This document shows positions 1 through 64,000 of a stretch of 64,000 bases of DNA, in pieces. Where the stretch lies: contig CP151667.1 in the NCBI GenBank assembly GCA_038400315.1, positions 930,001 through 994,000 on the forward strand. Direction: 5' to 3'. Position 1 is the first letter of the stretch. The number at the start of each line of letters is the position of its first letter. This DNA comes from Isosphaeraceae bacterium EP7. GTDB taxonomy: Bacteria > Planctomycetota > Planctomycetia > Isosphaerales > Isosphaeraceae. The notes beneath the pieces were generated by a model, which saw only the letters and a program-made list of their open reading frames with translations, was not told the DNA's origin and did not search any database. A program made the translations under genes and the position numbers.

Positions 1-231
1 GGCATCATCCTGACCATGTACGACCCGTCGCTCGAGCTGGCCAACGAGGTGGCTCGCGAGGTCCGAGAGTATTTCGAGGGCACGGTCTTCGATACCCCCA
101 TCCCGCGTGACGTGCACATCAGCGAGGCGCCCAGCCACGGCGTCAGCGTCCTGGATTATTCGCCGAGGGCCCGCGGAGCCTGGGCCTACTCAGAACTCGT
201 CATGGAGGTCATCGACCGTGAATCCGAATAA
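1..231 (+). CDS. parA: ParA-family chromosome partitioning ATPase, C-terminal end (5' truncated)
   Basis: The frame is open from the first base (GIILTMYD...) to TAA at 229-231, so only the last 76 residues are in the window. The text ILTMYDPSLELANEV, then the basic/acidic IPRDVHISEAPSHG stretch and the closing ARGAWAYSEL, is characteristic of the C-terminus of ParA/Soj ATPases, which move the ParB-parS complex along the nucleoid. The Walker motifs lie upstream of the window. The stop overlaps the parB start by 14 bases, so the two are an operon with probable translational coupling. The family call is strong; the protein cannot be judged complete. Confidence 0.9.
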   Translation, partial: GIILTMYDPSLELANEVAREVREYFEGTVFDTPIPRDVHISEAPSHGVSVLDYSPRARGAWAYSELVMEVIDRESE

Positions 232-1120
232 GAAGCGACTTGGACGCGGCCTGGACGCCTTGCTCGGCCGCGAGGAAGGGGGCTTCGAGCCCAGCTCGCT
301 CGACACCGGCGACCTGCTCCACATTGCCGTAGACCAGATTGACCCGAACCCATTCCAACCCCGTAGGCACTTCGACCCGGCCGAGATCGCCGCCCTTGCC
401 GATTCGCTCCGGCTGCACGGGATGATCCAGCCGATCCTCGTCCGCACCGTCGGCGACCGCTTCCAGCTCATCGCCGGCGAGCGACGCCACCGGGCCGCGA
501 TGGAAGCCCAGCTGCACGACATTCCCGCCCGCGTGATGGAGCTGGACGACCAGCGCGTCAGCGAGCTGGCGATGGTCGAGAACCTACAGCGAGAAGACCT
601 CAACGCGATCGAGAAGGCGGGAGCCTTCCGCGATTACCTCAACAATTACGGCGGAACCCAGGAAGAGCTGGCGAGCCGGCTGGGGATCGATCGTTCGACG
701 ATCTCCAACTTGATCCGCCTGCTGGAACTCCCGGAAGAGATCCGCCAGGCCGTGCTGAACGGCCAGATCAGCCAGGGACATGCCCGGGCCCTGCTCGCCC
801 TGGCTGACGCCGAGACGATGATCCATGCGTGTCAGCGTGTAATCTCCGAGTCTCTCTCAGTACGGCAGACCGAGGCTCTTGTCGCCACCGGTGAACCGAC
901 CCCGGCGAAGACCAGGATCCGCAAGGATCCGGGGCACGAAGCCGCGGCGGCGGCCGCCGCCCGACCTCCCCACTTCGTCGAATTCGAACAGCATCTGGCC
1001 CAACGTCTGGGTTCCCCGGTCCTCGTCCGGGTCCGAGGCAAGGAACGCGGCCAGATCGTCATCGACTACACCTCGACCGAGGAATTCGACAGACTCACGG
1101 GAATCCTCCGCGGGCACTGA
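218..1120 (+). CDS. parB: ParB/Spo0J chromosome partitioning protein
   Basis: 300 residues. The GTG at 218 is chosen because GGAGG lies at 204-208 (9-base spacer) and the protein then begins MNPNKKRLGRGLDALLG, the standard ParB N-terminus; the open frame upstream is parA read out of frame. It contains the N-terminal ParB/sulfiredoxin-like CTPase fold with the GERRHRAA motif, the ENLQREDLNAIEKA segment and a helix-turn-helix (EELASRLGIDRSTISNLIRLLELP) that binds parS. An Ala/Pro-rich linker precedes a C-terminal dimerisation region. It loads at parS and acts with the overlapping parA in origin segregation. A strong terminator hairpin follows 24 bases after the stop. Confidence 0.95.
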   Translation: MNPNKKRLGRGLDALLGREEGGFEPSSLDTGDLLHIAVDQIDPNPFQPRRHFDPAEIAALADSLRLHGMIQPILVRTVGDRFQLIAGERRHRAAMEAQLHDIPARVMELDDQRVSELAMVENLQREDLNAIEKAGAFRDYLNNYGGTQEELASRLGIDRSTISNLIRLLELPEEIRQAVLNGQISQGHARALLALADAETMIHACQRVISESLSVRQTEALVATGEPTPAKTRIRKDPGHEAAAAAAARPPHFVEFEQHLAQRLGSPVLVRVRGKERGQIVIDYTSTEEFDRLTGILRGH

Positions 1121-1144
1121 TCGACACTTCAGGAAGTAGAATAT

Positions 1145-1184
1145 GGCGGCGGGCCCCTCGGAATCCTTCGAGGGGCCCGCCGCC
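1145..1184 (+). terminator. Strong hairpin terminating parAB
   Basis: A perfect 16-bp inverted repeat (arms 1145-1160 and 1169-1184, 8-base loop) begins 24 bases after the parB stop and is followed by GTTTCG. The long GC stem and its place directly after the operon indicate a transcription terminator, although the T-tract is short. Confidence 0.8.
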
Positions 1185-1423
1185 GTTTCGCAACCGGGTC
1201 CTCGTATAGCTGATCTTGAACTCGAACGAGTCTGCCGCAGCGGTCCCGATTACGACCCGATCGATCGCGATGGGAGCGGTGCATCGCATTGCAGGGATAT
1301 GAAACGACGATTTCGGGAGTCTGTGGGAACAACGAAGGCGATTGGGATCGGCGGCCGACCTTGACCGATCGCGTACGGTGGGACTACGATGCGTGGGCGC
1401 CGGCTCCGCCCGGTCGTCGTATT
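1185..1423. other. Non-coding interval before tRNA-Pro
   Basis: About 240 bases with no credible coding frame and no recognisable RNA. It presumably holds the tRNA-Pro promoter, but no convincing -35/-10 pair was found. Confidence 0.4.
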
Positions 1424-1498
1424 CGGGGTGTAGCGCAGCCTGGTTAGCGCGCCTGCCTTGGGAGCAGGAGGTCACCAGTTCGAATCTGGTCACCCCGA
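1424..1498 (+). tRNA. tRNA-Pro (anticodon TGG)
   Basis: A 75-base cloverleaf: the acceptor stem pairs CGGGGTG (1424-1430) with CACCCCG (1491-1497), with discriminator A at 1498. The anticodon stem CCTGC/GCAGG (1452-1456 / 1464-1468) encloses the 7-base loop CTTGGGA, giving anticodon TGG at 1459-1461. The T arm ACCAG-TTCGAAT-CTGGT is canonical. The 3' CCA is not encoded (CT follows), so it must be added by CCA transferase. The C1-G72 pair is usual for bacterial tRNA-Pro. Confidence 0.95.
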
Positions 1499-1582
1499 CT
1501 CGAGATCCGTCCTTCAAGACGTCGTCTCCCCTTCGGTGACGGTCGTCGTCCCGACCTGATTGCATCGAGTCGAGTCCCCCCG

Positions 1583-2275
1583 ATGATCCCCGCTGAGCAA
1601 ATCAAGGACCATGCGGCCCGGGCTGCCGCCATGCTGGTCGAAGACGGAATGTGCGTCGGCCTGGGTTCCGGCTCGACCGCAAAGCTCATGGTTCATCACC
1701 TGGCCGAGCGGGCCACACGTGATGGCCTCAGGTTTCGGGGCGTGCCCACAAGTCGGGTCACTGCCGATTACGCGCTCTCGCTCGGCATCGAGCTGCTCGA
1801 CCTCGACGAGTGCGAAGTCCTCGACCTGAACATCGACGGGGCCGATGAGATCGATCCTGAGTTCCGGATGATCAAGGGCCTTGGCGGGGCCTTACTCCGC
1901 GAGAAGATCGTGGCGTCGGCTGCACAACGTCGAGTGACGATTGTCGGGGCACGTAAGCGGGTCGCTCGCCTTGGCGTGGTGACGCCCGTTCCGGTCGAGG
2001 TCAGCCCCTTCGGCTTGATTCACATTCGCAAGTCGCTCGACGCCATCTGTGCCTCGACCCGGGTCCGTCTCGACGCGGCCGGCGGGGTGTTCCAGACGGA
2101 TGGCGGCAACAAAATCGTGGACTGCTTCTTCGACGGACTCGACGACCCGGCGGACCTGGATCGGCGGATGAGGCAGATCCCCGGCGTCTTCGAAACCGGC
2201 CTGTTCCTGGGCCTGTGTGACACGGTCGTCGTGGGAAGGGAAGACGGGGCCGACCTTTTCGATCGGCCCGTCTGA
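1583..2275 (+). CDS. rpiA: Ribose-5-phosphate isomerase A
   Basis: 230 residues, close to the usual ~220. It interconverts ribose 5-phosphate and ribulose 5-phosphate in the non-oxidative pentose phosphate pathway (cytosol). The phosphate-binding GLGSGSTAK motif is at residues 26-34, DGADEID at 85-91 carries the catalytic Asp pair, and KGLGGALLREK at 98-108 supplies the catalytic Lys and substrate loop. It begins at ATG 1583 just downstream of tRNA-Pro and converges with deoC, with only 7 bases between the stops. Pairing rpiA with deoC, both pentose-phosphate enzymes, may be functional, but they are not an operon because they face each other. Confidence 0.95.
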   Translation: MIPAEQIKDHAARAAAMLVEDGMCVGLGSGSTAKLMVHHLAERATRDGLRFRGVPTSRVTADYALSLGIELLDLDECEVLDLNIDGADEIDPEFRMIKGLGGALLREKIVASAAQRRVTIVGARKRVARLGVVTPVPVEVSPFGLIHIRKSLDAICASTRVRLDAAGGVFQTDGGNKIVDCFFDGLDDPADLDRRMRQIPGVFETGLFLGLCDTVVVGREDGADLFDRPV

Positions 2276-2282
2276 TCCAGCC

Positions 2283-3017
2283 TCAATAGCTCGAGTCGCC
2301 GCCGGTTTCACGTGAAACGGTGATCGAGTCGAGCCCGAGGCGTTTTCGGTGCTCGTCGAGGATCTCGGCGGTCCGGCTCAGGCCAATCCGGTCGCAACCG
2401 AGCTCCATGACGCGGATGACGGAATCGAGGTCGCGCACCCCGCCGGCGGCCTTGAGCTTGACGGTGGCGGGGCTGATCTTCCGCATCAAGATCAGGTCTT
2501 CATCGGTCGACCCGCCCGTGCCGTATCCCGTGGATGTCTTGACGAAGTCGGCCCCGACGTCGCCGCAGATTTCGCACAGGCGAATCTTCTGGGCCTCATT
2601 CAAGTAGCAGTTTTCGAAGATGACCTTCGTCAATGCTCCAGCCTTGTGCGAGGCCTGAACGACTCCGGCGATATCCTGGCGGACCTCCGACCAGCGATTC
2701 GACCTGACGAACCCGATGTTGACGACCATGTCCAGTTCGGTCGCGCCATCAATCAGGGCCTGTTCGGCCTCGAAGATTTTGACGTCGGTGCGATGGCCTC
2801 CGTGGGGGAAGCCGATCGTAGTCCCGATCTCAACCCCGGAACCCGCGAGCCAGGAGGCGGCAAGGCTGACCGCGGACGGCTTGATGCAGACGCTGGCAAC
2901 CTGATAGGCGACGGCCACTCGACAGCCTTCTTCGAGCTGGTTGATGGACAGGTCGGGGCCCAGGAGCGAATGGTCGATTCGCTTGGCGATGTCTTCGTAT
3001 GTCCAGTTGCGGGCCAT
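2283..3017 (-). CDS. deoC: Deoxyribose-phosphate aldolase
   Basis: 244 residues, full length. It cleaves 2-deoxyribose 5-phosphate to glyceraldehyde 3-phosphate and acetaldehyde in deoxynucleoside salvage. The Schiff-base lysine is K160 in FVKTSTGYGTGG, and the second lysine K189 sits in KLKAAGGVRD. The Asp in ELDMVVNIG (around 96) is the expected proton-relay residue. The start is ATG at 3017, with IDHSLL near the N-terminus as in the family. It is transcribed away from the membrane-protein gene at 3074-4372 with 56 bases between, so the two may be co-transcribed. Confidence 0.95.
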   Translation of the reverse strand: MARNWTYEDIAKRIDHSLLGPDLSINQLEEGCRVAVAYQVASVCIKPSAVSLAASWLAGSGVEIGTTIGFPHGGHRTDVKIFEAEQALIDGATELDMVVNIGFVRSNRWSEVRQDIAGVVQASHKAGALTKVIFENCYLNEAQKIRLCEICGDVGADFVKTSTGYGTGGSTDEDLILMRKISPATVKLKAAGGVRDLDSVIRVMELGCDRIGLSRTAEILDEHRKRLGLDSITVSRETGGDSSY

Positions 3018-3073
3018 GGCTGCAATCCTCGGTCGTGGCTACGGGCGGCGGACGCGTGCCCGGCTCGCTCGCC

Positions 3074-4372
3074 TCATCTGATCCACTGAACGGCCTGCCT
3101 GGCTCGTCGCAGCGAAGAGCTGAGGATGGGTGGTCGCTTATTCGATAGGTTGGGCCGGAACATCATCAGCAAGATGACCGGGAGGTAGAGGATGACCAAC
3201 GTCCCCCCCTCATCGAGATACCAGAACTGGGTCGCGACTAACAAGGCGCCCGAGAGGGCGATCAGCTCGCCAAGGTTTTTCTCGGCCGGATAGAAGCTGG
3301 TCACCAGCACCAGGGCGAGGTAGGCGATGAGCACTGGCTGGCGATAACTGGGGTCGATGCCCGACCAGAACGACCCGGCCGGCGCGTCGGACCCGTCGCT
3401 GAGTAGCCCGGCCTCGGACAGGTTTCGAGCGCCGAACGCTTGGGCCCAGTGGGCCAGCGGCGGAAACATCAATCCCATGGTCGCACACAGAAACAGCACC
3501 ACGAGCGACATGAGGAGGAACCGACCCGATCCCCGGCCGCGATAGAACCCTGCCCAGAGCGCGATCAATCCCAGGCAGGCGGGCATCCAGCCCGAAGCAA
3601 GGCCGATGAGAGAGCCGGAAATCATCGGCCGGGTGTAGCAGGCCACGGCCGTGACGATGAGCGCCGCGGGAACGAGCTGGCCACTGTCGACGATCGCGAT
3701 CCGGGTGTAAGGGGTCAGTAGGTAACAGGCTGCGATGGCCAGGCCCGTGATCGGTCGATCGAAGTGTTTCCAGCCCACGAAGATCAGGGCGGCGACCATG
3801 CCCAGATGGGCGAGGCTGGCGAGCACTCTCCGGAGGATCACCTGAGGCAGCTCACGCTTCATTGAGCCGGGAAGGGGGGCGAGCTTCAGCACTTCGCCGA
3901 CGCTCTCGGAATGCAGGTTGGCCTTCGCCCGTGGGGAATCGACCGTCGCGGAGACGTGTCCAGACTTGGCCGAGGGATCGGCGGGGTTGCGGGCGGTCCC
4001 CTCGTCCATCGGCAGGCTGACGGTCTCCACGACCATCATCCCGAGCAACCCGACGGCGACGCAGGCCAAGCCGGCGGCGTTGAGGTTGGGCTCGAGCATT
4101 GGCCTGCGGGTCAGGATCAGGTCGAGGACGCAACGGGCGAGCCAGAGGGTCGAGCCGACGAAGAGCCAGACATAGGCCTGCCAAGGGTGTCCCGACGGAT
4201 TGGCCACCAACTGCATGATGCCGGGGGCGAGCGCGAACATCAAAAACAGGTCGAGATTGCGAATGCTCCAGACCCGGCTGAATTTGAAGAACAAAGTCAG
4301 GCAGGCGAGCAAGGTCAGGAACAGCCAGCTCCCGGCCCCGATGCCCAGGTCGGCGACAAGCGATCCGCTCAC
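3074..4372 (-). CDS. Polytopic membrane protein of unknown function
   Basis: Not recognised. From the GTG at 4372 (GAGG five bases upstream) it is 432 residues; a TTG at 4450 would add 26 hydrophilic residues and is less likely. About eleven or twelve hydrophobic segments are spread through the protein, starting with GSWLFLTLLACLTLFF. One larger polar loop lies at roughly residues 125-190, between the fourth and fifth segments. No catalytic motif is obvious. The spacing of helices resembles integral membrane glycosyltransferases or polymerase-like proteins common in planctomycetes, but that is only a resemblance. It lies between deoC and rnc on the same strand. Confidence 0.7.
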   Translation of the reverse strand: MSGSLVADLGIGAGSWLFLTLLACLTLFFKFSRVWSIRNLDLFLMFALAPGIMQLVANPSGHPWQAYVWLFVGSTLWLARCVLDLILTRRPMLEPNLNAAGLACVAVGLLGMMVVETVSLPMDEGTARNPADPSAKSGHVSATVDSPRAKANLHSESVGEVLKLAPLPGSMKRELPQVILRRVLASLAHLGMVAALIFVGWKHFDRPITGLAIAACYLLTPYTRIAIVDSGQLVPAALIVTAVACYTRPMISGSLIGLASGWMPACLGLIALWAGFYRGRGSGRFLLMSLVVLFLCATMGLMFPPLAHWAQAFGARNLSEAGLLSDGSDAPAGSFWSGIDPSYRQPVLIAYLALVLVTSFYPAEKNLGELIALSGALLVATQFWYLDEGGTLVILYLPVILLMMFRPNLSNKRPPILSSSLRRARQAVQWIR

Positions 4373-4545
4373 GTCGACCTCGGGCGGCTGAGTAGAGTGA
4401 TGGGCGAGACAAGATGCATAAGACAAGGAATCAGGCGGATCTGATCGCAAGTTCCAGGCTCTTCACCAATTCTAAACGAGCCGCATGACGACCTGCAAGG
4501 ATCGGTCTGCCCGGGCTTGCGGTCGATGAGCCAGTCGACCTTCGC

Positions 4546-5274
4546 TCAGTCGGTCTCGAACGGGACGGGGTCGCCCGTGATCTGGCTCAGCGCGTTCATC
4601 GCGGCGTGCTGCTCGGCATCCTTCTTGTTGTTCCCCCAGGCTGGGGCGAAACTCCGGGTGCCAACCTGGGCGCAGACTTTGAAGCATTTGGAGTGATCAG
4701 GGCCCTTCTCGTCCAGGAGCACGTATGTCGGCGTCTCGCCGAAGAGTCGCTGGGCCTGCTGCTGGAGGTTGCTCTTGTGGTTGACCCCACCCCGGCCGCC
4801 CACGGTGGCCTCAACTTCGGCCTCGATATGGCGGAGGATGAACGTCTTGGCCGCCTCCATCCCGCCGTCGAGGAAGATGGCGCCAATCAGACTTTCGAAG
4901 ACGTCGGCCAGCACTGAAGGGGGAGTATGGTCCGACGAGCCCATCCCCTTGCCCAGCTTCAGGAACTCATCGATCCCGAGCCGCTGGGAGATCTTGGTGC
5001 AGGTCCGACGCGAGACGACCACTGACTTGATCCGCGTCAGGTCGCCTTCGAGATACTCGGGGTAGTTGCGATAGAGCAGCTCGCACACGATGGCGCCCAG
5101 GATCGCATCGCCCAGGAATTCCAGCCGCTCATTCGAGGCGAGCCGATGGTCGGCTCCGGAGGCGTGTGTGAGGGCCTCGCTGAGATAACGCTGATCTTTG
5201 AAGACGTAACCCAATACGACCTGGCATTCGCGCAGCAATCTCGGCTCGTCCCGAATTGCGGTGTTGTCTGACAT
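4546..5274 (-). CDS. rnc: Ribonuclease III
   Basis: 242 residues. An endonuclease that cleaves double-stranded RNA, in rRNA precursor processing and mRNA turnover. The signature NERLEFLGDAILG is at residues 48-60, with the second acidic cluster in LADVFESLIGAIFLDGG, and a C-terminal double-stranded RNA-binding domain spans roughly 168-236 (NHKSNLQQQAQRLFG ... NNKKDAEQHAAMNAL). ATG 5274 (MSDNTAIRD) is preferred over a TTG nine codons upstream. It is divergent from the EF-P family gene, and the 403-base gap between them carries a 16-bp direct repeat. Both products act in RNA/translation, so shared control is plausible but unproven. Confidence 0.95.
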   Translation of the reverse strand: MSDNTAIRDEPRLLRECQVVLGYVFKDQRYLSEALTHASGADHRLASNERLEFLGDAILGAIVCELLYRNYPEYLEGDLTRIKSVVVSRRTCTKISQRLGIDEFLKLGKGMGSSDHTPPSVLADVFESLIGAIFLDGGMEAAKTFILRHIEAEVEATVGGRGGVNHKSNLQQQAQRLFGETPTYVLLDEKGPDHSKCFKVCAQVGTRSFAPAWGNNKKDAEQHAAMNALSQITGDPVPFETD

Positions 5275-5677
5275 GAGTTGGAATCTCACCGTGCGGCTCA
5301 ATCTCAGCTCAGGCTAGCCGGCGCCATGTAGGAAGTCAATTCCGCGCCAAGGTCTCTAGACTCGCCGGGTTCGTTTCGTCATTCAGGTTTGAGGGGGGCG
5401 CCGGGTTCGTTTCGCGATGGCGAAGGCCGATCCGTCAGGGGCCGATGAATCCGTCGTTCGCCGCATGAATCGAATCTTCGCCATTGAGATAGTCGTTCGA
5501 ACCGTGGGTTTCGTCCCGTCACGTTGCAAATTTCCATCGCCGTGTCGCGACATCGCACGATACCGCGGGCTTTGACGGGGCGGGGGCCGACCTGGTATCG
5601 TCGGTCGTCGTCGCGCATTTGAGGGAATTCCGGCGATTGGCCGGGATGATTGACGGGTTATCTGGAGGTCGGTTCAC
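5275..5677. promoter_or_regulatory. Divergent rnc / EF-P intergenic region with a 16-bp direct repeat
   Basis: 403 bases without a credible gene. The 16-mer CGCCGGGTTCGTTTCG occurs exactly at 5363-5378 and 5399-5414, 36 bases start to start. Two copies in the same orientation between divergent genes suggest a regulator-binding site. No convincing promoter hexamers were identified. Confidence 0.4.
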
Positions 5678-6247
5678 GTGGTGCCCGCCAAGGATTTCAA
5701 GCGTCGGATGGTCGTCGAGATCGACGGTGCCCCGCACATCATCGAGCAGGTGCATGTGCAGACCCCCTCGGCCCGCGGGGCGGCGACGCTCTACAAGATC
5801 AAGGCCCGCAACCTCAAGACCAAGAACCGGGTCGAGAAGGCGTATCGGGGGACTGACGTGCTGGCCGAGTCGAGCTTCGAACGTCGGCCGATCCAGTTCC
5901 TCTACCGGGAGCCCGACGGCTTCAACTTCATGGACTCGGCCGACTTCAATCAGTTCATGCTCCCCGCCGAAGACCTCAAAGATCTCGCCCCTTACATGAC
6001 CGAGAATATGGAAGGCGTCGAGTCCCTGGTCGTCGACGAAGAAGTGATCGGGGTCGAGATACCCGATACCGTCGAGTTGCTCATCACCGACACCGCACCA
6101 GGCGTGCGCGGCAATTCGGCGACCGGCCGGACCAAGCCCGCCACACTGAGCACCGGCCACGTCATCCAGGTACCCGAGCACCTGGAATCCAACGTCATGG
6201 TGAAGGTGGACACCAAGTCCGGCGATTACCTGGGCCGGGCCAACTGA
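5678..6247 (+). CDS. Elongation factor P family protein, YeiP/EfpL-like
   Basis: 189 residues with the three beta-barrel domains of EF-P, which binds between the ribosomal P and E sites and relieves stalling at polyproline. The first-domain loop reads TPSARGAATLYK, with Arg33 at the tip, where canonical EF-P has a modified Lys in a PGKG loop. From memory of E. coli YeiP (EfpL), the loop SPTARGAATLYK also places Arg at residue 33, and KPATLSTGHVIQVPEHL near the C-terminus matches YeiP closely. GTG 5678 is preferred (GGAGG at 5664-5668, 9-base spacer); a second GTG follows at 5681. No EF-P lysine-modifying enzyme (epmA/epmB) is nearby, consistent with an unmodified Arg tip. Confidence 0.85.
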   Translation: MVPAKDFKRRMVVEIDGAPHIIEQVHVQTPSARGAATLYKIKARNLKTKNRVEKAYRGTDVLAESSFERRPIQFLYREPDGFNFMDSADFNQFMLPAEDLKDLAPYMTENMEGVESLVVDEEVIGVEIPDTVELLITDTAPGVRGNSATGRTKPATLSTGHVIQVPEHLESNVMVKVDTKSGDYLGRAN

Positions 6248-6774
6248 TCGGGCCGGCGTCAGGTCGTTCGGTCGATCCGAACTGGACCGGGCGACCAACC
6301 CTGGGGTGAAGGGTGTCGATCTCGACCGAGGTCGAGATTCGGGTAGGCGGGCATTGGCCTCGTGCTGCGCCGAGGCTGCATCGCGGGAACGATTTCCCTG
6401 GCGCGGGACGATCAGGTCACGTCAAGGAACGGTCGATCTAGGCCGGTTCACGACCCTACCGCGTGGGTCAATCCTTCGCGTGGCGAGAATAAGCCGGGTG
6501 GATTCGGGGCTCGTGTGACCCGGTGCGAAGTCTCTGTCGATTGCTCCCTAGCGAACATCGGTCCGGCGGGAGCTTTGGGGAAGGGCAACGGGACCTTGGC
6601 GTCGAGCGAGTCCCATGCGGGGCAGGGTCGAACTCGGGCGGTGCCTCGCTCACTTCCGGGCGTTGCATTTCCACCCGAACGTGGGCGTGCGTGACGCACG
6701 ATCTGGAATATCGACCTACGCTTCGTATGGCGACGCTTGTGACGTCGCGAGAGCCGGGAGTGACTCTCCAGTGA
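6248..6774. other. Long non-coding interval between the EF-P family gene and the kinase
   Basis: 527 bases with no convincing gene. The only structure seen is an inverted repeat at 6319-6338, listed separately. The rest presumably includes the kinase promoter, which could not be identified by eye. Confidence 0.4.
6319..6338. promoter_or_regulatory. 9-bp inverted repeat downstream of the EF-P family gene
   Basis: ATCTCGACC and GGTCGAGAT flank a 2-base centre, giving a near-perfect 20-bp palindrome 71 bases after the EF-P family stop. It has no T-tract and a very short centre, so it looks more like a protein-binding site than an intrinsic terminator. Confidence 0.35.
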
Positions 6775-8208
6775 GTGCCTCTACCCATGCGCAATCTCAG
6801 TCGAATCAAGTTCACCCGAGGACGCGAGGGCTTCGGCTACGCTGAGCGTGACGAACGAGGCCAGGTCGTCGCGATGCTCGATGCGAATGGCGGCGAAGTC
6901 TGGCGTATGCCCGATTACGGATGGGAGGTCCTCGGCCGAGAGGATCCACTTGCCTGCTCCGAGTCGTCGCAGGGCATCGGCGAATCGGATCATTTCGGCA
7001 GTTCGATCGAATCTCACTTCTTCGCATCCGAGGAGTCGTGCTCACGATGGGCCCAGCCCAGCCGGGTGATTCACGAGGACGGACCGCAGCCGACAACAAC
7101 AGCGTTCGAATGCGAAGCCCAGCCCATTCCCTATGAGCCCGAGGGCACCTCGTTCTTCCCGACCCGACCCGAGTCCGTACACCGCGACGACAGCCCCCGT
7201 CAGTCGCTCTTCTGGCGGGCTGCAATCGAGAGCGGGCTGGTGGACGAGGCATCGTTGCTCGAGTCATGGCTGAGGCTGGATGTCGCGCAGCGGATCCCGG
7301 ACGACGCGGCCGACCGCAGGCTGGCGCGCCAGGCGGTCGACGACGGCAAGCTCACGGTCTGGCAGGTCAAGCGCCTGTTGAGAGGGCGGTCGCAAGGCTA
7401 CCACCTGGATCGCTACTTGCTCCTCGACCAGATCGGGCAGGGGGGGATGGGGCAGGTCTTCCTGGCCTACGACCCGCTGCACATCCGCAAGGTTGCGATC
7501 AAGGTTCTGTCGCAGGGCCCGTCCAGGACTCCCCAGGCTCTGATCCGGTTCCGCCGAGAGGCCCTGGTCGGAGCCCGCCTGGGCCACGAGAATCTCGTCC
7601 GCGTTTACGGCGACGGCCTGTCCCTGGGCGTCCGATTCCTGGTCATGGAATATGTCGAGGGCACGGACGTCGCCCGGATGATCCGCGATCAGCACCACCT
7701 GCCCCCCGCCTTGGTCGCCAAGATCGGCCGGCAGGTGGCGCTGGGTCTGGAGCACGCCCACGAGCGGGGCCTGATCCATCGCGACGTCAGTCCGTCGAAC
7801 ATCCTGGTTTCGCGCGACGGCCAGGCGAAACTCGCCGACCTGGGTCTGGCCATCGACCTGACCGACCCGGGGCAGGTGACCAGCCAGGGCGTGACCCTGG
7901 GGACGCTCGACTATCTCTCTCCCGAGCAGGCGCGGAGTTCCCGGAGGGTCGATATTCGCAGCGACATCTATTCGCTGGGCTGCACCCTCTACCACATGGC
8001 CTGCGGCTGTGTCCCCTTCCCCGCGACCTCGCTGCCCGCCAAGCTCTGCGCCCATCTAGCGGACGAGCCGAGGCCCCCGACCGAGATCTCGCCCGGGCTT
8101 CCCGCGGGCCTCGAACAGGTCATCCTGCGGATGATGCGCAAGGATCCCGCCGATCGCTACTGCGACCCCGATCAGGTCGCCCTCGCCCTCAACCCGTTCG
8201 TCGCCTGA
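6775..8208 (+). CDS. Ser/Thr protein kinase (Pkn2/Hanks type) with long N-terminal region
   Basis: 477 residues. The kinase domain occupies roughly residues 215-475: the glycine loop IGQGGMGQVF, the ATP-binding lysine K243 in VAIKVL, HRDVSPSN with catalytic D337, and DLG (D355) in place of the commoner DFG, then GTLDYLSPEQ in the activation segment. The first ~135 residues are low-complexity and unrecognised. Residues ~136-210 resemble the short helical segment (LLESWLRLD...LTVWQVKRLLRG) that often precedes planctomycete kinases. There is no transmembrane segment, so the kinase is probably cytosolic. The start is GTG 6775; ATG 6787 is possible. It is flanked by a 527-base gap and a convergent acyltransferase. 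Confidence 0.88.
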   Translation: MPLPMRNLSRIKFTRGREGFGYAERDERGQVVAMLDANGGEVWRMPDYGWEVLGREDPLACSESSQGIGESDHFGSSIESHFFASEESCSRWAQPSRVIHEDGPQPTTTAFECEAQPIPYEPEGTSFFPTRPESVHRDDSPRQSLFWRAAIESGLVDEASLLESWLRLDVAQRIPDDAADRRLARQAVDDGKLTVWQVKRLLRGRSQGYHLDRYLLLDQIGQGGMGQVFLAYDPLHIRKVAIKVLSQGPSRTPQALIRFRREALVGARLGHENLVRVYGDGLSLGVRFLVMEYVEGTDVARMIRDQHHLPPALVAKIGRQVALGLEHAHERGLIHRDVSPSNILVSRDGQAKLADLGLAIDLTDPGQVTSQGVTLGTLDYLSPEQARSSRRVDIRSDIYSLGCTLYHMACGCVPFPATSLPAKLCAHLADEPRPPTEISPGLPAGLEQVILRMMRKDPADRYCDPDQVALALNPFVA

Positions 8209-8337
8209 GTCGAGGCAATCGCAGGGTCAGGTCAGCACGACTCCGTGTCATGATCATCAGATCGGAATGTTGAAAATCTTGGATGCGTCAGGGGGGTGGG
8301 TCGGGCGTCGCGGCCTCGGCCCGAGGAATTCAGCCTA

Positions 8338-8892
8338 TCAGATCGGGCGGAGAACGCGGCAGGGGTTGCCTGCGGCGATGACCCCTTCGGGGATATCACG
8401 GGTGACGACGCTGCCGGCCCCGATCACGGAGCGGGCGCCGATCGTGACCCCGGGGCAGAGGATCGCTGCTCCGCCGATCCAGACGTCGGAGCCGATCGTG
8501 ATCGGCTTGCCGGACTCCAGGCCCGATCGGCGCTCGACGGGGTCGATGGGGTGGGTGGCCGTATAAATCTGCACCCCGGGCCCGAAGAGGACGTCATCGC
8601 CGATGGTCACGGGCGCGACGTCGAGGATGACGCAGTTGACGTTGAAGTACGCCCTCTTCCCCAGCGTGACGTTGCGACCGTAGTCGCAATGGAACGGGGC
8701 CTCGACGTGGACGTCGGGGGCGTCGATTCCGAAGAGGTTCGACAGGATACGGCGGTGGCCGACGATGTCCTCGAGCGACAGATGTTCCAGGTCGCGGCAG
8801 AGAGCGCGGGCACGGCGACGGAGGGCGACCAGCTCGGGGTCGTTGGCGTTGTAGAGGTTGCCGGCGAGCATCTTGTCGCGTTCGCTGATCAT
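8338..8892 (-). CDS. Maltose/galactoside O-acetyltransferase-type hexapeptide acyltransferase
   Basis: 184 residues from ATG 8892 (a TTG five codons upstream is rejected). The N-terminal helical cap (ISERDKMLAGNLYNANDPEL) matches the Maa/LacA/NodL family. It is followed by left-handed beta-helix hexapeptide repeats (VTIGDDVLFGPGVQIYTATHPIDP, ITIGSDVWIGGAAILCPGVTIG, IPEGVIAAGNPCRVLRPI). The His in TATHP is the expected catalytic residue. The enzyme transfers acetyl from acetyl-CoA to a sugar hydroxyl; the natural acceptor cannot be read from sequence. It sits 41 bases downstream of pckA on the same strand and could be co-transcribed with it. Confidence 0.85.
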   Translation of the reverse strand: MISERDKMLAGNLYNANDPELVALRRRARALCRDLEHLSLEDIVGHRRILSNLFGIDAPDVHVEAPFHCDYGRNVTLGKRAYFNVNCVILDVAPVTIGDDVLFGPGVQIYTATHPIDPVERRSGLESGKPITIGSDVWIGGAAILCPGVTIGARSVIGAGSVVTRDIPEGVIAAGNPCRVLRPI

Positions 8893-8933
8893 GGTCGGGC
8901 ATCTCAATTCGAGCTGGGGAGGAGACGAATCCG

Positions 8934-10520
8934 TCAGGGCTTCGGGCCGGCCGCCCGAACATCCTGGCCGACCCCGGATTCGTAGGCCTTGAAATTGGCG
9001 ATGAATAGACCGGCCAGCTTCCTGGCCGCGGCGTCGTAGGCGTCGGGGTCGGGCCAGGTTGACCGGGGATCGAGGATTCGGGCGGGGACCCCGGGGCAGT
9101 CGGCGATGACCTCGAAGCCGAAGGTTGGGTCGGTCGCGGTGCGGGCGTCGGCCAGGGTTCCCGCGTGGATCTGGTCGAGGATGGTCCGGGTGTAGGACAG
9201 CGACATCCGCTTGCCAATACCGTAGGGGCCTCCGCTCCAGCCGGTGTTGACGAGCCAGACGCGTGCCCCGTGCTTCTTGATCTTGTCGGCCAGCATCCGG
9301 GCATAGTGGCTGGGGTGCCAGACCATGAACGGGCCGCCGAAGCAGGGGGAGAACGTGGCCTGGGGATCGACGACGCCGACTTCGGTGCCGGCGACTTTGG
9401 CGGTGTAGCCGCTGATGAAGTGGTACATCGCCTGCGCGGGGGTGAGCTTGCTTACGGGGGGGAGGACGCCGAAGGCGTCGCAGGTGAGGAAAATGACGTC
9501 GGTGGGATGGCCCGCGACGCAGGGGATCTTGGCGTTGCCGATGAACTCGATGGGGTAGGCCCCGCGCGTGTTCTCGGTGATGTGCGTGTCGGCGAAGTCG
9601 ACCCGATGGTCTTCGGAACCAATGACCACGTTCTCCAGGACGGCCCCGAAATGGAGCGCCTGGAAGATCTCGGGCTCCTTCTCATTGGTCAGGTCGATTG
9701 TCTTGGCGTAGCAACCGCCCTCGATGTTAAAGATGCCATTGTCCGACCAGCAATGCTCATCATCGCCGATGAGCATGCGATTGGGGTCCGCCGACAGGGT
9801 CGTCTTGCCGGTCCCCGAGAGGCCGAACATCACGGACGAGCGACCGGAATCGCGGTCGGCGGTGGCGGAGCAATGCATCGACATCACGCCCCGCTTGGGC
9901 ATGAGGTAATTCATGAGGGTGAAGACCCCCTTCTTCATCTCGCCGGCGTACTCCGTTCCGAGGATGACGACCTCGCCGTCCTCGAAACTGAGGGCGACGG
10001 AGGTCTTCGACGTCATGCCGGGCGTATGGGCGTTGGCGGGGAATTCACCGGCGTTGTAGATGACGAAGTCGGGCTTGCCGAAGGTGGACAGCTCGTCCTT
10101 GGTGGGGCGGATGAGCATCGTGTGCATGAACAGCGCATGGTATGGCCGGGAGCAGATGACGCGGACCTTGATCCGGTTCTCAGGGTCCCAGCCGGCGAAG
10201 GCGTCGAGGCAGTAGATGCGCCCCCGCGTGTTCAGCCAGTCCTTGGCCCGCTCTCGATTGATCTCGAAGCTGCTGGGGGCGAGAGGGATATTGACGTTGC
10301 CCCACCAGATGTCGGCCTCGGACTGGGGCGACCGGACGATCCGCTTGTCCTTGGGCGATCGGCCGGTCTTGGCGCCCGAGTAGGCGACGAGCGCGCCACT
10401 CTCGGCGATGCTGGTGTCGGACTCCCGCCGCATGGCGTCCTCGTATAGGACGGCTGGCGCGACGTTGCGCCGGACGTCTTCGACGGTGATGCCGTATTCC
10501 GCGAGCGAGAAGCGAGACAT
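8934..10520 (-). CDS. pckA: Phosphoenolpyruvate carboxykinase (ATP)
   Basis: 528 residues, normal for the ATP-dependent family. It converts oxaloacetate and ATP to PEP, CO2 and ADP, the entry step of gluconeogenesis. The P-loop GLSGTGKTT is at residues 233-241, the metal-binding GDDEHCW segment at 252-258, and TGRSPKDKR near residue 55 contributes to substrate binding. ATG 10520 (MSRFSLAEYG) is chosen because GGAG lies about 8 bases upstream; the frame is open 22 codons further but lacks a site there. The start of this gene and the end of the next face a 501-base non-coding gap that presumably carries its promoter. Confidence 0.96.
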   Translation of the reverse strand: MSRFSLAEYGITVEDVRRNVAPAVLYEDAMRRESDTSIAESGALVAYSGAKTGRSPKDKRIVRSPQSEADIWWGNVNIPLAPSSFEINRERAKDWLNTRGRIYCLDAFAGWDPENRIKVRVICSRPYHALFMHTMLIRPTKDELSTFGKPDFVIYNAGEFPANAHTPGMTSKTSVALSFEDGEVVILGTEYAGEMKKGVFTLMNYLMPKRGVMSMHCSATADRDSGRSSVMFGLSGTGKTTLSADPNRMLIGDDEHCWSDNGIFNIEGGCYAKTIDLTNEKEPEIFQALHFGAVLENVVIGSEDHRVDFADTHITENTRGAYPIEFIGNAKIPCVAGHPTDVIFLTCDAFGVLPPVSKLTPAQAMYHFISGYTAKVAGTEVGVVDPQATFSPCFGGPFMVWHPSHYARMLADKIKKHGARVWLVNTGWSGGPYGIGKRMSLSYTRTILDQIHAGTLADARTATDPTFGFEVIADCPGVPARILDPRSTWPDPDAYDAAARKLAGLFIANFKAYESGVGQDVRAAGPKP

Positions 10521-11021
10521 GGCCGGACTCCTGCGAATCGACTGGATCCGCGGGCCATCATCGGCCTCGACGGGGGTCGACCGCAAGGTCAGCCTAGTAC
10601 CGGGACTGTCGAGATGTTTCCCGTGAAATGTCGGGCTTCTCCCGGCCGACCGGGATCAAGTCTACGACAATCTCCGCATCCGCTCGGCGTCGAGAGGTGA
10701 GTGCATGGTCGCGACATCGAGAGGGGTCGATCAAATGAAGGTGGCTCGATGGCCTCAATCGACGACAAGCCTGGATCCTCTTCGCCTCGAGATCCAGGGG
10801 CATTGCGCGATCTCGCTATCCAGACACGAGAAACGGTCTGGCAGGTGGAGAAACCAGGATGGGCGACCAACGTTCGATTCACTTTTCCGACCAGCCGGAA
10901 GATTCACTGGAACGGAACCGTTCCGCGTTCGTTCAGCATCCCAACGCGGAAGATCTGAACGAGGCCGAGCCACCGGCCAAGGCCCGAGGGACTGCCGACC
11001 TCGGAAGGCTCGGGGTGAGGC
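10521..11021. promoter_or_regulatory. Upstream region of pckA
   Basis: 501 bases without a credible gene. The palindrome GGAACGG-AA-CCGTTCC at 10909-10924 is the only regular structure. Because pckA is transcribed leftward, its promoter should lie here; no hexamers could be assigned confidently. Confidence 0.4.
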
Positions 11022-11807
11022 TCAGTCGACCTCGGTAGTCTCGGCGTCGGGCTCCTCGATGCGGATGAGGAGGCGGAGGGTCTGGAGGAAGCGGTCGAAG
11101 CTGGCCGGGGTGATGGATTCAGGTGCCCGGACGCGGATGACCTTGCCGGCGTCCTCGTCCCAGAGACGGATATCGAGTCGCACCTCAGGCTGCCTGGGCT
11201 CGCGGCGACGCGGCGCGACTGCGGGGGCAAGGGGGGTGGTCGACGTTGACTGCGCGATCTCGGCGGCTGGAGTCGGGATGGGCTCGGAGCCTTCGAGGCG
11301 GAGAATCTGGTCGTCACCCAGGGCCCCGGCGAAGCGGGCGGAGTCGACGAACGACTCGGCCGCCACGTCCTTGGCCTTGGCGATGATCTGATGGTGGTGG
11401 TAGAGGATGTTGCCCAGGATGGTGACGTCCGGGACTCGCTTGCCGCCGAGGCGGGTGGCCAGCTCGGAGTAGAGCGGGGATTCGAGCAGGGCCTTGCGGC
11501 GGAGCCTGGGCAGATCCGCCGGCTCGACGGGATGGAGGATCGAGCGGGCCAGGGGAGTCAGGGAGTAGCCGTCGCCGGACAGGGCGAGCAGGCCGAATTG
11601 CCTGGCGGCGCTGAGGGGTGCGGAGAAGGTGTTGGTCTTGATGTTCTTGTAGCCCATCGCCGTGGCGATCTCGGGCGCGCTCAGGCCGTCGAGCCCACGC
11701 GAGTCCATGTGCTCGCAGAAGGCGACGCATTCCTGGAGGGGGACGCCCGGATAGCGCGTGCTCCGCTCTCGCCTGGGCTTATGCGCGGCGGTCTCGTCAA
11801 TAGACAT
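11022..11807 (-). CDS. Winged-helix-like protein of unknown function (DUF5343-like N-terminus)
   Basis: 261 residues from ATG 11807 (MSIDETAAHK); a longer TTG start would add a low-complexity Pro/Ser stretch. Residues ~22-95 look like a winged helix-turn-helix: a helix in LQECVAFCEHM, then APEIATAMGYKNIKTNTFSAPLSAARQFGLL and a beta-wing GDGYSLTPLARSI, which resembles DUF5343. The middle section is helical. After a Pro/Arg linker, a C-terminal domain (VRLDIRLWDEDAGKVIRVRAPESITPASFDRFLQTLRLLI) might bind a ligand or partner. DNA binding is an inference; no target is evident. It lies 93 bases downstream of the PLP dehydratase start-side neighbour on the same strand. Confidence 0.65.
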   Translation of the reverse strand: MSIDETAAHKPRRERSTRYPGVPLQECVAFCEHMDSRGLDGLSAPEIATAMGYKNIKTNTFSAPLSAARQFGLLALSGDGYSLTPLARSILHPVEPADLPRLRRKALLESPLYSELATRLGGKRVPDVTILGNILYHHHQIIAKAKDVAAESFVDSARFAGALGDDQILRLEGSEPIPTPAAEIAQSTSTTPLAPAVAPRRREPRQPEVRLDIRLWDEDAGKVIRVRAPESITPASFDRFLQTLRLLIRIEEPDAETTEVD

Positions 11808-11900
11808 CGGCGGTCGCGGGGCCTCGGTCGAGGGAGATGGTGAGACGGCACTGAACGAAAGGATACCATTCGCTGGAGGACGGGGCAAGTTGTTGCCTGA

Positions 11901-12902
11901 TTAGAGCCAGCGTGCCTTGAGGGCGTCGAACATCGGACTGAGATCGACATTTCCGCCGCCCAGGATCACCCCGACCCGCTGGCCCTTCACGTCGAGCGTG
12001 CCGGCGAGGAGGGGGGCGACGGTGACGGCCGACGAGGGCTCGATGACGATCTTGAAGCGTTCCCAGACGAACCTGAGGGCGTCGATGATCTCGGGCTCGC
12101 CGACGCTGACGATCGAGTGGACGTGGCGGCGGATGATCGTCCAGGGACGCGTTCCAAGCGAAGTACGGAGGCCGTCGGCGATTGTCTTCGGGTCCCCGGA
12201 GGGGAGGATAGATCCGGCCGCCAGCGACCGTTTCGCGTCATCGGCCGCGGCGGGCTCGACCCCGATGACGAGCGTGTCGGGCGACTTCCCCTGAACAGCA
12301 AGCGCCGTGCCGGCGAGCAGGCCCCCGCCGCCGACGGGGGAGAGGATCAGGTCGAGCGGGCCGGCCTGGTCGAGCAACTCCAGTGCGACGGTCCCCTGTC
12401 CCGCGATCACGCGCCAGTCGTCGAAGGGGTGGACGATCTCGTAGCCGTGTTGCGAGACGAGGCGCGCGACGGTCGCCTCGCGGTCGGCCAGGGTCGGCTC
12501 GCAGGAGACGACGGTCCCGCCGTAGCCGCGAGTCGCGGCTCGTTTGACCTCGGGGGCGGTGTGAGGCATGACGACGCAGACGGGCACGCCGAGAATTTGG
12601 CCGGCGCAGGCGAGCGCCTGCGCGTGATTGCCCGAGGAGTGGGTGACGACCCCGTACGCCCGGCCGGCGTCTCCGAGCTGGAGCAGGGCGTTGACGGCCC
12701 CGCGGAACTTGAAGGCGCCGACCTTCTGGAAGTTCTCGCACTTCAGGCCGACGGTGCCGCCGCAGAGCCGGTCCAGGGTCGCGCCGGTGAGGACCGGCGT
12801 GCGGTGTACGTAGTCGGCGATCCGTCGCGCGGCCTGCTCGACGGCCTCGGGTCCGATGGCCGGGAGGTCTTCGGGCCCGAGATCGGCGGGTGCGGTGGCC
12901 AA
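11901..12902 (-). CDS. PLP-dependent threonine/serine dehydratase (fold type II)
   Basis: 333 residues, the size of the short catabolic threonine dehydratase/serine racemase group with no C-terminal ACT regulatory domain. The PLP lysine is K65 in GAFKFRGA, the substrate-carboxylate loop SSGNH is at 89-93, and the glycine-rich phosphate loop VGGGGLL is around 190-196. It probably deaminates L-threonine or L-serine to the 2-oxo acid. Serine racemase or D-threo-hydroxyaspartate dehydratase activity cannot be excluded from sequence. The start is ATG 12902. It is followed by the DUF5343-like gene and preceded by the NIPSNAP gene, all on the minus strand, with short gaps that suggest co-transcription. 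Confidence 0.88.
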   Translation of the reverse strand: MATAPADLGPEDLPAIGPEAVEQAARRIADYVHRTPVLTGATLDRLCGGTVGLKCENFQKVGAFKFRGAVNALLQLGDAGRAYGVVTHSSGNHAQALACAGQILGVPVCVVMPHTAPEVKRAATRGYGGTVVSCEPTLADREATVARLVSQHGYEIVHPFDDWRVIAGQGTVALELLDQAGPLDLILSPVGGGGLLAGTALAVQGKSPDTLVIGVEPAAADDAKRSLAAGSILPSGDPKTIADGLRTSLGTRPWTIIRRHVHSIVSVGEPEIIDALRFVWERFKIVIEPSSAVTVAPLLAGTLDVKGQRVGVILGGGNVDLSPMFDALKARWL

Positions 12903-12932
12903 GGGGGGGGCTCCTGAGTCGACGCGTTCAGG

Positions 12933-13361
12933 TCACTTGATGGGGCTGAAGTCGGTCGGGTCGAGGAAGACGGAGATGACTTCCTTGACCAGCTTGCCGT
13001 CTTTCTCGCTCGCCGCGGCGGCCACCTTCCACTCGGGGTCGGCGCGGAAGGCTTCCCACGAGGCTTTTGCGGCGTCGGCGCTGGGGTAGGCCAGCACGTA
13101 GATGAGCGTCTTGTCGCTGCCGTCTGATTTCGACCTGGGGACGAAGTAGGCGATGTTGGTGATGCCGTGCTTCTCGAACAGCTTGAGCGTGTGGTCGCGG
13201 AAGCGGGACTTCAAGGCGTCGAATTTGCCCTCGTGCGCGACGTATGTCCGCATTTCAAAGACCCGCTGGCCCTCGGCTGGCTTGGGGTCGTCGGCAGCGA
13301 TCGCCAAGGCCGGGTAGGCGGCCATGACGGCCAGGAGCGTGAAGAGGATCGTGCGCATCAT
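12933..13361 (-). CDS. Exported NIPSNAP-family protein
   Basis: 142 residues. The N-terminus (MMRTILFTLLAVMAAYPALAIAA) is a Sec signal peptide with likely cleavage after the Ala-rich end near residue 23. The mature part is one ferredoxin-like dimeric alpha/beta-barrel unit: VFEMRTYVAHEGKFDALKSRFRDHTLKLFEKHGI is the NIPSNAP signature, and LIYVLAYPSADAAKASWEAFRADPEWK is its second half. The molecular role of these proteins in bacteria is unknown; many planctomycetes carry several. GGAGA lies just ahead of the ATG pair at 13361. It is divergent from the hybrid histidine kinase. Confidence 0.85.
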   Translation of the reverse strand: MMRTILFTLLAVMAAYPALAIAADDPKPAEGQRVFEMRTYVAHEGKFDALKSRFRDHTLKLFEKHGITNIAYFVPRSKSDGSDKTLIYVLAYPSADAAKASWEAFRADPEWKVAAAASEKDGKLVKEVISVFLDPTDFSPIK

Positions 13362-13673
13362 GTCTCTCCATTCGTCAAACGTCGGAATTGGGATCGGTTA
13401 TAGCCGGATCGAGGGCGCTGGCTCAAGGGCTCGGGCCCGGGACTGAAGAGCCCCGAGTTCCGAGCGACCGGGCCACGGGGCAGATTGCGCAATTTAAGCA
13501 ACGCACTCTTCCTGGCCGAAGCTCTGCTGCTAAACTAGTTGTGCTTGAGCTAAATTAGGGGTGGTCGACCGTGACTACGTTGTTCCGGGCCGAGGAAGGC
13601 TCTGGGCGACTTCCCTGGCCGCGATTCGAGTCGAAACGGCCCTGGCCGACCACGTCGTGATCGAGGCGCCTCG
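13362..13673. promoter_or_regulatory. Divergent NIPSNAP / histidine-kinase intergenic region
   Basis: 312 bases, locally more AT-rich around 13485-13560. Two exact palindromes are visible: ATTGCGCAAT at 13484-13493 and a 16-bp one at 13660-13675 that runs into the kinase start codon. Promoters for both genes should be here, but none was assigned. Confidence 0.4.
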
Positions 13674-13675
13674 AT
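13660..13675 (+). promoter_or_regulatory. 16-bp perfect palindrome covering the RBS and start of the hybrid kinase
   Basis: ATCGAGGCGCCTCGAT is its own reverse complement. It contains the only purine-rich RBS candidate (GAGG at 13663-13666) and the first two bases of the ATG at 13674. It could be a protein operator, or in RNA a structure between two transcripts that hides the ribosome site. Confidence 0.4.
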
Positions 13676-15611
13676 GAACAATGATGTTCGGAGATGGGTG
13701 CGACTCATCCCGGTGACCATCGCGGCGCTCCTGCTGGCGCTAACCTGGCAGTTGGTGTCCGACGTTGGTGAGCTGAGTGGGTCGGTCGGCCGCGTGTCCT
13801 ACGCTGCCGGGCTGGCGGAGGAGGTCGACCGGTCCTGGTTGTGGCCTCGAGCGACGGACGGGCGTCGGCGGGACGCTGACGGTGGTGTTTCCGAGGAGGA
13901 TCGAGCGATCCCGGAGGGAGCCGGTGCAACCTTGCCAGAGCAACAGCCGAGCGGCGTCGCCATGGACGAAGGCCGAGCTCGGTCGGCGCAGGTCGATGAG
14001 AAGTCGGGCCGCATCGCGCGGGCGATGGGTCGGAAAGTCGCGGCGGTCGCGGTGTTCTCGCTGGGCCTGGTCGTGGTGCTCGGGATCTTGGCTGCCTGGG
14101 ATCGGGCCGAGCGAGGGCGGGTGACATCGGCCCTGTACGAACGAGACGAACGCTGGCGGCTGGCGGTCTCCAGGGTGGGCGAGGCGGTGCTGGTTGCCGA
14201 CGCGGCCGGGAAGACGACCGAGTTGAACGAGGCCGCCGAGGCGGCGCTGGGCCTCTCGAGCCGGGAGGCGCTCGGGACTTCGATGGAGTCGCTGCTCGCC
14301 AGGATCGGCATTCCCGGGGGGGGCGGCGGCTGGGGCGAGGTCGCCTGGAAGAATCCGAGTCGGGCGATCCTCGACGCCTACGGCCGGGCCGTGGGCGTGG
14401 TGGCGGTTGTCGCGGTGGGTCGGTTTCGTGGCGAGGCCGAGGCGGCGGTCCGGGAGTCGTCGGCGGTGGCCGCGCGAGCGATTGCGGCCAAGGATCGGTT
14501 CCTCGCGGTGCTCTCGCACGAGCTTCGGACCCCCCTGACCCCGGTCTTGATGTCGGTCTCGGCCGCGCTGGATGACCCGTCGGTGCCGGCGGAACTGCAT
14601 GCGACGCTGGACATGATCCGCCGCAACATCGAGCTCGAGGCGAGGTTGATCGACGACCTGCTCGATGCCTCGCTGATGGACCGAGGGCCGTTCCGGATGG
14701 AACTGGAGTTGGTCGACGTTCACGAGGCGCTGCGGGAGGCGTTGGCCCATCACGCCGAGGAAGCGACCTTTGCAGGGCTCCAGGTCCGGATCGCCCTGGA
14801 CGCGCGCCGGCATCACACGATGGCCGACCGGGGGCGACTCATCCAGGTTTTCTGGTCGCTGATCCATAACGCCGCCAAGTACACGAGGGGACCGGCGGGT
14901 TCGTTACAGATCACCTCGGCCGGCTCCGACGATACGGGCCGGCTGATCCTGGAATTCGTCGACGACGGGATCGGCTTCGACGTCGATCGGCTCTCGTTGC
15001 TATTCCGCCCTTTCGAGCAGGGACCCGACGCCGGCGGGCGACGTAGCGGAGGCCTGGGACTGGGGCTCTCCATCGGACGTCACATCCTGGAGTCCCTGGG
15101 CGGAACGCTCGATGCCCAGAGCCAAGGACCAGGTCACGGCGCGACCTTCCGCGTTGGACTCTCGACCGTCACCCCTCCGGAACCGGGGCCGGCGTCGCCC
15201 GCTAAAGTGAGTTCGCTGGTCAAGAAGTCATCGGCCGAGGTCGAGCCCTTGCGCATCCTGCTGGTCGAGGACAACAGCGACACGCTCCGTTATATCGCCA
15301 CAGTCCTGAAGATGAAGGGGCACGAGATTGAGTCCGTCGACCGGGTCGAAGCCGCTCGCGAGGCCCTGTCCAGCTCGGTCTTCGACCTCCTGATCAGCGA
15401 CATCGAGCTGCCCGATGGCACCGGCCTAGAACTGATGGCCGAGGCACGGTTGTCTGGGATGAAGGGAATCGCCATGAGCGGATTCGGCTCCGACGACGAC
15501 CTGCTGATGAGCGAGGAGGCCGGGTTCTCGATGCACCTGACCAAGCCCATCGATGTCCGATCCCTGGAGGCCGCCATTCGCCAGGTGTCGGGCGCGGCGG
15601 TCGCCTCCTGA
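13674..15611 (+). CDS. Membrane hybrid sensor histidine kinase
   Basis: 645 residues. There are transmembrane segments at about 11-27 and 125-144, with a roughly 95-residue periplasmic loop of no recognised fold. A PAS-like region follows at about 160-250 (WRLAVSRVGEAVLVADAAGK...). The HisKA dimerisation helix contains SHELRTPLTP with phospho-accepting H282. The HATPase domain carries the N box (HNAAKY), DDGIGF and GLGLGLSIG. The C-terminal receiver domain starts ILLVEDNSDT, with acceptor D576 (ISDIELPDG) and K624 (LTKP). A phosphorelay from H282 to D576 is expected; the output protein is not encoded nearby. The start codon lies inside a 16-bp palindrome. Confidence 0.9.
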   Translation: MNNDVRRWVRLIPVTIAALLLALTWQLVSDVGELSGSVGRVSYAAGLAEEVDRSWLWPRATDGRRRDADGGVSEEDRAIPEGAGATLPEQQPSGVAMDEGRARSAQVDEKSGRIARAMGRKVAAVAVFSLGLVVVLGILAAWDRAERGRVTSALYERDERWRLAVSRVGEAVLVADAAGKTTELNEAAEAALGLSSREALGTSMESLLARIGIPGGGGGWGEVAWKNPSRAILDAYGRAVGVVAVVAVGRFRGEAEAAVRESSAVAARAIAAKDRFLAVLSHELRTPLTPVLMSVSAALDDPSVPAELHATLDMIRRNIELEARLIDDLLDASLMDRGPFRMELELVDVHEALREALAHHAEEATFAGLQVRIALDARRHHTMADRGRLIQVFWSLIHNAAKYTRGPAGSLQITSAGSDDTGRLILEFVDDGIGFDVDRLSLLFRPFEQGPDAGGRRSGGLGLGLSIGRHILESLGGTLDAQSQGPGHGATFRVGLSTVTPPEPGPASPAKVSSLVKKSSAEVEPLRILLVEDNSDTLRYIATVLKMKGHEIESVDRVEAAREALSSSVFDLLISDIELPDGTGLELMAEARLSGMKGIAMSGFGSDDDLLMSEEAGFSMHLTKPIDVRSLEAAIRQVSGAAVAS

Positions 15612-15728
15612 GGACTTGAGCCATCATGGTTGGTTGGATGGAGAAGAGGCTTGCCTTGATCCATGGATCCGTTACACTCCCTGATGAGGCTTCCTCTTGA
15701 AGGTCACCGATGGATTGGAGGTCGGGAC

Positions 15729-17978
15729 ATGGCGCTGGCGACTTGGATCCTCTGGGTGGGGCTCGTCGGGTATGCCGAAGGGGGGGCGACCCCCGACGCC
15801 GTCCGTCGAGACTACGAGGCGGCCCGCCTGGCCGCCGGGCGCGACGTCGACTCGCAGCTAAAGCTTGCGCTGTGGTGTGAGCGGCACGGGCTCAACGCTG
15901 AGCGTCGGCGTCACCTGGCCCTGGCCGTGATGGCCGACCCGAAGAACCCGACCGCGCGAGGGCTGCTGGGACAGGTCGCCGATGGCGAGAAGTGGTCGAC
16001 CGTGGCTCAGCCGGGCCAGCCGCCCGATCCGGGGCCCGACACGGCGATGCGCGAGGAGTACCGCCGACGTCGCGACGCGATGAAGGGCTCCGCCGACTCG
16101 CACCTGAAGCTGGCGAGGTGGTGCGATGAAGCGGGCTTGAAGGAGGAATCGGTGGCGCACTACCGCGCCACGGTGCGACTCGACCCGTTGAGGGACGAGG
16201 CGTGGAAGCGGCTGGGATACAAGTCGCGCAAAGGCCGCTGGGTCACCGATGGGCAACTTGCGCTGGAGCGTGCCCAGGCCACGGCGCAGCAGAAGGCCAA
16301 CAAGCACTGGAGGCCGAAGCTGGCGAGCATCCGCTCGCGGCTCGAAGGGCGGGACCAGGCCGCGCGCGAGGCGGCCGAGGTCGAGGTCGCCGGGGTGACC
16401 GATCCCCTGGCCGTGCCGTCGATCTGGGATGTCTTCGCCAACAGCGGGACGTCCGGCCAGCGTACCGCGGCCCAGCTCTTCGGACAGATCGACGCTCCCT
16501 CCGCCTCGCACAGTCTGGCCTTACTGGCCCTCTACGCCGAGAAGCCCGAGACCCGACGCGTCGCCCTCGAGACGCTCAGGCACCGAGAAACGCGGGATTA
16601 CCTGAGCATTTTCGTCGACCTGGTCGCGGAGCCGGTCACTTACCGCGTGCAGGCCGTGAGTGGCCCTGGAACGCAAGGCGTGCTGGCGATTGATGGCAAC
16701 GGAACTTCCGTCCGTCGGATCTACGCGCCCCCGGCGATGCCGGACATCCCGCTCTTCGACGGCGAGCAAATCTCGTACGACCAGGAGGGATTGCCGGTCG
16801 TCACACGGATGACCGGCTTCAATCGGGAGACGACGACGACGACGACTTCCGTCGACCCGAATGCCTACTTCGCCGGTGACGTGAAGGGCGTGGCCAGGAA
16901 TGAAGCGACCCTCGCACAGGCCAGGCAAAGCTACAACAACCTTGTCGCCAATCCGGCAGGGGGGTTGTATGCGAAACGAACGGGCTGGGGTAACGGGATC
17001 AGGGGCTTATACACCCCGACCTCGGCCGAAACTGCGGCGGACGCCCGGATTAATGTGACGACGACCACGGACGTCGATCGGCCGACCGGCTTCACGATCC
17101 CGATCGGCCAGATCGCCCGCGAATATCAGCGATCGGCCTTCGTGGCCCAGCAGCAGCTCGCCGGCGATGTCCAGGCCATCGAGGCGAGCAACGAGCAGAT
17201 TCGGTTCTCGAACGACCGGGTCCTGGGGGCCCTGAAGACGCTGACGGGCCAGGACCTCGGGGCCGATCGCGAAGCATGGGCACGCTGGTGGGCACGCGAG
17301 CAGGGCTATGCCTTCGCCCTCGCCCCCGGCTCGCAATCCACGGCGACCATCGAGCAGGTCGTCCCCCTGGGCTATACCCCCCAACCGATTGGGGGCGCAC
17401 CGACCCAGGGGGCGGTGATCAACACGCAGGTCACGAATGGTGCCACCGCGGGCACCACGGGAGCCTTCGATCGATCGATGCAGGAGCAGGGCTTCATGCG
17501 TGCGAGTCACAACTGCTTCGCACAGGGGACGCCGGTGCGGACGGCGGACGGTCCACGTCCGATCGAAACGCTCCGGATCGGCGACCGGGTCCTGGTACAG
17601 GACCAGGACGATGGCCAACTGCGTGTGCAGCCGATCGTGCAGGTCTATCACAACCAGCCGTCGCCGACGCTTCGGATCGCGTTGGGTGACGAGTCGGTGG
17701 TGGCCACGCCGATCCATCGATTCTGGGTCGCCGGGCGCGGCTGGGTGCAGACCGAACGGCTGGCGGTGGGCGACCGGATCCGGACACTCGCCGGGCTGGC
17801 GGCGGTCAAGTCGATCGAGGAAGCGGGTGTCCAGCCCGTGTTCAACCTCGAAGTGGCGAGCGGGGAGAGCTACTTCGTGGGGAGCTCGGGGTTGCTGGTG
17901 CACGACAACTCGACGATCCGGCCGACTCCCAAGCCCTTCGATGCGATTGCCGAGGCCGGCCCGGTCGTGGCTCGCTGA
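15729..17978 (+). CDS. Exported TPR/HEAT-like protein with C-terminal Hint (intein-like) domain
   Basis: 749 residues from ATG 15729, which has GGAGG about 8 bases upstream; an in-frame ATG 22 codons earlier (15663) lacks a site. The N-terminus (MALATWILWVGLVGYAEGGA) is a signal peptide. Two related TPR-like units follow (QLKLALWCERHGLNAERRRHLALA; HLKLARWCDEAGLKEESVAHY), then a HEAT-like stretch near 210-290. A Gly/Thr-rich middle section is unrecognised. Residues 596-727 are a Hint domain: catalytic C596 in NCFAQGTPV, the block-B TxxH as TPIHRFWV, and the terminal LLVHDN with N727. Only 22 residues follow, with no toxin or other domain. Autocleavage or ester-linked attachment is possible; function unknown. 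Confidence 0.82.
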   Translation: MALATWILWVGLVGYAEGGATPDAVRRDYEAARLAAGRDVDSQLKLALWCERHGLNAERRRHLALAVMADPKNPTARGLLGQVADGEKWSTVAQPGQPPDPGPDTAMREEYRRRRDAMKGSADSHLKLARWCDEAGLKEESVAHYRATVRLDPLRDEAWKRLGYKSRKGRWVTDGQLALERAQATAQQKANKHWRPKLASIRSRLEGRDQAAREAAEVEVAGVTDPLAVPSIWDVFANSGTSGQRTAAQLFGQIDAPSASHSLALLALYAEKPETRRVALETLRHRETRDYLSIFVDLVAEPVTYRVQAVSGPGTQGVLAIDGNGTSVRRIYAPPAMPDIPLFDGEQISYDQEGLPVVTRMTGFNRETTTTTTSVDPNAYFAGDVKGVARNEATLAQARQSYNNLVANPAGGLYAKRTGWGNGIRGLYTPTSAETAADARINVTTTTDVDRPTGFTIPIGQIAREYQRSAFVAQQQLAGDVQAIEASNEQIRFSNDRVLGALKTLTGQDLGADREAWARWWAREQGYAFALAPGSQSTATIEQVVPLGYTPQPIGGAPTQGAVINTQVTNGATAGTTGAFDRSMQEQGFMRASHNCFAQGTPVRTADGPRPIETLRIGDRVLVQDQDDGQLRVQPIVQVYHNQPSPTLRIALGDESVVATPIHRFWVAGRGWVQTERLAVGDRIRTLAGLAAVKSIEEAGVQPVFNLEVASGESYFVGSSGLLVHDNSTIRPTPKPFDAIAEAGPVVAR

Positions 17979-18145
17979 GATTCGGCCGTCGGGACGTGCT
18001 GGATTTGACGGCGGCGGCATGGGCGTTCGGGCCGATGTCGCCGCCGTTTCATTGTCGCGGGGCGGGCAGGGGTTAGAATTCGGGGCAGATCGTCGAGCCG
18101 ACGTCGGCGCGTCGTCCTTCTAGCTGGCCCCTACGAGTCGCGAGC

Positions 18146-18970
18146 GTGCCCACAATCGACGACTTGCCCGAGGGAGAGCGGCCCCTCAAGCCGCCCAGCG
18201 TGGCCGTGGCCATCCCCTGCCTCAATGAAGCCGCCGCGATCGAGATGGTCATCGAGGCCTGGCGGGCGGCGCTTCCCGATGCGGCGATCGTGGTCTTCGA
18301 CAACGGGTCGACCGACGGGACGGGGAACCTGGCGCGGGCCCTGGGGGTCCGGGTCGTCAACGTCCCGGAGCGGGGGAAGGGGAACGCGGTCCGGGCGGCG
18401 TTCGACTCGCTGGACGATTACGACCTGATGGTGATGACCGACGGCGACGGGACGTATCCGGCCGAGGAGGTGCATCGCCTGCTGGCCCCCGTGCTGGAGG
18501 GCGAGGCCGACATGGTGATCGGCGAGCGCAAGCCTGTGCACGAACTCGGGGCCATGACGCCGTTGAGGCGGACGGGGAATTTCCTGATCAGGACGGCCTT
18601 CCGCGTCCTGATCGGCCAGAATCCGGGCGACATGCTCTCGGGCTATCGGGTCTTCACCCGGGCCTTCCGCCGGCTGGTCAAGCTGCGATCGGCCGGGTTC
18701 GAGATCGAGACCGAGCTTTCCTGCGAGGCGATCCTGCACGGACTGCGGGTGGTCCAGGTGCAGGTCCCCTATCGGCCGCGGATCGAGGGGACGAAGAGCA
18801 AGCTCAGGGCCTTCCGCGACGGCCGGCGGATCCTCTGGATGATCGTCGGCGAGTCGGCGCGAGACGCCCCCTGGCGGCTTGCCCTCACGCTCCTCGTCGG
18901 CCTGATGGCGACGCTCGTCCTGGTGGGCGGACTGGCGGCAGCCCTGGGCATCGGGCCCGGGACGAGTTGA
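18146..18970 (+). CDS. Family 2 glycosyltransferase (dolichyl-phosphate mannosyltransferase-like)
   Basis: 274 residues from GTG 18146. A GT-A fold: the nucleotide-binding VAVAIPCLNEAAAI at 19-32, DNGSTDGTG at 52-60, the metal-binding D99-G-D101 in MTDGDGTYP, and DMLSGYRVF in the acceptor region, as in DPM1/GtrB-type enzymes. One C-terminal hydrophobic helix (about 244-268) probably anchors it to the membrane. It likely transfers a sugar from a nucleotide donor to a polyprenyl phosphate, though donor and acceptor cannot be told. It stands 167 bases after the Hint-protein gene on the same strand and converges with fumarase. Confidence 0.87.
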   Translation: MPTIDDLPEGERPLKPPSVAVAIPCLNEAAAIEMVIEAWRAALPDAAIVVFDNGSTDGTGNLARALGVRVVNVPERGKGNAVRAAFDSLDDYDLMVMTDGDGTYPAEEVHRLLAPVLEGEADMVIGERKPVHELGAMTPLRRTGNFLIRTAFRVLIGQNPGDMLSGYRVFTRAFRRLVKLRSAGFEIETELSCEAILHGLRVVQVQVPYRPRIEGTKSKLRAFRDGRRILWMIVGESARDAPWRLALTLLVGLMATLVLVGGLAAALGIGPGTS

Positions 18971-19007
18971 TCCCCCGGCCCTCGATCCGATCCGAATTGC
19001 CTCGGTC

Positions 19008-20636
19008 TCAGCGGTTGAGGACGGGCAGCTGGCTGAAGAATTCGTTCCCTTTGTCGTCGACGAGGACGAAGGCGGGGAAGTCGACGACGTCGATCTTGTA
19101 GACGGCTTCCATGCCTAGTTCGGGGTATTCCAGCAGCTCGACCTTGCGGATGCTTTCCTGGGCGAGCAGCGCGGCGGGGCCGCCGATCGAGCCGAGGTAG
19201 AAGCCGCCGTGGGCCTTGCAGGCGTCGGTGACGGCCTGGGACCGGTTCCCCTTGGCGATCATGACCATCGAGCCGCCGCCGGCCTGAAACTGTTCGACGT
19301 AGCTGTCCATCCGGCCAGCCGTGGTGGGGCCGAACGAGCCGGAAGGCATCCCTTCGGGGGTCTTGGCCGGACCTGCGTAGTAGACGGGATGGTCCTTGAG
19401 GTATTGCGGCATCCCCTCGCCGCGATCGAGCCGTTCCTTGATCTTCGCGTGGGCGATGTCGCGAGCCACGACGATGGTGCCGGTCAGCTTCAAGGGGGTC
19501 GAGATCGGGTACTTCGACAGTTCGGCGAGGATCTCGGGCATCGGCCGGTTGAGGTCGACGGCGACCCCGTGATCGGCTTCGAGTCCGGCGCGGTGCTCGC
19601 CGGGGAGGAACCTGGCGGGGTTGCGTTCGAGCTGCTCGAGCCAGAGGCCGTCGCGGTCGATCTTCGCCTTGATGTTGCGGTCGGCCGAGCAGGAGACGGC
19701 GATGCCGACCGGGCACGAGGCGCCGTGGCGGGGCAGGCGGATGACACGGGCGTCGAGGGCGAAGTACTTGCCGCCGAACTGGGCGCCAATCCCCGACCTG
19801 CGGGCCAGGTCCATCACGGTCTCTTCCATCGCCGTGTCGCGGAACGCCTGGCCGAGCCTGCTCCCTTCGGTTGGGAGGTAGTCATAAGCCCCCGTGCTGG
19901 CCATCTTGACGGCCTTCATCGTGGCCTCGGCCGAGGTGCCGCCGATGACCACGGCCAGGTGATAGGGCGGGCACGCGGCGGTGCCCAGCGACCTGAGCTT
20001 CTGGTCGAGGAAGGCGGTCAGGCTCTTGGGATTCAGGAGGGCCTTGGTCTCCTGGAAGAGCATCGACTTGTTGGCCGACCCGCCCCCCTTGGCGACGAAG
20101 AGGAACTCGTACTTCGACCCGGGGGTGGCGTACAGGTCGATCTGGGCGGGGAGATTGGTGCCGGTGTTGGCCTCGTCGTACATCGTCAGGGGGACGGTCT
20201 GCGAGTAGCGGAGGTTTTCCTTGAGGTAGGTCTCGTAGATCCCCTTTGAGAGCCATTCCTCGTCGCGGCAGTCGGTCCAGACGCGCTGGCCTTTCTTGCC
20301 GATGATGGTGGCGGTGCCGGTATCCTGGCACATGGGGAGCTGGTAGCCGGAGGCGACGACGGCGTTGCGTAGCAGGGTGAGGGCCACGCCGCGGTCGTTG
20401 GTCGAGGCCTCGGGGTCGTCGAGGATGGCGGCGACCTTGGCCAGGTGCGCGGGCCTGTACAGGAAGGAGACGTCGCGGAAGGCTTCGCGGGCGAGGGTTT
20501 GAAGCGCTTCGGGGGCGACCTTGAGAATCTCCTGCCCTTCGAACGTGGCGACGGAGACGTGCTCGGACCCGAGCGGGCGATACTGGGTGGCGTCGGGGCC
20601 CAGGGGGAAGGGGTCCTGGTAGGCGAACTCGGGCAT
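19008..20636 (-). CDS. Fumarate hydratase class I (iron-sulfur)
   Basis: 542 residues, the single-chain class I length. It interconverts fumarate and malate in the TCA cycle, using a [4Fe-4S] cluster. The N-terminal alpha domain contains [11 protein letters not shown] with cluster ligand C103, and further cysteines lie in [15 protein letters not shown] and [15 protein letters not shown]. The C-terminal beta domain ([35 protein letters not shown]) is fused, as in FumA/FumB. The start ATG 20636 gives [13 protein letters not shown], typical of this group. It begins 63 bases after the stop of the hybrid histidine kinase on the same strand, so the two are probably co-transcribed. Confidence 0.94.
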
Positions 20637-20699
20637 GGAAGGAGATCCCCCCGGCGAGCGTCGGGCGTGGGGCCCGACGCGCCGGTCGTTTCGGTTGGT

Positions 20700-23141
20700 T
20701 CAGGGGCGGGCGGGCTTGCCGATGGTGGCGAGGGCCTTCTGGATCCGATCCCAGGTGACCGGCTTCTCCAGGTAGCCGTTGACGCCGGCCTCGCCGATCC
20801 GGTGCTGATTGACGAGCGTGACGTCGCCTGTGAGGGCGAAGATGGGGAGGTCGCGCGTGGCGGGGTCGGCGCGGAGGGCGATGGTCGCGTCGATGCCATC
20901 CATGATGGGCATGTTCACGTCCATGAGGATGGCCACGGGTCGCTCGCGGCGGGCGAGGGCCAGGGCATCGCGGCCGTTGCTCGCTTCCAGGGTGCGGTAG
21001 CCCATGCGTGAGATGACCCTGGCCAGCGTCTGGCGGCTCTCCAGGTGGTCTTCGGCGATGAGCACGGCGCCGCCGTCCTCGCCGTCGTGCGACTGGGTGA
21101 GCCGTGCGGCGACCTCGACGGGCTCGGCGTTGACGAGGATGGAGGCCGGAAGGCGAAGACGGAAGGTGCTTCCGCTGCCGGGGGCGCTGGTCAGGCGGAT
21201 CTCGCCGTTGAGGAGGCTGGCCAGGCGGTGGCAGATGGCCAGGCCCAGTCCGGTGCGCTCGCCCATGGAACGCTCGGGAGCGTCGAGGATCGTGAATTCG
21301 TCGAAGATCCGGGCCTGGTCCTCCGCGGCGATCCCGACGCCGGTGTCGCGCACGGAGATCTCGATCGTCTCCGCGTCGCGATGGCCCAGGATCTCGATGG
21401 ACCCGTGGTCGGTGTACCGCAGCGCGTTGGACAGGAGGTTCGACAGGATCTGCTTGAGCTTGGAGCGATCGGTCTCGACGGAGAGCTCGGCCAGCGGGCC
21501 GGCGTCGATGGAGACCTGAAGCCCCTTGAGCTTGGCCTGCGGTTTGATGCTCGAGAGGCATTCGGAGAGGACCGGCATGACCGGGAACCGCGAGGGCATC
21601 GCCGGCAAGGCACCTGCGTCGATCTTGCTGAGATTCAGGAGGTCGCCCAGCAGGTCGAGCACGTTATTCACCGAGTTGCGGATGGTGCGCAGGCACTCGT
21701 GGACCTCGGGGTCGGACTGGTCGCGCACCTGAATCTCGAGCAGCTCTGCGGCGAGCACGACGGCGTTGAGCGGGGTCCTTGCGTCGTGCGAGAGGGCCGA
21801 GACGATCCGGGTCTTGTGCCTCGAGGCTTCCTCGGCCAGCTCGCGCTGCTGGGCGAGGGAGACTTCCAGCTCGATGCGCTCGGTGATGTCGACGGCCGAG
21901 CCGAGGTAGCCGAGGAATCTGTTATCGGCCCCGTAGAAGGGGGCTCCGTGGTCGGAGATCCAGCGGAACTGGCCGTCGTGCCTGCGCAGGCGATAGTCGA
22001 CCCGGAGGGTCTCGCGGCCGTTGATGGCCGCCGCGATGACGGCCAGGGCGCGCTCGGAGTCGTCGGGATGGATCCCCTCGGCCCAGCCCTGGCCCATCTC
22101 GGCGTCGCGGGATCGGCCGGTGAAGTCGAGCCAGGCCTGGTTGACGAAGTCGATCGTCCCCTCGGCGTCGGTGCGCCAGATGAGGACGGGGGATTGTTCG
22201 ACGATGGCGCGGAAGCGGGCCTCGCTGCCGGCCAGGTCGGCCTCGAGCTTGCGGCTGTTGGTGACGTCCTGCACGACGGTCACGGCACCCGTCGGCTGGC
22301 CATCGTGGGAGAGCAGGGGGGTGGAACCGACGACGATATAGCGCAACGCGTCGGGCGTGCCCCAGAGCATCTCCTGCTGGAGGACAATCTCGCCGCGAAG
22401 AGCGCGGGTGGTGGGCAGCTCGTCACCCGAGATCGGGTTGCCGTCGAGCGTCCGGTAGGAGAAGTGAGCCCTCAGGTCATCCAGGCTCAGTCGGTTGAGC
22501 TCGGCGTCGCTGCTGGGGAAGCCCTGGAGCCTCTCGGCCTCGCTGTTGACCGCGACGAGGGTGCCGTTGCCGTCGAAGACCCAGACGCCGACGGGGAGGT
22601 TTTTCAGGACGGTCCGGAGCTTGGCCTGCTCGAGCTTAGCGGCGAGCCAGGCGTCCTGCATCGCGGCCTGGCGGATCTCGACCTCGGCGAGCGCCTTGCT
22701 CGTCTCCAGGCGGCTGTCCTCCTGGTACTGCTGGATGCTCTCGGCGGTCGCGACGTCGAGCACGCTGTTGATGACCGTCAGCAGGTCGAACAGGTCGTCG
22801 GACGCGACGTCGTTGAGCCGGCAGAACTCCAGCGTGGCGCTGATGAGCGTGGTGCGCAGGTGCCCGAGTTCTCGGACGACTTCGGCGATGTCGTACCCGG
22901 CAAGCCAGCGGTGCCGGCCATGCTCCTGGCTGGCGACGATGGTCGAATGCTCGCGGTTGAGCCCGCGGAGTTGCTCGGCGAGGTGCTGGAGGATCACCGG
23001 GATATGGTCGAGGAAGTCGGTCCGACTGAGACGCTCGGCCTCCGGGACGTCTCCGACGCGCTCGACGGTCGATCTCCAGACGGCCAGGATGGCGTCCATC
23101 TGGGCGTCGAGATAATCCGCCAGCACGGCGGTCGTATCCAT
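20700..23141 (-). CDS. Soluble hybrid sensor histidine kinase (RsbRD-like, two PAS, HisKA, HATPase, receiver)
   Basis: 813 residues, no transmembrane segment. Residues 1-150 are an all-helical domain (LDAQMDAILAVWRSTVERVGD...) resembling the RsbRD/RsbT co-antagonist N-terminal sensor fold. Two PAS domains follow, at about 185-300 (LPVGVWVFDGNGTLVAVN) and 305-425 (SPVLIWRTDAEGTIDFVN ... ITERIELE). The HisKA H box is variant, SHDARTPLN with H452. The HATPase domain has NALRYTDHG, DTGVGI and GERTGLGLAI. The C-terminal receiver (VLIAEDHLESRQTL) has acceptor D741 in ILMDVNMP and an EKP lysine. It is a cytosolic stress or redox sensor by architecture. It is followed at 63 bases by fumarase, which suggests a metabolic link but does not prove one. 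Confidence 0.9.
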   Translation of the reverse strand: MDTTAVLADYLDAQMDAILAVWRSTVERVGDVPEAERLSRTDFLDHIPVILQHLAEQLRGLNREHSTIVASQEHGRHRWLAGYDIAEVVRELGHLRTTLISATLEFCRLNDVASDDLFDLLTVINSVLDVATAESIQQYQEDSRLETSKALAEVEIRQAAMQDAWLAAKLEQAKLRTVLKNLPVGVWVFDGNGTLVAVNSEAERLQGFPSSDAELNRLSLDDLRAHFSYRTLDGNPISGDELPTTRALRGEIVLQQEMLWGTPDALRYIVVGSTPLLSHDGQPTGAVTVVQDVTNSRKLEADLAGSEARFRAIVEQSPVLIWRTDAEGTIDFVNQAWLDFTGRSRDAEMGQGWAEGIHPDDSERALAVIAAAINGRETLRVDYRLRRHDGQFRWISDHGAPFYGADNRFLGYLGSAVDITERIELEVSLAQQRELAEEASRHKTRIVSALSHDARTPLNAVVLAAELLEIQVRDQSDPEVHECLRTIRNSVNNVLDLLGDLLNLSKIDAGALPAMPSRFPVMPVLSECLSSIKPQAKLKGLQVSIDAGPLAELSVETDRSKLKQILSNLLSNALRYTDHGSIEILGHRDAETIEISVRDTGVGIAAEDQARIFDEFTILDAPERSMGERTGLGLAICHRLASLLNGEIRLTSAPGSGSTFRLRLPASILVNAEPVEVAARLTQSHDGEDGGAVLIAEDHLESRQTLARVISRMGYRTLEASNGRDALALARRERPVAILMDVNMPIMDGIDATIALRADPATRDLPIFALTGDVTLVNQHRIGEAGVNGYLEKPVTWDRIQKALATIGKPARP

Positions 23142-23463
23142 AAGACGTTGAGTCCTTTTGGATTGGATCCAGCGGCGTTGCTGTCCCTGGGCCGGGGTGG
23201 TTTACGAATGCCCTTCGCCTGGCTCCGCCCCAACTCGCCGGGCCATGATACCCGGCCGACGAGCGCATGAGCAATCGCACCCGCGACAATTCGGCGACGG
23301 ACCGAACGGAGTGGGGGCCGGGCCCAACTCCGGGGGTCATTGGCGCATGCCCGCGGGCCGGATACGATTTTGAATGCGAGCGTGGTGCCCGAACGAGACG
23401 GCCCGAACCTCCCGCCGGGGGCCCTTCCCGCTCGCCCCACCGCATCCGAAAGGAACGCCCGCC
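23142..23463. other. Divergent intergenic region, kinase / secreted protein
   Basis: 322 bases between two divergent genes. A GC palindrome GCCCGCGGGC at 23349-23358 is at chance level for this base composition. Promoters for both genes are expected, but none could be assigned. Confidence 0.35.
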
Positions 23464-25734
23464 GTGCGATGCCCTTGCCTCCTTCCCGGAGTGGTCGCCC
23501 GCCTGCTCGCCGGCCTGACCCTGGCCCTAACGCTGGCCTCGGCTCTACCCGATGTCTCGGCGCAGGTGGTCGGGGCCAAGCCCGCGCCCCTGCCCCCGCC
23601 GACCTTCGAACCACTTGGGCGGTATGCCCCCGCCGAGGGTGTGGCCCTCTACTTTGAGTTTGGCGGATTGCTCTCGAAGCGCGAGGCCTGGACTGCGACG
23701 GCCGCCTATAAGGTCTTCGCGGAGACCGGCTTCGGCCCGGCCCTGGAGGGCGAGCTGACGCAGATCTTGCGCCAGATGCCCGCCAATGCGAAGTTCAGGC
23801 AGAAGCTCGAAGCCGCGGAACTGATAACCCTCGCGCGACACATCGCCGATCACGGGGTGCTCTTCGCCGTCGTGCCGCCAAAAGCGGGAGGGGACGGGCT
23901 CGACGGCCTGAACATCTTGGTCCTCCGCAATGCGGCCCGCAAGGATATCCGCCCGCAGTTCGCCCGGCTGATGGGGAGCATTCAGGGCGACCGGGGCGCC
24001 AAGCTGACGGTCGCTCCCGGGAACCGATCTGTCGTGATGATCACCGCCAAGGCCGACCAGCCCGGCGGAGACGCCATCTGGTGGGTCGAGAAGGACGATC
24101 TCATCGTCATTCACGGAGATGCACGATCGAAGGGGCTCGATGCGGCCCTCAAACGCTGCGTGGCCATCGTCGATGGAACCACCCCCAATGCGACGACCAA
24201 CCCGGCGATCGTCGACCTATTGACGCCGGTCGACGGCTTCCAGCCGATCGGCATCCTCACGGCCGACGTCTCGGCCATCCCGCCGATGCCCGGAGGCGGC
24301 CGGGTCGGAGACTATGTCCAAGGGATTGACGCCCGCTGGGGCTTCCAGGACGAAGCCTTGCTGAGCGTCACTCGCCTGAAAACGGCCACGCCACGCAAGG
24401 GGCTCCTGACACTGCTCGACCAGCCGACCTTCGGCCGCGAGACGCTCCCCCCGATCCCCGGCGGGACCACCACATTCGCCGTGCTCTCGACGACCCCGGA
24501 CAAGGTGATCGACCAGATCATGGAGTTCGCCAAGCAGTTCAACCCCAACGCAGGCCAGAAGATCGAGGCACTCGAGGCGGACCTGAAGGAGGATCGGATC
24601 AAGCTCCGAGAGGATCTCCTCCGCAAGATCGGGCCGCGGATCGGGGTTTACCTCACTCCCGTCGCGATCAAGCCCGACCCGGCTCCGGCAGCCCCGGGTG
24701 CCCCGACGGCGGCCGACTCGCCGCCGCTGGCTTCCTTGTTCCGCATGCCGAAGGTCACACTCGTGGCCGACGTGAACGACTCGACGGCCCTGGCCCGCAC
24801 GCTCGACCAGCTGATGATCTACGTGAACCAGCGGCTTCGCGACTATCCGGTCGGGACGCAGCCTCCTCCGACGGAGGCGAATGCCGGGGGGGCGCCCGCC
24901 AAGAAAAAGGCCGCGCCGGCCGTGATGAACTTCCGGACGGTACTGGCCAATAATTCCAAGAGCTTCATCCTGACCATCCCGCCGGGAACCTTGCCCGCCC
25001 CGCTCGCCGCGCTGATCCGGCCCGCGATCCGGCTCGGGCCCAAGACGCTGGTCATCTCCAGCGCGGCCGACACCGCCAGGCAGGCGGTCGAATTGAAGCC
25101 CGAAGACCAGATCAAGGCCGAGGGCGACCTGGCCACGCCGCTGAGCCGCCTGCCCGGTAGCCTGATCTTCCTGGCGATGCTCGACCCGCGGCCGATTCTG
25201 CCCCAGGCCCTTGCCTCGTCCGCCTCGATCCTCAATGCCGGAATCGCCCTGGGCCGACTGCCCGACGGCCGCGCCTCGACCCTGGTCGGGAACCATGCCG
25301 GGTTGCTGGCGGTGCTCGCGGGGAACTCGCCCGACTCGTCCAGCCCGGGCGCGACGCCCGTCGCCCCCGGTGCCAAGCCCTCGTTCCGGGTGCGGGCCGA
25401 CTCCTCGAAAATCGTCAATGCCGACGCCATCCGCCAGCTCCTGTTTCCGCATACCTTCGCAATCTCGGCCGATGCCCAGCAGATGACCATCACCACTCGC
25501 CAGGCTTATCCCAGCCTGCTCGCGCCATCGAACCTCGCCCTGCTCGGTTCGTGGGCCGGTCGGCGAATGGCCGAGGCCGAGAAGGACGCGACCGATGCCG
25601 CGCAGGCAGCCGCCGCGACCGCTCCCGCGACGCCCGGAGGCCCCGGCTTTCAGGGCGGGCCGAACGGCCAGGGGCGATTCCCCGGCGCCCCCGGTGCGGC
25701 CGCACCCGGCGGCGCCTCCCGCCGGGACAGGTGA
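23464..25734 (+). CDS. Large exported protein of unknown function
   Basis: 756 residues. GTG 23464 is chosen because AAAGGA (23449-23454) is 9 bases upstream and the protein then opens with a clean signal peptide (MRCPCLLPGVVARLLAGL... to ASALPDVSAQ). The upstream open frame is Arg/Pro-rich and unlikely to be translated. The mature part repeats a pattern of beta strands with helices (GVALYFEFGGLLSKREAW; GVLFAVVPPKAG; MITAKADQPGG). It looks like tandem copies of a modest alpha/beta fold, similar in feel to DUF3352-type planctomycete proteins, but this is not a firm assignment. The tail is Gly/Pro/Ala-rich. A terminator-like hairpin follows, then trmL. Confidence 0.7.
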   Translation: MRCPCLLPGVVARLLAGLTLALTLASALPDVSAQVVGAKPAPLPPPTFEPLGRYAPAEGVALYFEFGGLLSKREAWTATAAYKVFAETGFGPALEGELTQILRQMPANAKFRQKLEAAELITLARHIADHGVLFAVVPPKAGGDGLDGLNILVLRNAARKDIRPQFARLMGSIQGDRGAKLTVAPGNRSVVMITAKADQPGGDAIWWVEKDDLIVIHGDARSKGLDAALKRCVAIVDGTTPNATTNPAIVDLLTPVDGFQPIGILTADVSAIPPMPGGGRVGDYVQGIDARWGFQDEALLSVTRLKTATPRKGLLTLLDQPTFGRETLPPIPGGTTTFAVLSTTPDKVIDQIMEFAKQFNPNAGQKIEALEADLKEDRIKLREDLLRKIGPRIGVYLTPVAIKPDPAPAAPGAPTAADSPPLASLFRMPKVTLVADVNDSTALARTLDQLMIYVNQRLRDYPVGTQPPPTEANAGGAPAKKKAAPAVMNFRTVLANNSKSFILTIPPGTLPAPLAALIRPAIRLGPKTLVISSAADTARQAVELKPEDQIKAEGDLATPLSRLPGSLIFLAMLDPRPILPQALASSASILNAGIALGRLPDGRASTLVGNHAGLLAVLAGNSPDSSSPGATPVAPGAKPSFRVRADSSKIVNADAIRQLLFPHTFAISADAQQMTITTRQAYPSLLAPSNLALLGSWAGRRMAEAEKDATDAAQAAAATAPATPGGPGFQGGPNGQGRFPGAPGAAAPGGASRRDR

Positions 25735-25769
25735 CGCAGGACGCCACGACATCGCTCGGATCGGAAAAT

Positions 25770-25797
25770 GGGCCGACCCCTCCTACGGGGTCGGCCC
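25770..25797 (+). terminator. Hairpin between the secreted-protein gene and trmL
   Basis: An 11-bp perfect stem (GGGCCGACCCC at 25770-25780, GGGGTCGGCCC at 25787-25797) with a 6-base loop, 35 bases after the upstream stop and followed by CTTG. It probably terminates the upstream transcript. It ends 21 bases before the trmL start, so it could also act as an attenuator there. Confidence 0.65.
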
Positions 25798-25818
25798 CTT
25801 GACGTTAAGGCCGACGCC

Positions 25819-26292
25819 ATGAAGAGCCATCCTCCCTCGATGCACGTCGTGCTGGTCGAGCCCGAGATCGCCGCTAACGCGGGGGCCATCGGCCGGACCT
25901 GCGTGGCGCTGGGGGCGACCCTCTGGTTGGTCCGCCCCCTGGGCTTCCACCTCGACGACCGCCACAGGAAACGCGCGGGCCTTGACTACTGGGAGCACCT
26001 GGACTGCCGGGTCGTCGACCGCTTCGAGGAGGTGCTTACGGGCCTGGGCGACGGCCGCACCTGGCTCTTCAGCACCAAGGCCAAGGGGCTCTACACCGAG
26101 GCCATCTATCGGCCGGGCGATGCCCTTGTTTTCGGGCCCGAGAGCCGAGGCCTGCCCGCACGCTGGCTCGACGAGCGGCCCGAGTCGGCCGTGCGCATCC
26201 CGATGAGGCCCGAGGCTCGAAGCCTGAACCTGGCCAATGCCGCGTCGGTCGCGATGTACGAGGCCACGCGTCAGATCGGCTTCCGGGCCTGA
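25819..26292 (+). CDS. trmL: tRNA (cytidine/uridine-34 2'-O)-methyltransferase
   Basis: 157 residues from ATG 25819 (AAGG 8 bases upstream), the same size as E. coli TrmL. A SPOUT knotted methyltransferase that modifies the wobble ribose of leucine tRNAs using S-adenosylmethionine. Visible motifs: HVVLVEPEIAANAGAIGRTCVALGA (motif 1, with the catalytic Asn/Arg), VFGPESRGLP (motif 2) and IPMRPEARSLNLANAASVAMYEATRQ (motif 3, knot and AdoMet pocket). An in-frame ATG 17 codons upstream (25768) overlaps the hairpin and is rejected. The next gene starts 120 bases downstream on the same strand. Confidence 0.93.
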   Translation: MKSHPPSMHVVLVEPEIAANAGAIGRTCVALGATLWLVRPLGFHLDDRHRKRAGLDYWEHLDCRVVDRFEEVLTGLGDGRTWLFSTKAKGLYTEAIYRPGDALVFGPESRGLPARWLDERPESAVRIPMRPEARSLNLANAASVAMYEATRQIGFRA

Positions 26293-26412
26293 TCCGGGCG
26301 GATCTCGGGTCGTTGCGTCGCCTTTGCGCGCCACTTACAATCCGGAGACCCCCGCCCGCACGCCCCGCGCCCGCCGCGGAACCCGCCCGCCGAAGTACGA
26401 GGATCCCGCCCG

Positions 26413-29400
26413 ATGCCCACCCCGCACGCTCCCCTCGCCCGCGCCACGAGCCGTGGACGATTGCTCCGTCTGATAGCCACCCTGGCCATCGCGATCGTCG
26501 GAATGCCGACGGCCTCTCGCGGGGCGCTGCCCAAGGTGGCGGATGGGTTCAAGATCAGGCTGGTGGCCGCCGTGCCCGCGGTGGAGTTCCCCTGCCAGAT
26601 CGCCACCGCGCCTGACGGGGCCTTGTACGTCGCCGAAGACCCGATGGACCAGATCGGCCCATATGAGGCGGACAACGGCCGGATCCTCGTCTTCCGCGAC
26701 GGCAAGGAACCGGTGGTCTTCGCCGAGGGGTTCCGACCGATCTTCGGCATGGCCTGGCGCGACGGGGCGCTTTATGTGATGAACATGCCCCGACTGACCG
26801 TGCTGCGGGACACCGACGGCGACGGCAAGGCCGACGAGCGCAAGGACATCTTCAAAGACCTCGGCCCCGGACCCAAGGGATTCAACGACCACATCGTCTC
26901 GGGGATCCAGTTCGGTGTCGACGGTCGACTGTACATCTCGGTGGGCGACAAAGGGGTCCCCGGTGTGCACGGACCCGACGGCCGTTCGGTCCAGCTCATC
27001 GGCGGCGGGACGATCCGATGCAAGCCCGACGGCACCGAGCTTGAGCTGTTCACCTCGGGCACCCGCAATCACCTTGAGCCGAACCTCGACGCCGCCGACA
27101 ACCTATTCACCTACGACAACACCGACGACGGCGGCGGCTGGTGGACCCGCGTCACGCACCACATCGACGGCGGCTTTTACGGCTATCCATACGACTACCA
27201 CACGCGGACCGACCGCATGCTCCCGCGCATGGCCGAGTACGGCGGCGGGTCTCCCTGCGGCGGTGTGCTCTATAAGGAAGACGCCTGGCCGGCCAAGTTC
27301 CGTGGCCGTGGGATCTGGGCCGAGTGGGCCAAGCAGTCGGTAAGGGCCATTGCCTTCGAGCCTGAAGGGGCCACCTTCCGCGTCGCCGACGTGATCGAGC
27401 TGGTCGAGAAGGGGGAGGTCGCCGATTTCCGCCCGCTCGACCTGGCCCTCTCCCACGACGGCGCCACCCTCTACATCGCCGACTGGAGCATGGGCGGCTG
27501 GGCGAACAAGGCCGAGAAGCTCGGCCGCGTCTATGCCCTGACGCGAAAGGAACCCGAGACGCCCACCGCGCGTGGCTCCGACGCCGACGCAGCATCGGCC
27601 CAGCTCGCGCGCCTGGAGCATCCGTCGTTCAATGAGCGGATGCGAGCGCAAGCGGCCTTGATCCGCGTCGCAGCGACCGACCCTTCGATCCTTTCTCTCG
27701 TTGTTTCGGCCTTGAAGTCGGCAAGCACCGAGCCGATCGCCGCCCGGCACCTCGTCTGGATCGTCGATGCGATCGCCGGCGCGACCCCCGTCGGTGAATC
27801 GGCCGTCCGCGCGGCCCTGAAGTCCGGCTCTCCCGACGTCTGCGCCCAGGCGGCCCGTGCGCTGGGTTTGCGAGCGACAAAAACGGCCCTCGACGACCTC
27901 AATGCCGCCGCGTCCGACCCCGAGCCGAGCGTCCGACTTCAGGCCCTGATCGCCCTGGGACGCATCGGCGATTCCCGGGCCATCCCAGCGATTGTGGCGT
28001 CAATCGCCAGCCCGGACTTCTTCCTCGCCTTCGCCGCCCGCGTGGCCCTGCGGCGGATCGATGCCTGGGATGTTGCGGCGCGTGGTCTCGATTCGCCAGA
28101 CGCCAAGGTGCGTCTGGCGTTGCTCGCGGCAATGGAGGAGGCCTACAGCCAGAAGGCCATCGAGACGCTGTCCGCTTATGCGAAGGATCCGGCCCGGCCC
28201 GCCGATGAGCGGGCCAAGGCGCTCGGCTATCTCGCCGAGAACCACCGCAAGCCGCATCCCTGGGACGGCTCCTGGTGGGGGACTCGACCCTTCCTGAACA
28301 AGCCCCCGGCCAAGGATGTCGACTGGGCCGGCACCGAGTTTGTCCTGGTTGCCTGCCGAGATGCCCTATCTGATCCCGTCGCCGCGATCCGTATGGCCGC
28401 CGCCGGGGCCGTCCGCGTGACGGGAGACCGCGCAGCCCTCGCAGCCATCCGAGCCCGCTTCGGCGCCGAGCCCGACGCCGGCGTTCAGACCGAGATTGCA
28501 CGATCCCTGGGCCAGATGGGCGACGCCGAAGGCGTGCCGACGCTGACCCTCGCCCTGAACAATCAGGCCACGACCGCCGAGGTTCGCGATGCCTCGCTCG
28601 CCGCGATCAAGGCCATCGGCGGCCCGAAGGCGACCGCGGCCTTCGTTGAGCTGCTGTCCAAGGGAACGCTCGAAGGTTCCCGCATGGCGCTGGTCGCGGC
28701 CGCCCTGGGGAATTTCAAGTCGCCCGAGGCGCGACCCGCCCTGGTCGGTGCCCTGGCCAATTCCGACCCTGCCGTGCGATCGGCCGCCGTCGTCGCCTTG
28801 ACGGCCCTACCAGGCGCATCACCGGCCGACATCCGGCCGCTTCTGGCGGACCCCGACCTTGGCGTGAAGACGGCCGCCATCGCCGCGTCGGGCTCCTTGA
28901 AGGACGTCGAGGCCGTCCCCGCATTAATCGCGTTGGCCGGAGAGGATGCGACCCGGTTCGAGGCCTCGACCGCCCTGGCCTCGCTGCCCGACCCCCGCGC
29001 CATCCGTGTTTACGTCGCGGGCCTGTCTGACAAAAATGGAGACTTGCGCAAGGCCTCGGGGCTGGCCCTGGTCTCGATCAGGGAGAAGGCCACGCCGGTG
29101 CTCGACCAGTTCGCCGCACGCAAGGAGCTTTCGGGCGTCGCCGTTGCCGAGTTGCGAAAGGCGTTCTCGCGCGGCGAGCCGATTAAGGGCTGGCACATCG
29201 TCGGGCCGTTCCCGGAGAAGAAAGACCCGGAGTTCCCCGACGACAAGGCGGTCGATCTCACCCGGAAATTCCAGTCCGCCACTCAGACCGAGGTCGGGTG
29301 GATCGCTCCTCCGGCCAGTTCGGTCAACGATCGAGGACGGATCAACCTGGCCGAGGCCCTGGGGCAGCGTGACGACGTCACCGCGTTCGCGTCCGCCGTG

Positions 29401-30153
29401 ATCCAGAGTGAGACCAGGCGTCCCGCGCAGCTCGTCCTGCTCGCCGATGACACCCTGCGCGTCTGGCTCAACGGCCAGGAGGTCTTCAAGTCGGACCGGG
29501 GTCGAGGGAATTCAGAAGACGAGGCTGAGCGTGTCGACGTGACGCTGGAAGAGGGAGCGAATCGCCTTCTCGTCCGCTGCGGCAACGCCGGCGGGGGCTG
29601 GTTTTTCTTGGCCGGACTGACGCGGCCCTCGGACTACGCCTTCCTCAAGGCCCCGGCCACGGGTGCCTTCGACCCCGACACTTACCGCGTCTTCGCCGAG
29701 AAATCCGGCGGCGAACCCACCCGCGGCCGGGCCCTCTTCTCCGACCTCAAGGGCCTCGCCTGCCTGAAGTGCCACGCCGTCTCCGGCCAGGGCGGGGCAG
29801 TCGGACCCGAGCTCTCGGGCATCGCCTCGAAATACCCTCGAGCCGAGCTGATCGCGTCGGTGCTCTATCCTTCCGCTCGGATCAGTTCCGGCTACGAGCC
29901 AACCGTCCTCGCCCTCACCGATGGCAAGCTCGTCAACGGCATCCTCAAGGTCGAATCCGACGACGCTTTGGAGATCGAGGACGCCGACGCGAAGCGGCAG
30001 CGAATTCCCCGCGACCAGATCGAAGAACGCAAGGTCGGCGACGTCTCCCTGATGCCCAGCGGTCTTGCAGAAGGGCTGAGCCGGGAAGACTTCGCCGACC
30101 TGATCGCCTATCTGGAAACCTTGAAGGAGGCGCCGGCCGCCGCCAAGCCGTAA
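26413..30153 (+). CDS. PVC-type heme-binding dehydrogenase with HEAT repeats and cytochrome c domain
   Basis: 1246 residues. A signal peptide at 1-37 is followed by a six-bladed beta-propeller of the PQQ-dependent sugar-dehydrogenase/membrane-bound dehydrogenase type at about 40-380 (GTRNHLEPNLD, DDGGGWWTRVTHH). HEAT repeats span about 390-945. A beta-sandwich domain follows (WHIVGPFPEK ... LADDTLRVWLNGQEVF ... NRLLVRCGNAGGGW). The C-terminal cytochrome c domain carries CLKCH (C1117, C1120, H1121), the covalent heme site, with ligand Met possibly in VSLMPSG. This is the hallmark giant exported redox protein of Planctomycetota, presumed to oxidise a sugar or polysaccharide-derived substrate in the periplasm. 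The substrate is unknown. Confidence 0.92.
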   Translation: MPTPHAPLARATSRGRLLRLIATLAIAIVGMPTASRGALPKVADGFKIRLVAAVPAVEFPCQIATAPDGALYVAEDPMDQIGPYEADNGRILVFRDGKEPVVFAEGFRPIFGMAWRDGALYVMNMPRLTVLRDTDGDGKADERKDIFKDLGPGPKGFNDHIVSGIQFGVDGRLYISVGDKGVPGVHGPDGRSVQLIGGGTIRCKPDGTELELFTSGTRNHLEPNLDAADNLFTYDNTDDGGGWWTRVTHHIDGGFYGYPYDYHTRTDRMLPRMAEYGGGSPCGGVLYKEDAWPAKFRGRGIWAEWAKQSVRAIAFEPEGATFRVADVIELVEKGEVADFRPLDLALSHDGATLYIADWSMGGWANKAEKLGRVYALTRKEPETPTARGSDADAASAQLARLEHPSFNERMRAQAALIRVAATDPSILSLVVSALKSASTEPIAARHLVWIVDAIAGATPVGESAVRAALKSGSPDVCAQAARALGLRATKTALDDLNAAASDPEPSVRLQALIALGRIGDSRAIPAIVASIASPDFFLAFAARVALRRIDAWDVAARGLDSPDAKVRLALLAAMEEAYSQKAIETLSAYAKDPARPADERAKALGYLAENHRKPHPWDGSWWGTRPFLNKPPAKDVDWAGTEFVLVACRDALSDPVAAIRMAAAGAVRVTGDRAALAAIRARFGAEPDAGVQTEIARSLGQMGDAEGVPTLTLALNNQATTAEVRDASLAAIKAIGGPKATAAFVELLSKGTLEGSRMALVAAALGNFKSPEARPALVGALANSDPAVRSAAVVALTALPGASPADIRPLLADPDLGVKTAAIAASGSLKDVEAVPALIALAGEDATRFEASTALASLPDPRAIRVYVAGLSDKNGDLRKASGLALVSIREKATPVLDQFAARKELSGVAVAELRKAFSRGEPIKGWHIVGPFPEKKDPEFPDDKAVDLTRKFQSATQTEVGWIAPPASSVNDRGRINLAEALGQRDDVTAFASAVIQSETRRPAQLVLLADDTLRVWLNGQEVFKSDRGRGNSEDEAERVDVTLEEGANRLLVRCGNAGGGWFFLAGLTRPSDYAFLKAPATGAFDPDTYRVFAEKSGGEPTRGRALFSDLKGLACLKCHAVSGQGGAVGPELSGIASKYPRAELIASVLYPSARISSGYEPTVLALTDGKLVNGILKVESDDALEIEDADAKRQRIPRDQIEERKVGDVSLMPSGLAEGLSREDFADLIAYLETLKEAPAAAKP

Positions 30154-30211
30154 GTCCACTCGTCGTTGGGGCCGGGCAGGAACGACGCGGCTTGACGCGC
30201 GATCCGCGGCC

Positions 30212-30544
30212 TCAACGACTCGCTGGAGGAGGCGGCGTGGCCACGGCCTTCGGAGTTTCTGGCGTCAACAAAACGGCGACTCCGAAGCAGAGTGCGACGA
30301 CCAGCGGGAGGAGAATGAACCAGAATCGCTGGCAAATCGCGTCGATGGTGATCGCTCTGATCGATCCCGCCGTCGTGCTAACCCCGACATCACGGAGAGG
30401 TGTCCCGGGCGGAATCTGATCCAGGGAACCGCCCGTAATCTGCTTTCGAACGTTCCTGTGGAACTCCGCGACCCACCAGTGATTGACCAGGAACGCTCCC
30501 AGTACCAAGGCTGAGAGTCCCGCAGTGAGAACCGTTCGACTCAT
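30212..30544 (-). CDS. Small two-helix membrane protein
   Basis: 110 residues, not recognised. The N-terminal hydrophobic helix is at about 7-24 (TAGLSALVLGAFLVNHWWV) and a second is at about 75-94 (FWFILLPLVVALCFGVAVLL). Between them lies a polar loop, probably periplasmic (LDQIPPGTPLRDVGVSTTAGSI). The tail is Pro-rich. It starts 10 bases after the stop of the ABC ATPase gene on the same strand, so it is in that operon. It is far too small to be the missing sugar permease. Confidence 0.65.
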   Translation of the reverse strand: MSRTVLTAGLSALVLGAFLVNHWWVAEFHRNVRKQITGGSLDQIPPGTPLRDVGVSTTAGSIRAITIDAICQRFWFILLPLVVALCFGVAVLLTPETPKAVATPPPPASR

Positions 30545-30554
30545 GGAGACCCTT

Positions 30555-32120
30555 TCATGAAACAGTCGCTCGCTCCAGGAATTTGGTCGCGGCGTGCATG
30601 ATGGTCTCCTCGGTGGCCTCGGGCCGGGGGATGTCGGCGGTGATTCGGCCTTCGCATAGGACGAGAATTCGGTCGCAGACGGCGAGCAGCTCGGGCAGCT
30701 CGCTGGAGGTCATCAGGATGGCCATGCCGCCGTCAGCAAGCTGACGGATCAGGCCGTAAATCTCCGACTTGGCGCCGACGTCGATGCCCCGGGTGGGCTC
30801 GTCGAGCAGAAGCAGCCTGGGATTGGTCAGGAGCCAGCGGGCCAGGATGCATTTCTGCTGGTTGCCGCCGGAGAGACTCGTCACGGCGGCCGAAGCTCCC
30901 GCGGCCTTGATCGAGAGCTGCTTGATCGAGCCGGCGACGGCTTTTGACTCGGCCCGGCGGTCAACCAGACCGGCGTGGGAGAGGGCGTCGAGGTGGCGGA
31001 TTGTCACGTTCTCGCCGACATTCATCCGGTCGAAGAGGCCGAGCGTCTTGCGGTCCTCGGTGACGAGCGCCACGCCGGCCCGGATCGCCTGTCGGGGATG
31101 TTCGAAGCGGACGGGCTTGCCTTCCAGGGTGATCGAGCCGGTGGGCGCCTCGGGGCTGGCGCCGAAGAGGGCTTCGAGGAGTTCGGTGCGGCCGGCACCG
31201 AGCAGGCCGGCAATGCCGACGACCTCGCCGGCGCGGACGCCGAAGCTCAAGTCCGAAAGCGCCGGCCGGCCGATGCCACCGGGCTTGGCAAGGGCGAGCC
31301 CTTCCACCTTCAGGACCTCGGCGCCAAGCTCGTGTTGACCCTGGTAGGCCAGGGCCCCCAGCTCGCGACCGACCATCCAGCGGCAGACCTGGCCGGCGTC
31401 GGTCTCCGACCCCGGGGCGGTCGCGATGAACTTGCCGTCGCGGACGACCGTCACGCGGTCGGCCAGGGTGAAGACCTCGTTCATCTTGTGGCTGATGTAG
31501 ATGACGGCCACGCCGCGTTTCTTCAGGTCGCCGATGGCGCGGAAGAGGCGGGCCACCTCGGCGTCGGAGAGCGCGGAGGTGGGCTCGTCCATGATGACCA
31601 CGTCGGCCCGGCCCGAGAGTGCCTTGGCGATCTCGACCATCTGCTGGTCGCCAATGCGCAGCTCGGACACGCGCGACCTGGGGTCGATTGCCGCGCCCAG
31701 GCGATTGAACAGGGCGCGGGCATCGGCCTCCATCGCCGCATCGTCGATCATCCCGAATCGGGTCCGCTCGCGGCCAAGAAAGACGTTGGCGGCGACGGAA
31801 AGCTCGGGGACGAGGTTCAGCTCCTGGTGGATGATCCGCACGCCGGCCGCCTCGGCATCGCGCGGGCCGTCGAAGCGGACGACCCGGCCGTCCAGTTCCA
31901 GCTCACCACCGTAGTCGGTGATGGCGCCGGCCAGAATCTTCATGAGCGTGCTTTTGCCGGCGCCGTTCTCGCCGCAGAGCGCGTGGACCTCGCCGGCGTG
32001 GGCCTCGAACGAAACCCCGGACAGGGCGTGCACGCCGCCGAAATTCTTGGTGATCTGCCGCATGCGCAGCCGGGGCGGGGCCTGCTCGTTCTCGGTGACG
32101 CTCGTCGATGCCTGGGTCAT
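30555..32120 (-). CDS. Sugar ABC transporter ATPase, RbsA/MglA type
   Basis: 521 residues with two tandem ABC domains, as in the ribose/galactose/xylose importers. The first has Walker A GENGAGKST at 50-58, signature LRIGDQQMVEIAKAL and Walker B VVIMDEPTSAL. The second has a degenerate Walker A (GLLGAGRTE), signature SLSGGNQQKCILARWL and LLLLDEPTRGID, as usual for this family. It energises import of a monosaccharide, but neither the permease nor the binding protein is adjacent; only a small membrane protein follows. It shares an ATGA overlap with the upstream GNAT gene, so translation is coupled. The substrate (ribose, given rpiA and deoC elsewhere in the window) is speculation. Confidence 0.92.
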   Translation of the reverse strand: MTQASTSVTENEQAPPRLRMRQITKNFGGVHALSGVSFEAHAGEVHALCGENGAGKSTLMKILAGAITDYGGELELDGRVVRFDGPRDAEAAGVRIIHQELNLVPELSVAANVFLGRERTRFGMIDDAAMEADARALFNRLGAAIDPRSRVSELRIGDQQMVEIAKALSGRADVVIMDEPTSALSDAEVARLFRAIGDLKKRGVAVIYISHKMNEVFTLADRVTVVRDGKFIATAPGSETDAGQVCRWMVGRELGALAYQGQHELGAEVLKVEGLALAKPGGIGRPALSDLSFGVRAGEVVGIAGLLGAGRTELLEALFGASPEAPTGSITLEGKPVRFEHPRQAIRAGVALVTEDRKTLGLFDRMNVGENVTIRHLDALSHAGLVDRRAESKAVAGSIKQLSIKAAGASAAVTSLSGGNQQKCILARWLLTNPRLLLLDEPTRGIDVGAKSEIYGLIRQLADGGMAILMTSSELPELLAVCDRILVLCEGRITADIPRPEATEETIMHAATKFLERATVS

Positions 32121-32614
32121 GTCGTGGGTCCCGGTTCGGGCTCCAGGGGCATGGCGTAGTGGACCTGTCGGGCGACTTCGAGGAAGCCGACCGACGGGTA
32201 GAGGTGGCGGCCGATCGGGTTGCCTTCGAGAGTCTCGATGCGTGCGACCCGCATACCCTCGGCCCGGAACCGGCCGATCGCGTGCTCGAGCAGCCTGCGC
32301 CCCAGACCCTGGCCGCGCGCGACCGGGGCGACGACCACGTTGGGAATTCGGCCGACCGAAGCGTCGCGGTCGAACCGCATCGAGACGTAGCCGAGGATTT
32401 CGCCCGAGGCCTCCGCCACGTCGACCGCGCCGTCGGCGGCGTCGACGTCCTCGTCGACGTGCCGGCCTTTGCGGTCGCGCCAGTCGGAGGTCGCGAGGGG
32501 GCCGAGCACGCGGTCGATGGCGTGGTCGATCGAGACCCCTTCGAACGCGTCGATCGTCAGGCGCTTCAGGGTGGCGCGGTCGGGCTCGCGATACGGGCGG
32601 ACGATGATCGCCAT
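32117..32614 (-). CDS. GNAT-family N-acetyltransferase
   Basis: 165 residues from ATG 32614 (MAIIVRPYREPDRATL, GGAG about 12 bases upstream). The GNAT fold is complete: beta1-alpha1 (IIVRPYREPDRATLKRLTIDAF), beta4 (GRIPNVVVAPVARG), the acetyl-CoA loop ARGQGLGRRLLEHAI, and the C-terminal IETLEGNPIGRHLYPSVGFLEV. The acceptor is unknown. Its stop codon overlaps the ABC ATPase start as ATGA, so the two are made together. Divergent from the flavin oxidoreductase gene at 32760, with a 145-base shared upstream region. Confidence 0.85.
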   Translation of the reverse strand: MAIIVRPYREPDRATLKRLTIDAFEGVSIDHAIDRVLGPLATSDWRDRKGRHVDEDVDAADGAVDVAEASGEILGYVSMRFDRDASVGRIPNVVVAPVARGQGLGRRLLEHAIGRFRAEGMRVARIETLEGNPIGRHLYPSVGFLEVARQVHYAMPLEPEPGPTT

Positions 32615-32759
32615 CGGGTTGATTGCTCCGGCCGTCGACCTCAGTCGGGGAACTTCCGATGATAGCATGGCGGCCGGGAGGTGTCGGCCCGGTTCCCCGC
32701 GCAGTATCCTCAACGATGAGTCGGCCGACATTTCGAGGCCCGACGAGGGGCGATCCTTC

Positions 32760-34178
32760 ATGTCCAAGTACTTCAAATACAAGACCGTCGCGGATCTCGC
32801 CCTCGACGCCGAGCGCAGGGGCCTCACCCTACGTCCCGCCGATGAATTGGATCCGCTGCGTCGGCCGTACGATCTGGGCGGTCGCCGGGTTGGCAATCGC
32901 CTGGCGATCCAGCCGATGGAGGGGTGCGACGGCACTGCGGACGGCTCGCCCGGCGAGCTAACCTTGCGCCGTTACGAGCGATTCGGCGACGGCGGCGCCA
33001 AGCTGATCTGGGCCGAGGCCGCCGCAATCGTGCCCGAGGCGCGTGCCAATACCCGCCAGCTCGTCATCGACGAGACCCACGTCGACGGCCTGGCCCGGCT
33101 GCTCGATGCCTGCCGCAGGGCCCATCGGAGTGCCTGGGGCAACGACGATGACCTCGTCGTCGGCTTGCAGCTCACCCATTCGGGACGGTACAGCCACCCG
33201 AGGCCGATCATCGCCCAGCACGACCCGCTGCTGGACGGGCGGACGATGGTGGACAGGGCAACCGGGACGAAGGTCGGGCCCGACTTTCCGATCTTATCCG
33301 ACGACGAGCTCGACCGGCTCCAGGACCGATACGTCGAGGCGGCGACGCTGGCCTATCGCTGCGGTTTCGACTTCGTCGACCTGAAGCAGTGCCATCGCTA
33401 CCTGCTCAATGAGCTGCTCGCGGCCAAGACCCGGCCCGGTAAATACGGTGGGCCCTACGAGCATCGAACCCGATTTATCCGCGAGGTCGCAGGACGGATC
33501 CGCGACGAGAACCCGGGAAGGATGATCGGCACGCGATTGAACATCTACGACGGGATCCCGTTCCGCACCGGATCCGACGGGGTAGGCGTCACCGAAGTCC
33601 ACGCCTCGCCGATCCGATCGACCTGGGGCACCCGCGAGGATGACGCGAGCGTGCCCGACATGGCCGAGCCGATCCGGCTAGTGGGCGACTTGAACGCCGC
33701 CGGCGTCACGCTTTTCAACCTGTCGATGGGCAATCCGTACGCCAGCCCGCACATCGTCCGGCCGTTCGAGTATCCGCCGGTCGACGGCTACGAGACGCCC
33801 GAGCACCCGCTCATCGGCGTCGACCGTCACCTCCGGCTGAGCGCCGAGATCCAGGCCGCGCACCCCGACGTAGCAATCGTCGGTTCGGGCTATAGCTGGT
33901 TGCAAGCCTGGGCCTTCCACGTCGGTGCGAGGCAGGTGGCCGAGGGCCGGGCGACGTTCGTCGGCCTGGGCCGTGGGTCGCTGTCTCACCCCGACTTCGC
34001 CCGTCATGTCATGGAAGACAGGCCGTTGGACCCCAAGAGGACCTGCCGGACCTTCAGCGACTGCACGACCCTCATGAGGTCGAAGAACAATGCGCTGGGC
34101 CAGTTCGCCACGGGCTGCCCGCCGTTCGACAAGGCGATTTACGGCCCGATCTTGGCGGAGGCCCGCGACGGTCGCTGA
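32760..34178 (+). CDS. NADH:flavin oxidoreductase, Old Yellow Enzyme family
   Basis: 472 residues from ATG 32760 (GAGGGG upstream, MSKYFKYKT). An FMN-binding TIM barrel: NRLAIQPMEGCDG near residue 45 lies at the flavin site, VVGLQLTHSGRYSHP carries the substrate-binding segment (usually HxGR), and FDFVDLKQCHRYLLNELLAAKTRPGKYGG corresponds to the conserved D-x-H-x-A-x-GYLLxxFLSPxxNxRxDxYGG stretch. The protein is longer than basic OYE but shows no C-terminal Fe-S/FAD module (no CxxCxxxC). Probably a single-domain ene-reductase or trimethylamine/2,4-dienoyl-CoA-reductase-like enzyme without the second half. Substrate unknown. Converges with the DUF442 phosphatase. Confidence 0.87.
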   Translation: MSKYFKYKTVADLALDAERRGLTLRPADELDPLRRPYDLGGRRVGNRLAIQPMEGCDGTADGSPGELTLRRYERFGDGGAKLIWAEAAAIVPEARANTRQLVIDETHVDGLARLLDACRRAHRSAWGNDDDLVVGLQLTHSGRYSHPRPIIAQHDPLLDGRTMVDRATGTKVGPDFPILSDDELDRLQDRYVEAATLAYRCGFDFVDLKQCHRYLLNELLAAKTRPGKYGGPYEHRTRFIREVAGRIRDENPGRMIGTRLNIYDGIPFRTGSDGVGVTEVHASPIRSTWGTREDDASVPDMAEPIRLVGDLNAAGVTLFNLSMGNPYASPHIVRPFEYPPVDGYETPEHPLIGVDRHLRLSAEIQAAHPDVAIVGSGYSWLQAWAFHVGARQVAEGRATFVGLGRGSLSHPDFARHVMEDRPLDPKRTCRTFSDCTTLMRSKNNALGQFATGCPPFDKAIYGPILAEARDGR

Positions 34179-34188
34179 GGCGGGGTGG

Positions 34189-34647
34189 TCAGGCGATGTC
34201 GGGATTCTCGGCGAGATAGCCTTCGACGAGTTTTTTCAGTCCGCCTTCGACTTCGAGGCCGCTGGCCTTGCCTCGCTCGAACGCCTCGTCGGGCGTCCAG
34301 CCGTTGGCCTTGATCTGCTGGAGCAGGACCAGGGCCGCGGCACGTCCCCCCTTGCGGCAGTGGACAAGAACCTTGCCGTTGGCGGCATGGCCGTCGATGA
34401 AGTCGACCACCGAGGCCACGCCCTCGCGTGTGAATGGGGCAGAACCGACGCCGTAGTGCAGGTAGTCGAGGCCCAGGTCGGCCGCCCTGGAGGCCTCGGC
34501 CTTGGGGTCGATCGGCTGCTCGGGCTCGCCGTCGTTGCGAAGGTTGACGATGCCGACGTATCCAGCCTCCTTCAGAGCGAGGAGGTCGGATTCGGTGGGC
34601 TGGTCGGCGATCACGACGTTGGGGGCGACGGTGCGCTGGAAGTTCAT
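34189..34647 (-). CDS. DUF442/BLH-type protein phosphatase-like protein
   Basis: 152 residues from ATG 34647 (MNFQRTVAPNVVIADQPTESDL). The fold is that of dual-specificity phosphatases, in the TIGR01244/DUF442 branch: GYVGIVNLRNDGE, then the phosphate loop KVLVHCRKGGRAAALVLL, whose CxxGxR spacing is normal for this branch (classic PTPs have Cx5R). In other bacteria this domain is fused to a beta-lactamase-like sulfur dioxygenase, suggesting a link to sulfide or persulfide metabolism, but here it stands alone. It converges with the flavin oxidoreductase gene (10 bases between stops) and is followed on its own strand by no partner. Confidence 0.8.
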   Translation of the reverse strand: MNFQRTVAPNVVIADQPTESDLLALKEAGYVGIVNLRNDGEPEQPIDPKAEASRAADLGLDYLHYGVGSAPFTREGVASVVDFIDGHAANGKVLVHCRKGGRAAALVLLQQIKANGWTPDEAFERGKASGLEVEGGLKKLVEGYLAENPDIA

Positions 34648-34731
34648 GGCAGGCGGGGACCTCGGTGCTGGCGAGCGTGGACGAAGCCGGCGCGAACCCC
34701 GCTGGGATCGCGCCGGCAACTCGATGGGAGA

Positions 34732-36042
34732 TCAGGCCAGGTCGGGAAGGGTGAACGGCGAGCGATACTCGCGGGTCAGCTGGGCGTTGGCCTGGGCATC
34801 CGCCCCGAAGTTCTCGGCCTGCGGGTCGAACGTCAGGGATCGCCCAGTCCGGTAGGCGATGTTTCCCAGGTGGCAGAGGGCCGTGGAGCGATGACCTTCG
34901 ACGATGTCGGCGGTCTGCACCTCGCGCTTCCGCTCCCTGACCGCCTTGATGAAGTTGGAGAAGTGGTCGGGGTCCCCGCCCAACTGCTTACCATCCCCCT
35001 TGGGGCCCGGCTCGCCCTTGGGCCCGAGGAAGCTCGCCCAGTTCCCGCCATTGATCGCCAGATAGCCGTCGGTGCCGTAGTACAGGTTGCCGACCTTGAC
35101 TCCCTGCTCGGGGTTGGAGGGGAGCCCCCTGACCTCGAAGATCAGCTCGCAGTCGTCGTAGGCGTAGGTGGAAATCAGGGTGTTGGGGGTCTCGCCGTCG
35201 TCCTTGTAGCCGAAGCGGCCGCCGGACGACTGGATTTTCGTCGGCCAGGTTTCCTTGCCCAGGCCCCAGCGGGCGACGTCCATCTGGTGGATTCCCTGGT
35301 TGCCTAAGTCGCCGTTGCCATAGTCCCAGTTCCAGTGCCATTCGTAGTGGAACCGGTTGGGATTGAACGGGCGCTCGGGGGCCGGGCCGAGCCAGACGTT
35401 GTAGTCGACCCCCGGGGGCACCGGGGCATCGGCCTTGATGCCGATCGACCCTCGTGGGTTGAAGCAGAGCCCCTTGGCCAAGAAGATCTTGCCGATCCCC
35501 CCCTTGCGGAGGAAGCCGACGGCCTCCTGCACTCCCGGCAAGCTCCGGTTCTGCGTCCCAGTCTGAACGATCCGGTCATACTTGCGCGAGGCCTTCACCA
35601 TCGCCGCGCCTTCGGCGAAGTTGTGGCTCACGGGCTTCTCGACGTAGACGTCCTTGCCGGCCTGGCAGGCCCAGACGGTGGCCAGGGCGTGCCAGTGGTT
35701 GGGTGTGGCAATCGAGACGGCGTCGATCGACTTGTCGTCGAAGACACGTCGCAGGTCGGTCACCGTGGCAGGCTCCTTGCCTCCGCGGTCGGTGACCAGC
35801 TTGATCCCGTCGCCGAAGACGCGGTTGTCGACGTCGCAGAGGGTTGCAACGGTCACGTCCTTGCGGCCGCCGAACGCCTTGATGTGATCCTTGCCTCGCC
35901 CATGACCGGTGCCGCCGACGCCGATGATCGCAACGCGCAACTGCTCGTTCGGGCTGGCTGCGCGGGCCTTGCCGTGCAGGGCCAGGGCCGCGACCCCGGA
36001 TCCGGCGCCGGCCAGGAACGTCCGACGATTCAGGTCCGACAT
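34732..36042 (-). CDS. Tat-exported Gfo/Idh/MocA family oxidoreductase
   Basis: 436 residues. The N-terminus MSDLNRRTFLAGAGSGVAALAL is a twin-arginine signal (NRRTFLAG). The Rossmann domain begins VAIIGVGGTGHG, and the catalytic EKP is in VYVEKPVSHNFAEG; the C-terminal alpha/beta domain contains the family's WHWNWDYGNGDLGNQGIHQMDVARWGL. These planctomycete enzymes are thought to act on sugars or inositols using tightly bound NAD(P), exported in folded form; the substrate is unknown. A paralogue of the same architecture lies at 37801-39147. Same strand as the DUF442 gene, with 84 bases between. Confidence 0.93.
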   Translation of the reverse strand: MSDLNRRTFLAGAGSGVAALALHGKARAASPNEQLRVAIIGVGGTGHGRGKDHIKAFGGRKDVTVATLCDVDNRVFGDGIKLVTDRGGKEPATVTDLRRVFDDKSIDAVSIATPNHWHALATVWACQAGKDVYVEKPVSHNFAEGAAMVKASRKYDRIVQTGTQNRSLPGVQEAVGFLRKGGIGKIFLAKGLCFNPRGSIGIKADAPVPPGVDYNVWLGPAPERPFNPNRFHYEWHWNWDYGNGDLGNQGIHQMDVARWGLGKETWPTKIQSSGGRFGYKDDGETPNTLISTYAYDDCELIFEVRGLPSNPEQGVKVGNLYYGTDGYLAINGGNWASFLGPKGEPGPKGDGKQLGGDPDHFSNFIKAVRERKREVQTADIVEGHRSTALCHLGNIAYRTGRSLTFDPQAENFGADAQANAQLTREYRSPFTLPDLA

Positions 36043-36187
36043 GCTCGTCTCCCTCGGTTTCCGCGTGGAAATCGTGCGAATCGATGGGGATGCGGCCGTG
36101 CCGTCGACGACGGCGGACGGCGTGGCCAGACTTTACGGCGCCCCGTGCCCCCGGTCAATTTTCGAGCTTCGGCGTCGCACGAGATCC

Positions 36188-36598
36188 TCAGAGATGGAAA
36201 TCGCCCGACGATTCGGGTTGATAGAGGATCTCGGAGACGCGCCAGCGTTTCCGGCCGGCCGGCACGTCCCACTCGAAGACATCGCCGACGCGATAGCCCA
36301 GCATGGCCGTGCCGAGGGGAGCGATCACGGAGATGAGGCCCATCTCGGCGTCTGCCTCACGCGGGAAGACCAGCGTGAATTCCTCCTCCTCCGCCGACTC
36401 GACCTCGACCAGGCGCACCTTCGAGTTCATCGTGATGACATCACGCGGGATCTTCTCGGGCGGGACGATCTTCGCCCGCCCCAGTTCCGACCTCAGCCCG
36501 TCCAGGTCGGTGAGATATGCGCGGCCCTCGGGGCCATCCAGGATTTCGACGAGCCGATCTCGGTCGAATTCGGTGATATAAATTGTTTTGGGTCTCAT
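36188..36598 (-). CDS. rnk: Nucleoside diphosphate kinase regulator / GreA-GreB C-terminal family protein
   Basis: 136 residues from ATG 36598 (MRPKTIYITEFDRDRLVEIL). A short helical N-terminal arm (LRSELGRAKIVPPEKI) is followed by the GreA/GreB C-terminal FKBP-like domain (VITMNSKVRLVEVESAEEEEFTLVFPREADAEMGLISVIAPLGTAMLGYRVGDVFEW). As in Rnk, the coiled-coil that enters the RNA-polymerase secondary channel is too short for transcript cleavage. It probably modulates polymerase or nucleotide metabolism. Monocistronic by appearance. Confidence 0.87.
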   Translation of the reverse strand: MRPKTIYITEFDRDRLVEILDGPEGRAYLTDLDGLRSELGRAKIVPPEKIPRDVITMNSKVRLVEVESAEEEEFTLVFPREADAEMGLISVIAPLGTAMLGYRVGDVFEWDVPAGRKRWRVSEILYQPESSGDFHL

Positions 36599-36760
36599 GG
36601 CAAGGCTCCGGACGCGATCTTCTCCCCACGCCCTCGATCTCGGCATGCCGATTCGGGCGAACCTCGCCATGATAACACGGACGCCGATCGTCCCCCCCGG
36701 CGTACCCTTGACTGGGCGATCAGGATCAACCTCCGTCGTGTCAGGCGACGGCGACAGGCC

Positions 36761-37450
36761 TCAGGTCTCCAGGGAGAATGGGGTGAAGTCGGTGGCGTAG
36801 TCGAAGTGGTCTTCGCCCTCGGCACGCTTCAGGTAGGCGACGATCCGGTAGGTGAACGGGGTCATCAGCACTTCCCAACCCACCTTCAGGCAATAGTTGG
36901 TCACCATCACCTGGAGCAATTTATCGGTTTGCCAATCGCCATAGAAGGCGATCGGGTAGAAGATCAGGGAGTCGACGGCCTCTCCGGCGATTGTCGAGCC
37001 GATGGTCCGGGTCCAGAGCCAGCGGCCGGCCGTCTGGATCTTCATCTTGGCCATCACGTAGGAGTTGACGAATTCGCCAAGGAAAAAGGCGATCATCGAA
37101 GCGCCCACCACACGCCAACTATTGCCGAAGACGGTCCTCCAGGCCTCCTGGTTCTTCCAGGTCGGGTCGGGCGGGAGGTTTACCACGGCCCAGCTCAGCA
37201 CCGACGCGAACGCGATGGCGCCGAAGCCCGCCCAGACCACCTTGCGTGACCGCGCATAGCCGTAGACTTCCGTCAGCACGTCGCCGAAGAGGTAGGTGAT
37301 CGGGAAGAAGAAGATCCCCGCGCCGAAGACGAATCCGCCCAGGCTGACGCGTTTAGGCGCCGAGATGAAGTTGGTGCAGATCAGGACCGTCACGAAGGCG
37401 GCCATGATCAGGTCGTAGTATTTGTACGTCCGGGCGGGGGGCGTCGACAT
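36761..37450 (-). CDS. yhhQ: Queuosine precursor transporter (YhhQ/VUT family)
   Basis: 229 residues, the normal length, with about six transmembrane helices (LIMAAFVTVLICTNFI; FGAGIFFFPITYLFGDVLTEVYGY; WAGFGAIAFASVLSWAVV; ASMIAFFLGEFVNSYVMA; TIGSTIAGEAVDSLIFYPIAF; LMTPFTYRIVAYL). The signature PITYLFGDVLTEVYGY and the GEFVNSYVMAKMK segment identify the DUF165/YhhQ family, which imports preQ0/preQ1 for queuosine modification of tRNA. The start is ATG 37450. No que genes are visible nearby, so this cell may either salvage or synthesise queuosine. A small membrane protein gene lies 74 bases upstream on the same strand. Confidence 0.93.
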   Translation of the reverse strand: MSTPPARTYKYYDLIMAAFVTVLICTNFISAPKRVSLGGFVFGAGIFFFPITYLFGDVLTEVYGYARSRKVVWAGFGAIAFASVLSWAVVNLPPDPTWKNQEAWRTVFGNSWRVVGASMIAFFLGEFVNSYVMAKMKIQTAGRWLWTRTIGSTIAGEAVDSLIFYPIAFYGDWQTDKLLQVMVTNYCLKVGWEVLMTPFTYRIVAYLKRAEGEDHFDYATDFTPFSLET

Positions 37451-37524
37451 GGTGGGCGTCGGCTCCTGGGGGCGTGGGCCGTCTCGGGGCGTGGGGCAGG
37501 GGCCACCAGCCTATCCGATCCGGC

Positions 37525-37755
37525 TCAGAGCCTCCAGGTCCGGTCTCGGCCGCCCGACGAAGGGGCGATCAGCAGGCCCAATGCCACCAGCACGAACCCC
37601 AGGCCCAGCCCGTAATAGGCCAGGGTGCGCACCGCGACCCCGGCGACCGTCGAACGGCCTCCGGGGTCGCGGAACAGGGCGATCAGGCAGGCCACCTGGA
37701 TCAACGGGCCGACCATCCTCAGCAAGGGGGCCGCCGTCTTGCGCGAGAGTTGCAC
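37525..37755 (-). CDS. Small membrane protein, two hydrophobic helices
   Basis: 76 residues from GTG 37755, preceded by AAGGGGG at a good distance. Not recognised. Two hydrophobic stretches (LLRMVGPLIQVACLIALF and VAVRTLAYYGLGLGFVLVALGLLIA) are joined by a polar loop (RDPGGRSTVAGVAV). It sits between the Gfo/Idh/MocA paralogue and yhhQ on the same strand. Base use and the ribosome site support a real gene; function is unknown. Confidence 0.6.
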   Translation of the reverse strand: MQLSRKTAAPLLRMVGPLIQVACLIALFRDPGGRSTVAGVAVRTLAYYGLGLGFVLVALGLLIAPSSGGRDRTWRL

Positions 37756-37800
37756 CGGTCGCGCCCCCTTCTTGTGGAAATCGGCCCGTATCCGCTTCGG

Positions 37801-39147
37801 TCAGACCTTCGGCAGCTCGTAGCCCTTACGCGCCTCGCGGGCGAGCAAGGCGTTGGCCTCGGCATCGCCGGGGAAGGTTTCGGTCTGCACGTCCCAGTTC
37901 AGCTTTCGCTTGGTCAGGTAGGCGATGTTGCCCAGGTGGCAGGTGTTGGTCGACCGGTGCGCGATCTCGATGTCGGCGGCCGGCTTCTCGCGTGAGCGCA
38001 GGCACTCGACGAAGTTGTTGACGTGCAGGTTGGTGCCGTCCTGCCCCCCCTTGACCGTCTTCGGCTCCAGGGTGATCTTGCGGTGCGGCTTCTTGCCGTA
38101 GACCGAGCTGATGCCGTAGGGCTCGGAGATCTGGTCGGGGATGATCTCGTAACCGCTACGGTCCAGCACCAGGCTGCCGTCGGTCCCGCAGAAGAGGATG
38201 CCGTAGCCCCGCCCCTGGAACGACAGGCCGTTGCCCTTGCGCATCGAGTAGGTCAGGCTCGCGCCACCGTCCAGTTCGTAGACCACCTGGAGGGTGTCGG
38301 GCGTGTCGCGGTTGTCGTCGGTGGTGAGGATTCCGCCGGCGGCGTAGACGCTCTTGGGACCCTTGGAATCGAGCGCCCAGAGGGCGATGTCGTTGAGGTG
38401 CACGCCCCAGTCGCTCATCATGCCGCCGGCATAGTCGAAGTACCAGCGGAAGAGGAGGTGGAAGCGGTCGCGGTTGAATGGTCGCTTGGGGGCCGGGCCC
38501 AGCCAGCGGTCGTAGTCGACATAGGCCGGGGTCTCGCTGTCGGGCTCCTTGCCCATCCCGGCCGGGCTGATGTTCTCGAAGTTCCAGGTCTGGGCCCAGA
38601 AGACCTTGCCGATTGCGCCCGAGCGAACCGCCTCGACGGCCTCGATGAAGTGGGGCGTGGAGCGTTGCTGGGTGCCGACGGCCATCACCTTGTCATACTT
38701 GCGGGCGGCCTTGAGCATGGCCTGGCCCTCGGCGACGTTGTGCGCCACCGGCTTCTCGACGTACACGTCCTTGCCCGCCATCACGGCGTGCACCGCCGGC
38801 AGGGCGTGCCAGTGGTCGGGCGTGGCGATGAGGACCGCGTCGAGTTCTTTGGTGTCGAGCAGCTCGCGATAATCGCGGCTGGTCTTGGGCGTGTTCTTCT
38901 TCGCGTCCTTCACGCGGGCCGCGGTGGTCTCGGCGTGCTTATCATCGACGTCGCAGACAAACACGCAGTCGACGTCATCGCGCTTCAGGAAGGAGTCGAG
39001 CACGCCGCCGCCGCGGCTGCCCGCGCCGATGATGCCGATCCGCACTTTCTCGTTGGCCGGGGACGCCCCGCGAGCCATCGAGGCCGCCGCGACGGTCGCG
39101 GCCGCGGTGCCGACGAAGGTGCGCCGGCTCACAGGTTCGATCGCCAT
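37801..39147 (-). CDS. Tat-exported Gfo/Idh/MocA family oxidoreductase (second copy)
   Basis: 448 residues from ATG 39147 (MAIEPVSRRTFVGTAAATVAAASM), a twin-arginine signal ending near ARGASPANEK. The NAD(P)-binding loop is VRIGIIGAGSRGGGVL, and the catalytic EKP is in VYVEKPVAHNVAEGQAML, followed by GTQQRSTPHFIEAVEAVRSGAIGKV as in bacterial exported members. The C-terminal domain includes FDYAGGMMSDWGVHLNDIALWAL. Closely related in plan to the gene at 34732-36042, with the same YDRWLGPAPKRPFNRDRFH segment, so the two probably arose by duplication. Substrate unknown, likely a sugar or cyclitol in the periplasm. Confidence 0.93.
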   Translation of the reverse strand: MAIEPVSRRTFVGTAAATVAAASMARGASPANEKVRIGIIGAGSRGGGVLDSFLKRDDVDCVFVCDVDDKHAETTAARVKDAKKNTPKTSRDYRELLDTKELDAVLIATPDHWHALPAVHAVMAGKDVYVEKPVAHNVAEGQAMLKAARKYDKVMAVGTQQRSTPHFIEAVEAVRSGAIGKVFWAQTWNFENISPAGMGKEPDSETPAYVDYDRWLGPAPKRPFNRDRFHLLFRWYFDYAGGMMSDWGVHLNDIALWALDSKGPKSVYAAGGILTTDDNRDTPDTLQVVYELDGGASLTYSMRKGNGLSFQGRGYGILFCGTDGSLVLDRSGYEIIPDQISEPYGISSVYGKKPHRKITLEPKTVKGGQDGTNLHVNNFVECLRSREKPAADIEIAHRSTNTCHLGNIAYLTKRKLNWDVQTETFPGDAEANALLAREARKGYELPKV

Positions 39148-39288
39148 GGCTGACCGTCCTCGAGGTTGTTCGTTCGTCGCGTCGGGGCGGAGAATTCGCT
39201 GGGAGAGACCGGAGGGGCCCGACCCGGGCCATCTCGTCATTCGAGATCGGCCGAATGTAACTCGGCCCGGACGGCGCCGCCAGGGGGC

Positions 39289-40563
39289 TCAGATCCCGCC
39301 GCCGAGCTCGTCTCGGATCGTCGGCAGGTATTTTTCCGGCGAGGCTGTGTTCACCAGCACGACCCGATCGCCGCGCCTCAGAAGCCTCCGATCCGCCAGC
39401 TCGGGGAGGGCCGCGAGCGTGGCTGCACCCTCCGGTGACCAGCCGAATCGCCTCTCAGACCATTCTCTCCGGATTGTCGACCGGATGGCCGAGTCTTCCA
39501 CCGTGATCGCGGCGCCACCCGTCTGGCGGATCACTTCCAGCACCCTGGCATGCCCCACGTTGAAGGCCACGTTCAGGCCGGTGGCCACGGTCGACCCCGC
39601 GGATCGCTGGGTCACGTCATCGGCGCCGTCGTCGTACGCCCTGACAATTGGCGTGCAAGCCGCCGACTGGACGCAAATCATCCTGGGCCGCGCCGGGCCG
39701 ACCAGCCCGAGAGCTTCCAGCTCGTCGAAGGCCTTGGCCATACCCACGACGCCCGTGCCGCCGCCGGTCGGGTAAACGATCACGTCGGGGAGCCTCCAGG
39801 TCCGGCTTGCGAGCCGATCGCCTGTCGGCTGGGCCATCTCCAACCCCAGCGTTTTTTTCCCTTCGGTGCGCCAGCCAGGCTCCTGGAACGTGGCGACGTT
39901 GAAGTAGCCCGCCGGCACATAATGCTCGCGCACGCGTTTTCCGCAGTCGACGATCGACCCAGGAACCAGCTCCAGCGTGACCTCGTCGGGATGGAGCTTC
40001 GCCAGAGCCGCGACGCTGCCCAGGACGGGCAGATCGGTCTCGGGAGACATGACGACGGCCACCTCCAGGCCGGCCGCCAGGGCGTATCGGGCCAGCGAGT
40101 CGCCCGCATTTCCCTGGGTGGGCACCGCCAGCCGGGTCAGGCCCAGGGCCCGCGCCATCGAGACCGTCAGGGCCATCCCCCGGTCCTTGAACGACTGCGT
40201 CGGATTGCGACCAAACTCCGCCCCGGGATGGTGCCGCCCCTCGTCCTTGACTTCCAGCGTGAACCCGATCGAGCTGGCGAGGGGGTGCGAGTAGGCAACG
40301 GACGGGGTCTGCCCCTCGCCCAGACTGACCACATGACGGGCGTCGCCGGGGTCGGAAACGTCGAGGGGCAGGAGCCCGCCGAACCGCCAGAGATCGGCGC
40401 GGGCGGGATTCCACCAGCCGTCGGCACCTCGCTCGGCCGCCAGTCGTTCCAGGTCGATGATGACCTCCACCGGCCTGCCGTCGACGGGGCAGAGATTCAT
40501 CGGGCGATCGACCGGATAGGTCGCGCCGCAGGTCTGGCATCGCAGGTGGGACGCGTAACGCAT
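39289..40563 (-). CDS. Threonine synthase (zinc-ribbon variant)
   Basis: 424 residues. It converts O-phosphohomoserine to threonine using PLP. The N-terminus carries a small zinc-ribbon-like CQTCGATYPVDRPMNLCPVDG (two Cys pairs at about residues 9-12 and 25), found in the archaeal/planctomycete branch. The PLP lysine is in NPTQSFKDRGMALTVSMA, followed by PTQGNAGDSLARYA and the glycine loop YPTGGGTGVVGMA. The closest alternatives are threonine synthase-like PLP lyases such as cysteate synthase; length and FKDRG favour threonine synthase. The start ATG 40563 faces the Gly/Met-repeat gene across a 299-base divergent gap. Confidence 0.85.
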   Translation of the reverse strand: MRYASHLRCQTCGATYPVDRPMNLCPVDGRPVEVIIDLERLAAERGADGWWNPARADLWRFGGLLPLDVSDPGDARHVVSLGEGQTPSVAYSHPLASSIGFTLEVKDEGRHHPGAEFGRNPTQSFKDRGMALTVSMARALGLTRLAVPTQGNAGDSLARYALAAGLEVAVVMSPETDLPVLGSVAALAKLHPDEVTLELVPGSIVDCGKRVREHYVPAGYFNVATFQEPGWRTEGKKTLGLEMAQPTGDRLASRTWRLPDVIVYPTGGGTGVVGMAKAFDELEALGLVGPARPRMICVQSAACTPIVRAYDDGADDVTQRSAGSTVATGLNVAFNVGHARVLEVIRQTGGAAITVEDSAIRSTIRREWSERRFGWSPEGAATLAALPELADRRLLRRGDRVVLVNTASPEKYLPTIRDELGGGI

Positions 40564-40862
40564 CGAAATTCTCGTCCGCCTCGGGGCCCGCGAAGGCCCC
40601 GGAAACTCGTCCGTCGAAATGAAATCGAATACGCGAGGCTAGCGAAACGTCCATACAAATGTACGGTTCATCTCGCATTCGCCGCATCGCCCGGGCGGTC
40701 GGGACGTCGATTCCCGACTCACCCTCAAGTTGGCGCGGTATGCTCCCTCGACCGACCCCGCGCCTCCGCACATCAATACGCCGGCGACTGGAAGGGACGA
40801 TGGTCCCGGTCCGACGCCGTCCCCCCTCGACTGCGCACGTCTCGACTGCAAAGGTGATGTCC
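40564..40862. promoter_or_regulatory. Divergent region, threonine synthase / Gly-Met protein
   Basis: 299 bases between divergent starts, no credible gene. A short AT-richer patch near 40615-40670 could hold the promoters, but no hexamers were assigned. Confidence 0.35.
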
Positions 40863-42485
40863 ATGGCTTACCGACTTCGCGCGCTGACCCTGCTAGCCGG
40901 CGGCCTGCTCGCCTCCGGCACCGTCACCGCCGCCGATCCGAATAAAAAAACCAAGGACGCCCCCGTCAAGGTCGATGACGCTCCCCGTGTTGACCTGCTC
41001 GAAGGCCTCCGTTCCGGCGAGATCGGTGTCGACGCGGAGAGCGCCGGCGAAGGCAAGATGACCCTGCACATCACCAACCGCGGCAAACGTCAGCTCAACA
41101 TCGTTCTGCCCCCCGGCCTCGTCGCGAGCGGTGCCACCGGCCAGATGGGTGGCATGGGCGGCGGCATGGGCGGCGGCGGTATGGGCGGCGGCATGGGCGG
41201 CGGCGGCATGGGCGGCGGTGGTATGGGCGGCGGTGGCATGGGCGGCGGTGGTATGGGCGGCGGTGGCATGGGCGGCGGCATGGGCGGCGGCGGTGGCCAG
41301 CAGGGCGGCGGTGTCGTCCCCGCCATGATGGGCATGCGAATCCTGTCCAGCCTCATCATGAGCCTGACGGGTGAGACCGACACCTGGGACTTCACCTCGT
41401 TCCAGCGCGGCATGGGCGGCATGGGCGGCGGCGGCATGGGTGGCGGTATGGGTGGCGGTATGGGTGGCGGCATGGGTGGCGGTATGGGCGGCGGCGGTAT
41501 GGGCGGCGGCGGTATGAGGTCGGTCGCCCCGACCGGCCGGCCATTCGCAACGCTCAACGCCGGCCAGTCGCGGCACCTGCCGATCCAGCTCACCAGCCTC
41601 AACAACCCCGAGCAGGGCAACGGCCAGCTCGCCCCTCAGAAGGGTGAGAAGCTTCAGCTCGGCGAGATCAGCGAACTCACGCCGAACCCCAGGGTGCAGA
41701 AGGCCCTGAAGAAGCTCGCCGCAGACAAGGCTCCGCAGGCGATCGCTCAGATGGTCATGTGGAACGTCGCCGCTGACCTCGACTGGGACGCCATTGGCCG
41801 CCTGGCCCAGCCCTGGGCCAACGCCCACGAGCTCTCCCTGGCCCGCACCTTCGTCGAGACCCTCGACTCGGCCCCTGCCGCCGACAAGTCGGTCGAGAGC
41901 GGCGTCCTGATGGTCGAGGTCTCCGTCAAGGGCGATCGGGCCAAGCTGGCCGACGCCTACAAGGCTTGGCTCAAGGACAAGCTCGTCCTGGGCCTGAAGA
42001 CCGAGCTGACCGTCCCCGAAGCCCCGACCGGCCCGGCCGTGGCCTGCAAGGTGACCCTCACCGACGAGGGTGCCACCGTCACCGTTGGTGTCAGCGACGG
42101 CCCCGGCGAGCGTTGGCTGCCCGCCGGCAAGTTCTCCCTGCCGCTTGAGAAGTCCGCCAAGCCCGAAGCCCAGCTCGAAGCCCTCGCCTCGGGCGTCTCC
42201 GAGGGTGTCCTCGGCCGCCTGGTCCGCGCCCAGCTGACGAAGGGCCCGAAGGTCAAGGGCAAGGACACCTACCGGGTGAAGGTCGAGAACTACTCCCCGT
42301 TGATCCTCAACGGCGTGGCCCTCATCGGCCAGACCCCCAAGGCGGATGAGCAGCCCAAAACCCTCGCCGGAATGTCCCTGGCCCCCCGCCGCAGCTTTTC
42401 GTTCTCGGCCACCGGGGACGTCGTCGAGAAGCTCGGCCTGAAGAAGGGGATCAAGGTCTACGCCGCCGACCTCAGCGCTCTCTGA
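40863..42485 (+). CDS. Exported protein with Gly/Met-rich repeat blocks
   Basis: 540 residues from ATG 40863 (AAAGG 8 bases upstream; an ATG two codons earlier is too close). Signal peptide MAYRLRALTLLAGGLLASGTVTAA. Residues ~95-151 and ~184-218 consist almost only of GGM/GGGM units, separated by a hydrophobic stretch (VVPAMMGMRILSSLIMSLTG). The remainder is globular: an N-terminal region resembling a short beta-domain (GKMTLHITNRGKRQLNIVLPPGL) and a C-terminal half with helices (VQKALKKLAADKAPQAIAQMVMWNVA). Such Gly/Met repeats in planctomycete exported proteins have no assigned function; metal (copper) binding by Met is a hypothesis. Strong terminator after the stop. Confidence 0.78.
   Translation: MAYRLRALTLLAGGLLASGTVTAADPNKKTKDAPVKVDDAPRVDLLEGLRSGEIGVDAESAGEGKMTLHITNRGKRQLNIVLPPGLVASGATGQMGGMGGGMGGGGMGGGMGGGGMGGGGMGGGGMGGGGMGGGGMGGGMGGGGGQQGGGVVPAMMGMRILSSLIMSLTGETDTWDFTSFQRGMGGMGGGGMGGGMGGGMGGGMGGGMGGGGMGGGGMRSVAPTGRPFATLNAGQSRHLPIQLTSLNNPEQGNGQLAPQKGEKLQLGEISELTPNPRVQKALKKLAADKAPQAIAQMVMWNVAADLDWDAIGRLAQPWANAHELSLARTFVETLDSAPAADKSVESGVLMVEVSVKGDRAKLADAYKAWLKDKLVLGLKTELTVPEAPTGPAVACKVTLTDEGATVTVGVSDGPGERWLPAGKFSLPLEKSAKPEAQLEALASGVSEGVLGRLVRAQLTKGPKVKGKDTYRVKVENYSPLILNGVALIGQTPKADEQPKTLAGMSLAPRRSFSFSATGDVVEKLGLKKGIKVYAADLSAL
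41145..41516 (+). repeat. In-frame GGC/GGT-ATG tandem repeat (two blocks)
   Basis: Two low-complexity blocks, about 41145-41313 and 41412-41516, of imperfect 9-12 base units of the form ATG-GGC-GGC-(GGN), encoding GGM/GGGM. Internal variation is mainly GGC versus GGT. All variants stay in frame, so selection acts on the protein. Confidence 0.85.
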
Positions 42486-42517
42486 GACTCGGTTGCAAGA
42501 ACCTCTGAAACAAAAAT

Positions 42518-42552
42518 CGCCGCCCCGGGACGAGATTCGTCCCGGGGCGGCG
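42518..42552 (+). terminator. Strong terminator after the Gly/Met gene
   Basis: A perfect 15-bp stem (CGCCGCCCCGGGACG at 42518-42532, its complement at 42538-42552) with a 5-base loop, 32 bases after the stop, followed by TTGTTGAT and preceded by a run of A. Typical bidirectional intrinsic terminator shape. Confidence 0.82.
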
Positions 42553-42739
42553 TTGTTGATCCAGGCAAGCCGAGTCGATCCGCGCCGGGCCCACCGAACT
42601 TGGCCCTGCGATGGGTTGTCCGGCTGTGATAAGATGGCTTCGGTCGGCTGCCTCGAGGGCGTCGACGCGAAGATCCAAGAAGGTTGCCGAGCGGCCGGCG
42701 GTTGGCCGGCGATGCTCCGTGCGAGAGGATGCGATTGCG

Positions 42740-44119
42740 ATGATTGACCCCCGCGTGGCCGGCGGGCTGCGGGACGTGCTCCCCTCGGTGATGATCCCGC
42801 GGGAGCGAATGCTAGCCAAGCTGCGGCAGACGTTCGCCGGGTTCGGGTTCGTGCCCATCGAGACCCCGCACATCGAGCGCATGGACGTCCTCACCGGCAA
42901 AGGCGCCGGGTCCGACGAGGTGCTCCGCCAGATCTTCGAGGTCGTGAACAAGGGGGGCGAGACGGGCAAGCTCGCGCTCCGGTTCGACCTGACCGTGCCG
43001 CTCGCCCGCTTCGTGGCCAAGCACGTCGACCAGATCGGCATTCCCTTCAAGCGCTACGCCATCGGCAGCGTCTTCCGCGGCGAACGCCCCGCCAAGGGTC
43101 GGTTCCGCGAATTCACCCAGTGCGACTTCGACACGGTTGGCACCGAGAGCCCCGTGGCCGACGCCGAGACCGCTCAGGTCATCTACGAGTCGCTCAAGGC
43201 GATCGGCGTCCCGGCGTTCACCATCGCCCTGAATAACCGCAAGGTGCTCGACGGGCTGCTCGACACCCTGGGGATCCTCGACCGCGGGCCCGCCGTTCTC
43301 AGGGCACTCGACAAGCTGGCGAAGATCGGCCGCGATGCCGTGCGGGCCGAGCTTACCCGCGGCGAGAAGCTCGAAGGCGCCGAGGGCCCTGCCGGCGGGG
43401 CTTCGCTGACCGAAGACCAGGCCGACCGCGTGCTCGATTTCGTCGAAGCTGGGCGGGGCAGGGTCGACGTGCTCGACGTCGCCGAGCGCACGTTGGGATC
43501 AAACCCGAGGGCCGCCGAGGGGCTCGCGAACCTCCGGACCATCGCCGAATTGCTCGACGCGGGCGGCGTCCCCCCCGACGCCTATGCATTCGATCTCGGG
43601 CTGGCTCGCGGCCTCGACTATTACACGGGCGTCGTCTTCGAGACCACCGTCGTGGGCTGGGAACGCTACGGTAGCATCAGCTCCGGCGGGCGGTATGACG
43701 ACCTCGCAAGTCTGTTTACCACCCGAAGGCTGCCCGGAGTGGGCGCCTCGATCGGCCTCGACAGGCTGCTCGCCCTGATGGAAGAGGCCGGCTGGCTGAA
43801 GGGTGCGTCGACCACCGTGCCCGTCTTGGTCGCTCAGTTCCCCGGCGTTGCTCCAAGTGTGCCGGTCAAGCTGGCCACCATCCTCAGGGCTGGCGGCATC
43901 GGCGCCGAGGTCTACCCCGACTCGATTCAGGTGGGCAAGCAGATGGGCTACGGCTCGACCCGCGGCCACCTGCTCGCCGTGATCGTCGGACCTGACGAGG
44001 TGGCCAACCAGGTGTTTAATCTCCGCAATCTAACCACCCGCGCCGAGACGAAGGGACTGGCCTGGTCCGACCTTGTCTCGACCGTCGGCGAGGCCCTGGG
44101 CCGGGAGCCCTCCCGATGA
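42740..44119 (+). CDS. hisS: Histidine-tRNA ligase
   Basis: 459 residues from ATG 42740 (GAGAGGA upstream). It charges tRNA-His with histidine. Motif 2 reads FRGERPAKGRFREFTQCDFD at 112-131, the histidine-binding loop is ARGLDYYTGVVFET near residue 290, and motif 3 is GVGASIGLDRLLALM. The C-terminal anticodon-binding domain (TTVPVLVAQFPGVAPSVPVKLATILRAGGIGAEVYPDSIQVGKQMGYGSTRGHLLAVIVG) is complete. Its stop overlaps the start of hisZ as ATGA, and hisZ overlaps hisG the same way, so three genes form one coupled operon that joins histidine charging with histidine synthesis. Confidence 0.95.
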   Translation: MIDPRVAGGLRDVLPSVMIPRERMLAKLRQTFAGFGFVPIETPHIERMDVLTGKGAGSDEVLRQIFEVVNKGGETGKLALRFDLTVPLARFVAKHVDQIGIPFKRYAIGSVFRGERPAKGRFREFTQCDFDTVGTESPVADAETAQVIYESLKAIGVPAFTIALNNRKVLDGLLDTLGILDRGPAVLRALDKLAKIGRDAVRAELTRGEKLEGAEGPAGGASLTEDQADRVLDFVEAGRGRVDVLDVAERTLGSNPRAAEGLANLRTIAELLDAGGVPPDAYAFDLGLARGLDYYTGVVFETTVVGWERYGSISSGGRYDDLASLFTTRRLPGVGASIGLDRLLALMEEAGWLKGASTTVPVLVAQFPGVAPSVPVKLATILRAGGIGAEVYPDSIQVGKQMGYGSTRGHLLAVIVGPDEVANQVFNLRNLTTRAETKGLAWSDLVSTVGEALGREPSR

Positions 44120-45627
44120 CACCGGCCAATCTCTCGCCCGCGCAGGCCCCGCTCGAACCATTGCGTGGCGTGCGCGACTGGCATCCCGGCGAGTTCGCCC
44201 AGCTGGCGACCCTGGAAGCTCTGTTTCTCGATCGCTTCGCTCGAGCCGGCTACGACCCCCTGCGCACGCCGGTCCTGGAGCCGACCGAGCTGCACGAGCG
44301 CAAGAGTGGCGCTGGGATCGTCGGAAAGCTGTTCGAGCTGGCCGGAGACCCGGGCGGCCGAGTCTGTCTGCGTCCCGAGCTGACCGCCGGGATCGTCAGG
44401 GCTTACGTCGAGGCACCCCACGTACCGGCCTTGCCCTGGCGCGTCAGTCACGTCGGCCCGGTCTTCCGCCACGAGGAGCCGCGGCCGGGCCATTTGCGAG
44501 AGTTCCAGCAGATCGGTGTCGAGCTTCTGGGAGCCTCCGGGCCCGAGGCCGACGGCGAAGTGATCTGGCTGGCCGACTGGGCGCTCGCCGAGGCCGGCCT
44601 GCCCGAAGCCACCATCCGGATCGGACACGTCGGCCTGATCCTCGAACTGCTCGAGCGCTCGGGCCTGCCCGCGCCCACCCGCGCGGCGTTGATCGAGATG
44701 CTCAGCGAGGCCGCGAGCGCAGGCCGAAACGTCAGGGCGTTGGAGCAAGGCCTCGAGCAGCTCGCCAGCTCATTGAGCGTGGGCGATCCCGGCGAGGCCC
44801 CACCCGCGATCGTCGAGGGCGACACCGCCGGCGACGACCGCCTCTTCCGTACCCTCGTCCCCTCGATCATTGGCAGACGTTCGGGCGGCGAGATCCTCTC
44901 CAGGCTCCGTCGCAAATGGGAGCTCAACCACGGCCTCCACGGCGCCCTCGACCGTGTCCGTACCCTGGTCCACGAGCTCGCCGATTTGAATGGCCCCGCA
45001 GAAGACGTTCTCTTCCGGCTCGCCCGCGACTATCGCGACGTCGCTCCCCAGTCCGTCGCCGCGCTCGAGTCGCTCGTCGGCTCCCTCAAGGATTACGGGG
45101 TCGACCCTGCACGGATCGTCCTCGATCTCGGCTTTGGCCGCGGCATCGGCTTCTACTCGCAGATGATCTTCGAGCTCGTCATCCAGACGCCCGAAGGCCC
45201 CGTCGAGGTCTGCGGCGGAGGACGATACGACGGCCTTTCCAGGGTCCTTGGCAGCAACCGCGATCACCGCGGGGTTGGTTTCGCCCTCGGCCTGGAACGC
45301 GTCCTGCAGTTGCTCGACGCACGCAGGGGTGGCCCGGCGAAACCCGCCCCGGCCCGCGGCCTGTTGATGGTCGCCGCCTCCGCCGAAGCCGTCGGCCACG
45401 CCACCCGGGCTGCGACCGGCCTCCGCGCCGAGGGGATCCGCGTGGTCCTCGAAGTCGAACGGCCCGTCGCCTCGCTCATGAAGTCCGCCGCCGAGGCGGG
45501 TCTCGCCCGGATCGTCGAGGTCGACACCGCCGGCGGGATGGTGACCATCGACCCCGTCGACGGGGCCCGGATCAAGCTCGTTCACGGGGATCTCGCCCGT
45601 CTCGCTGACCAGGACCGCAGACGATGA
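44116..45627 (+). CDS. hisZ: ATP phosphoribosyltransferase regulatory subunit (HisZ-like), extended
   Basis: 503 residues, a class II synthetase paralogue. It keeps the motif-2 region (VFRHEEPRPGHLREFQQIGVELLG) and GGGRYDGL, but the histidine-binding RGLDYYTG loop is changed to RGIGFYSQ, so charging activity is unlikely. HisZ proteins activate short HisG and carry the feedback site for histidine. HisZ is usually about 320-400 residues; this one has about 100 extra residues at the C-terminus (RGLLMVAASAEAVGHATRAATGLRAEGI...) resembling a HisRS anticodon-binding domain. ATGA overlaps on both sides support the hisS-hisZ-hisG context. A second HisRS is the main alternative. Confidence 0.8.
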   Translation: MTPANLSPAQAPLEPLRGVRDWHPGEFAQLATLEALFLDRFARAGYDPLRTPVLEPTELHERKSGAGIVGKLFELAGDPGGRVCLRPELTAGIVRAYVEAPHVPALPWRVSHVGPVFRHEEPRPGHLREFQQIGVELLGASGPEADGEVIWLADWALAEAGLPEATIRIGHVGLILELLERSGLPAPTRAALIEMLSEAASAGRNVRALEQGLEQLASSLSVGDPGEAPPAIVEGDTAGDDRLFRTLVPSIIGRRSGGEILSRLRRKWELNHGLHGALDRVRTLVHELADLNGPAEDVLFRLARDYRDVAPQSVAALESLVGSLKDYGVDPARIVLDLGFGRGIGFYSQMIFELVIQTPEGPVEVCGGGRYDGLSRVLGSNRDHRGVGFALGLERVLQLLDARRGGPAKPAPARGLLMVAASAEAVGHATRAATGLRAEGIRVVLEVERPVASLMKSAAEAGLARIVEVDTAGGMVTIDPVDGARIKLVHGDLARLADQDRRR

Positions 45628-46676
45628 CCCCGACCCAACACCCGCAGACCGCAACGCCGCCCGTCGACCCCATCCGCCTGGCGGTCCCCTCCAAGGGGCA
45701 CCTGTACGAGGGGATCGTCGACGCCCTGAAGACCGCCGGTTACAAAGTGCGCCGGGCCAGCGACCGTCAGTATGAGGCGACAATCTCCGGCCAACCCCGG
45801 TTCCACGTCGTCTTCATGCGGCCGACTGACATCGTCACTCAGGTTCAGGAAGGACGCTGCCACCTGGGCGTCACCGGCATGGACCTTTACGCCGAGCGCG
45901 CCGGCGAGGCCCACCGCACGGCCGTCGTCACCCAGGACCTCGGATACGGCGGCTGCCGCCTGGTCGTTGCGGTGCCCGAGAGCTGGATCGACGTCACCCA
46001 TGTGATCGACCTTGTCGACCTCACCGCCGAGTTCAAAGCCGCGGGCAAGACCTTCCGCGTCTCCACCAAATACCCGAACCTCACGCGCGCCCACCTCCGC
46101 AAGTGGGGCGTCTACTACTACCAGCTCATCGACTCCGACGGCGCCCTGGAGCTGCACCCGACGCTGGAGATCGCCGACATCATCGTCGACCTCACCAGCT
46201 CAGGTATCACCCTCAAGGACAACCGCCTCCGCGAGATCGATGGGGGCACCGTCCTCGACTCCGCCGCCTGCCTCATCGGCCACGCCCCGACGCTCCGCAC
46301 CTTGATCGAAGAAGGAGAGGCCGGCCAGCTGGCCCTCCTGCTCGACGCCCTCGACGGCGTGAAATCGTCCGAGGGGATGCTCCACCTCGAAGTCGTCGGC
46401 GGCCCCGCCGAGCCCGGCGCCGACATCGCCTCCAAGGTCGCCGCCTACCTCCACGACCAGGGTGCCCAGCACCTGGCGCGGGGCGAGGTCTGGGACCAAT
46501 CCGGCACCCCCGGCTGGCGAGTCACCGCCCTCATCGCCGCCAAGCGACTGACCGCCTGCCAGCGACAGCTCTTCCGCCTGGGTGCCGCCCGGGTCGTCGG
46601 CCTCCCCACCCGCTTCGTCTTCGACCGCGACGGCCTCTCCACATTCGACCGACTGAAGACCACCCTTCACACCTGA
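45624..46676 (+). CDS. hisG: ATP phosphoribosyltransferase
   Basis: 350 residues. The first step of histidine synthesis, joining ATP and PRPP. The catalytic region (~16-225) begins IRLAVPSKGHLYEGIVDAL, contains HLGVTGMDLY and GYGGCRLVVAVPES, and ends with LEIADIIVDLTSSGITLKDNRLREIDGGTVLDSAACLI, the PRPP-binding motif. Short HisG enzymes, which need HisZ, are about 210 residues; this one has about 125 more, including VTALIAAKRLTACQRQLFRLGAARVVGLP, like the ACT-type regulatory domain of long HisG. It is 3' of hisZ with an ATGA overlap and 15 bases from the convergent pheT stop. Confidence 0.93.
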   Translation: MTPTQHPQTATPPVDPIRLAVPSKGHLYEGIVDALKTAGYKVRRASDRQYEATISGQPRFHVVFMRPTDIVTQVQEGRCHLGVTGMDLYAERAGEAHRTAVVTQDLGYGGCRLVVAVPESWIDVTHVIDLVDLTAEFKAAGKTFRVSTKYPNLTRAHLRKWGVYYYQLIDSDGALELHPTLEIADIIVDLTSSGITLKDNRLREIDGGTVLDSAACLIGHAPTLRTLIEEGEAGQLALLLDALDGVKSSEGMLHLEVVGGPAEPGADIASKVAAYLHDQGAQHLARGEVWDQSGTPGWRVTALIAAKRLTACQRQLFRLGAARVVGLPTRFVFDRDGLSTFDRLKTTLHT

Positions 46677-46691
46677 CCGGGGCGGGTGGTC

Positions 46692-48713
46692 TCAGGTCCG
46701 CAGCGTCGCCCCGAACGCCGTCGCGCAGGCCGCGACGATCTGGGTCACCAGGGTGTCGACCTCTTCGCCGGTCATGGTCCGCTCGGGATGTCGGAACTTC
46801 AGCCCGAAGTGGACGCTCTGCCGTCCCTCGGGCACGTTCCCGCCGGCAAAGGAATCGAGATACTGCACCGCCTCCAGCAGCGGCCCCGCCGCGAGGCTCG
46901 CCTGGGTTGCGAGATCGCCCCAGGGCAGTCCACGCTCGACCACCAGCGAGAGGTCGCGCATCACGGGCGGTGACGTTGGTAGCGGCTTATGCTGCGGTAC
47001 CAGCACGCTACGGTCTTGCAGCATGTTGAACGACAGTTCCGCCGCACAGGTTGGCCCACGCAGGTCGACATCCAGCTTGCTCAGGCCCGATCGCTCGACC
47101 TCGCCGAGGAACCCCAGCCATTCGCCGTCGACCCGGAGTTCTGCCGATTTCCCCGCCGTGAACAAGGGAAGGTCGCGCGGCGTGAATGTCAGGGCGCCCG
47201 GAATGTGCAGCCGACCGACGAGGGCTTCGATGACCCCCTTCAGATCCAGGAATGACGTCTTGCCGACAATTGCCAGCCGGGCTGGCTCCTCGGGCAGCGC
47301 TCCCGGCCTGGGCAGGTAGACCTGGCCGATCTCGAAGAAGTCGGCCTCGGCCTGGCCGTGCGACTCGTTGTAACCCCGGACCGCCAGCAGGCTCGTCACC
47401 AGAGAGCGACGTAAGCAGGTCTCGCGTTTGCGGCTGGAGTGATTCACGCGGATCGGCGGGGCGTCTTCGGCGGTCGGATCCAGGGGGGCAGACTGTCCCT
47501 CGGTCACCAGGCTGTAGGTCGCACTCTCGTCGAATCCGAGTCCCGTCAGGGTTGATCGTACTTCGGCCTCGACCCTCTCGCGAACTCCGCGCGACGTGCT
47601 GACCAGGGGAACGACCCGATCTTCGGGAACATGGTCATATCCGTGGATCCGGCCGACTTCCTCGATCAGGTCGATCTCGCGTTCCAGGTCGGCACGCCAG
47701 CTTGGCGGCACCACCGTCAGCGAGTCGGGCGTCGAGCCCTCGTCCTTCAGACCCAGCGCCTTCAGGATGCGTGCGACTTCGGATCGGTCGACCGAGATCC
47801 CCAGGATCCGCTCGATTTGCCCGAGACGGAGGGTGACCGGTCGGCGTTCGGGCCGCGTCCTGCCGACGTCCAGCACCCCCGGATGCAGGGTTCCGCCGGC
47901 AAGATCCAGGATGAGCTGGGCGCATCGGCGACTCGCCCAGTCGGTCGCGTCGGGGTCCATCGCCCGCTCGAATCGCCGGCTCGCCTCGCTCGGCAGGTTC
48001 AGCAAGCGGACAGTTCGCCTGACGCTCGACGCATCGAACTGGGCCGCTTCGAGGAGCACGTCGCGGCTGGAGTCGCCGATTTCGGTGTCGAAGCCGCCCA
48101 TCACCCCGGCGATGCCCACGACGCGCCCGGCGTCGGCGATCACCAGTGTCTCGGCATCCAGCTCATAGGCTTTGTTGTTGATCGCCTTGAACGGCTCGCC
48201 CTTGGTCGCCTTTCGGACCCTGAGCGTCCGCCCTTGCAGCCGGGCCAGGTCGTAGGCGTGAAGCGGCTGGCCGGCCTCGAACATGACGTAGTTGGTCGCG
48301 TCGACCACGTTGTTCACTGGCCGCTGGCCAAGGGTTTCCAGACGCTTGCGCAGCCACCAGGGGCTCGGGGCGACGGTCAGGCCGGTGATCGCCCTCGCCG
48401 TGAATCGGGGGCAGAGACCGGACTCGTCGATTGCCACGCTGGCGAGCGTCTCGACGGACGCCCCCGACGTCGTCGGCCTCGGGTCGGGGAATCGCACCGG
48501 AAGATCGAAGATGACGCCGATCTCGCGCGCCACGCCCAGGTGACCCAGGCAGTCGGGTCGGTTGCTGGTCACTTCCAGGTCGATCGCCAGGTCGCCGCCG
48601 ACCTCTTCGGTCGACTCGTGGTTCAGGCCCGTCAGCGCCAGCCGCTCGGCCAGCGCCTCGGCCGTCATTTCGAGTCGAAGGTAGTCGGTCAGCCAGTTCC
48701 AGCTCACGATCAT
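46692..48713 (-). CDS. pheT: Phenylalanine-tRNA ligase beta subunit, lacking the N-terminal tRNA-binding OB domain
   Basis: 673 residues, whereas typical beta subunits are about 790-800. It starts MIVSWNWLTDYLRLEM as usual, but the protein goes straight from GLNHESTEEVGG to LAIDLEVTSNRPDCLGHLG, omitting the roughly 110-residue EMAP-II/OB tRNA-binding domain (B2). The editing B3/B4 region (FTARAITGL, RPVNNVVDATNYVMFEAGQPLHAYD), the B5 domain and the C-terminal FDX-ACB domain (MRDLSLVVERGL ... FGLKFRHPERTMTGEEVD) are present. It pairs with PheS to charge tRNA-Phe. It lies 3 genes downstream of pheS on the same strand instead of adjacent. Confidence 0.95.
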   Translation of the reverse strand: MIVSWNWLTDYLRLEMTAEALAERLALTGLNHESTEEVGGDLAIDLEVTSNRPDCLGHLGVAREIGVIFDLPVRFPDPRPTTSGASVETLASVAIDESGLCPRFTARAITGLTVAPSPWWLRKRLETLGQRPVNNVVDATNYVMFEAGQPLHAYDLARLQGRTLRVRKATKGEPFKAINNKAYELDAETLVIADAGRVVGIAGVMGGFDTEIGDSSRDVLLEAAQFDASSVRRTVRLLNLPSEASRRFERAMDPDATDWASRRCAQLILDLAGGTLHPGVLDVGRTRPERRPVTLRLGQIERILGISVDRSEVARILKALGLKDEGSTPDSLTVVPPSWRADLEREIDLIEEVGRIHGYDHVPEDRVVPLVSTSRGVRERVEAEVRSTLTGLGFDESATYSLVTEGQSAPLDPTAEDAPPIRVNHSSRKRETCLRRSLVTSLLAVRGYNESHGQAEADFFEIGQVYLPRPGALPEEPARLAIVGKTSFLDLKGVIEALVGRLHIPGALTFTPRDLPLFTAGKSAELRVDGEWLGFLGEVERSGLSKLDVDLRGPTCAAELSFNMLQDRSVLVPQHKPLPTSPPVMRDLSLVVERGLPWGDLATQASLAAGPLLEAVQYLDSFAGGNVPEGRQSVHFGLKFRHPERTMTGEEVDTLVTQIVAACATAFGATLRT

Positions 48714-48763
48714 GGGAAGCCGCCCGTCACCGAAGTCGAAGTCGTGTGGAATTGGATGACCAG

Positions 48764-50260
48764 TCAGGCCTCGTCCGCAGGGGCCCGACCCAGCCGCGAC
48801 CAGGCCCAGTACACAGGCAGGCCCGACAGTGCGATCAGGAAGCCGATGCCCGAGACGTCCGGCGACAGGTAGACAAAATCAGCGATCAAGAACGTCGCGA
48901 GTGTGATGTAGATCAACGGAGTCAGCGGATAGCCGAACGTCTTGTAAGGCCGATCCGCCCCCGGCCTCCTGGCCCGCAGCACCAGCACCGAGGCCACCAT
49001 CACCGTGTAGAACAGCAAGTCCACCGGGATGATGTAGTCGAGCAATTGCCCGTAAAGATTGCCGTATTCGGGCACGCCCGCCGGACCCTGCTTCACCGTC
49101 ACCGGCAGCACCAGGAACGCCGCCCAGACGCCCTGGGCCACGAGGGCCACGGCGGGCACTCGCCTGGCATTGGTGGTGCCTGCCGCCCGGAAGAAGAGGC
49201 CATCGCGGGCCATCGCGTAGAAGACGCGAGCACCGCTCAGGATCAGGCCGTTGTTGCAGCCGAAGGTCGAGATCAGGATCAGGGTCGCCATCACCGTCGT
49301 GCCCGCGTCGCCCAGCAGCCGCTGCATCGCCAGGGTCGCCACCCGGTCCTGGGGCGCACCCTGAATGTCGACGAATGGGAGAGTACGCAGGTACGAGAGG
49401 TTCGCCATCAGGTAGAGGACAACCACTGATGAGCAGCCGATCATCAGGGCCCTGGGCAGCGTCCGGCCCGGGTCGCGCACCTCGCCGCCGGTGAAGGTCA
49501 CGCTGTTCCAGGCCGTCTGCGAGAACAGCGGGCCCACCATCGCCTTGCCGAAGACCAGGACAAACGCGAACAGGCCGCCTACGGGCAGGGACTGCCGGAT
49601 CTCCAACGAACCCGTCCCGTCGGTCAGCCACCAGGATCTCTCCCAGGGATTTGCACGGCCGAGGGCAAACCCGGCCACGATCAGGGCCACCAGGGCCGCA
49701 ATTTTCGAGAAGGTGAACACGTTCTGGATCCGACGGCCCGTCTCCAGCCCCCTCATGTTGGTTGCCGTGAGCAGCGCGATCAGCCCGATGGCCACCAGCT
49801 GCTGCGTCGACAGGCTGAGCGCATACCGGCCCATGTGGATCGGCGCCACCAGGTATCTGTCCGACGCCACGGCCGGGAGAAGGACCCCCAGGAACTTGGC
49901 GAAGGCCACCGCGACGGCCGCGATCGTGCCCGTCCCCACGACCAGGAACGCCGACCAGCCGAAGAGGAATCCCACGCTCGGCCCGTAGGCTTCGCGCAGG
50001 AAGACGTACTGGCCACCCGCCCTGGGGATCATCGCGGCGACCTCGGCCGAGCAGATCGCGCCGCAGACGGTGAGCAGGCCGGCCAGGACCCAGGCCATCA
50101 GCAGCCAGCCGGGCGAGCCGGCCAGGCGGGCGCTCTCGGCCGACGTGATGAAGATGCCCGACCCGATCATCGAGCCCATCACGATCATCGTCGCGTCGAG
50201 CCCGCCCAGCCCCCGCTCCAGGCTCGGCGAGGGTTCCGGGCCGGCGTCCGCCTTGCTCAT
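48764..50260 (-). CDS. APC-superfamily amino acid permease
   Basis: 498 residues with 12 predicted transmembrane helices. The first helix contains the broken-helix GSMIGSGIFITSAE motif that binds the substrate's amino and carboxyl groups, followed by AGSPGWLLMAWVLAGLLTVCGAICSAEVAAMIPRAGGQYVFLREAYG as in the LAT/APA families. Its substrate is an amino acid, type unknown. It sits between pheS and pheT (50 bases from pheT, 40 from the small upstream gene), so it could import an amino acid relevant to the synthetase, but this is inference. Confidence 0.9.
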   Translation of the reverse strand: MSKADAGPEPSPSLERGLGGLDATMIVMGSMIGSGIFITSAESARLAGSPGWLLMAWVLAGLLTVCGAICSAEVAAMIPRAGGQYVFLREAYGPSVGFLFGWSAFLVVGTGTIAAVAVAFAKFLGVLLPAVASDRYLVAPIHMGRYALSLSTQQLVAIGLIALLTATNMRGLETGRRIQNVFTFSKIAALVALIVAGFALGRANPWERSWWLTDGTGSLEIRQSLPVGGLFAFVLVFGKAMVGPLFSQTAWNSVTFTGGEVRDPGRTLPRALMIGCSSVVVLYLMANLSYLRTLPFVDIQGAPQDRVATLAMQRLLGDAGTTVMATLILISTFGCNNGLILSGARVFYAMARDGLFFRAAGTTNARRVPAVALVAQGVWAAFLVLPVTVKQGPAGVPEYGNLYGQLLDYIIPVDLLFYTVMVASVLVLRARRPGADRPYKTFGYPLTPLIYITLATFLIADFVYLSPDVSGIGFLIALSGLPVYWAWSRLGRAPADEA

Positions 50261-50300
50261 GATCGTCGCATCCGCGTCCCTCGGTGATGATGCCCAGTCG

Positions 50301-50546
50301 TCAGGACGCCGGGGTCTGGTCGACGAACGCCTTCACATCGGAGATCGCCTGCTCGACGGCCTCGCGACGCCAGTTCGTCAGGGCGCTGTCCAGGGCGCGA
50401 GTCAGCTGATTGATCAGCTGCTCGGCCGCCTCGTGCGCATCCTTGCCCTGGGCACGGATCTCGCAGAAATCGCGGTGGTGGACCTGCGCGGTATGCGCCG
50501 TGGCCCCGGTCGTCACGATCACTCGTCCCAGGTCGGCGGTCGCCAT
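50301..50546 (-). CDS. Small conserved-looking protein of unknown function
   Basis: 81 residues from ATG 50546 (MATADLGRVIVTTGATAHTAQ). No recognised family. A short beta stretch (GRVIVTTGATAHTAQVHHRDFCEIRAQGK) is followed by two amphipathic helices (DAHEAAEQLINQLTRALDSALTNWRREAVEQAISDVKAFVDQ). No membrane segment. It lies in the pheS-to-pheT interval, 40 bases before the APC permease, so it is in that transcription unit. Confidence 0.65.
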   Translation of the reverse strand: MATADLGRVIVTTGATAHTAQVHHRDFCEIRAQGKDAHEAAEQLINQLTRALDSALTNWRREAVEQAISDVKAFVDQTPAS

Positions 50547-50659
50547 TGGAGGGTGCCTCGCTGCACAAGGGGTCCGGGAGAGTTGCGGAAAGCCCGGAAA
50601 ATCCGAGAGCCCGCCGGGTAGGGTTGGCGTCATAGGCACGCCTCACCTCCCTTAGCTTA

Positions 50660-51673
50660 CTAGAATTGCGCAAGGAATCGGGCGTCGTTCTGGTAGAGCA
50701 GCCGGATGTCGTCGATCCCATGCCGACGCATGCAGAGCCGCTCGATCCCCAGCCCGAAGGCGAACCCCGTCACCGCGTCCGGGGCGTATCCCACTGACCG
50801 GAAGACGTTGGGATCAACCATGCCCGCCCCTCCCATTTCAACCCAGCGGTCGCCCCCATGCCAGAGCATGTCGACCTCGACGCTCGGCTCGGTGAACGGG
50901 AAGAACGACGGTCGGAACCGGATCTTCACATCCTCGCCCAGGTAGCTCCGCGCAAACAGGCGTAGGACGCTCTTCAGGTCGGCCAGGGTCACCCCTTTGT
51001 CGACCATCAGACCCTCGATCTGGTGGAACATAAATGAATGCGTCGCGTCCACCGTGTCGGGGCGATAGACCCGGCCGATCGCGATGACCCGCACCGGCGG
51101 CGGCTGGTTTTCCATCACCCGGATCTGCACCGGGCTCGTCTGGCTGCGCAGGAGCAAGCCGCCCGGCAGGTAGAAGTTGTCCAGCGGATCACGCGCCGGG
51201 TGGCTGGCCGGGATGTTCAGGGCGTCGAAATTGTGCCGGGAATCCTCGACCTCGGGCCCGCGGGCCACGGCAAACCCGAAACGGCCGAAGAGCTCGATCA
51301 GCTCGTCGGCTGTCTGCGTCAACGGGTGCCTGTGCCCGAGCCTGGGACGGGAGCCAGGCAACGTGACGTCGAACGCGTCCTTCGGGGCCCGGGTCGAGGT
51401 CGACTCACCCCGCGATTTCGCCGCCTGCCAGGCTGCCTCGAGTGCCTGCTTGACCCCGTTGAAGCGCTGGCCATAGGCCCGGCGTTCGGCAGGTTCCAGC
51501 GCCTTCAGCCGCTCTTGGGCCGCCTTGAGCCGCCCTTGCTTCATCCCCAGAAAGTCAATCCGGGCCGCCTCGACCTCGTCGGGCCCCGCCGCACCCTCGA
51601 ACGCGGCCACTCCCGACGCCTCCAGCGCGTTCAGGTCGGAAATCGCCGCCGACGTCGATTCGGGAACCGTCAT
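50660..51673 (-). CDS. pheS: Phenylalanine-tRNA ligase alpha subunit
   Basis: 337 residues from ATG 51673 (a TTG two codons upstream is rejected). Class II catalytic subunit: an N-terminal coiled coil (RIDFLGMKQGRLKAAQERLKAL) that contacts tRNA, motif 1 around HPLTQTADELIELFGRFGF, motif 2 VIAIGRVYRPDTVDATHSFMFHQIEGLMVD, and motif 3 FAFGLGIERLCMRRHGIDDIRLL, with the Phe pocket including WVEMGGAGMVDP. It acts as an alpha2beta2 enzyme with PheT, which is 2 genes away. It lies 174 bases downstream of rplT. Confidence 0.96.
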   Translation of the reverse strand: MTVPESTSAAISDLNALEASGVAAFEGAAGPDEVEAARIDFLGMKQGRLKAAQERLKALEPAERRAYGQRFNGVKQALEAAWQAAKSRGESTSTRAPKDAFDVTLPGSRPRLGHRHPLTQTADELIELFGRFGFAVARGPEVEDSRHNFDALNIPASHPARDPLDNFYLPGGLLLRSQTSPVQIRVMENQPPPVRVIAIGRVYRPDTVDATHSFMFHQIEGLMVDKGVTLADLKSVLRLFARSYLGEDVKIRFRPSFFPFTEPSVEVDMLWHGGDRWVEMGGAGMVDPNVFRSVGYAPDAVTGFAFGLGIERLCMRRHGIDDIRLLYQNDARFLAQF

Positions 51674-51847
51674 GAGCAAGGCACCGGTGCGAGGTCCGAT
51701 TGATTCCCAATTCGAGATGGCGAGACGACCGACGGCGAGTGAACCGAGAATGCCGCCGAACCGAGAGGGGCCGTGGTCGGCGTTCCACTCTCATTCGGCG
51801 GCATCAAGGTATCCGGCGATCGTTGAATTCGACCTTGAAAGGGCGAT

Positions 51848-52255
51848 TCAGGCCGACTTCTTCTGGTTGGCCTGATTGCGGGCCTTGATGGTCGCCTCGT
51901 GCTTGTCCAGCTCGACCCGACCCAGGGCGACGATGGCGTCGAAGGTCTCGGTATCGAAGATGGCGAGCTGCGAGAGGCTCTTGCGGTCGAGGCCGACGTT
52001 GGCCAGCCGCAGGCCGTGCATCAGCTGGCTGTACCGCAGGCCACGCATCTCGGCGGCGGCAGTCAGGCGGATGATGAACAGGCGACGGAAGTCACGCTTC
52101 TTGGCCCGGCGGTCGCGGAACGCGAAGACGCCGGCGCGGATCAGGGTCTCTTTCGCCGTGCGGTAGAGCTTGCGACGGCCCCCGACGTACCCTTCCACCT
52201 TCTTGAACAGACGCTTCTTCGCCTTGTTCCTGGCGGCGCCTTTTGTTGCACGCAT
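51848..52255 (-). CDS. rplT: Large ribosomal subunit protein L20
   Basis: 135 residues, slightly longer than the usual ~118. Basic N-terminus (MRATKGAARNKAKKRLFKKVEGYVGGRRKLYRTAKE) that reaches into the 23S rRNA, then the conserved RRAKKRDFRRLFIIRLTAAAEMRGLRYSQLMHGLRLANVGLDRKSLSQLAIFD. Essential for early 50S assembly. In the family L20 often represses its own operon by binding the leader. Here it is separated from rpmI by 271 bases with a hairpin, a possible leader or separate promoter. Upstream pheS follows at 174 bases. Confidence 0.97.
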   Translation of the reverse strand: MRATKGAARNKAKKRLFKKVEGYVGGRRKLYRTAKETLIRAGVFAFRDRRAKKRDFRRLFIIRLTAAAEMRGLRYSQLMHGLRLANVGLDRKSLSQLAIFDTETFDAIVALGRVELDKHEATIKARNQANQKKSA

Positions 52256-52526
52256 GGTCTGGCTCTCAATCCATCTGGCCTAGGCTCGGCGGCGGCACGG
52301 CTCGTCCGGCGAAGGGTGGGGTGCTGGGCTCGGCTAGGCGTCCTCGCCCGGGCTTCGGGGAGATTCACCCGGATAACGGGGATTACCCCCGAGGATCAAC
52401 GCGGGCCTCGGGCGGGTCGGCGGGGTCGGCGTCGGAATGCCGCAGGCCCCGCGCGTCTCGCGACGGGGCCCTGCGAATCCAATCGTCTCGGTCAGTCGGT
52501 CGGTTCAGGTGGAACTGGGCAAAGGG
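52256..52526 (-). promoter_or_regulatory. Structured interval between rpmI and rplT
   Basis: 271 bases without a gene, unusually long for this gene pair. It contains a hairpin at 52441-52475 (11 paired bases with one bulge, loop itself rich in CG complementarity), transcribed on the minus strand after rpmI and well before rplT. No T-tract follows, so it is not a standard terminator. It could serve L20 autoregulation or separate the two genes. Confidence 0.45.
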
Positions 52527-52823
52527 TCAGGCCGTCGGGGTCACGGCCGCAGCTTCGGCCGCGTCGGCGATGTCTCGCAACGCGCAGAGGCGGGCGGCCA
52601 GGATGGCATCCGGCTGCGACGAGATGCGGATTCGCACAGCTTTGCGAACCCGAGCCGCCTCGGCCGAAACGCTCAGCTGGACCTTCTTGCGGAGCCGGCG
52701 GACTTGCTTCCCGCTCTTGTGGCTCATCAAGTGCGACGAACCGCAGCGCTTGTGGCTGACCTTGCCGGTTGCGGACACCTTGAACCGCTTTTTCAGACCT
52801 TTGTGTGTCTTTAGCTTCGGCAT
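52527..52823 (-). CDS. rpmI: Large ribosomal subunit protein L35 with C-terminal extension
   Basis: 98 residues from ATG 52823 (MPKLKTHKGLKKRFKVSATGKV). The conserved L35 core (about 65 residues: KLKTHKGLKKRFKVSATGKVSHKR, then SHLMSHKSGKQVRRLRKKV) is followed by roughly 33 extra residues (AARVRKAVRIRISSQPDAILAARLCALRDIADAAEAAAVTPTA) that are not part of usual L35. The upstream frame is open but reads low-complexity, so this start is right. Lies in the infC-rpmI-rplT order typical of bacteria. Confidence 0.95.
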   Translation of the reverse strand: MPKLKTHKGLKKRFKVSATGKVSHKRCGSSHLMSHKSGKQVRRLRKKVQLSVSAEAARVRKAVRIRISSQPDAILAARLCALRDIADAAEAAAVTPTA

Positions 52824-53163
52824 GATCAATCCAGGTTCGGTTCGGTGCCGGCCCGTATCAGGTCCTGGCGGTCGGTGAAGGACTGCGCCCCTCCGATGGG
52901 CCCGGGGCGGGCCGAGTCGCAGAGTGTAGCAAACCCCCCGCGCCCCCGCCAACTCCAATTCCGCCGTCGGGACACCACAAAATCGTCAGAGCCGATCATC
53001 CCACGCCGCCTATGACTTCGACAGGGCAAGTCGCCCCAAGTCTGTGAGGCGGAAACGAGACGAGCCCGGCGAGCATGCAGGCCCGCCGGGCAGGTTTCGA
53101 ATCCGGTCGACCGGGATGAAGCGGAGTGTGTCGAGGAGCGACGGGGCGAGGTGCCCTCGGAGG
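52824..53163 (-). promoter_or_regulatory. Non-coding interval between infC and rpmI
   Basis: 340 bases, no gene. A hairpin at 53064-53091 (8-bp stem GCCCGGCG/CGCCGGGC, 12-base loop) is followed, on the minus strand, by TCGTCTCGTTTCC, so it may be a weak terminator or attenuator of infC. A promoter for rpmI probably lies between it and 52824. Confidence 0.4.
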
Positions 53164-53667
53164 TCAGGCTCTGGGGGCGACGATGGCCGTCATCCGCTTA
53201 CCTTCCATCGATGGCGTCTTCTCGACCTTGGCCACGTCCTCGAGCGCCTGGAGCACTTCGTTCATGACCTTGCGGCCTTCGTCGATGTGCGCCAATTCGC
53301 GACCGCGGAAGAGGACGTTGACCAGCACTTTGTCCTTGTGTTCCAGGAACTCGCGGGCCCGCTTGACCTTGACTTCGATGTCATGGTCGCCGGTCTTGGG
53401 CCGGACGCGGATCTCCTTGACCTGGATCTGGTGCTGTTTCTGCTTGGACGTGCGCTTCTTCTGCTGATACTTGAACTTGCCGAAGTCCATGATCTTGCAG
53501 ACGGGAGGGCGTTCGTTCGGGGCGACCTCGACCAGGTCAAGCCCCGACTCGCGCGCCGACTCCTGCGCCTTGCCCGTGGGCATCACGCCGAGCATGACGC
53601 CTTCCGCATTGATGACCCGCACGGGTGAGATGCGGATCTGCTCGTTCACCCTGAGATTCCGGTCGAT
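53164..53667 (-). CDS. infC: Translation initiation factor IF-3, probable AUC start
   Basis: 167 residues if started at ATC 53665-53667, 161 if at GTG 53649. It binds the 30S subunit and checks start codons. It carries the IF-3 N-domain ([27 protein letters not shown]), the linker [15 protein letters not shown] and the C-domain ([55 protein letters not shown]). GGAGG (53673-53677) is 5 bases before ATC and 23 before GTG, so ATC fits best. In E. coli and others infC starts with AUU, which IF-3 itself discriminates against, giving autoregulation. Confidence 0.95.
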
Positions 53668-54349
53668 GGGGCCCTCCGCATCAAGTCGTTGGACAAACCT
53701 CGCGGAATGGCCCGCTTCCCTCGCGACGAGGCGGCCGGCCCTTCCATCCTGAATTCAACACAACGCCCGCCCCCGCGGCATGACGTCGTGGGTTCCGAGG
53801 CAATCGAGATTTTCCCCTAAATCCAGCCCAATTGTCAAGATCAGGGGCGGGCTTGTCGGGCCTTGAAATCCCAGACTCGTGGGAGAATGGTTGGAGAATC
53901 GTCCCGAATCCGGTTCGCTCGGATCGCGAAATCCGCAATTTTCGACGCGAGAAGGCTTCAATGCTGGCAGGGTCCGACCGTCAAGCACACGAAGAAGGGT
54001 TGTGATGGCGATCACGCAAGCGACGATGATTCAGAGGAAAGGCGGCCATTTGAGGATGCAACGCATCCCATCTTGAGTGTAGGGCATCCTGGCCCGGAGG
54101 GTCACGGGCAGGGTTTGAGCGGAAGCAGACCGCGAAAATCACCGCTCGCCCAGGCCCCTGCCGGCCGGGGTTCCAACCGCGAGCACCAACGAGACGGACA
54201 TTCTCGACGTAACGCACGCTGACTTGCGGACTCCCCGAGTTGGATCGACCCGAATCACCTGGGAAACCGGCTCTCGAAATCCTATCCTGTCGATGCCGAG
54301 GCTCGCCGTGCGTGCGTGCCATCCCGTCCTCTTGCCTGGACTCGTCGAT
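53668..54349. other. Long non-coding region upstream of infC
   Basis: 682 bases without a believable gene; short open frames here have composition unlike real proteins. A small hairpin GGATGC-AAC-GCATCC at 54054-54068 is the clearest structure, and the AT-richer patch near 53810-53830 could hold the infC promoter. Nothing else recognised. Confidence 0.4.
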
Positions 54350-54613
54350 ATGGAATGCCTCGCGATGATCGCCGTCTCCGCGGCCGTTATCTTCGCCAAG
54401 CTCGCCGACATCCAGGAGCTGAACCCGTTCGTCTGGGGCACCCTCGCCCTGGTGGTCTACGCGGGGGCGCCCGGGTTCATGATCTACCGAGGGGCGAGCT
54501 GGATGGACGCCCCCTGGGTCTGGATCAGCTCGTTTGGGGGCCTCTTCGTCCTATTTATCGCTCAGGCGGCCGTGGCGTCACGAGAGCGACGACGGGGGCG
54601 CAGCGGACGTTAG
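54350..54613 (+). CDS. Small three-helix membrane protein
   Basis: 87 residues from ATG 54350; in-frame starts further upstream give unlikely sequence. Hydrophobic stretches at about 4-19 (LAMIAVSAAVIFAKLA), 26-44 (FVWGTLALVVYAGAPGFMI) and 53-75 (APWVWISSFGGLFVLFIAQAAVA), with a basic C-terminus (RERRRGRSGR). Not recognised. Its last 36 bases overlap the convergent DUF1648 gene, so one of the two ends may be mis-set, although both read well. Confidence 0.55.
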   Translation: MECLAMIAVSAAVIFAKLADIQELNPFVWGTLALVVYAGAPGFMIYRGASWMDAPWVWISSFGGLFVLFIAQAAVASRERRRGRSGR

Positions 54614-55126
54614 CCGGTTGGTGTCTGGAAGGTGGTGGAAGGGGCGGAACCCGAAGAAGAGGATCGCCCCAACTCCCGCGAGAAACGCAACGATCAGGCC
54701 GAAACCCTCCGAAGCCGGCAGGCGAACCGGCGTCCGAAGGTTCGCCCTGACGACGAGAATCTGGAGTGAGATCATCAGGACCAACGAGAGGCAGGCGAGC
54801 ATCACGCCGATTCCGGAAATGTGAGCGAAGGTCGCATCCCGCCGCTCAGGTGCGAGCCAGTATTCCCGGTGCGGCAGGTTGACCGTCGAGTCGCTGAAGT
54901 GGCGGGCGAGGTAGAGCGGCACCGAGGTGGCAAGGACGAGGAAGGCCGCCACTCCCAGGCTCGAGATAGTCTGTGCTCTGCGACTCATCCAACCGTCGGG
55001 AACGCCGCTCACGCTGAAGTGCGTGGCGACGCGGGCAGGGAGCATCGGCTCGGTGCCGACCGCTACCGCGGCGAGCACCACATACAGGCCGATCAGCAGG
55101 ATCATCCCGGATTTCAGGCTCAACAT
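54578..55126 (-). CDS. DUF1648-type membrane protein
   Basis: 182 residues, with four hydrophobic segments (MILLIGLYVVLAAVAVG; LGVAAFLVLATSVPLYLA; GIGVMLACLSLVLMISLQILVV; GFGLIVAFLAGVGAILFFGF). The loop after the first helix (LPARVATHFSVSGVPDGWMSRR) is the DUF1648 signature also found in SdpI-like immunity and membrane proteins. Function in this setting is unknown. The C-terminal coding end overlaps the convergent small protein gene by 36 bases. Confidence 0.75.
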   Translation of the reverse strand: MLSLKSGMILLIGLYVVLAAVAVGTEPMLPARVATHFSVSGVPDGWMSRRAQTISSLGVAAFLVLATSVPLYLARHFSDSTVNLPHREYWLAPERRDATFAHISGIGVMLACLSLVLMISLQILVVRANLRTPVRLPASEGFGLIVAFLAGVGAILFFGFRPFHHLPDTNRLTSAAPPSSLS

Positions 55127-55326
55127 CGACGACCTCCTCGAATCACCCCGCGTTGACCGACCGATTTCGACCCGCGAGATCCTGCGTTGTCGGGGCTAGT
55201 GGCGGCCCCTATAATTGAAGGTGCTGTCCCGGTGGTGAAGGTTTTCTGATCGGCCATTCTTCATAGTATCGGTTCCGACGCTCACCGGGCAGCCTGGGCA
55301 ATTCTCTGGTCCTGGAACCTCCGACC

Positions 55327-55599
55327 ATGTCCATCGAGACGAACCCACCGTCGGCGACCGAACCCTCGACGCTCCTGGAGCGATTCGAGGCGATCCTCGA
55401 TGCTCACGTCCGGCCCGGGCTGGAGGCCGACGGCGGCGGGATCGAGCTGGTCTCGATCGATGAGGACAAGATCGCCCAGGTCCGCCTGCTCGGGGCCTGC
55501 CAGGGCTGTTCGTCATCGGTCTATACGCTGACGATGGGGGTCGAGGCTGCCGTCAAGCAGCACCTCCCCGAGATCCGCTTCGTGGAGGCCGTCCCCTGA
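55327..55599 (+). CDS. NifU C-terminal domain iron-sulfur scaffold
   Basis: 90 residues. The NifU C-domain (about 15-90): RFEAILDAHVRPGLEADGGGIELVSIDEDKIAQVRLLGACQGCSSSVYTLTMGVEAAVKQHLPEI, with the CxxC pair (GACQGC) that holds a transient [4Fe-4S] cluster for transfer to target proteins. Like NfuA without its degenerate A-type domain. Its TGA stop shares three bases with the CTG start of hemW (CTGA), and its last codons contain the hemW ribosome site, so Fe-S delivery and a radical-SAM heme protein are translated together. Confidence 0.92.
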   Translation: MSIETNPPSATEPSTLLERFEAILDAHVRPGLEADGGGIELVSIDEDKIAQVRLLGACQGCSSSVYTLTMGVEAAVKQHLPEIRFVEAVP

Positions 55600-56759
55600 T
55601 CGAAGGAAAGTCCGTCGCACCTCGTCCAACCTGGCTCTGGCCCCGCGCGGCCTATATCCACATCCCGTTCTGCGCCCACAAGTGCGGCTACTGCGACTTC
55701 GCCTCGGTCGCAGGCGCCGATCACCTGGCCGAACGCTATCTGGCGTCGCTCGAACGCGAGATGGAACGCAGCGGCGGGCCGCATCCGGTCGACACGATTT
55801 TCATTGGCGGAGGCACGCCGACCAGGCTCGATCCGGGCCAGCTCCGCAGGCTGCTGGATGCCTCTCGGCGCCACTTCCCGCTGGAACCGGGGGGCGAGTG
55901 GACCGTCGAGGCCAATCCCGGCACGCTCGACGAGGCCAAGGTCGACGTCCTGGCCGACGGGGGAGTCAATCGGGTCAGTCTGGGCGCCCAGTCGTTCCGG
56001 CCCGAAACCTTGCTGACCCTGGAACGCAACCACGACCCCGAGCAGGTCTCGAGGGCGCTCGACCTCATCCGCCCCCGGTTCGACCAGTGGTCGTTCGACC
56101 TCATCTTCGGCGTTCCCGGCTCGACGCCCGATCACTGGCGGAATGACCTCGACATCGCCCTCCAGCTCGGCCCGAAGCACCTCTCGTGCTACGGCCTGGT
56201 CTTCGAAAAGGGGACCGCGCTCTGGAAGCAACGCGAGGCCGGACTGGTGAGCCCGATCGACGAGGACTCCGAGCACGAGATGTACTCGCAGACGATCGAC
56301 AGGCTGGAAGCCGCCGGCCTGCCGATGTACGAGATCTCCAACTTCGCCGCGCCAGGGCATGAGTCGCGCCATAACCTCGTCTACTGGGCCAACGACGCCT
56401 ACTTCGGCGTCGGCCTGGGTGCAGCCCGCTATCTGGATGGGGTCCGGTCGGTCAACACGCGCGACCTGCCCGCCTACCTCAAGCGGATGGAGGCCGACGG
56501 CGACCCGACCGGCCCGACCGAGGAGCTCGACCCCGAAGGGCGTGCCCGCGAGACCGCGACCCTGATGCTCAGACGCATCCAGGTCGGCCTCGACCGCCCC
56601 GACTTCCTGGCCCGAACCGGCTTCGAACTTGATGCTCTGGCCGGGGCCGCGGTGGCCAAACACGTCATCGGCGGCCTGCTTGAAGACGACGGCCGGCGCG
56701 TCCGCTTCACTCGAGCTGGCGTCTTCCTGGCCGACACGGTCCTGTGCGACCTGCTCTGA
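55596..56759 (+). CDS. hemW: Radical SAM heme chaperone HemW, probable CTG start
   Basis: 387 residues from CTG 55596. No ATG, GTG or TTG exists in frame before 55761, and that start would drop the essential radical-SAM site YIHIPFCAHKCGYCDF, whose cysteines are C26, C30, C33. GGAGG at 55584-55588 is 7 bases before the CTG. Other motifs: DTIFIGGGTPT, VEANPGTLDEAKV, VNRVSLGAQSF, DLIFGVPGST. The C-terminal HemW domain (SNFAAPGHESRHNLVYW) is intact and the family length (~380) fits. It inserts heme into respiratory enzymes rather than acting as coproporphyrinogen oxidase. Converges with DUF502 (9 bases between). Confidence 0.92.
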   Translation: MIEGKSVAPRPTWLWPRAAYIHIPFCAHKCGYCDFASVAGADHLAERYLASLEREMERSGGPHPVDTIFIGGGTPTRLDPGQLRRLLDASRRHFPLEPGGEWTVEANPGTLDEAKVDVLADGGVNRVSLGAQSFRPETLLTLERNHDPEQVSRALDLIRPRFDQWSFDLIFGVPGSTPDHWRNDLDIALQLGPKHLSCYGLVFEKGTALWKQREAGLVSPIDEDSEHEMYSQTIDRLEAAGLPMYEISNFAAPGHESRHNLVYWANDAYFGVGLGAARYLDGVRSVNTRDLPAYLKRMEADGDPTGPTEELDPEGRARETATLMLRRIQVGLDRPDFLARTGFELDALAGAAVAKHVIGGLLEDDGRRVRFTRAGVFLADTVLCDLL

Positions 56760-56768
56760 GAGAAATGA

Positions 56769-57512
56769 TCAGGCTCGATCGACGAGGCTAGTCGGATCGT
56801 GTGCCCCGAACCTCAGCAGGTCCGGCGAGGTCATGCCGCCGGAGAGGACCGACTGGATCGTCTGCTGGACGGTCCAGTCGACCTCGACCACGTCTCGCTC
56901 GCGGACGAACAGGGTGAAGCCCGATGGGGGCATCACTCCGGTCAGCAGGCAGACGGCCAGGATCGTCTCGCCCGTGCCGGGGTCGCGCAGGGTCTTGGTC
57001 ACGAAGGCGAGCGACTTCAGGCCGGGTTGCGGGAACTCGATCAGGACGACCCGGCTATATCCCTTGGTGGGGTCGGACATCGTCTTGACCAGGTTGTTCA
57101 CGCCGTTGTAGATCAAAGTCACGACGGGGATCTTGAGGAAGAACCAGTCGAGCCAGCGCGAAACCCAGGTGCGGACGAAATAGCCCAGGAAATAGAGGAT
57201 CGTCAGCACGACACTCAGCCCAATGGCGGGCGCGACGACATCGATCCACCAGCGGGGCAGGTCCTCGGGGTTGGGCACATGCGTGGCCAAGAGCACCAGC
57301 CTGGCTAGGGGGTCGAGCACCAGCGTCTGGAAGATCGACAGCACCTTCCCGACGATCCAGAGGGTGATGACGGCCGGCGCGATGAACAGCAGGCCGCTGA
57401 AGATGCGTGAGCGGATGGTCCCGAAGAGGGCGCCTAGGAGCGCACTGAAGAAGCCCTTGGGCGTGGGCCGCCCGTCGGCGGCCCCGGTCGGCGGGTTCGT
57501 TTCGTAATCCAT
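56769..57512 (-). CDS. DUF502 family membrane protein
   Basis: 247 residues. Two hydrophobic hairpins ([24 protein letters not shown] and [22 protein letters not shown]) and the conserved DUF502 text ([75 protein letters not shown]). The plant homologue LCV2/COV1 affects vascular development; the bacterial role is unknown, perhaps in membrane or envelope organisation. The start is ATG 57512. Divergent from the MoxR operon, with 185 bases between. Confidence 0.92.
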
Positions 57513-57697
57513 GGGTGTCTCGGACGCACTTCCCGGGATGGTATCAGTCCGGCCCAGAGCGTACCGGCGACGCCGCCGGCTGTCGCGGCAATTCGGCCGG
57601 TGCCGGTCCGCTTGGACGGGGCGGGCCCAGTCCGTTACATTGGTGCACCGGTGCGTACGGACGCACGGCCCTCGAACGAAGGCGGGATTTGCGCGAC

Positions 57698-58708
57698 ATG
57701 GCCAGCAAACAGTCGGATACGCCGGAGACCGCCTTGGTCGGCGGCGTCACCCTCCACCTGAGCCACCCCGACTCGACGGAGCAATCCTGGATCGGCCAGG
57801 AGGGCGTGCTCAAGCAGCTCCTCGCCTGCTGGCTGGTGCTCGACCCCACCGACCGACCGCTCTCGCCGCGGCTGACCGGCCCGCCGGGCATCGGCAAGAC
57901 GACGCTGGCCATGGCCGCGGCTCGCCTGCGCAAGCAAGACTTGTACATCAACCAGTGCACGGCCGACACCCGGCCCGAAGACCTGCTCGTCACACCCGTG
58001 CTGGCGCAGTCGGGCAAGATTGCCTATCACGCGTCGCCGCTGGTTACCGCCATGATCCGCGGCGGAATCTGCGTGCTCGACGAGGGCAATCGGATGAACG
58101 AGAAGAGCTGGGCCAGCCTGGCCCCGCTGCTCGACCACCGGCGAACCGTCGAGAGCATCGTTGCAGGTATCACCATCCGGGCCCATCCCGAGTTCCGCGC
58201 CTGCGTGACGATGAACGAGGATGAGTCGACCTACGAGGTGCCCGACTACATCCTCTCCAGGCTCCAGCCCACGCTGCCGCTCGACTTCCCCGCCCGCGAC
58301 GACGAGATGGCCATCCTCCGATACCACCTCCCCTTCGCCCCCGACGACCTGCTTTCACTGACCGTCGAATTCCTCCAGCAAGCCCACGAGCTGAAGCTCG
58401 ACTTCTCGCCCCGCGACGGCATCAACCTGCTGCGGTTCGCCCTGAAGCGGCTTGCGCAGGACCCCGACCATCCGCTGGGCCGCGACGAGGCCTGGCGAGA
58501 GGCGCTCGTCTGCACCCTGGGCGAAGAAGCCGGCGATCTGGAAACCCTGGCCCGGCGGAGGCGCAGGGCGCTCGGCGGCCAGTCGGCCCCGATGGGACTG
58601 GCCGACCTCTTCTTCGACGCCGACGACCCGCTCCATCCCGATGATGACGACGACGAAGATGATGACGACGCCAGCCCTTACGACCCGACCGAAGACGACG
58701 ACGACTGA
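57698..58708 (+). CDS. MoxR-family AAA+ ATPase with acidic tail
   Basis: 336 residues from ATG 57698 ([16 protein letters not shown]). Walker [10 protein letters not shown] at 61-69; Walker [14 protein letters not shown] with D128-E129; sensor 1 TMNED at 171-175; arginine finger R188 in [14 protein letters not shown]; a C-terminal lid helix bundle ([15 protein letters not shown]). The last 30 residues are almost all Asp/Glu ([11 protein letters not shown]...), unusual for MoxR. These ATPases usually act as chaperones that remodel a partner, classically with a VWA protein, but no VWA gene is present here. First gene of a three-gene operon with 18- and 24-base gaps. Confidence 0.85.
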
Positions 58709-58726
58709 ACACGCGAGAGCACGCCG

Positions 58727-60595
58727 ATGCCCCCCGCCACCCGGCCGACCGCCGACGACTTCCTGACGATCGGCCCGCGTATCCGGGTCCTGCCCGTGAT
58801 CCATGGCTCGGGGGACTTCGCCCTGCGCGTGCGCGAGGAGCTGCTTTCCAGGCCGTACGACTGCCTGGCCGTTCCGCTCCCACCGTCGTTCCAGGACGAG
58901 GTTGAGCAGGCCGTCGAGCGGCTGCCCGAGATCGCGCTCGTCGCCCGCAAGGACGCCGAGGAGGGGGACGGCGAATCTGGGTTCAGCTATGTTCCCATCG
59001 ACCCCTGCCAGCCGGTCATCGCTGGCATCCGCACCGCGATCGGCGAGCGGATCCCGCGTGAGTTCATCGACCTGGAGACGACCCGGTTCGAGGCCCAGGC
59101 CGCCGCCTTCCCCGACCCTTACGCTCTCAAGAAGGTGAGCCCGGGCGCATTCGCCGCATCGATCCTGCCGGCCATCCCCCGGCCCAAGGCGGGACAGCAC
59201 GCCGACCGAATCGCCTGGATGGCCAACCGGCTCAGGCAACTGCAGCGCGACCACACGCTGACCCTGTTCGTCTGCTCGATGCTCGACTGGCCCTGGATCC
59301 GCGACGCCTACCAGACCGGGCAGGAGCCCCCAGAGCCGGGCGGGTACGACTTCACGCCGACGCTCTCCTACGGCGTGACCACGCGTACCCTCATCTTCCT
59401 GCTGGGCGAGATGCCGTTCATCACCGGGCTCTACGAGCGGGGCCGGCGCGAATTGACGCCGGACGACAACCTCTCGGTCGACGGAGTGAAGGAACTCGTG
59501 CTCTCGGCCCGAGACACGATGAAGTCGACTCATCCGCGGATCGCCAAGCGGATCACGCCTCAGCTCCTCTCGACCTATTTCCGATACGTCCGCAACCTCT
59601 CGCTGATCGAGCGCCGGCTGACGCCCGACCTGCACACGCTGGTCGTCGCGGCGCAGCAGACGGCCGGCGATGATTTTGCCCTGGCCGTGGCCGATGCCGC
59701 TCGCGACTACCCTTATGCCTCCGAGCCCGACCCCGACGAGCCACGCGCCAGGATGGGCATCGACGAGGCCGACCTCCCCGGCTGGGGGCCGATGCCGATC
59801 GTCAGCCGCCTGCCCGGCCAGGCGATGAGCTGGCGGTCGATCGAGCTGAAGCCGAAGGCGCCCGAGAAGACCAGGCAGCAGTGGAAGCAGCGGTGGGACC
59901 CGTACGGGATGTGCTCGTGGCCCCCCGAGGACGACCGGATCGAGAGCTTCAACCGCCACGTCCGAGACCGGGCCCGCGCCATGATCGGCGCCGACCTGGC
60001 GCGCTCAGAGAAGTTCACGTCCAGCGTGATGGACGGCCTCGACGTCCGAGAAACCTTGCGCAACTGGCACACTGGCGACCTCTTCGTCAAGGTGATGCCC
60101 CCCGCCCGCGGCTCGGTCGACGCGGTCGTCTTCCTCTTCGACGTGCCGGCCGATCCCGAGCATTATCCGCACCGGGCCACCTGGTACGCCGAGCACGCCG
60201 AGGAGTCGACCCTCGCCTTCTTCGCCACCGACCCGATGCAGGACATGGTCGGCCCCGGGATCGCGCGCGGCGAGTACGGCGGCGCCCTGTTCCTGTTCCC
60301 GCCCCGGCCGATCCTCGACGTCTGGAGCGACCCGAGGCTCGACGTCGCCGAGACCCCCGAGGAACGCCTGCTGGCCGCAGCCTTACTCCACGGCCGTGAG
60401 CGTCACGTCGCCGTCGTCAGCCCCAAGCCCCCGTCCGCCTCCTGGCGCCGGCTCGCCCGCCGCTACAACCGCAAGCTCATCCATCTCCCTCTGAACCGCT
60501 TCGGCGGCCAGATGATCGAGCGGTTGCGCCAGTTCCACGTCCTCAACGGCAAGCACGTCCGCTCATACGCCGCCGACTTCATCAGCGACGGCTGA
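58727..60595 (+). CDS. 622-residue protein of unknown function, MoxR partner candidate
   Basis: 622 residues, start ATG 58727 (18 bases after the ATPase stop). No confident family. The N-terminal text RIRVLPVIHGSGDFALRVREELLSRPYDCLAVPLPPS, with IPREFIDLETTRFEAQAAAFPDPYAL further on, has the layout of the TraB/TIKI/EreA-like superfamily and of DUF5682, a known MoxR neighbour. This is a distant resemblance. Later regions include an all-helical middle (LSVDGVKELVLSARDTMKSTHPRIAKRITPQLLSTYFRYVRNLSLIERR) and a C-terminal part (VDAVVFLFDVPADPEHYPHRATWYAEHAEEST...ADFISDG) with mixed strands. No signal peptide or membrane helix, so cytosolic, presumably the ATPase's client. Confidence 0.7.
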   Translation: MPPATRPTADDFLTIGPRIRVLPVIHGSGDFALRVREELLSRPYDCLAVPLPPSFQDEVEQAVERLPEIALVARKDAEEGDGESGFSYVPIDPCQPVIAGIRTAIGERIPREFIDLETTRFEAQAAAFPDPYALKKVSPGAFAASILPAIPRPKAGQHADRIAWMANRLRQLQRDHTLTLFVCSMLDWPWIRDAYQTGQEPPEPGGYDFTPTLSYGVTTRTLIFLLGEMPFITGLYERGRRELTPDDNLSVDGVKELVLSARDTMKSTHPRIAKRITPQLLSTYFRYVRNLSLIERRLTPDLHTLVVAAQQTAGDDFALAVADAARDYPYASEPDPDEPRARMGIDEADLPGWGPMPIVSRLPGQAMSWRSIELKPKAPEKTRQQWKQRWDPYGMCSWPPEDDRIESFNRHVRDRARAMIGADLARSEKFTSSVMDGLDVRETLRNWHTGDLFVKVMPPARGSVDAVVFLFDVPADPEHYPHRATWYAEHAEESTLAFFATDPMQDMVGPGIARGEYGGALFLFPPRPILDVWSDPRLDVAETPEERLLAAALLHGRERHVAVVSPKPPSASWRRLARRYNRKLIHLPLNRFGGQMIERLRQFHVLNGKHVRSYAADFISDG

Positions 60596-60619
60596 CCCCA
60601 CCGCACGCCGGAGACCGCG

Positions 60620-61645
60620 ATGTCCTCAATTCAGGCCCTCCTCCTGGCCACTTGCGGCCTCCTTGCGCAGCAGCCCGAAGCGACCACCGAGCCGTTCGAT
60701 TCGCCCAGGTTCGGCCTGAAGGTGGCCTTGCCGGGCTCGTGGAAGCTGGCGGTTCGCGAGGAGGAGGACAAGGTCTTCGTCGCCCTGATCCCCCAGCCCG
60801 ATCCCGAAAAGCCAGGGGTCGCCCTCTGCGAGCTGGCCCTGGCCCCCGAGTCCCTCGACGAGTACCGGACTCGTATCGAAGGGGGAGCCGGGCGGGGCGG
60901 GAAGCTGGCCCGGAACGAGGTGGTTGACACTCCCAAGGGGAAGCGGCTGATCACGGTGCGGGAGTTTCGGCCGAGGGAAGGGGGGCTCTGGCGAGAGCTG
61001 AGCGTTCGCGTGGTCGCCCACCGGCAGATGTATACGTTCCTGCTCAACGTGGACGAAGCGACCTACCCGGCCGCGAAGTTGGCCTTCGAGGCCATGGTCG
61101 ACGACGCCGAGTTCAAGGCACCCGATACCGGCGCAGAACTGGCGTCGAAGCCCGAGAATCGCTGGCTCCAGCGCGAGTTTCGATTCACGCTCGACCTTCC
61201 CGAAGGCTGGTCGCCGGCCCTGGCCCCAAGCTCGCTGGCCCTCTTCTATGCCAACGCGTCGGCGCACGGAATCTGGGCCGACAACGTCCTCGTCCTCGCC
61301 GCCGAACCCAAGGAAAGAGACCTCGAAGCCCTCGCTAGAGACCTCCCCGCCCAGCTCCGCGCCGCCGAGCCCGACTGCGAAGTCCTCTCGTGCAAGGTGA
61401 TCGATCAGCCCCTGGGCAAGAAGCCCGTGAAGGCCCTGGAGACCGTGGTCCGCACCAAGCGTGGGCCGTTCTCGATGACCGTGCTGGAGCGGCGATTTCA
61501 AGGCGAACGATACAATTACGAGGTCAAGTTCACCGTCGAGTGCAGCCGGTTCGATGCGATGGCCACTGACCTCCGCAAGAGCCTCGACAGCTTCGGCGAG
61601 GCCCCCGGAGAGGCGCCCGTCGCGGGAACCCGGCGGGCCACCTGA
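60620..61645 (+). CDS. Exported protein with two DcrB/PsbP-like domains
   Basis: 341 residues from ATG 60620 (24 bases after the previous stop). The N-terminus MSSIQALLLATCGLLAQQ is a short signal peptide; the Cys could mark a lipobox, but it is not a classic one. Two similar beta-alpha-beta units follow: residues ~25-165 (SPRFGLKVALPGSWKLAVREEEDKVFVALIP) and ~185-330 (FRFTLDLPEGWSPALAPSSLALFYANASA...). Both have the (V/L)-x-L-P-x-x-W pattern of DcrB/PsbP-like folds. Function unknown. It belongs to the MoxR operon, but is periplasmic while the first two products are cytosolic, so its role there is unclear. Confidence 0.7.
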   Translation: MSSIQALLLATCGLLAQQPEATTEPFDSPRFGLKVALPGSWKLAVREEEDKVFVALIPQPDPEKPGVALCELALAPESLDEYRTRIEGGAGRGGKLARNEVVDTPKGKRLITVREFRPREGGLWRELSVRVVAHRQMYTFLLNVDEATYPAAKLAFEAMVDDAEFKAPDTGAELASKPENRWLQREFRFTLDLPEGWSPALAPSSLALFYANASAHGIWADNVLVLAAEPKERDLEALARDLPAQLRAAEPDCEVLSCKVIDQPLGKKPVKALETVVRTKRGPFSMTVLERRFQGERYNYEVKFTVECSRFDAMATDLRKSLDSFGEAPGEAPVAGTRRAT

Positions 61646-61760
61646 ACGAGCTCGGATCGTTCACCACTTGCGTTGAAGGGGCTGCTTTCCCTTTCCTGCT
61701 TGTCCCCTCTCTTGGCTTTCTCGGTTCCGCTCTATGTCCTTTATGGCAGGCACGTCCGCT

Positions 61761-61791
61761 CTGACGCCGTCGAATTCATCGGCGGCGTCAG
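61761..61791. terminator. Hairpin at the 3' end of the exported-protein gene on the minus strand
   Basis: A 9-bp inverted repeat (CTGACGCCG at 61761-61769, CGGCGTCAG at 61783-61791) overlaps the stop of the minus-strand gene at 61788. No T-tract follows on either strand, so terminator function is tentative. It may serve the convergent MoxR operon, whose last stop is at 61645. Confidence 0.4.
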
Positions 61792-62705
61792 ATGGAGGGT
61801 GCGGCGGCCGTGGGCGCCGGGAGCCTTTTCGGTTTCGGCTCTTCCAGCTCGAATTGCGGCAGGGTGAACTCATCATCGGTCACCTCACCGTGCGAGCAGG
61901 CGGAACAGTCGAACTCGAATCTGGTCCCTTTGCCATCCGCCATCTTCAGTTCATCGACGATCCGCGCGGGACAGTTGGACTTGCCGCGATATTGGATCTC
62001 ACGGTGGAAAGTCCCATCGGAAGTCCTCGTTTCGCAGCGGACATTCGCCCATGACCTTGCGGGATCGAACCAGAATGTTCCGCGTCGAATTGCTGAGTCG
62101 GGCTGTTTGGACGGGTTGAATTCGAATGAGAGCCTCGCCAGTCTGACGCCATCAACGTCTTCGAGGCGCATGTCACGGAGCAGGAAGCCAGGATCGGCGA
62201 CGAACTCCGCGAACGACTTGCCGGAGACACGCCAGGGCGCATCGAGATACTTTCGCATGATCGCGGAGAGCTGCATCCTCAACGTCGGGTCATCCTCCGA
62301 GACTTCGAGGATGTTGAACTTGTGCGCGGGATTGCTCCGGTCGAGGACGAAGCATCGCCTCTCGGAAACACAGCCGACCCTGGTGTAGTCGCGCGATAGG
62401 ACGAATTCTCCATTCCTGGTGTGCCCGCTCCGGATCATCAAGAGCGAGTGCCCTTTGCGGGTAAACCGATAGTCACGCTCCTCGACGCGGATTTCAGCCT
62501 CCGGCCTGTTGATCGGGCGAGTGATCTCGTGTCCTTCCATCCGTGTCTGGTCCGAGACGCGTTCCAACGCAGTCCATCCGGATTTCGCTTCCTCCATGAG
62601 CATCATCTGCTCGTCGGCGTGTCCGGTTGAGGCCGTCATGACCAGGACTGCGAACACGAACATTCGGGCAGCGTCGCTGACGTCAATGAAAGACCCGCTC
62701 ATCAT
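61788..62705 (-). CDS. Exported protein of unknown function
   Basis: 305 residues from ATG 62705 (GGGGAG 7 bases upstream; a second ATG follows at once). Signal peptide around residues 13-30 (AARMFVFAVLVMTASTGHA). Mature part predicted beta-rich, with a pattern of antiparallel strands (EIRVEERDYRFTRKGHSLLMIRSGHTRNGEFVLSRDYTRVGC; LARLSFEFNPSKQPDSAIRRGTFWFDPARSWANVRCE), reminiscent of LolA/LppX-like lipoprotein-carrier folds seen in other planctomycete exported proteins, but not confidently one of them. Two CSAC/GC cysteine sites are present. Pro/Lys-rich tail. Faces the MoxR operon end-to-end. Confidence 0.65.
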   Translation of the reverse strand: MMSGSFIDVSDAARMFVFAVLVMTASTGHADEQMMLMEEAKSGWTALERVSDQTRMEGHEITRPINRPEAEIRVEERDYRFTRKGHSLLMIRSGHTRNGEFVLSRDYTRVGCVSERRCFVLDRSNPAHKFNILEVSEDDPTLRMQLSAIMRKYLDAPWRVSGKSFAEFVADPGFLLRDMRLEDVDGVRLARLSFEFNPSKQPDSAIRRGTFWFDPARSWANVRCETRTSDGTFHREIQYRGKSNCPARIVDELKMADGKGTRFEFDCSACSHGEVTDDEFTLPQFELEEPKPKRLPAPTAAAPSI

Positions 62706-63043
62706 TGATGTGCTCCCCTTAAGTGGTGAGATCCCATCCCGGCCGAAGTCACCATACGCCAAAAAAAATTAACATTTCGTTAAAAATTCTCTTGCAAGCT
62801 TGCGAGGGTGAGACCAGACTGTCGCCACTCCTACGCCTTTCGGAGTCGATGAAAAGCAACCCCGCTTTCTTCGATGCGACGTGGATTCCATCCCCATACG
62901 CCACGCCCGCTCCCGCCTGCACGGCCCTGCCTCGATGGATCTCACCCGGTCTATCAGTCATTCGGAGATTTGAAGAGATGTCCATTCGAGCTGAAGCTCG
63001 GAGGGTATCGCTCCACATCTCGATCCCAAAGTAACAGGATGTT
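62706..63043. promoter_or_regulatory. AT-rich divergent region before the lipoprotein gene
   Basis: 338 bases between divergent genes. Around 62760-62795 it is strikingly AT-rich for this genome (A8, TTAAC-ATTTC-GTTAA, then AAAAATT), followed by the palindrome GCAAGCTTGC at 62794-62803. Probably holds promoters for the lipoprotein gene and the divergent exported-protein gene; no exact hexamer pair is claimed. The rest is non-coding. Confidence 0.5.
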
Positions 63044-63577
63044 ATGAACCAACCCATTGCGAAGCGTCCAAACGCACGAGTGTCTCGACACCTGGTGTGT
63101 CTCACCTCGTCTCGGTTCGCCGACCTGTCCTCGACGCTCTCTCGCTTTGCAGCCGCGGCCTCGTTGCTAGCGATGGTCGCGACGGGCTGTGGCGATGCTG
63201 ACGGACTGCCCCGCGAGGCAGTCTCGGGAGTGGTCACGCTCGATCAGAATCCCCTCCCTTCCGGGCTCATCTCGTTCATGCCGGGCGGCCCGGATGTCGC
63301 GACGCAGGGGGCAGGCGTTGTCAAGGATGGCAGCTATTCCATCCCGAGAGAGCAGGGGCTCGTCCCCGGGAAGTACAAGGTCTCGGTCACTTCCGGCGGT
63401 GATCCTTCGGGGAAGGCCAAGGACTTCGCCAACAATGCTCCGGGCATGGCCCCGGCCCCTCCCAAGGAGCTGATCCCCGCGATCTATAACTCCAAGACGA
63501 CCTTATCTGCCACAGTCGAAGCTGGGTCGAAGAATGAGATCGGGTTCGAGTTGAAATCGACGTCGATGCGAAAGTGA
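63044..63577 (+). CDS. Exported lipoprotein, carboxypeptidase-regulatory-like fold
   Basis: 177 residues. A long signal peptide (hydrophobic LSRFAAAASLLAMVATG) ends in a lipobox-like ATGC with C49. After that the sequence (VSGVVTLDQNPLPSGLISFMPGGPDVATQGAGVVKDGSYSIPREQGLVPGKYKVSVTSG) is the typical small beta-sandwich (carboxypeptidase regulatory-like/DUF4198-type) of planctomycete lipoproteins. Such genes are commonly paired with a DUF1559 gene, as here (108 bases downstream). Function unknown; surface-associated. The start ATG 63044 has AGGA just upstream. Confidence 0.8.
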   Translation: MNQPIAKRPNARVSRHLVCLTSSRFADLSSTLSRFAAAASLLAMVATGCGDADGLPREAVSGVVTLDQNPLPSGLISFMPGGPDVATQGAGVVKDGSYSIPREQGLVPGKYKVSVTSGGDPSGKAKDFANNAPGMAPAPPKELIPAIYNSKTTLSATVEAGSKNEIGFELKSTSMRK

Positions 63578-63685
63578 ATCGCTCATCGAGATGATCGCAC
63601 CCAGGCTCGCCGAGTTTGGAGCCTGAGTCCAGTCGATACGTAATTCCCCGTCACCCCCCAATCTTGCACCGATCCGGAGTCGTCA

Positions 63686-64000
63686 ATGATGTCGAATCGC
63701 AAACGCGGGTTCACGCTCATCGAGCTGCTCGTCGTCATCTCGATCATCGCCGTCCTCATCGCGCTCCTTCTCCCGGCGGTCCAGTCGGCCCGCGAGGCGG
63801 CCAGGCGGATCCAGTGCACCAACAACCTGAAGCAAATCGGGCTGGCGATGCACAATTATCATGACACGAATCAGTCGCTCGCACCGGGTAACAAGAGTTG
63901 CTGCTGGGGCACCTGGATCGTCTTCACCTTGCCCAATATCGAGCAGCAGGCCCTTTGGAATGCCTGGAACTTTGGCGGCGACCTGAAATATCTGGGTACG
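63686..64000 (+). CDS. DUF1559 prepilin-like protein (3' truncated by window edge)
   Basis: Open for 105 codons to the window edge. ATG 63686 is followed by a second ATG; GGAG at 63675-63678 is 7 bases upstream. The N-terminus [20 protein letters not shown] is a type IV prepilin/pseudopilin N-methylation motif (cleavage before F, methylated after processing), with the long hydrophobic helix [22 protein letters not shown]. The following [25 protein letters not shown] marks the DUF1559/SBP_bac_10-type family, massively expanded in Planctomycetota. Forms a pair with the lipoprotein gene upstream. The remaining ~200 residues lie outside. Confidence 0.95.

Follow-up and report, generated by a model that had tools for sequence, protein, structure and literature searches.

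A MoxR-type ATPase and its TraB/TIKI-domain partner in Planctomycetota: a probable protein-remodelling machine

MoxR ATPases are common and, to our knowledge, mostly without known clients. What does such an ATPase work with in a locus where no VWA protein accompanies it? We examined a window of 64,000 nucleotides from Isosphaeraceae bacterium EP7 (GCA_038400315.1, contig CP151667.1, positions 930,001-994,000 of the forward strand), in which three genes follow one another. All features given below lie on the + strand of this window. P1 (57698..58708, 336 aa) is a MoxR-type AAA+ ATPase, P2 (58727..60595, 622 aa) is a partner protein of no named family, and P3 (60620..61645, 341 aa) is probably exported, as judged by eye from its N-terminus. 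The P1-P2 and P2-P3 gaps measure 18 and 24 bases, so the gene coordinates agree with the layout given in the initial annotation, which had also reported that no VWA protein is present: the eight window proteins scanned gave no VWA match at E<=1. A longer ATPase frame is possible from a GTG at 57515; we favoured the ATG at 57698, since alignments with full-length relatives start at residue 1-14 of that form. A promoter and terminator scan returned 0 and 2 sites, not above shuffled sequence.

P1 and P2 are a two-gene unit

P1 matched the Pfam families AAA_5 (70.4 bits) and AAA_3 (32.2 bits), both above the Pfam cut-offs. Together with a Walker A motif (GPPGIGKT, residues 61-68, 57878..57901) and a Walker B region (CVLDEGNRM, residues 125-133, 58070..58096), these matches identify a MoxR-type AAA+ protein. 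D128 and E129 of the Walker B were conserved at the 97% threshold (38 rows). The nearest solved chains by sequence were Midasin, CbbQ, and NorQ, and comparison with PADLOC yielded no model match (best E 0.021). The protein ends in a C-terminal motif (residues 303-315, 58604..58642), D-[LF]-F-F...DPLHPD, followed by an acidic extension (residues 316-336, 58643..58705). The extension is mostly Asp/Glu, as the initial annotation had it; its length varied when the tails of relatives were compared, and it was present in only part of them, the Nitrospirota proteins stopping shortly past the motif. The motif itself was better conserved than the tail.

We scored P1 and P2 in 392 genomes of the phylum Planctomycetota. 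P2 was found in 59 genomes and P1 in 61, and P1 was present in all 59 P2 genomes (Fisher p 2.5e-68 over the 392 genomes, kinship ignored). In 28 of the 33 P2-positive genomes outside one family, f2, the two genes shared a strand and lay within 4 kb of each other; in f2 both genes were retained yet unlinked in 25 of 26. A separate scan placed the ATPase upstream of P2 on the same strand at 19 of 23 loci. The linked pair also occurred in Nitrospirota, Nitrospinota, and Latescibacterota, and a Neochlamydia plasmid carried it in the same order and strand (28.6% identity). The pairing, which the initial annotation had left to be checked, is conserved, in other phyla too. Direct adjacency is not constant: of the 16 linked loci in the family to which the window belongs, 8 had 0.6-3.8 kb between P1 and P2. 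Every positive genome held a single P2 locus, and the two proteins diverged in parallel (r=0.94, 38 loci); over 38 loci, the ATPase core averaged 64% pairwise identity and P2 46%. No P2 was detectable in two genomes with the ATPase, G186 (a single contig, 99% complete) and G045 (66% complete); P1 may thus work without a partner or with a different one. We conclude that P1 and P2 are a genuine two-gene unit.

P3 did not follow this pattern. Among 25 genomes of the window's family it was found in 9 of the 19 with P2 versus 4 of the 6 without. Its presence is independent of P1 and P2, and the three-gene operon of the initial annotation cannot be kept as a functional unit: P3 is a neighbour in some genomes of this family and no dedicated part. 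Comparison of its two halves (hhalign probability 9.3%, score 24.3) weakly supports a repeat of two similar halves, and PADLOC returned no match at E<=1. No third neighbour of P1 or P2 was conserved beyond lineage synteny in genes predicted by a simple caller, which may miss small ones. Recurrent neighbours included a DNA ligase, a LysM protein, GroEL, DUF502, and others, by eye housekeeping or unrelated genes.

P2 joins a TraB/TIKI-type domain to two further regions

Queried alone, the window P2 matched no family: Pfam, NCBIfam, and PADLOC all gave no hit at E<=1, and the 26-bit cut-off of PF18934 (DUF5682) was not reached. A characterised family for the 622-residue protein, which the initial annotation had named as counting against its view, was not found. 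We aligned 56 of 73 non-redundant rows, hand-picked for spread, after leaving out the split frames L100 and L102 and six short frames. The commonest weak matches among these 56 members were DUF5682 (3 members, best E 0.008) and TraB (TIGR00261 traB, 5 members, best E 2.7e-4). No relative was found among the viral contigs searched, and one was found on a plasmid. The AlphaFold2 model of P2 reached a mean pLDDT of 91.2 and the C-terminal domain, modelled separately, 87.1; neither model had a PDB match at Foldseek E<=0.001.

Residues 1-205 (58727..59341) aligned to a DUF5682 profile (13 of 21 loci plus YehM) with an hhalign probability of 97.3 and a score of 89.8, against 17.4 for the reversed control and a maximum of 25.9 for 30 shuffles compared with the whole P2 profile. 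Homology to DUF5682 was not found beyond this region: residues 205-380 scored 14.8 (reversed 15.5), residues 340-622 scored 22.4 (reversed 17.8), and residues 390-622 scored 18.5 (reversed 17.5). The relation to YehM emerged from profiles, unlike in single-sequence comparisons of YehM, YehL, and YehP, which were weak or negative. In VIA-align, the N-terminal domain matched 8b6h_DQ at Z 10.4; only three chains, all of one Tetrahymena subunit, exceeded Z 8. Residues 6-197 matched HopBA1 at Z 7.6 (139 residues, 3.8 A), in the range that the tool calls common. Thus, by homology and fold, residues 1-205 belong to the TIKI/TraB superfamily, and the distant TraB/TIKI/DUF5682 likeness first read from this N-terminus stands up to the hhalign controls and the traB matches. 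DUF5682 itself would be TIKI-type, to judge from its motifs and these matches.

The window P2 does not carry the catalytic Glu/His set of this superfamily. Codon 50 (58874..58876), the site of a catalytic-type Glu in DUF5682 and the deeper-branching relatives, encodes Pro, and codon 187 (59285..59287), the site of the GX2H His in the same proteins, encodes Asp. Glu and His were both kept in 13 of the 56 members, the Neochlamydia protein has both, and His26 was conserved in 53 of the 56. Positions 50 and 187 co-vary, two rows without Glu50 still having His187. Position 50 changed once on the tree (branch support 100/100): Glu50 was replaced in all 42 tree rows of the window's clade and His187 in nearly all. 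The ATPases of this clade mostly carry the C-terminal PLHPD-type motif, which was seen beside no Glu/His partner. Among the 39 of 56 rows with an ATPase in the same retrieved locus (one, L079, being a mis-extended frame), P[LM][HRN]P was found in P1 at 26 of 29 loci with a non-Glu/His P2 versus 0 of 10 with a Glu/His P2. Less clear-cut cases were L088 (Glu/His), whose tail is similar in part, and L105 (Pro/Asp), which lacks the exact motif.

The middle of P2 (residues 206-383, 59342..59875) is mostly helical. Residues 250-326 weakly resembled the AAA+ lid of BchI (1g8p, VIA-align Z 5.3, 68 residues, 2.5 A); this lies below the tool's meaningful level and we do not claim a lid. The C-terminal domain (residues 384-622, 59876..60592), for which no family was found, is the most conserved part, with a mean identity to the window of 60% (391-622) versus 47% (1-205). 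Matches listed for its model included the PepQ N-domain, RuvX, Argonaute, and integrase chains at Z 3.3-5.5. Many of these matches, together with the order of elements, suggest an RNase H-like fold, which we do not claim at a best Z of 5.5. Within the domain, residues 421-460 (59987..60106) are a candidate contact with the ATPase ring; block conservation there was 0.67-0.81 and block pLDDT 70-85, and some other blocks were equally conserved.

A proposed remodelling machine and its alternatives

We lean, by a modest degree, towards the view that P1 and P2 are both obligate parts of a single remodelling machine driven by ATP, in which P2 is a dedicated adaptor and its TIKI domain a scaffold. MoxR-type ATPases form hexamers, and by analogy P1 would form such a ring, with P2 bound as its adaptor. 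Because the catalytic-type Glu and the second His have been replaced, a change that we infer to be a loss, the TIKI-fold domain of the window would bind rather than hydrolyse. The C-terminal domain, perhaps through residues 421-460, may contact the ring in the manner of the NorD finger or McrC. The PLHPD-type tail of the ATPase may provide another docking site, acquired in the lineage in which the TIKI active site disappeared. The machine would then remodel a protein client. The pair evolves slowly and is present in single copy, which hints at a housekeeping complex.

P2 might instead be the client, with P1 a chaperone devoted to folding, loading, or activating it and the C-terminal domain an enzyme or binding protein. 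MoxR chaperones dedicated to one neighbour are known, this domain is the most conserved part of P2 and may have the RNase H-like topology, and the strict co-occurrence fits a client as well as an adaptor. However, we recognised no catalytic set in the domain, whose structural matches fall below the tool's meaningful level, and the NorD precedent (PMC13036017) favours an adaptor. The two genes occur together even in genomes where they lie apart, as would befit a stable co-factor or adaptor; a client role is possible but less likely. It is improbable that P2 is a compacted YehM-YehP fusion whose C-terminal domain is a VWA that has diverged strongly. Natural DUF5682-VWA fusions (P0004, P0005) do have the same domain order, the P2 segment LDxRETLRNWH resembles a YehP segment by eye, and a low-threshold alignment was colinear. 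Yet the scores of 20.9 and 17.6 in VWA profile comparisons (one VWA alignment, A5, comprising 27 of 32 extracted rows plus YehP) fell inside the column-shuffle range (maxima 23.7 in 60 shuffles and 28.9 in 100), and the MIDAS motif DxSxS was absent from the domain in the 19 members examined. No VWA chain was among the 50 Foldseek or 50 VIA-align rows listed for its model, listings that do not decide the fold.

An active TIKI hydrolase gated by the ATPase, making the pair a regulated protease or esterase, would account for the Glu and GX2H His kept in DUF5682, the deeper-branching relatives, and the Neochlamydia protein, and for the near-invariant His26. For the window we hold it very improbable: its clade has no Glu50 and almost no His187, and a TIKI-superfamily protein without the 2His/2Glu set failed to cleave the substrate of its active relative (PMC6254334). 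We give hardly any credence to a biological-conflict or anti-phage system resembling the MoxR-VWA ternary systems, even though MoxR-containing systems of that type exist in planctomycetes (PMC7159879). The single P2 locus and parallel divergence argue against it, as do the absence of a PADLOC match to P2 and the finding of one plasmid and no viral-contig relative.

The adaptor reading, which we prefer, makes the pair probably an undescribed but widespread protein-remodelling machine. As a doubtful extension, it may represent a separate MoxR class without a MIDAS-type VWA in Planctomycetota, Nitrospirota, Nitrospinota, Latescibacterota, and Chlamydiota. This class would have begun as an ATPase with a catalytic TIKI hydrolase. 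A single conversion, in the common ancestor of the clade that includes the window P2, would have made the hydrolase a non-catalytic adaptor while the ATPase gained its docking peptide, so that the regulated hydrolase became a machine for remodelling only, with a conserved client of its own. The literature searched, which covered few subscription journals, contained no mention of DUF5682, no paper joining MoxR and TIKI, and, judged by listings, no functional paper naming two or more of yehM, yehL, and yehP; papers naming both TraB and MoxR were unrelated by their listings. The main text of PMC7159879 mentions neither TIKI, EreA, TraB, nor SWIM. Within that coverage, the P1-P2 system has probably not been described before. 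A pair that co-occurs so strictly and is so well conserved should have an important, shared client. The clades that keep or change the TIKI active site offer a natural comparison between catalytic and scaffold forms of one machine, and P2 provides a test of how a MoxR ring could function with a partner that has no MIDAS-type VWA. In f2, where the genes are mostly unlinked and both kept, either one could be removed without polar effects on the other.

Comparison with known systems

The E. coli cluster yehL (MoxR), yehM (DUF5682), yehP (VWA_CoxE), and yehQ (SWIM) likewise places a MoxR-type ATPase next to a protein whose N-terminus is of the DUF5682 type. Unlike YehM, P2 is shorter, with homology supported for residues 1-205 only and a different C-terminal domain, and the eight window proteins scanned had no VWA or SWIM match, so the locus is not a cluster of this type. 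Away from this locus, the genome also carries a true DUF5682 gene next to a VWA_CoxE gene.

P2 resembles other TIKI/TraB proteins (HopBA1, ChaN, Ere) in the HopBA1 fold match and in the traB matches of its relatives, and differs from them in lacking the catalytic-type Glu and second His and in being joined to two further regions. The arrangement is also like NorQ-NorD and CbbQ-CbbO, where an ATPase has one large dedicated partner, and both CbbQ and NorQ rank with the closest solved sequences to P1. However, NorD has a MIDAS-type VWA (PMC13036017), and none was recognised in P2. The same paper describes McrB-McrC as an AAA+ ring whose VWA-less partner assembles finger-in-pore. P2 has no McrC or nuclease family match; a P1 ring with a VWA-less adaptor is proposed by analogy.

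Conservation of the P1–P2 pair

P1 (a MoxR-type AAA+ ATPase gene, 57698-58708), P2 (the gene of its 622-residue partner, 58727-60595) and P3 (encoding 341 residues, 60620-61645) all lie on the + strand, and a DUF502 gene (56769-57512, − strand) diverges from them upstream of P1. The coordinates match those of the initial annotation, which had described three same-direction genes separated by 18 and 24 bases. The P1 product scored above the Pfam cut-offs for AAA_5 and AAA_3, and Midasin, CbbQ and NorQ were its closest solved relatives by sequence. The P2 protein had no match at E<=1 in Pfam, NCBIfam or PADLOC. The nearest named matches in a separate scan included MAGs of Isosphaeraceae and Singulisphaera, 69-70% identical, and Isosphaeraceae is accordingly the probable origin of the window.

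The pair formed by P1 and P2 is a real unit. Of 40 relatives, 26 carried P2, as did 59 of 392 genomes sampled phylum-wide; searching the same 392 for P1 gave a close relative (E<=1e-30) in 61. All 59 P2-positive genomes contained P1, which bears out the conserved pairing that the initial annotation had set as a check (Fisher p 2.5e-68 over the 392 genomes, a value that ignores shared ancestry). The pairwise divergences of P1 and P2 run in parallel (r=0.94, 38 loci). Only two genomes carried P1 alone, the single-contig, 99% complete G186 and the 66% complete G045, and a P2 profile search gave no match in either. P1 of G186 lies at G186:C1:213890-214864 (L171), which makes this genome suited to testing whether the partner was lost or replaced. 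Two P2 matches, G046:C13:22788-24659 and G236:C41:162451-163251, each contain one in-frame TAG, for which sequencing error, decay or recoding are possible.

By coordinates, 29 of the 59 genomes have P1 and P2 no more than 4 kb apart on the same contig and strand. Outside one family, f2, they are linked in 28 of 33 genomes, the remaining 5 having them on different contigs of draft assemblies. Within f2 they are linked in 1 of 26, although both genes are kept in all 26 and many of the assemblies are single-contig. A GTDB scan placed P1 upstream of P2 on the same strand in 19 of 23 loci (of the remaining four, L069 starts too near P2 to judge); the loci belong to records whose names give Planctomycetota, Nitrospirae or Nitrospira, Nitrospinota and Latescibacterota. 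The distance between the genes varies: within the window's family they share a strand in 16 of 19 loci, with gaps of at most 156 bases in 8 of the 16 and of 595-3777 bases in the other 8. Where the gap could be measured in Nitrospirota, Nitrospinota and Latescibacterota loci, it did not exceed 163 bases. A Neochlamydia (Chlamydiota) plasmid encodes a P2 relative with 28.6% identity over 97% of its length, 5 bases downstream of an AAA ATPase that shares 53% identity with P1 across 279 residues. This pair, on plasmid pS13 of Neochlamydia sp. S13 (L238:8102-10815), is annotated as an AAA family ATPase and a hypothetical protein. The viral contigs scanned held no relative.

P3, on the contrary, is a bystander. 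It occurs in 9 of the 19 P2-positive genomes of the window's family (25 genomes in all), within 1.4 kb of P2 in 8 of them, and in 4 of the 6 P2-negative ones; the proposed three-gene unit thus does not stand. The P3 protein has weak DcrB- and PsbP-like matches under their cut-offs, and its halves align weakly to each other. Neither P1 nor P2 had a recurrent further neighbour beyond lineage synteny. Genes of the same cluster as the DUF502 gene are also present in L010, L012 and L033.

Domains of the P2 protein

A P2 profile (56 proteins) aligned with a DUF5682 profile (14 proteins) at probability 96.8 and score 92.7, against a maximum of 25.9 for 30 column shuffles and 18.1 for the reversal. 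The alignment extends to about residue 425; tested as separate fragments, the signal was limited to residues 1-205 (probability 97.3, score 89.8), and later fragments scored 14.8-22.4 versus 15.5-17.8 for reversed controls. When the 56 members were scanned individually, the most frequent weak matches were, in Pfam, DUF5682 (3 members, best E 0.008) and TraB_PrgY_gumN (2 members, best E 0.19) and, in NCBIfam, TraB TIGR00261 (5 members, best E 2.7e-4). The AlphaFold2 model of P2 was confident (mean pLDDT 91.2), and Foldseek returned no PDB match to it at E<=0.001. VIA-align matched residues 1-200 to chain 8b6h_DQ of Tetrahymena complex IV (Z 10.4, 172 residues, 6.5 A), with two more entries of this subunit at Z 9.6. 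It also placed residues 6-197 on HopBA1 (5t09; 139 residues, 3.8 A) at Z 7.6; the tool itself cautions that values under 8 may be frequent. An excerpt of PMC6254334 counts HopBA1 among the TIKI-superfamily proteins. From fold matches and sequence evidence together, we take the first domain as TraB/TIKI-type, and the earlier suspicion of a TraB/TIKI/DUF5682-like N-terminus holds up.

Residues 391-622 are the most conserved part of P2 (mean identity to the window 60%, versus 47% for 1-205). Modelled alone, this part reached pLDDT 87.1; Foldseek found no match to the model at E<=0.001, and its best VIA-align Z was 5.5. Many chains among the matches listed were RNase H-like, a hint only of such a fold. 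Residues 421-460 are highly conserved (0.67-0.81) and were modelled less confidently (block pLDDT 70-85), a pattern that a segment ordered by a partner might show. Because natural DUF5682-VWA fusions exist, we also considered a degenerate VWA domain, the usual MoxR partner; profile scores fell within shuffles and no MIDAS motif was present in the 19 members checked. Single-frame DUF5682-VWA_CoxE fusions occur at L143:727-4548 (−, 1274 residues) and L150:1357-4767 (+, 1137 residues), with further VWA matches in long frames of G214, G365, G416 and G224. The window's own genome has, outside the window, a full DUF5682 gene adjoining a VWA_CoxE gene in the YehM/YehP manner (G000:C1:5255418-5258701; L137, L176, L213), separate from the P1–P2 pair.

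Active-site positions and the ATPase tail

In DUF5682, Glu53 and the GX2H histidine, His232, are invariant (14 aligned sequences). The aligned P2 positions, 50 and 187, are Pro and Asp in the window. Across 56 proteins the pairs were Pro/Asp (32), Glu/His (13), Pro/Glu (4), Pro/His (2), Ala/Asp (2) and one each of Cys/Asp, Glu/Leu and Ala/Glu; the first histidine (26) is kept in 53. The Neochlamydia relative has Glu/His. A maximum-likelihood tree built from 57 rows groups the 42 proteins lacking Glu50 together on one side of a fully supported (100/100) branch, and position 50 changes once, versus a mean of 13.4 times for shuffled labels. The tree is unrooted, and loss of the Glu/His pair is the likelier direction because DUF5682 also carries it.

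What is conserved in the P1 tail is not its Asp/Glu run. In the window's clade, most P1 relatives have a D-[LF]-F-F...DPLHPD motif at the C-terminal end, often with an acidic extension of differing length behind it; Nitrospirota proteins finish shortly beyond this motif. P[LM][HRN]P is present at 26 of 29 loci with a non-Glu/His P2 versus none of 10 with Glu/His. Of the three loci lacking it, one is a mis-extended frame (L079), one the Glu/Leu row (L092) and one a variant (L105). At one Glu/His locus, L088, the tail is partly similar, and the Neochlamydia ATPase, annotated at 284 residues, is without such a tail.

A candidate ATPase-adaptor machine

No description of the P2 family, its changed TIKI domain or its C-terminal domain turned up in the family libraries and literature searched. 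On the simplest reading, P1 and P2 would make up a machine like that of NorQD or McrC: P2 would be the adaptor, its TIKI domain would act as a scaffold within the window's clade, and the P1 tail would provide another contact. The complex itself, its contact segments and the client are our inferences. The main rival makes P2 the client of P1.

MoxR ATPases beside a dedicated partner, one of DUF5682 type among them, are already known as a gene arrangement: in E. coli, the gene of the DUF5682 protein YehM is flanked by yehL (MoxR) and yehP (VWA). An excerpt of PMC13036017 describes a finger of the NorD VWA domain entering the pore of a MoxR-type ring in NorQD, and McrC inserting a finger into a ring pore without a VWA domain.
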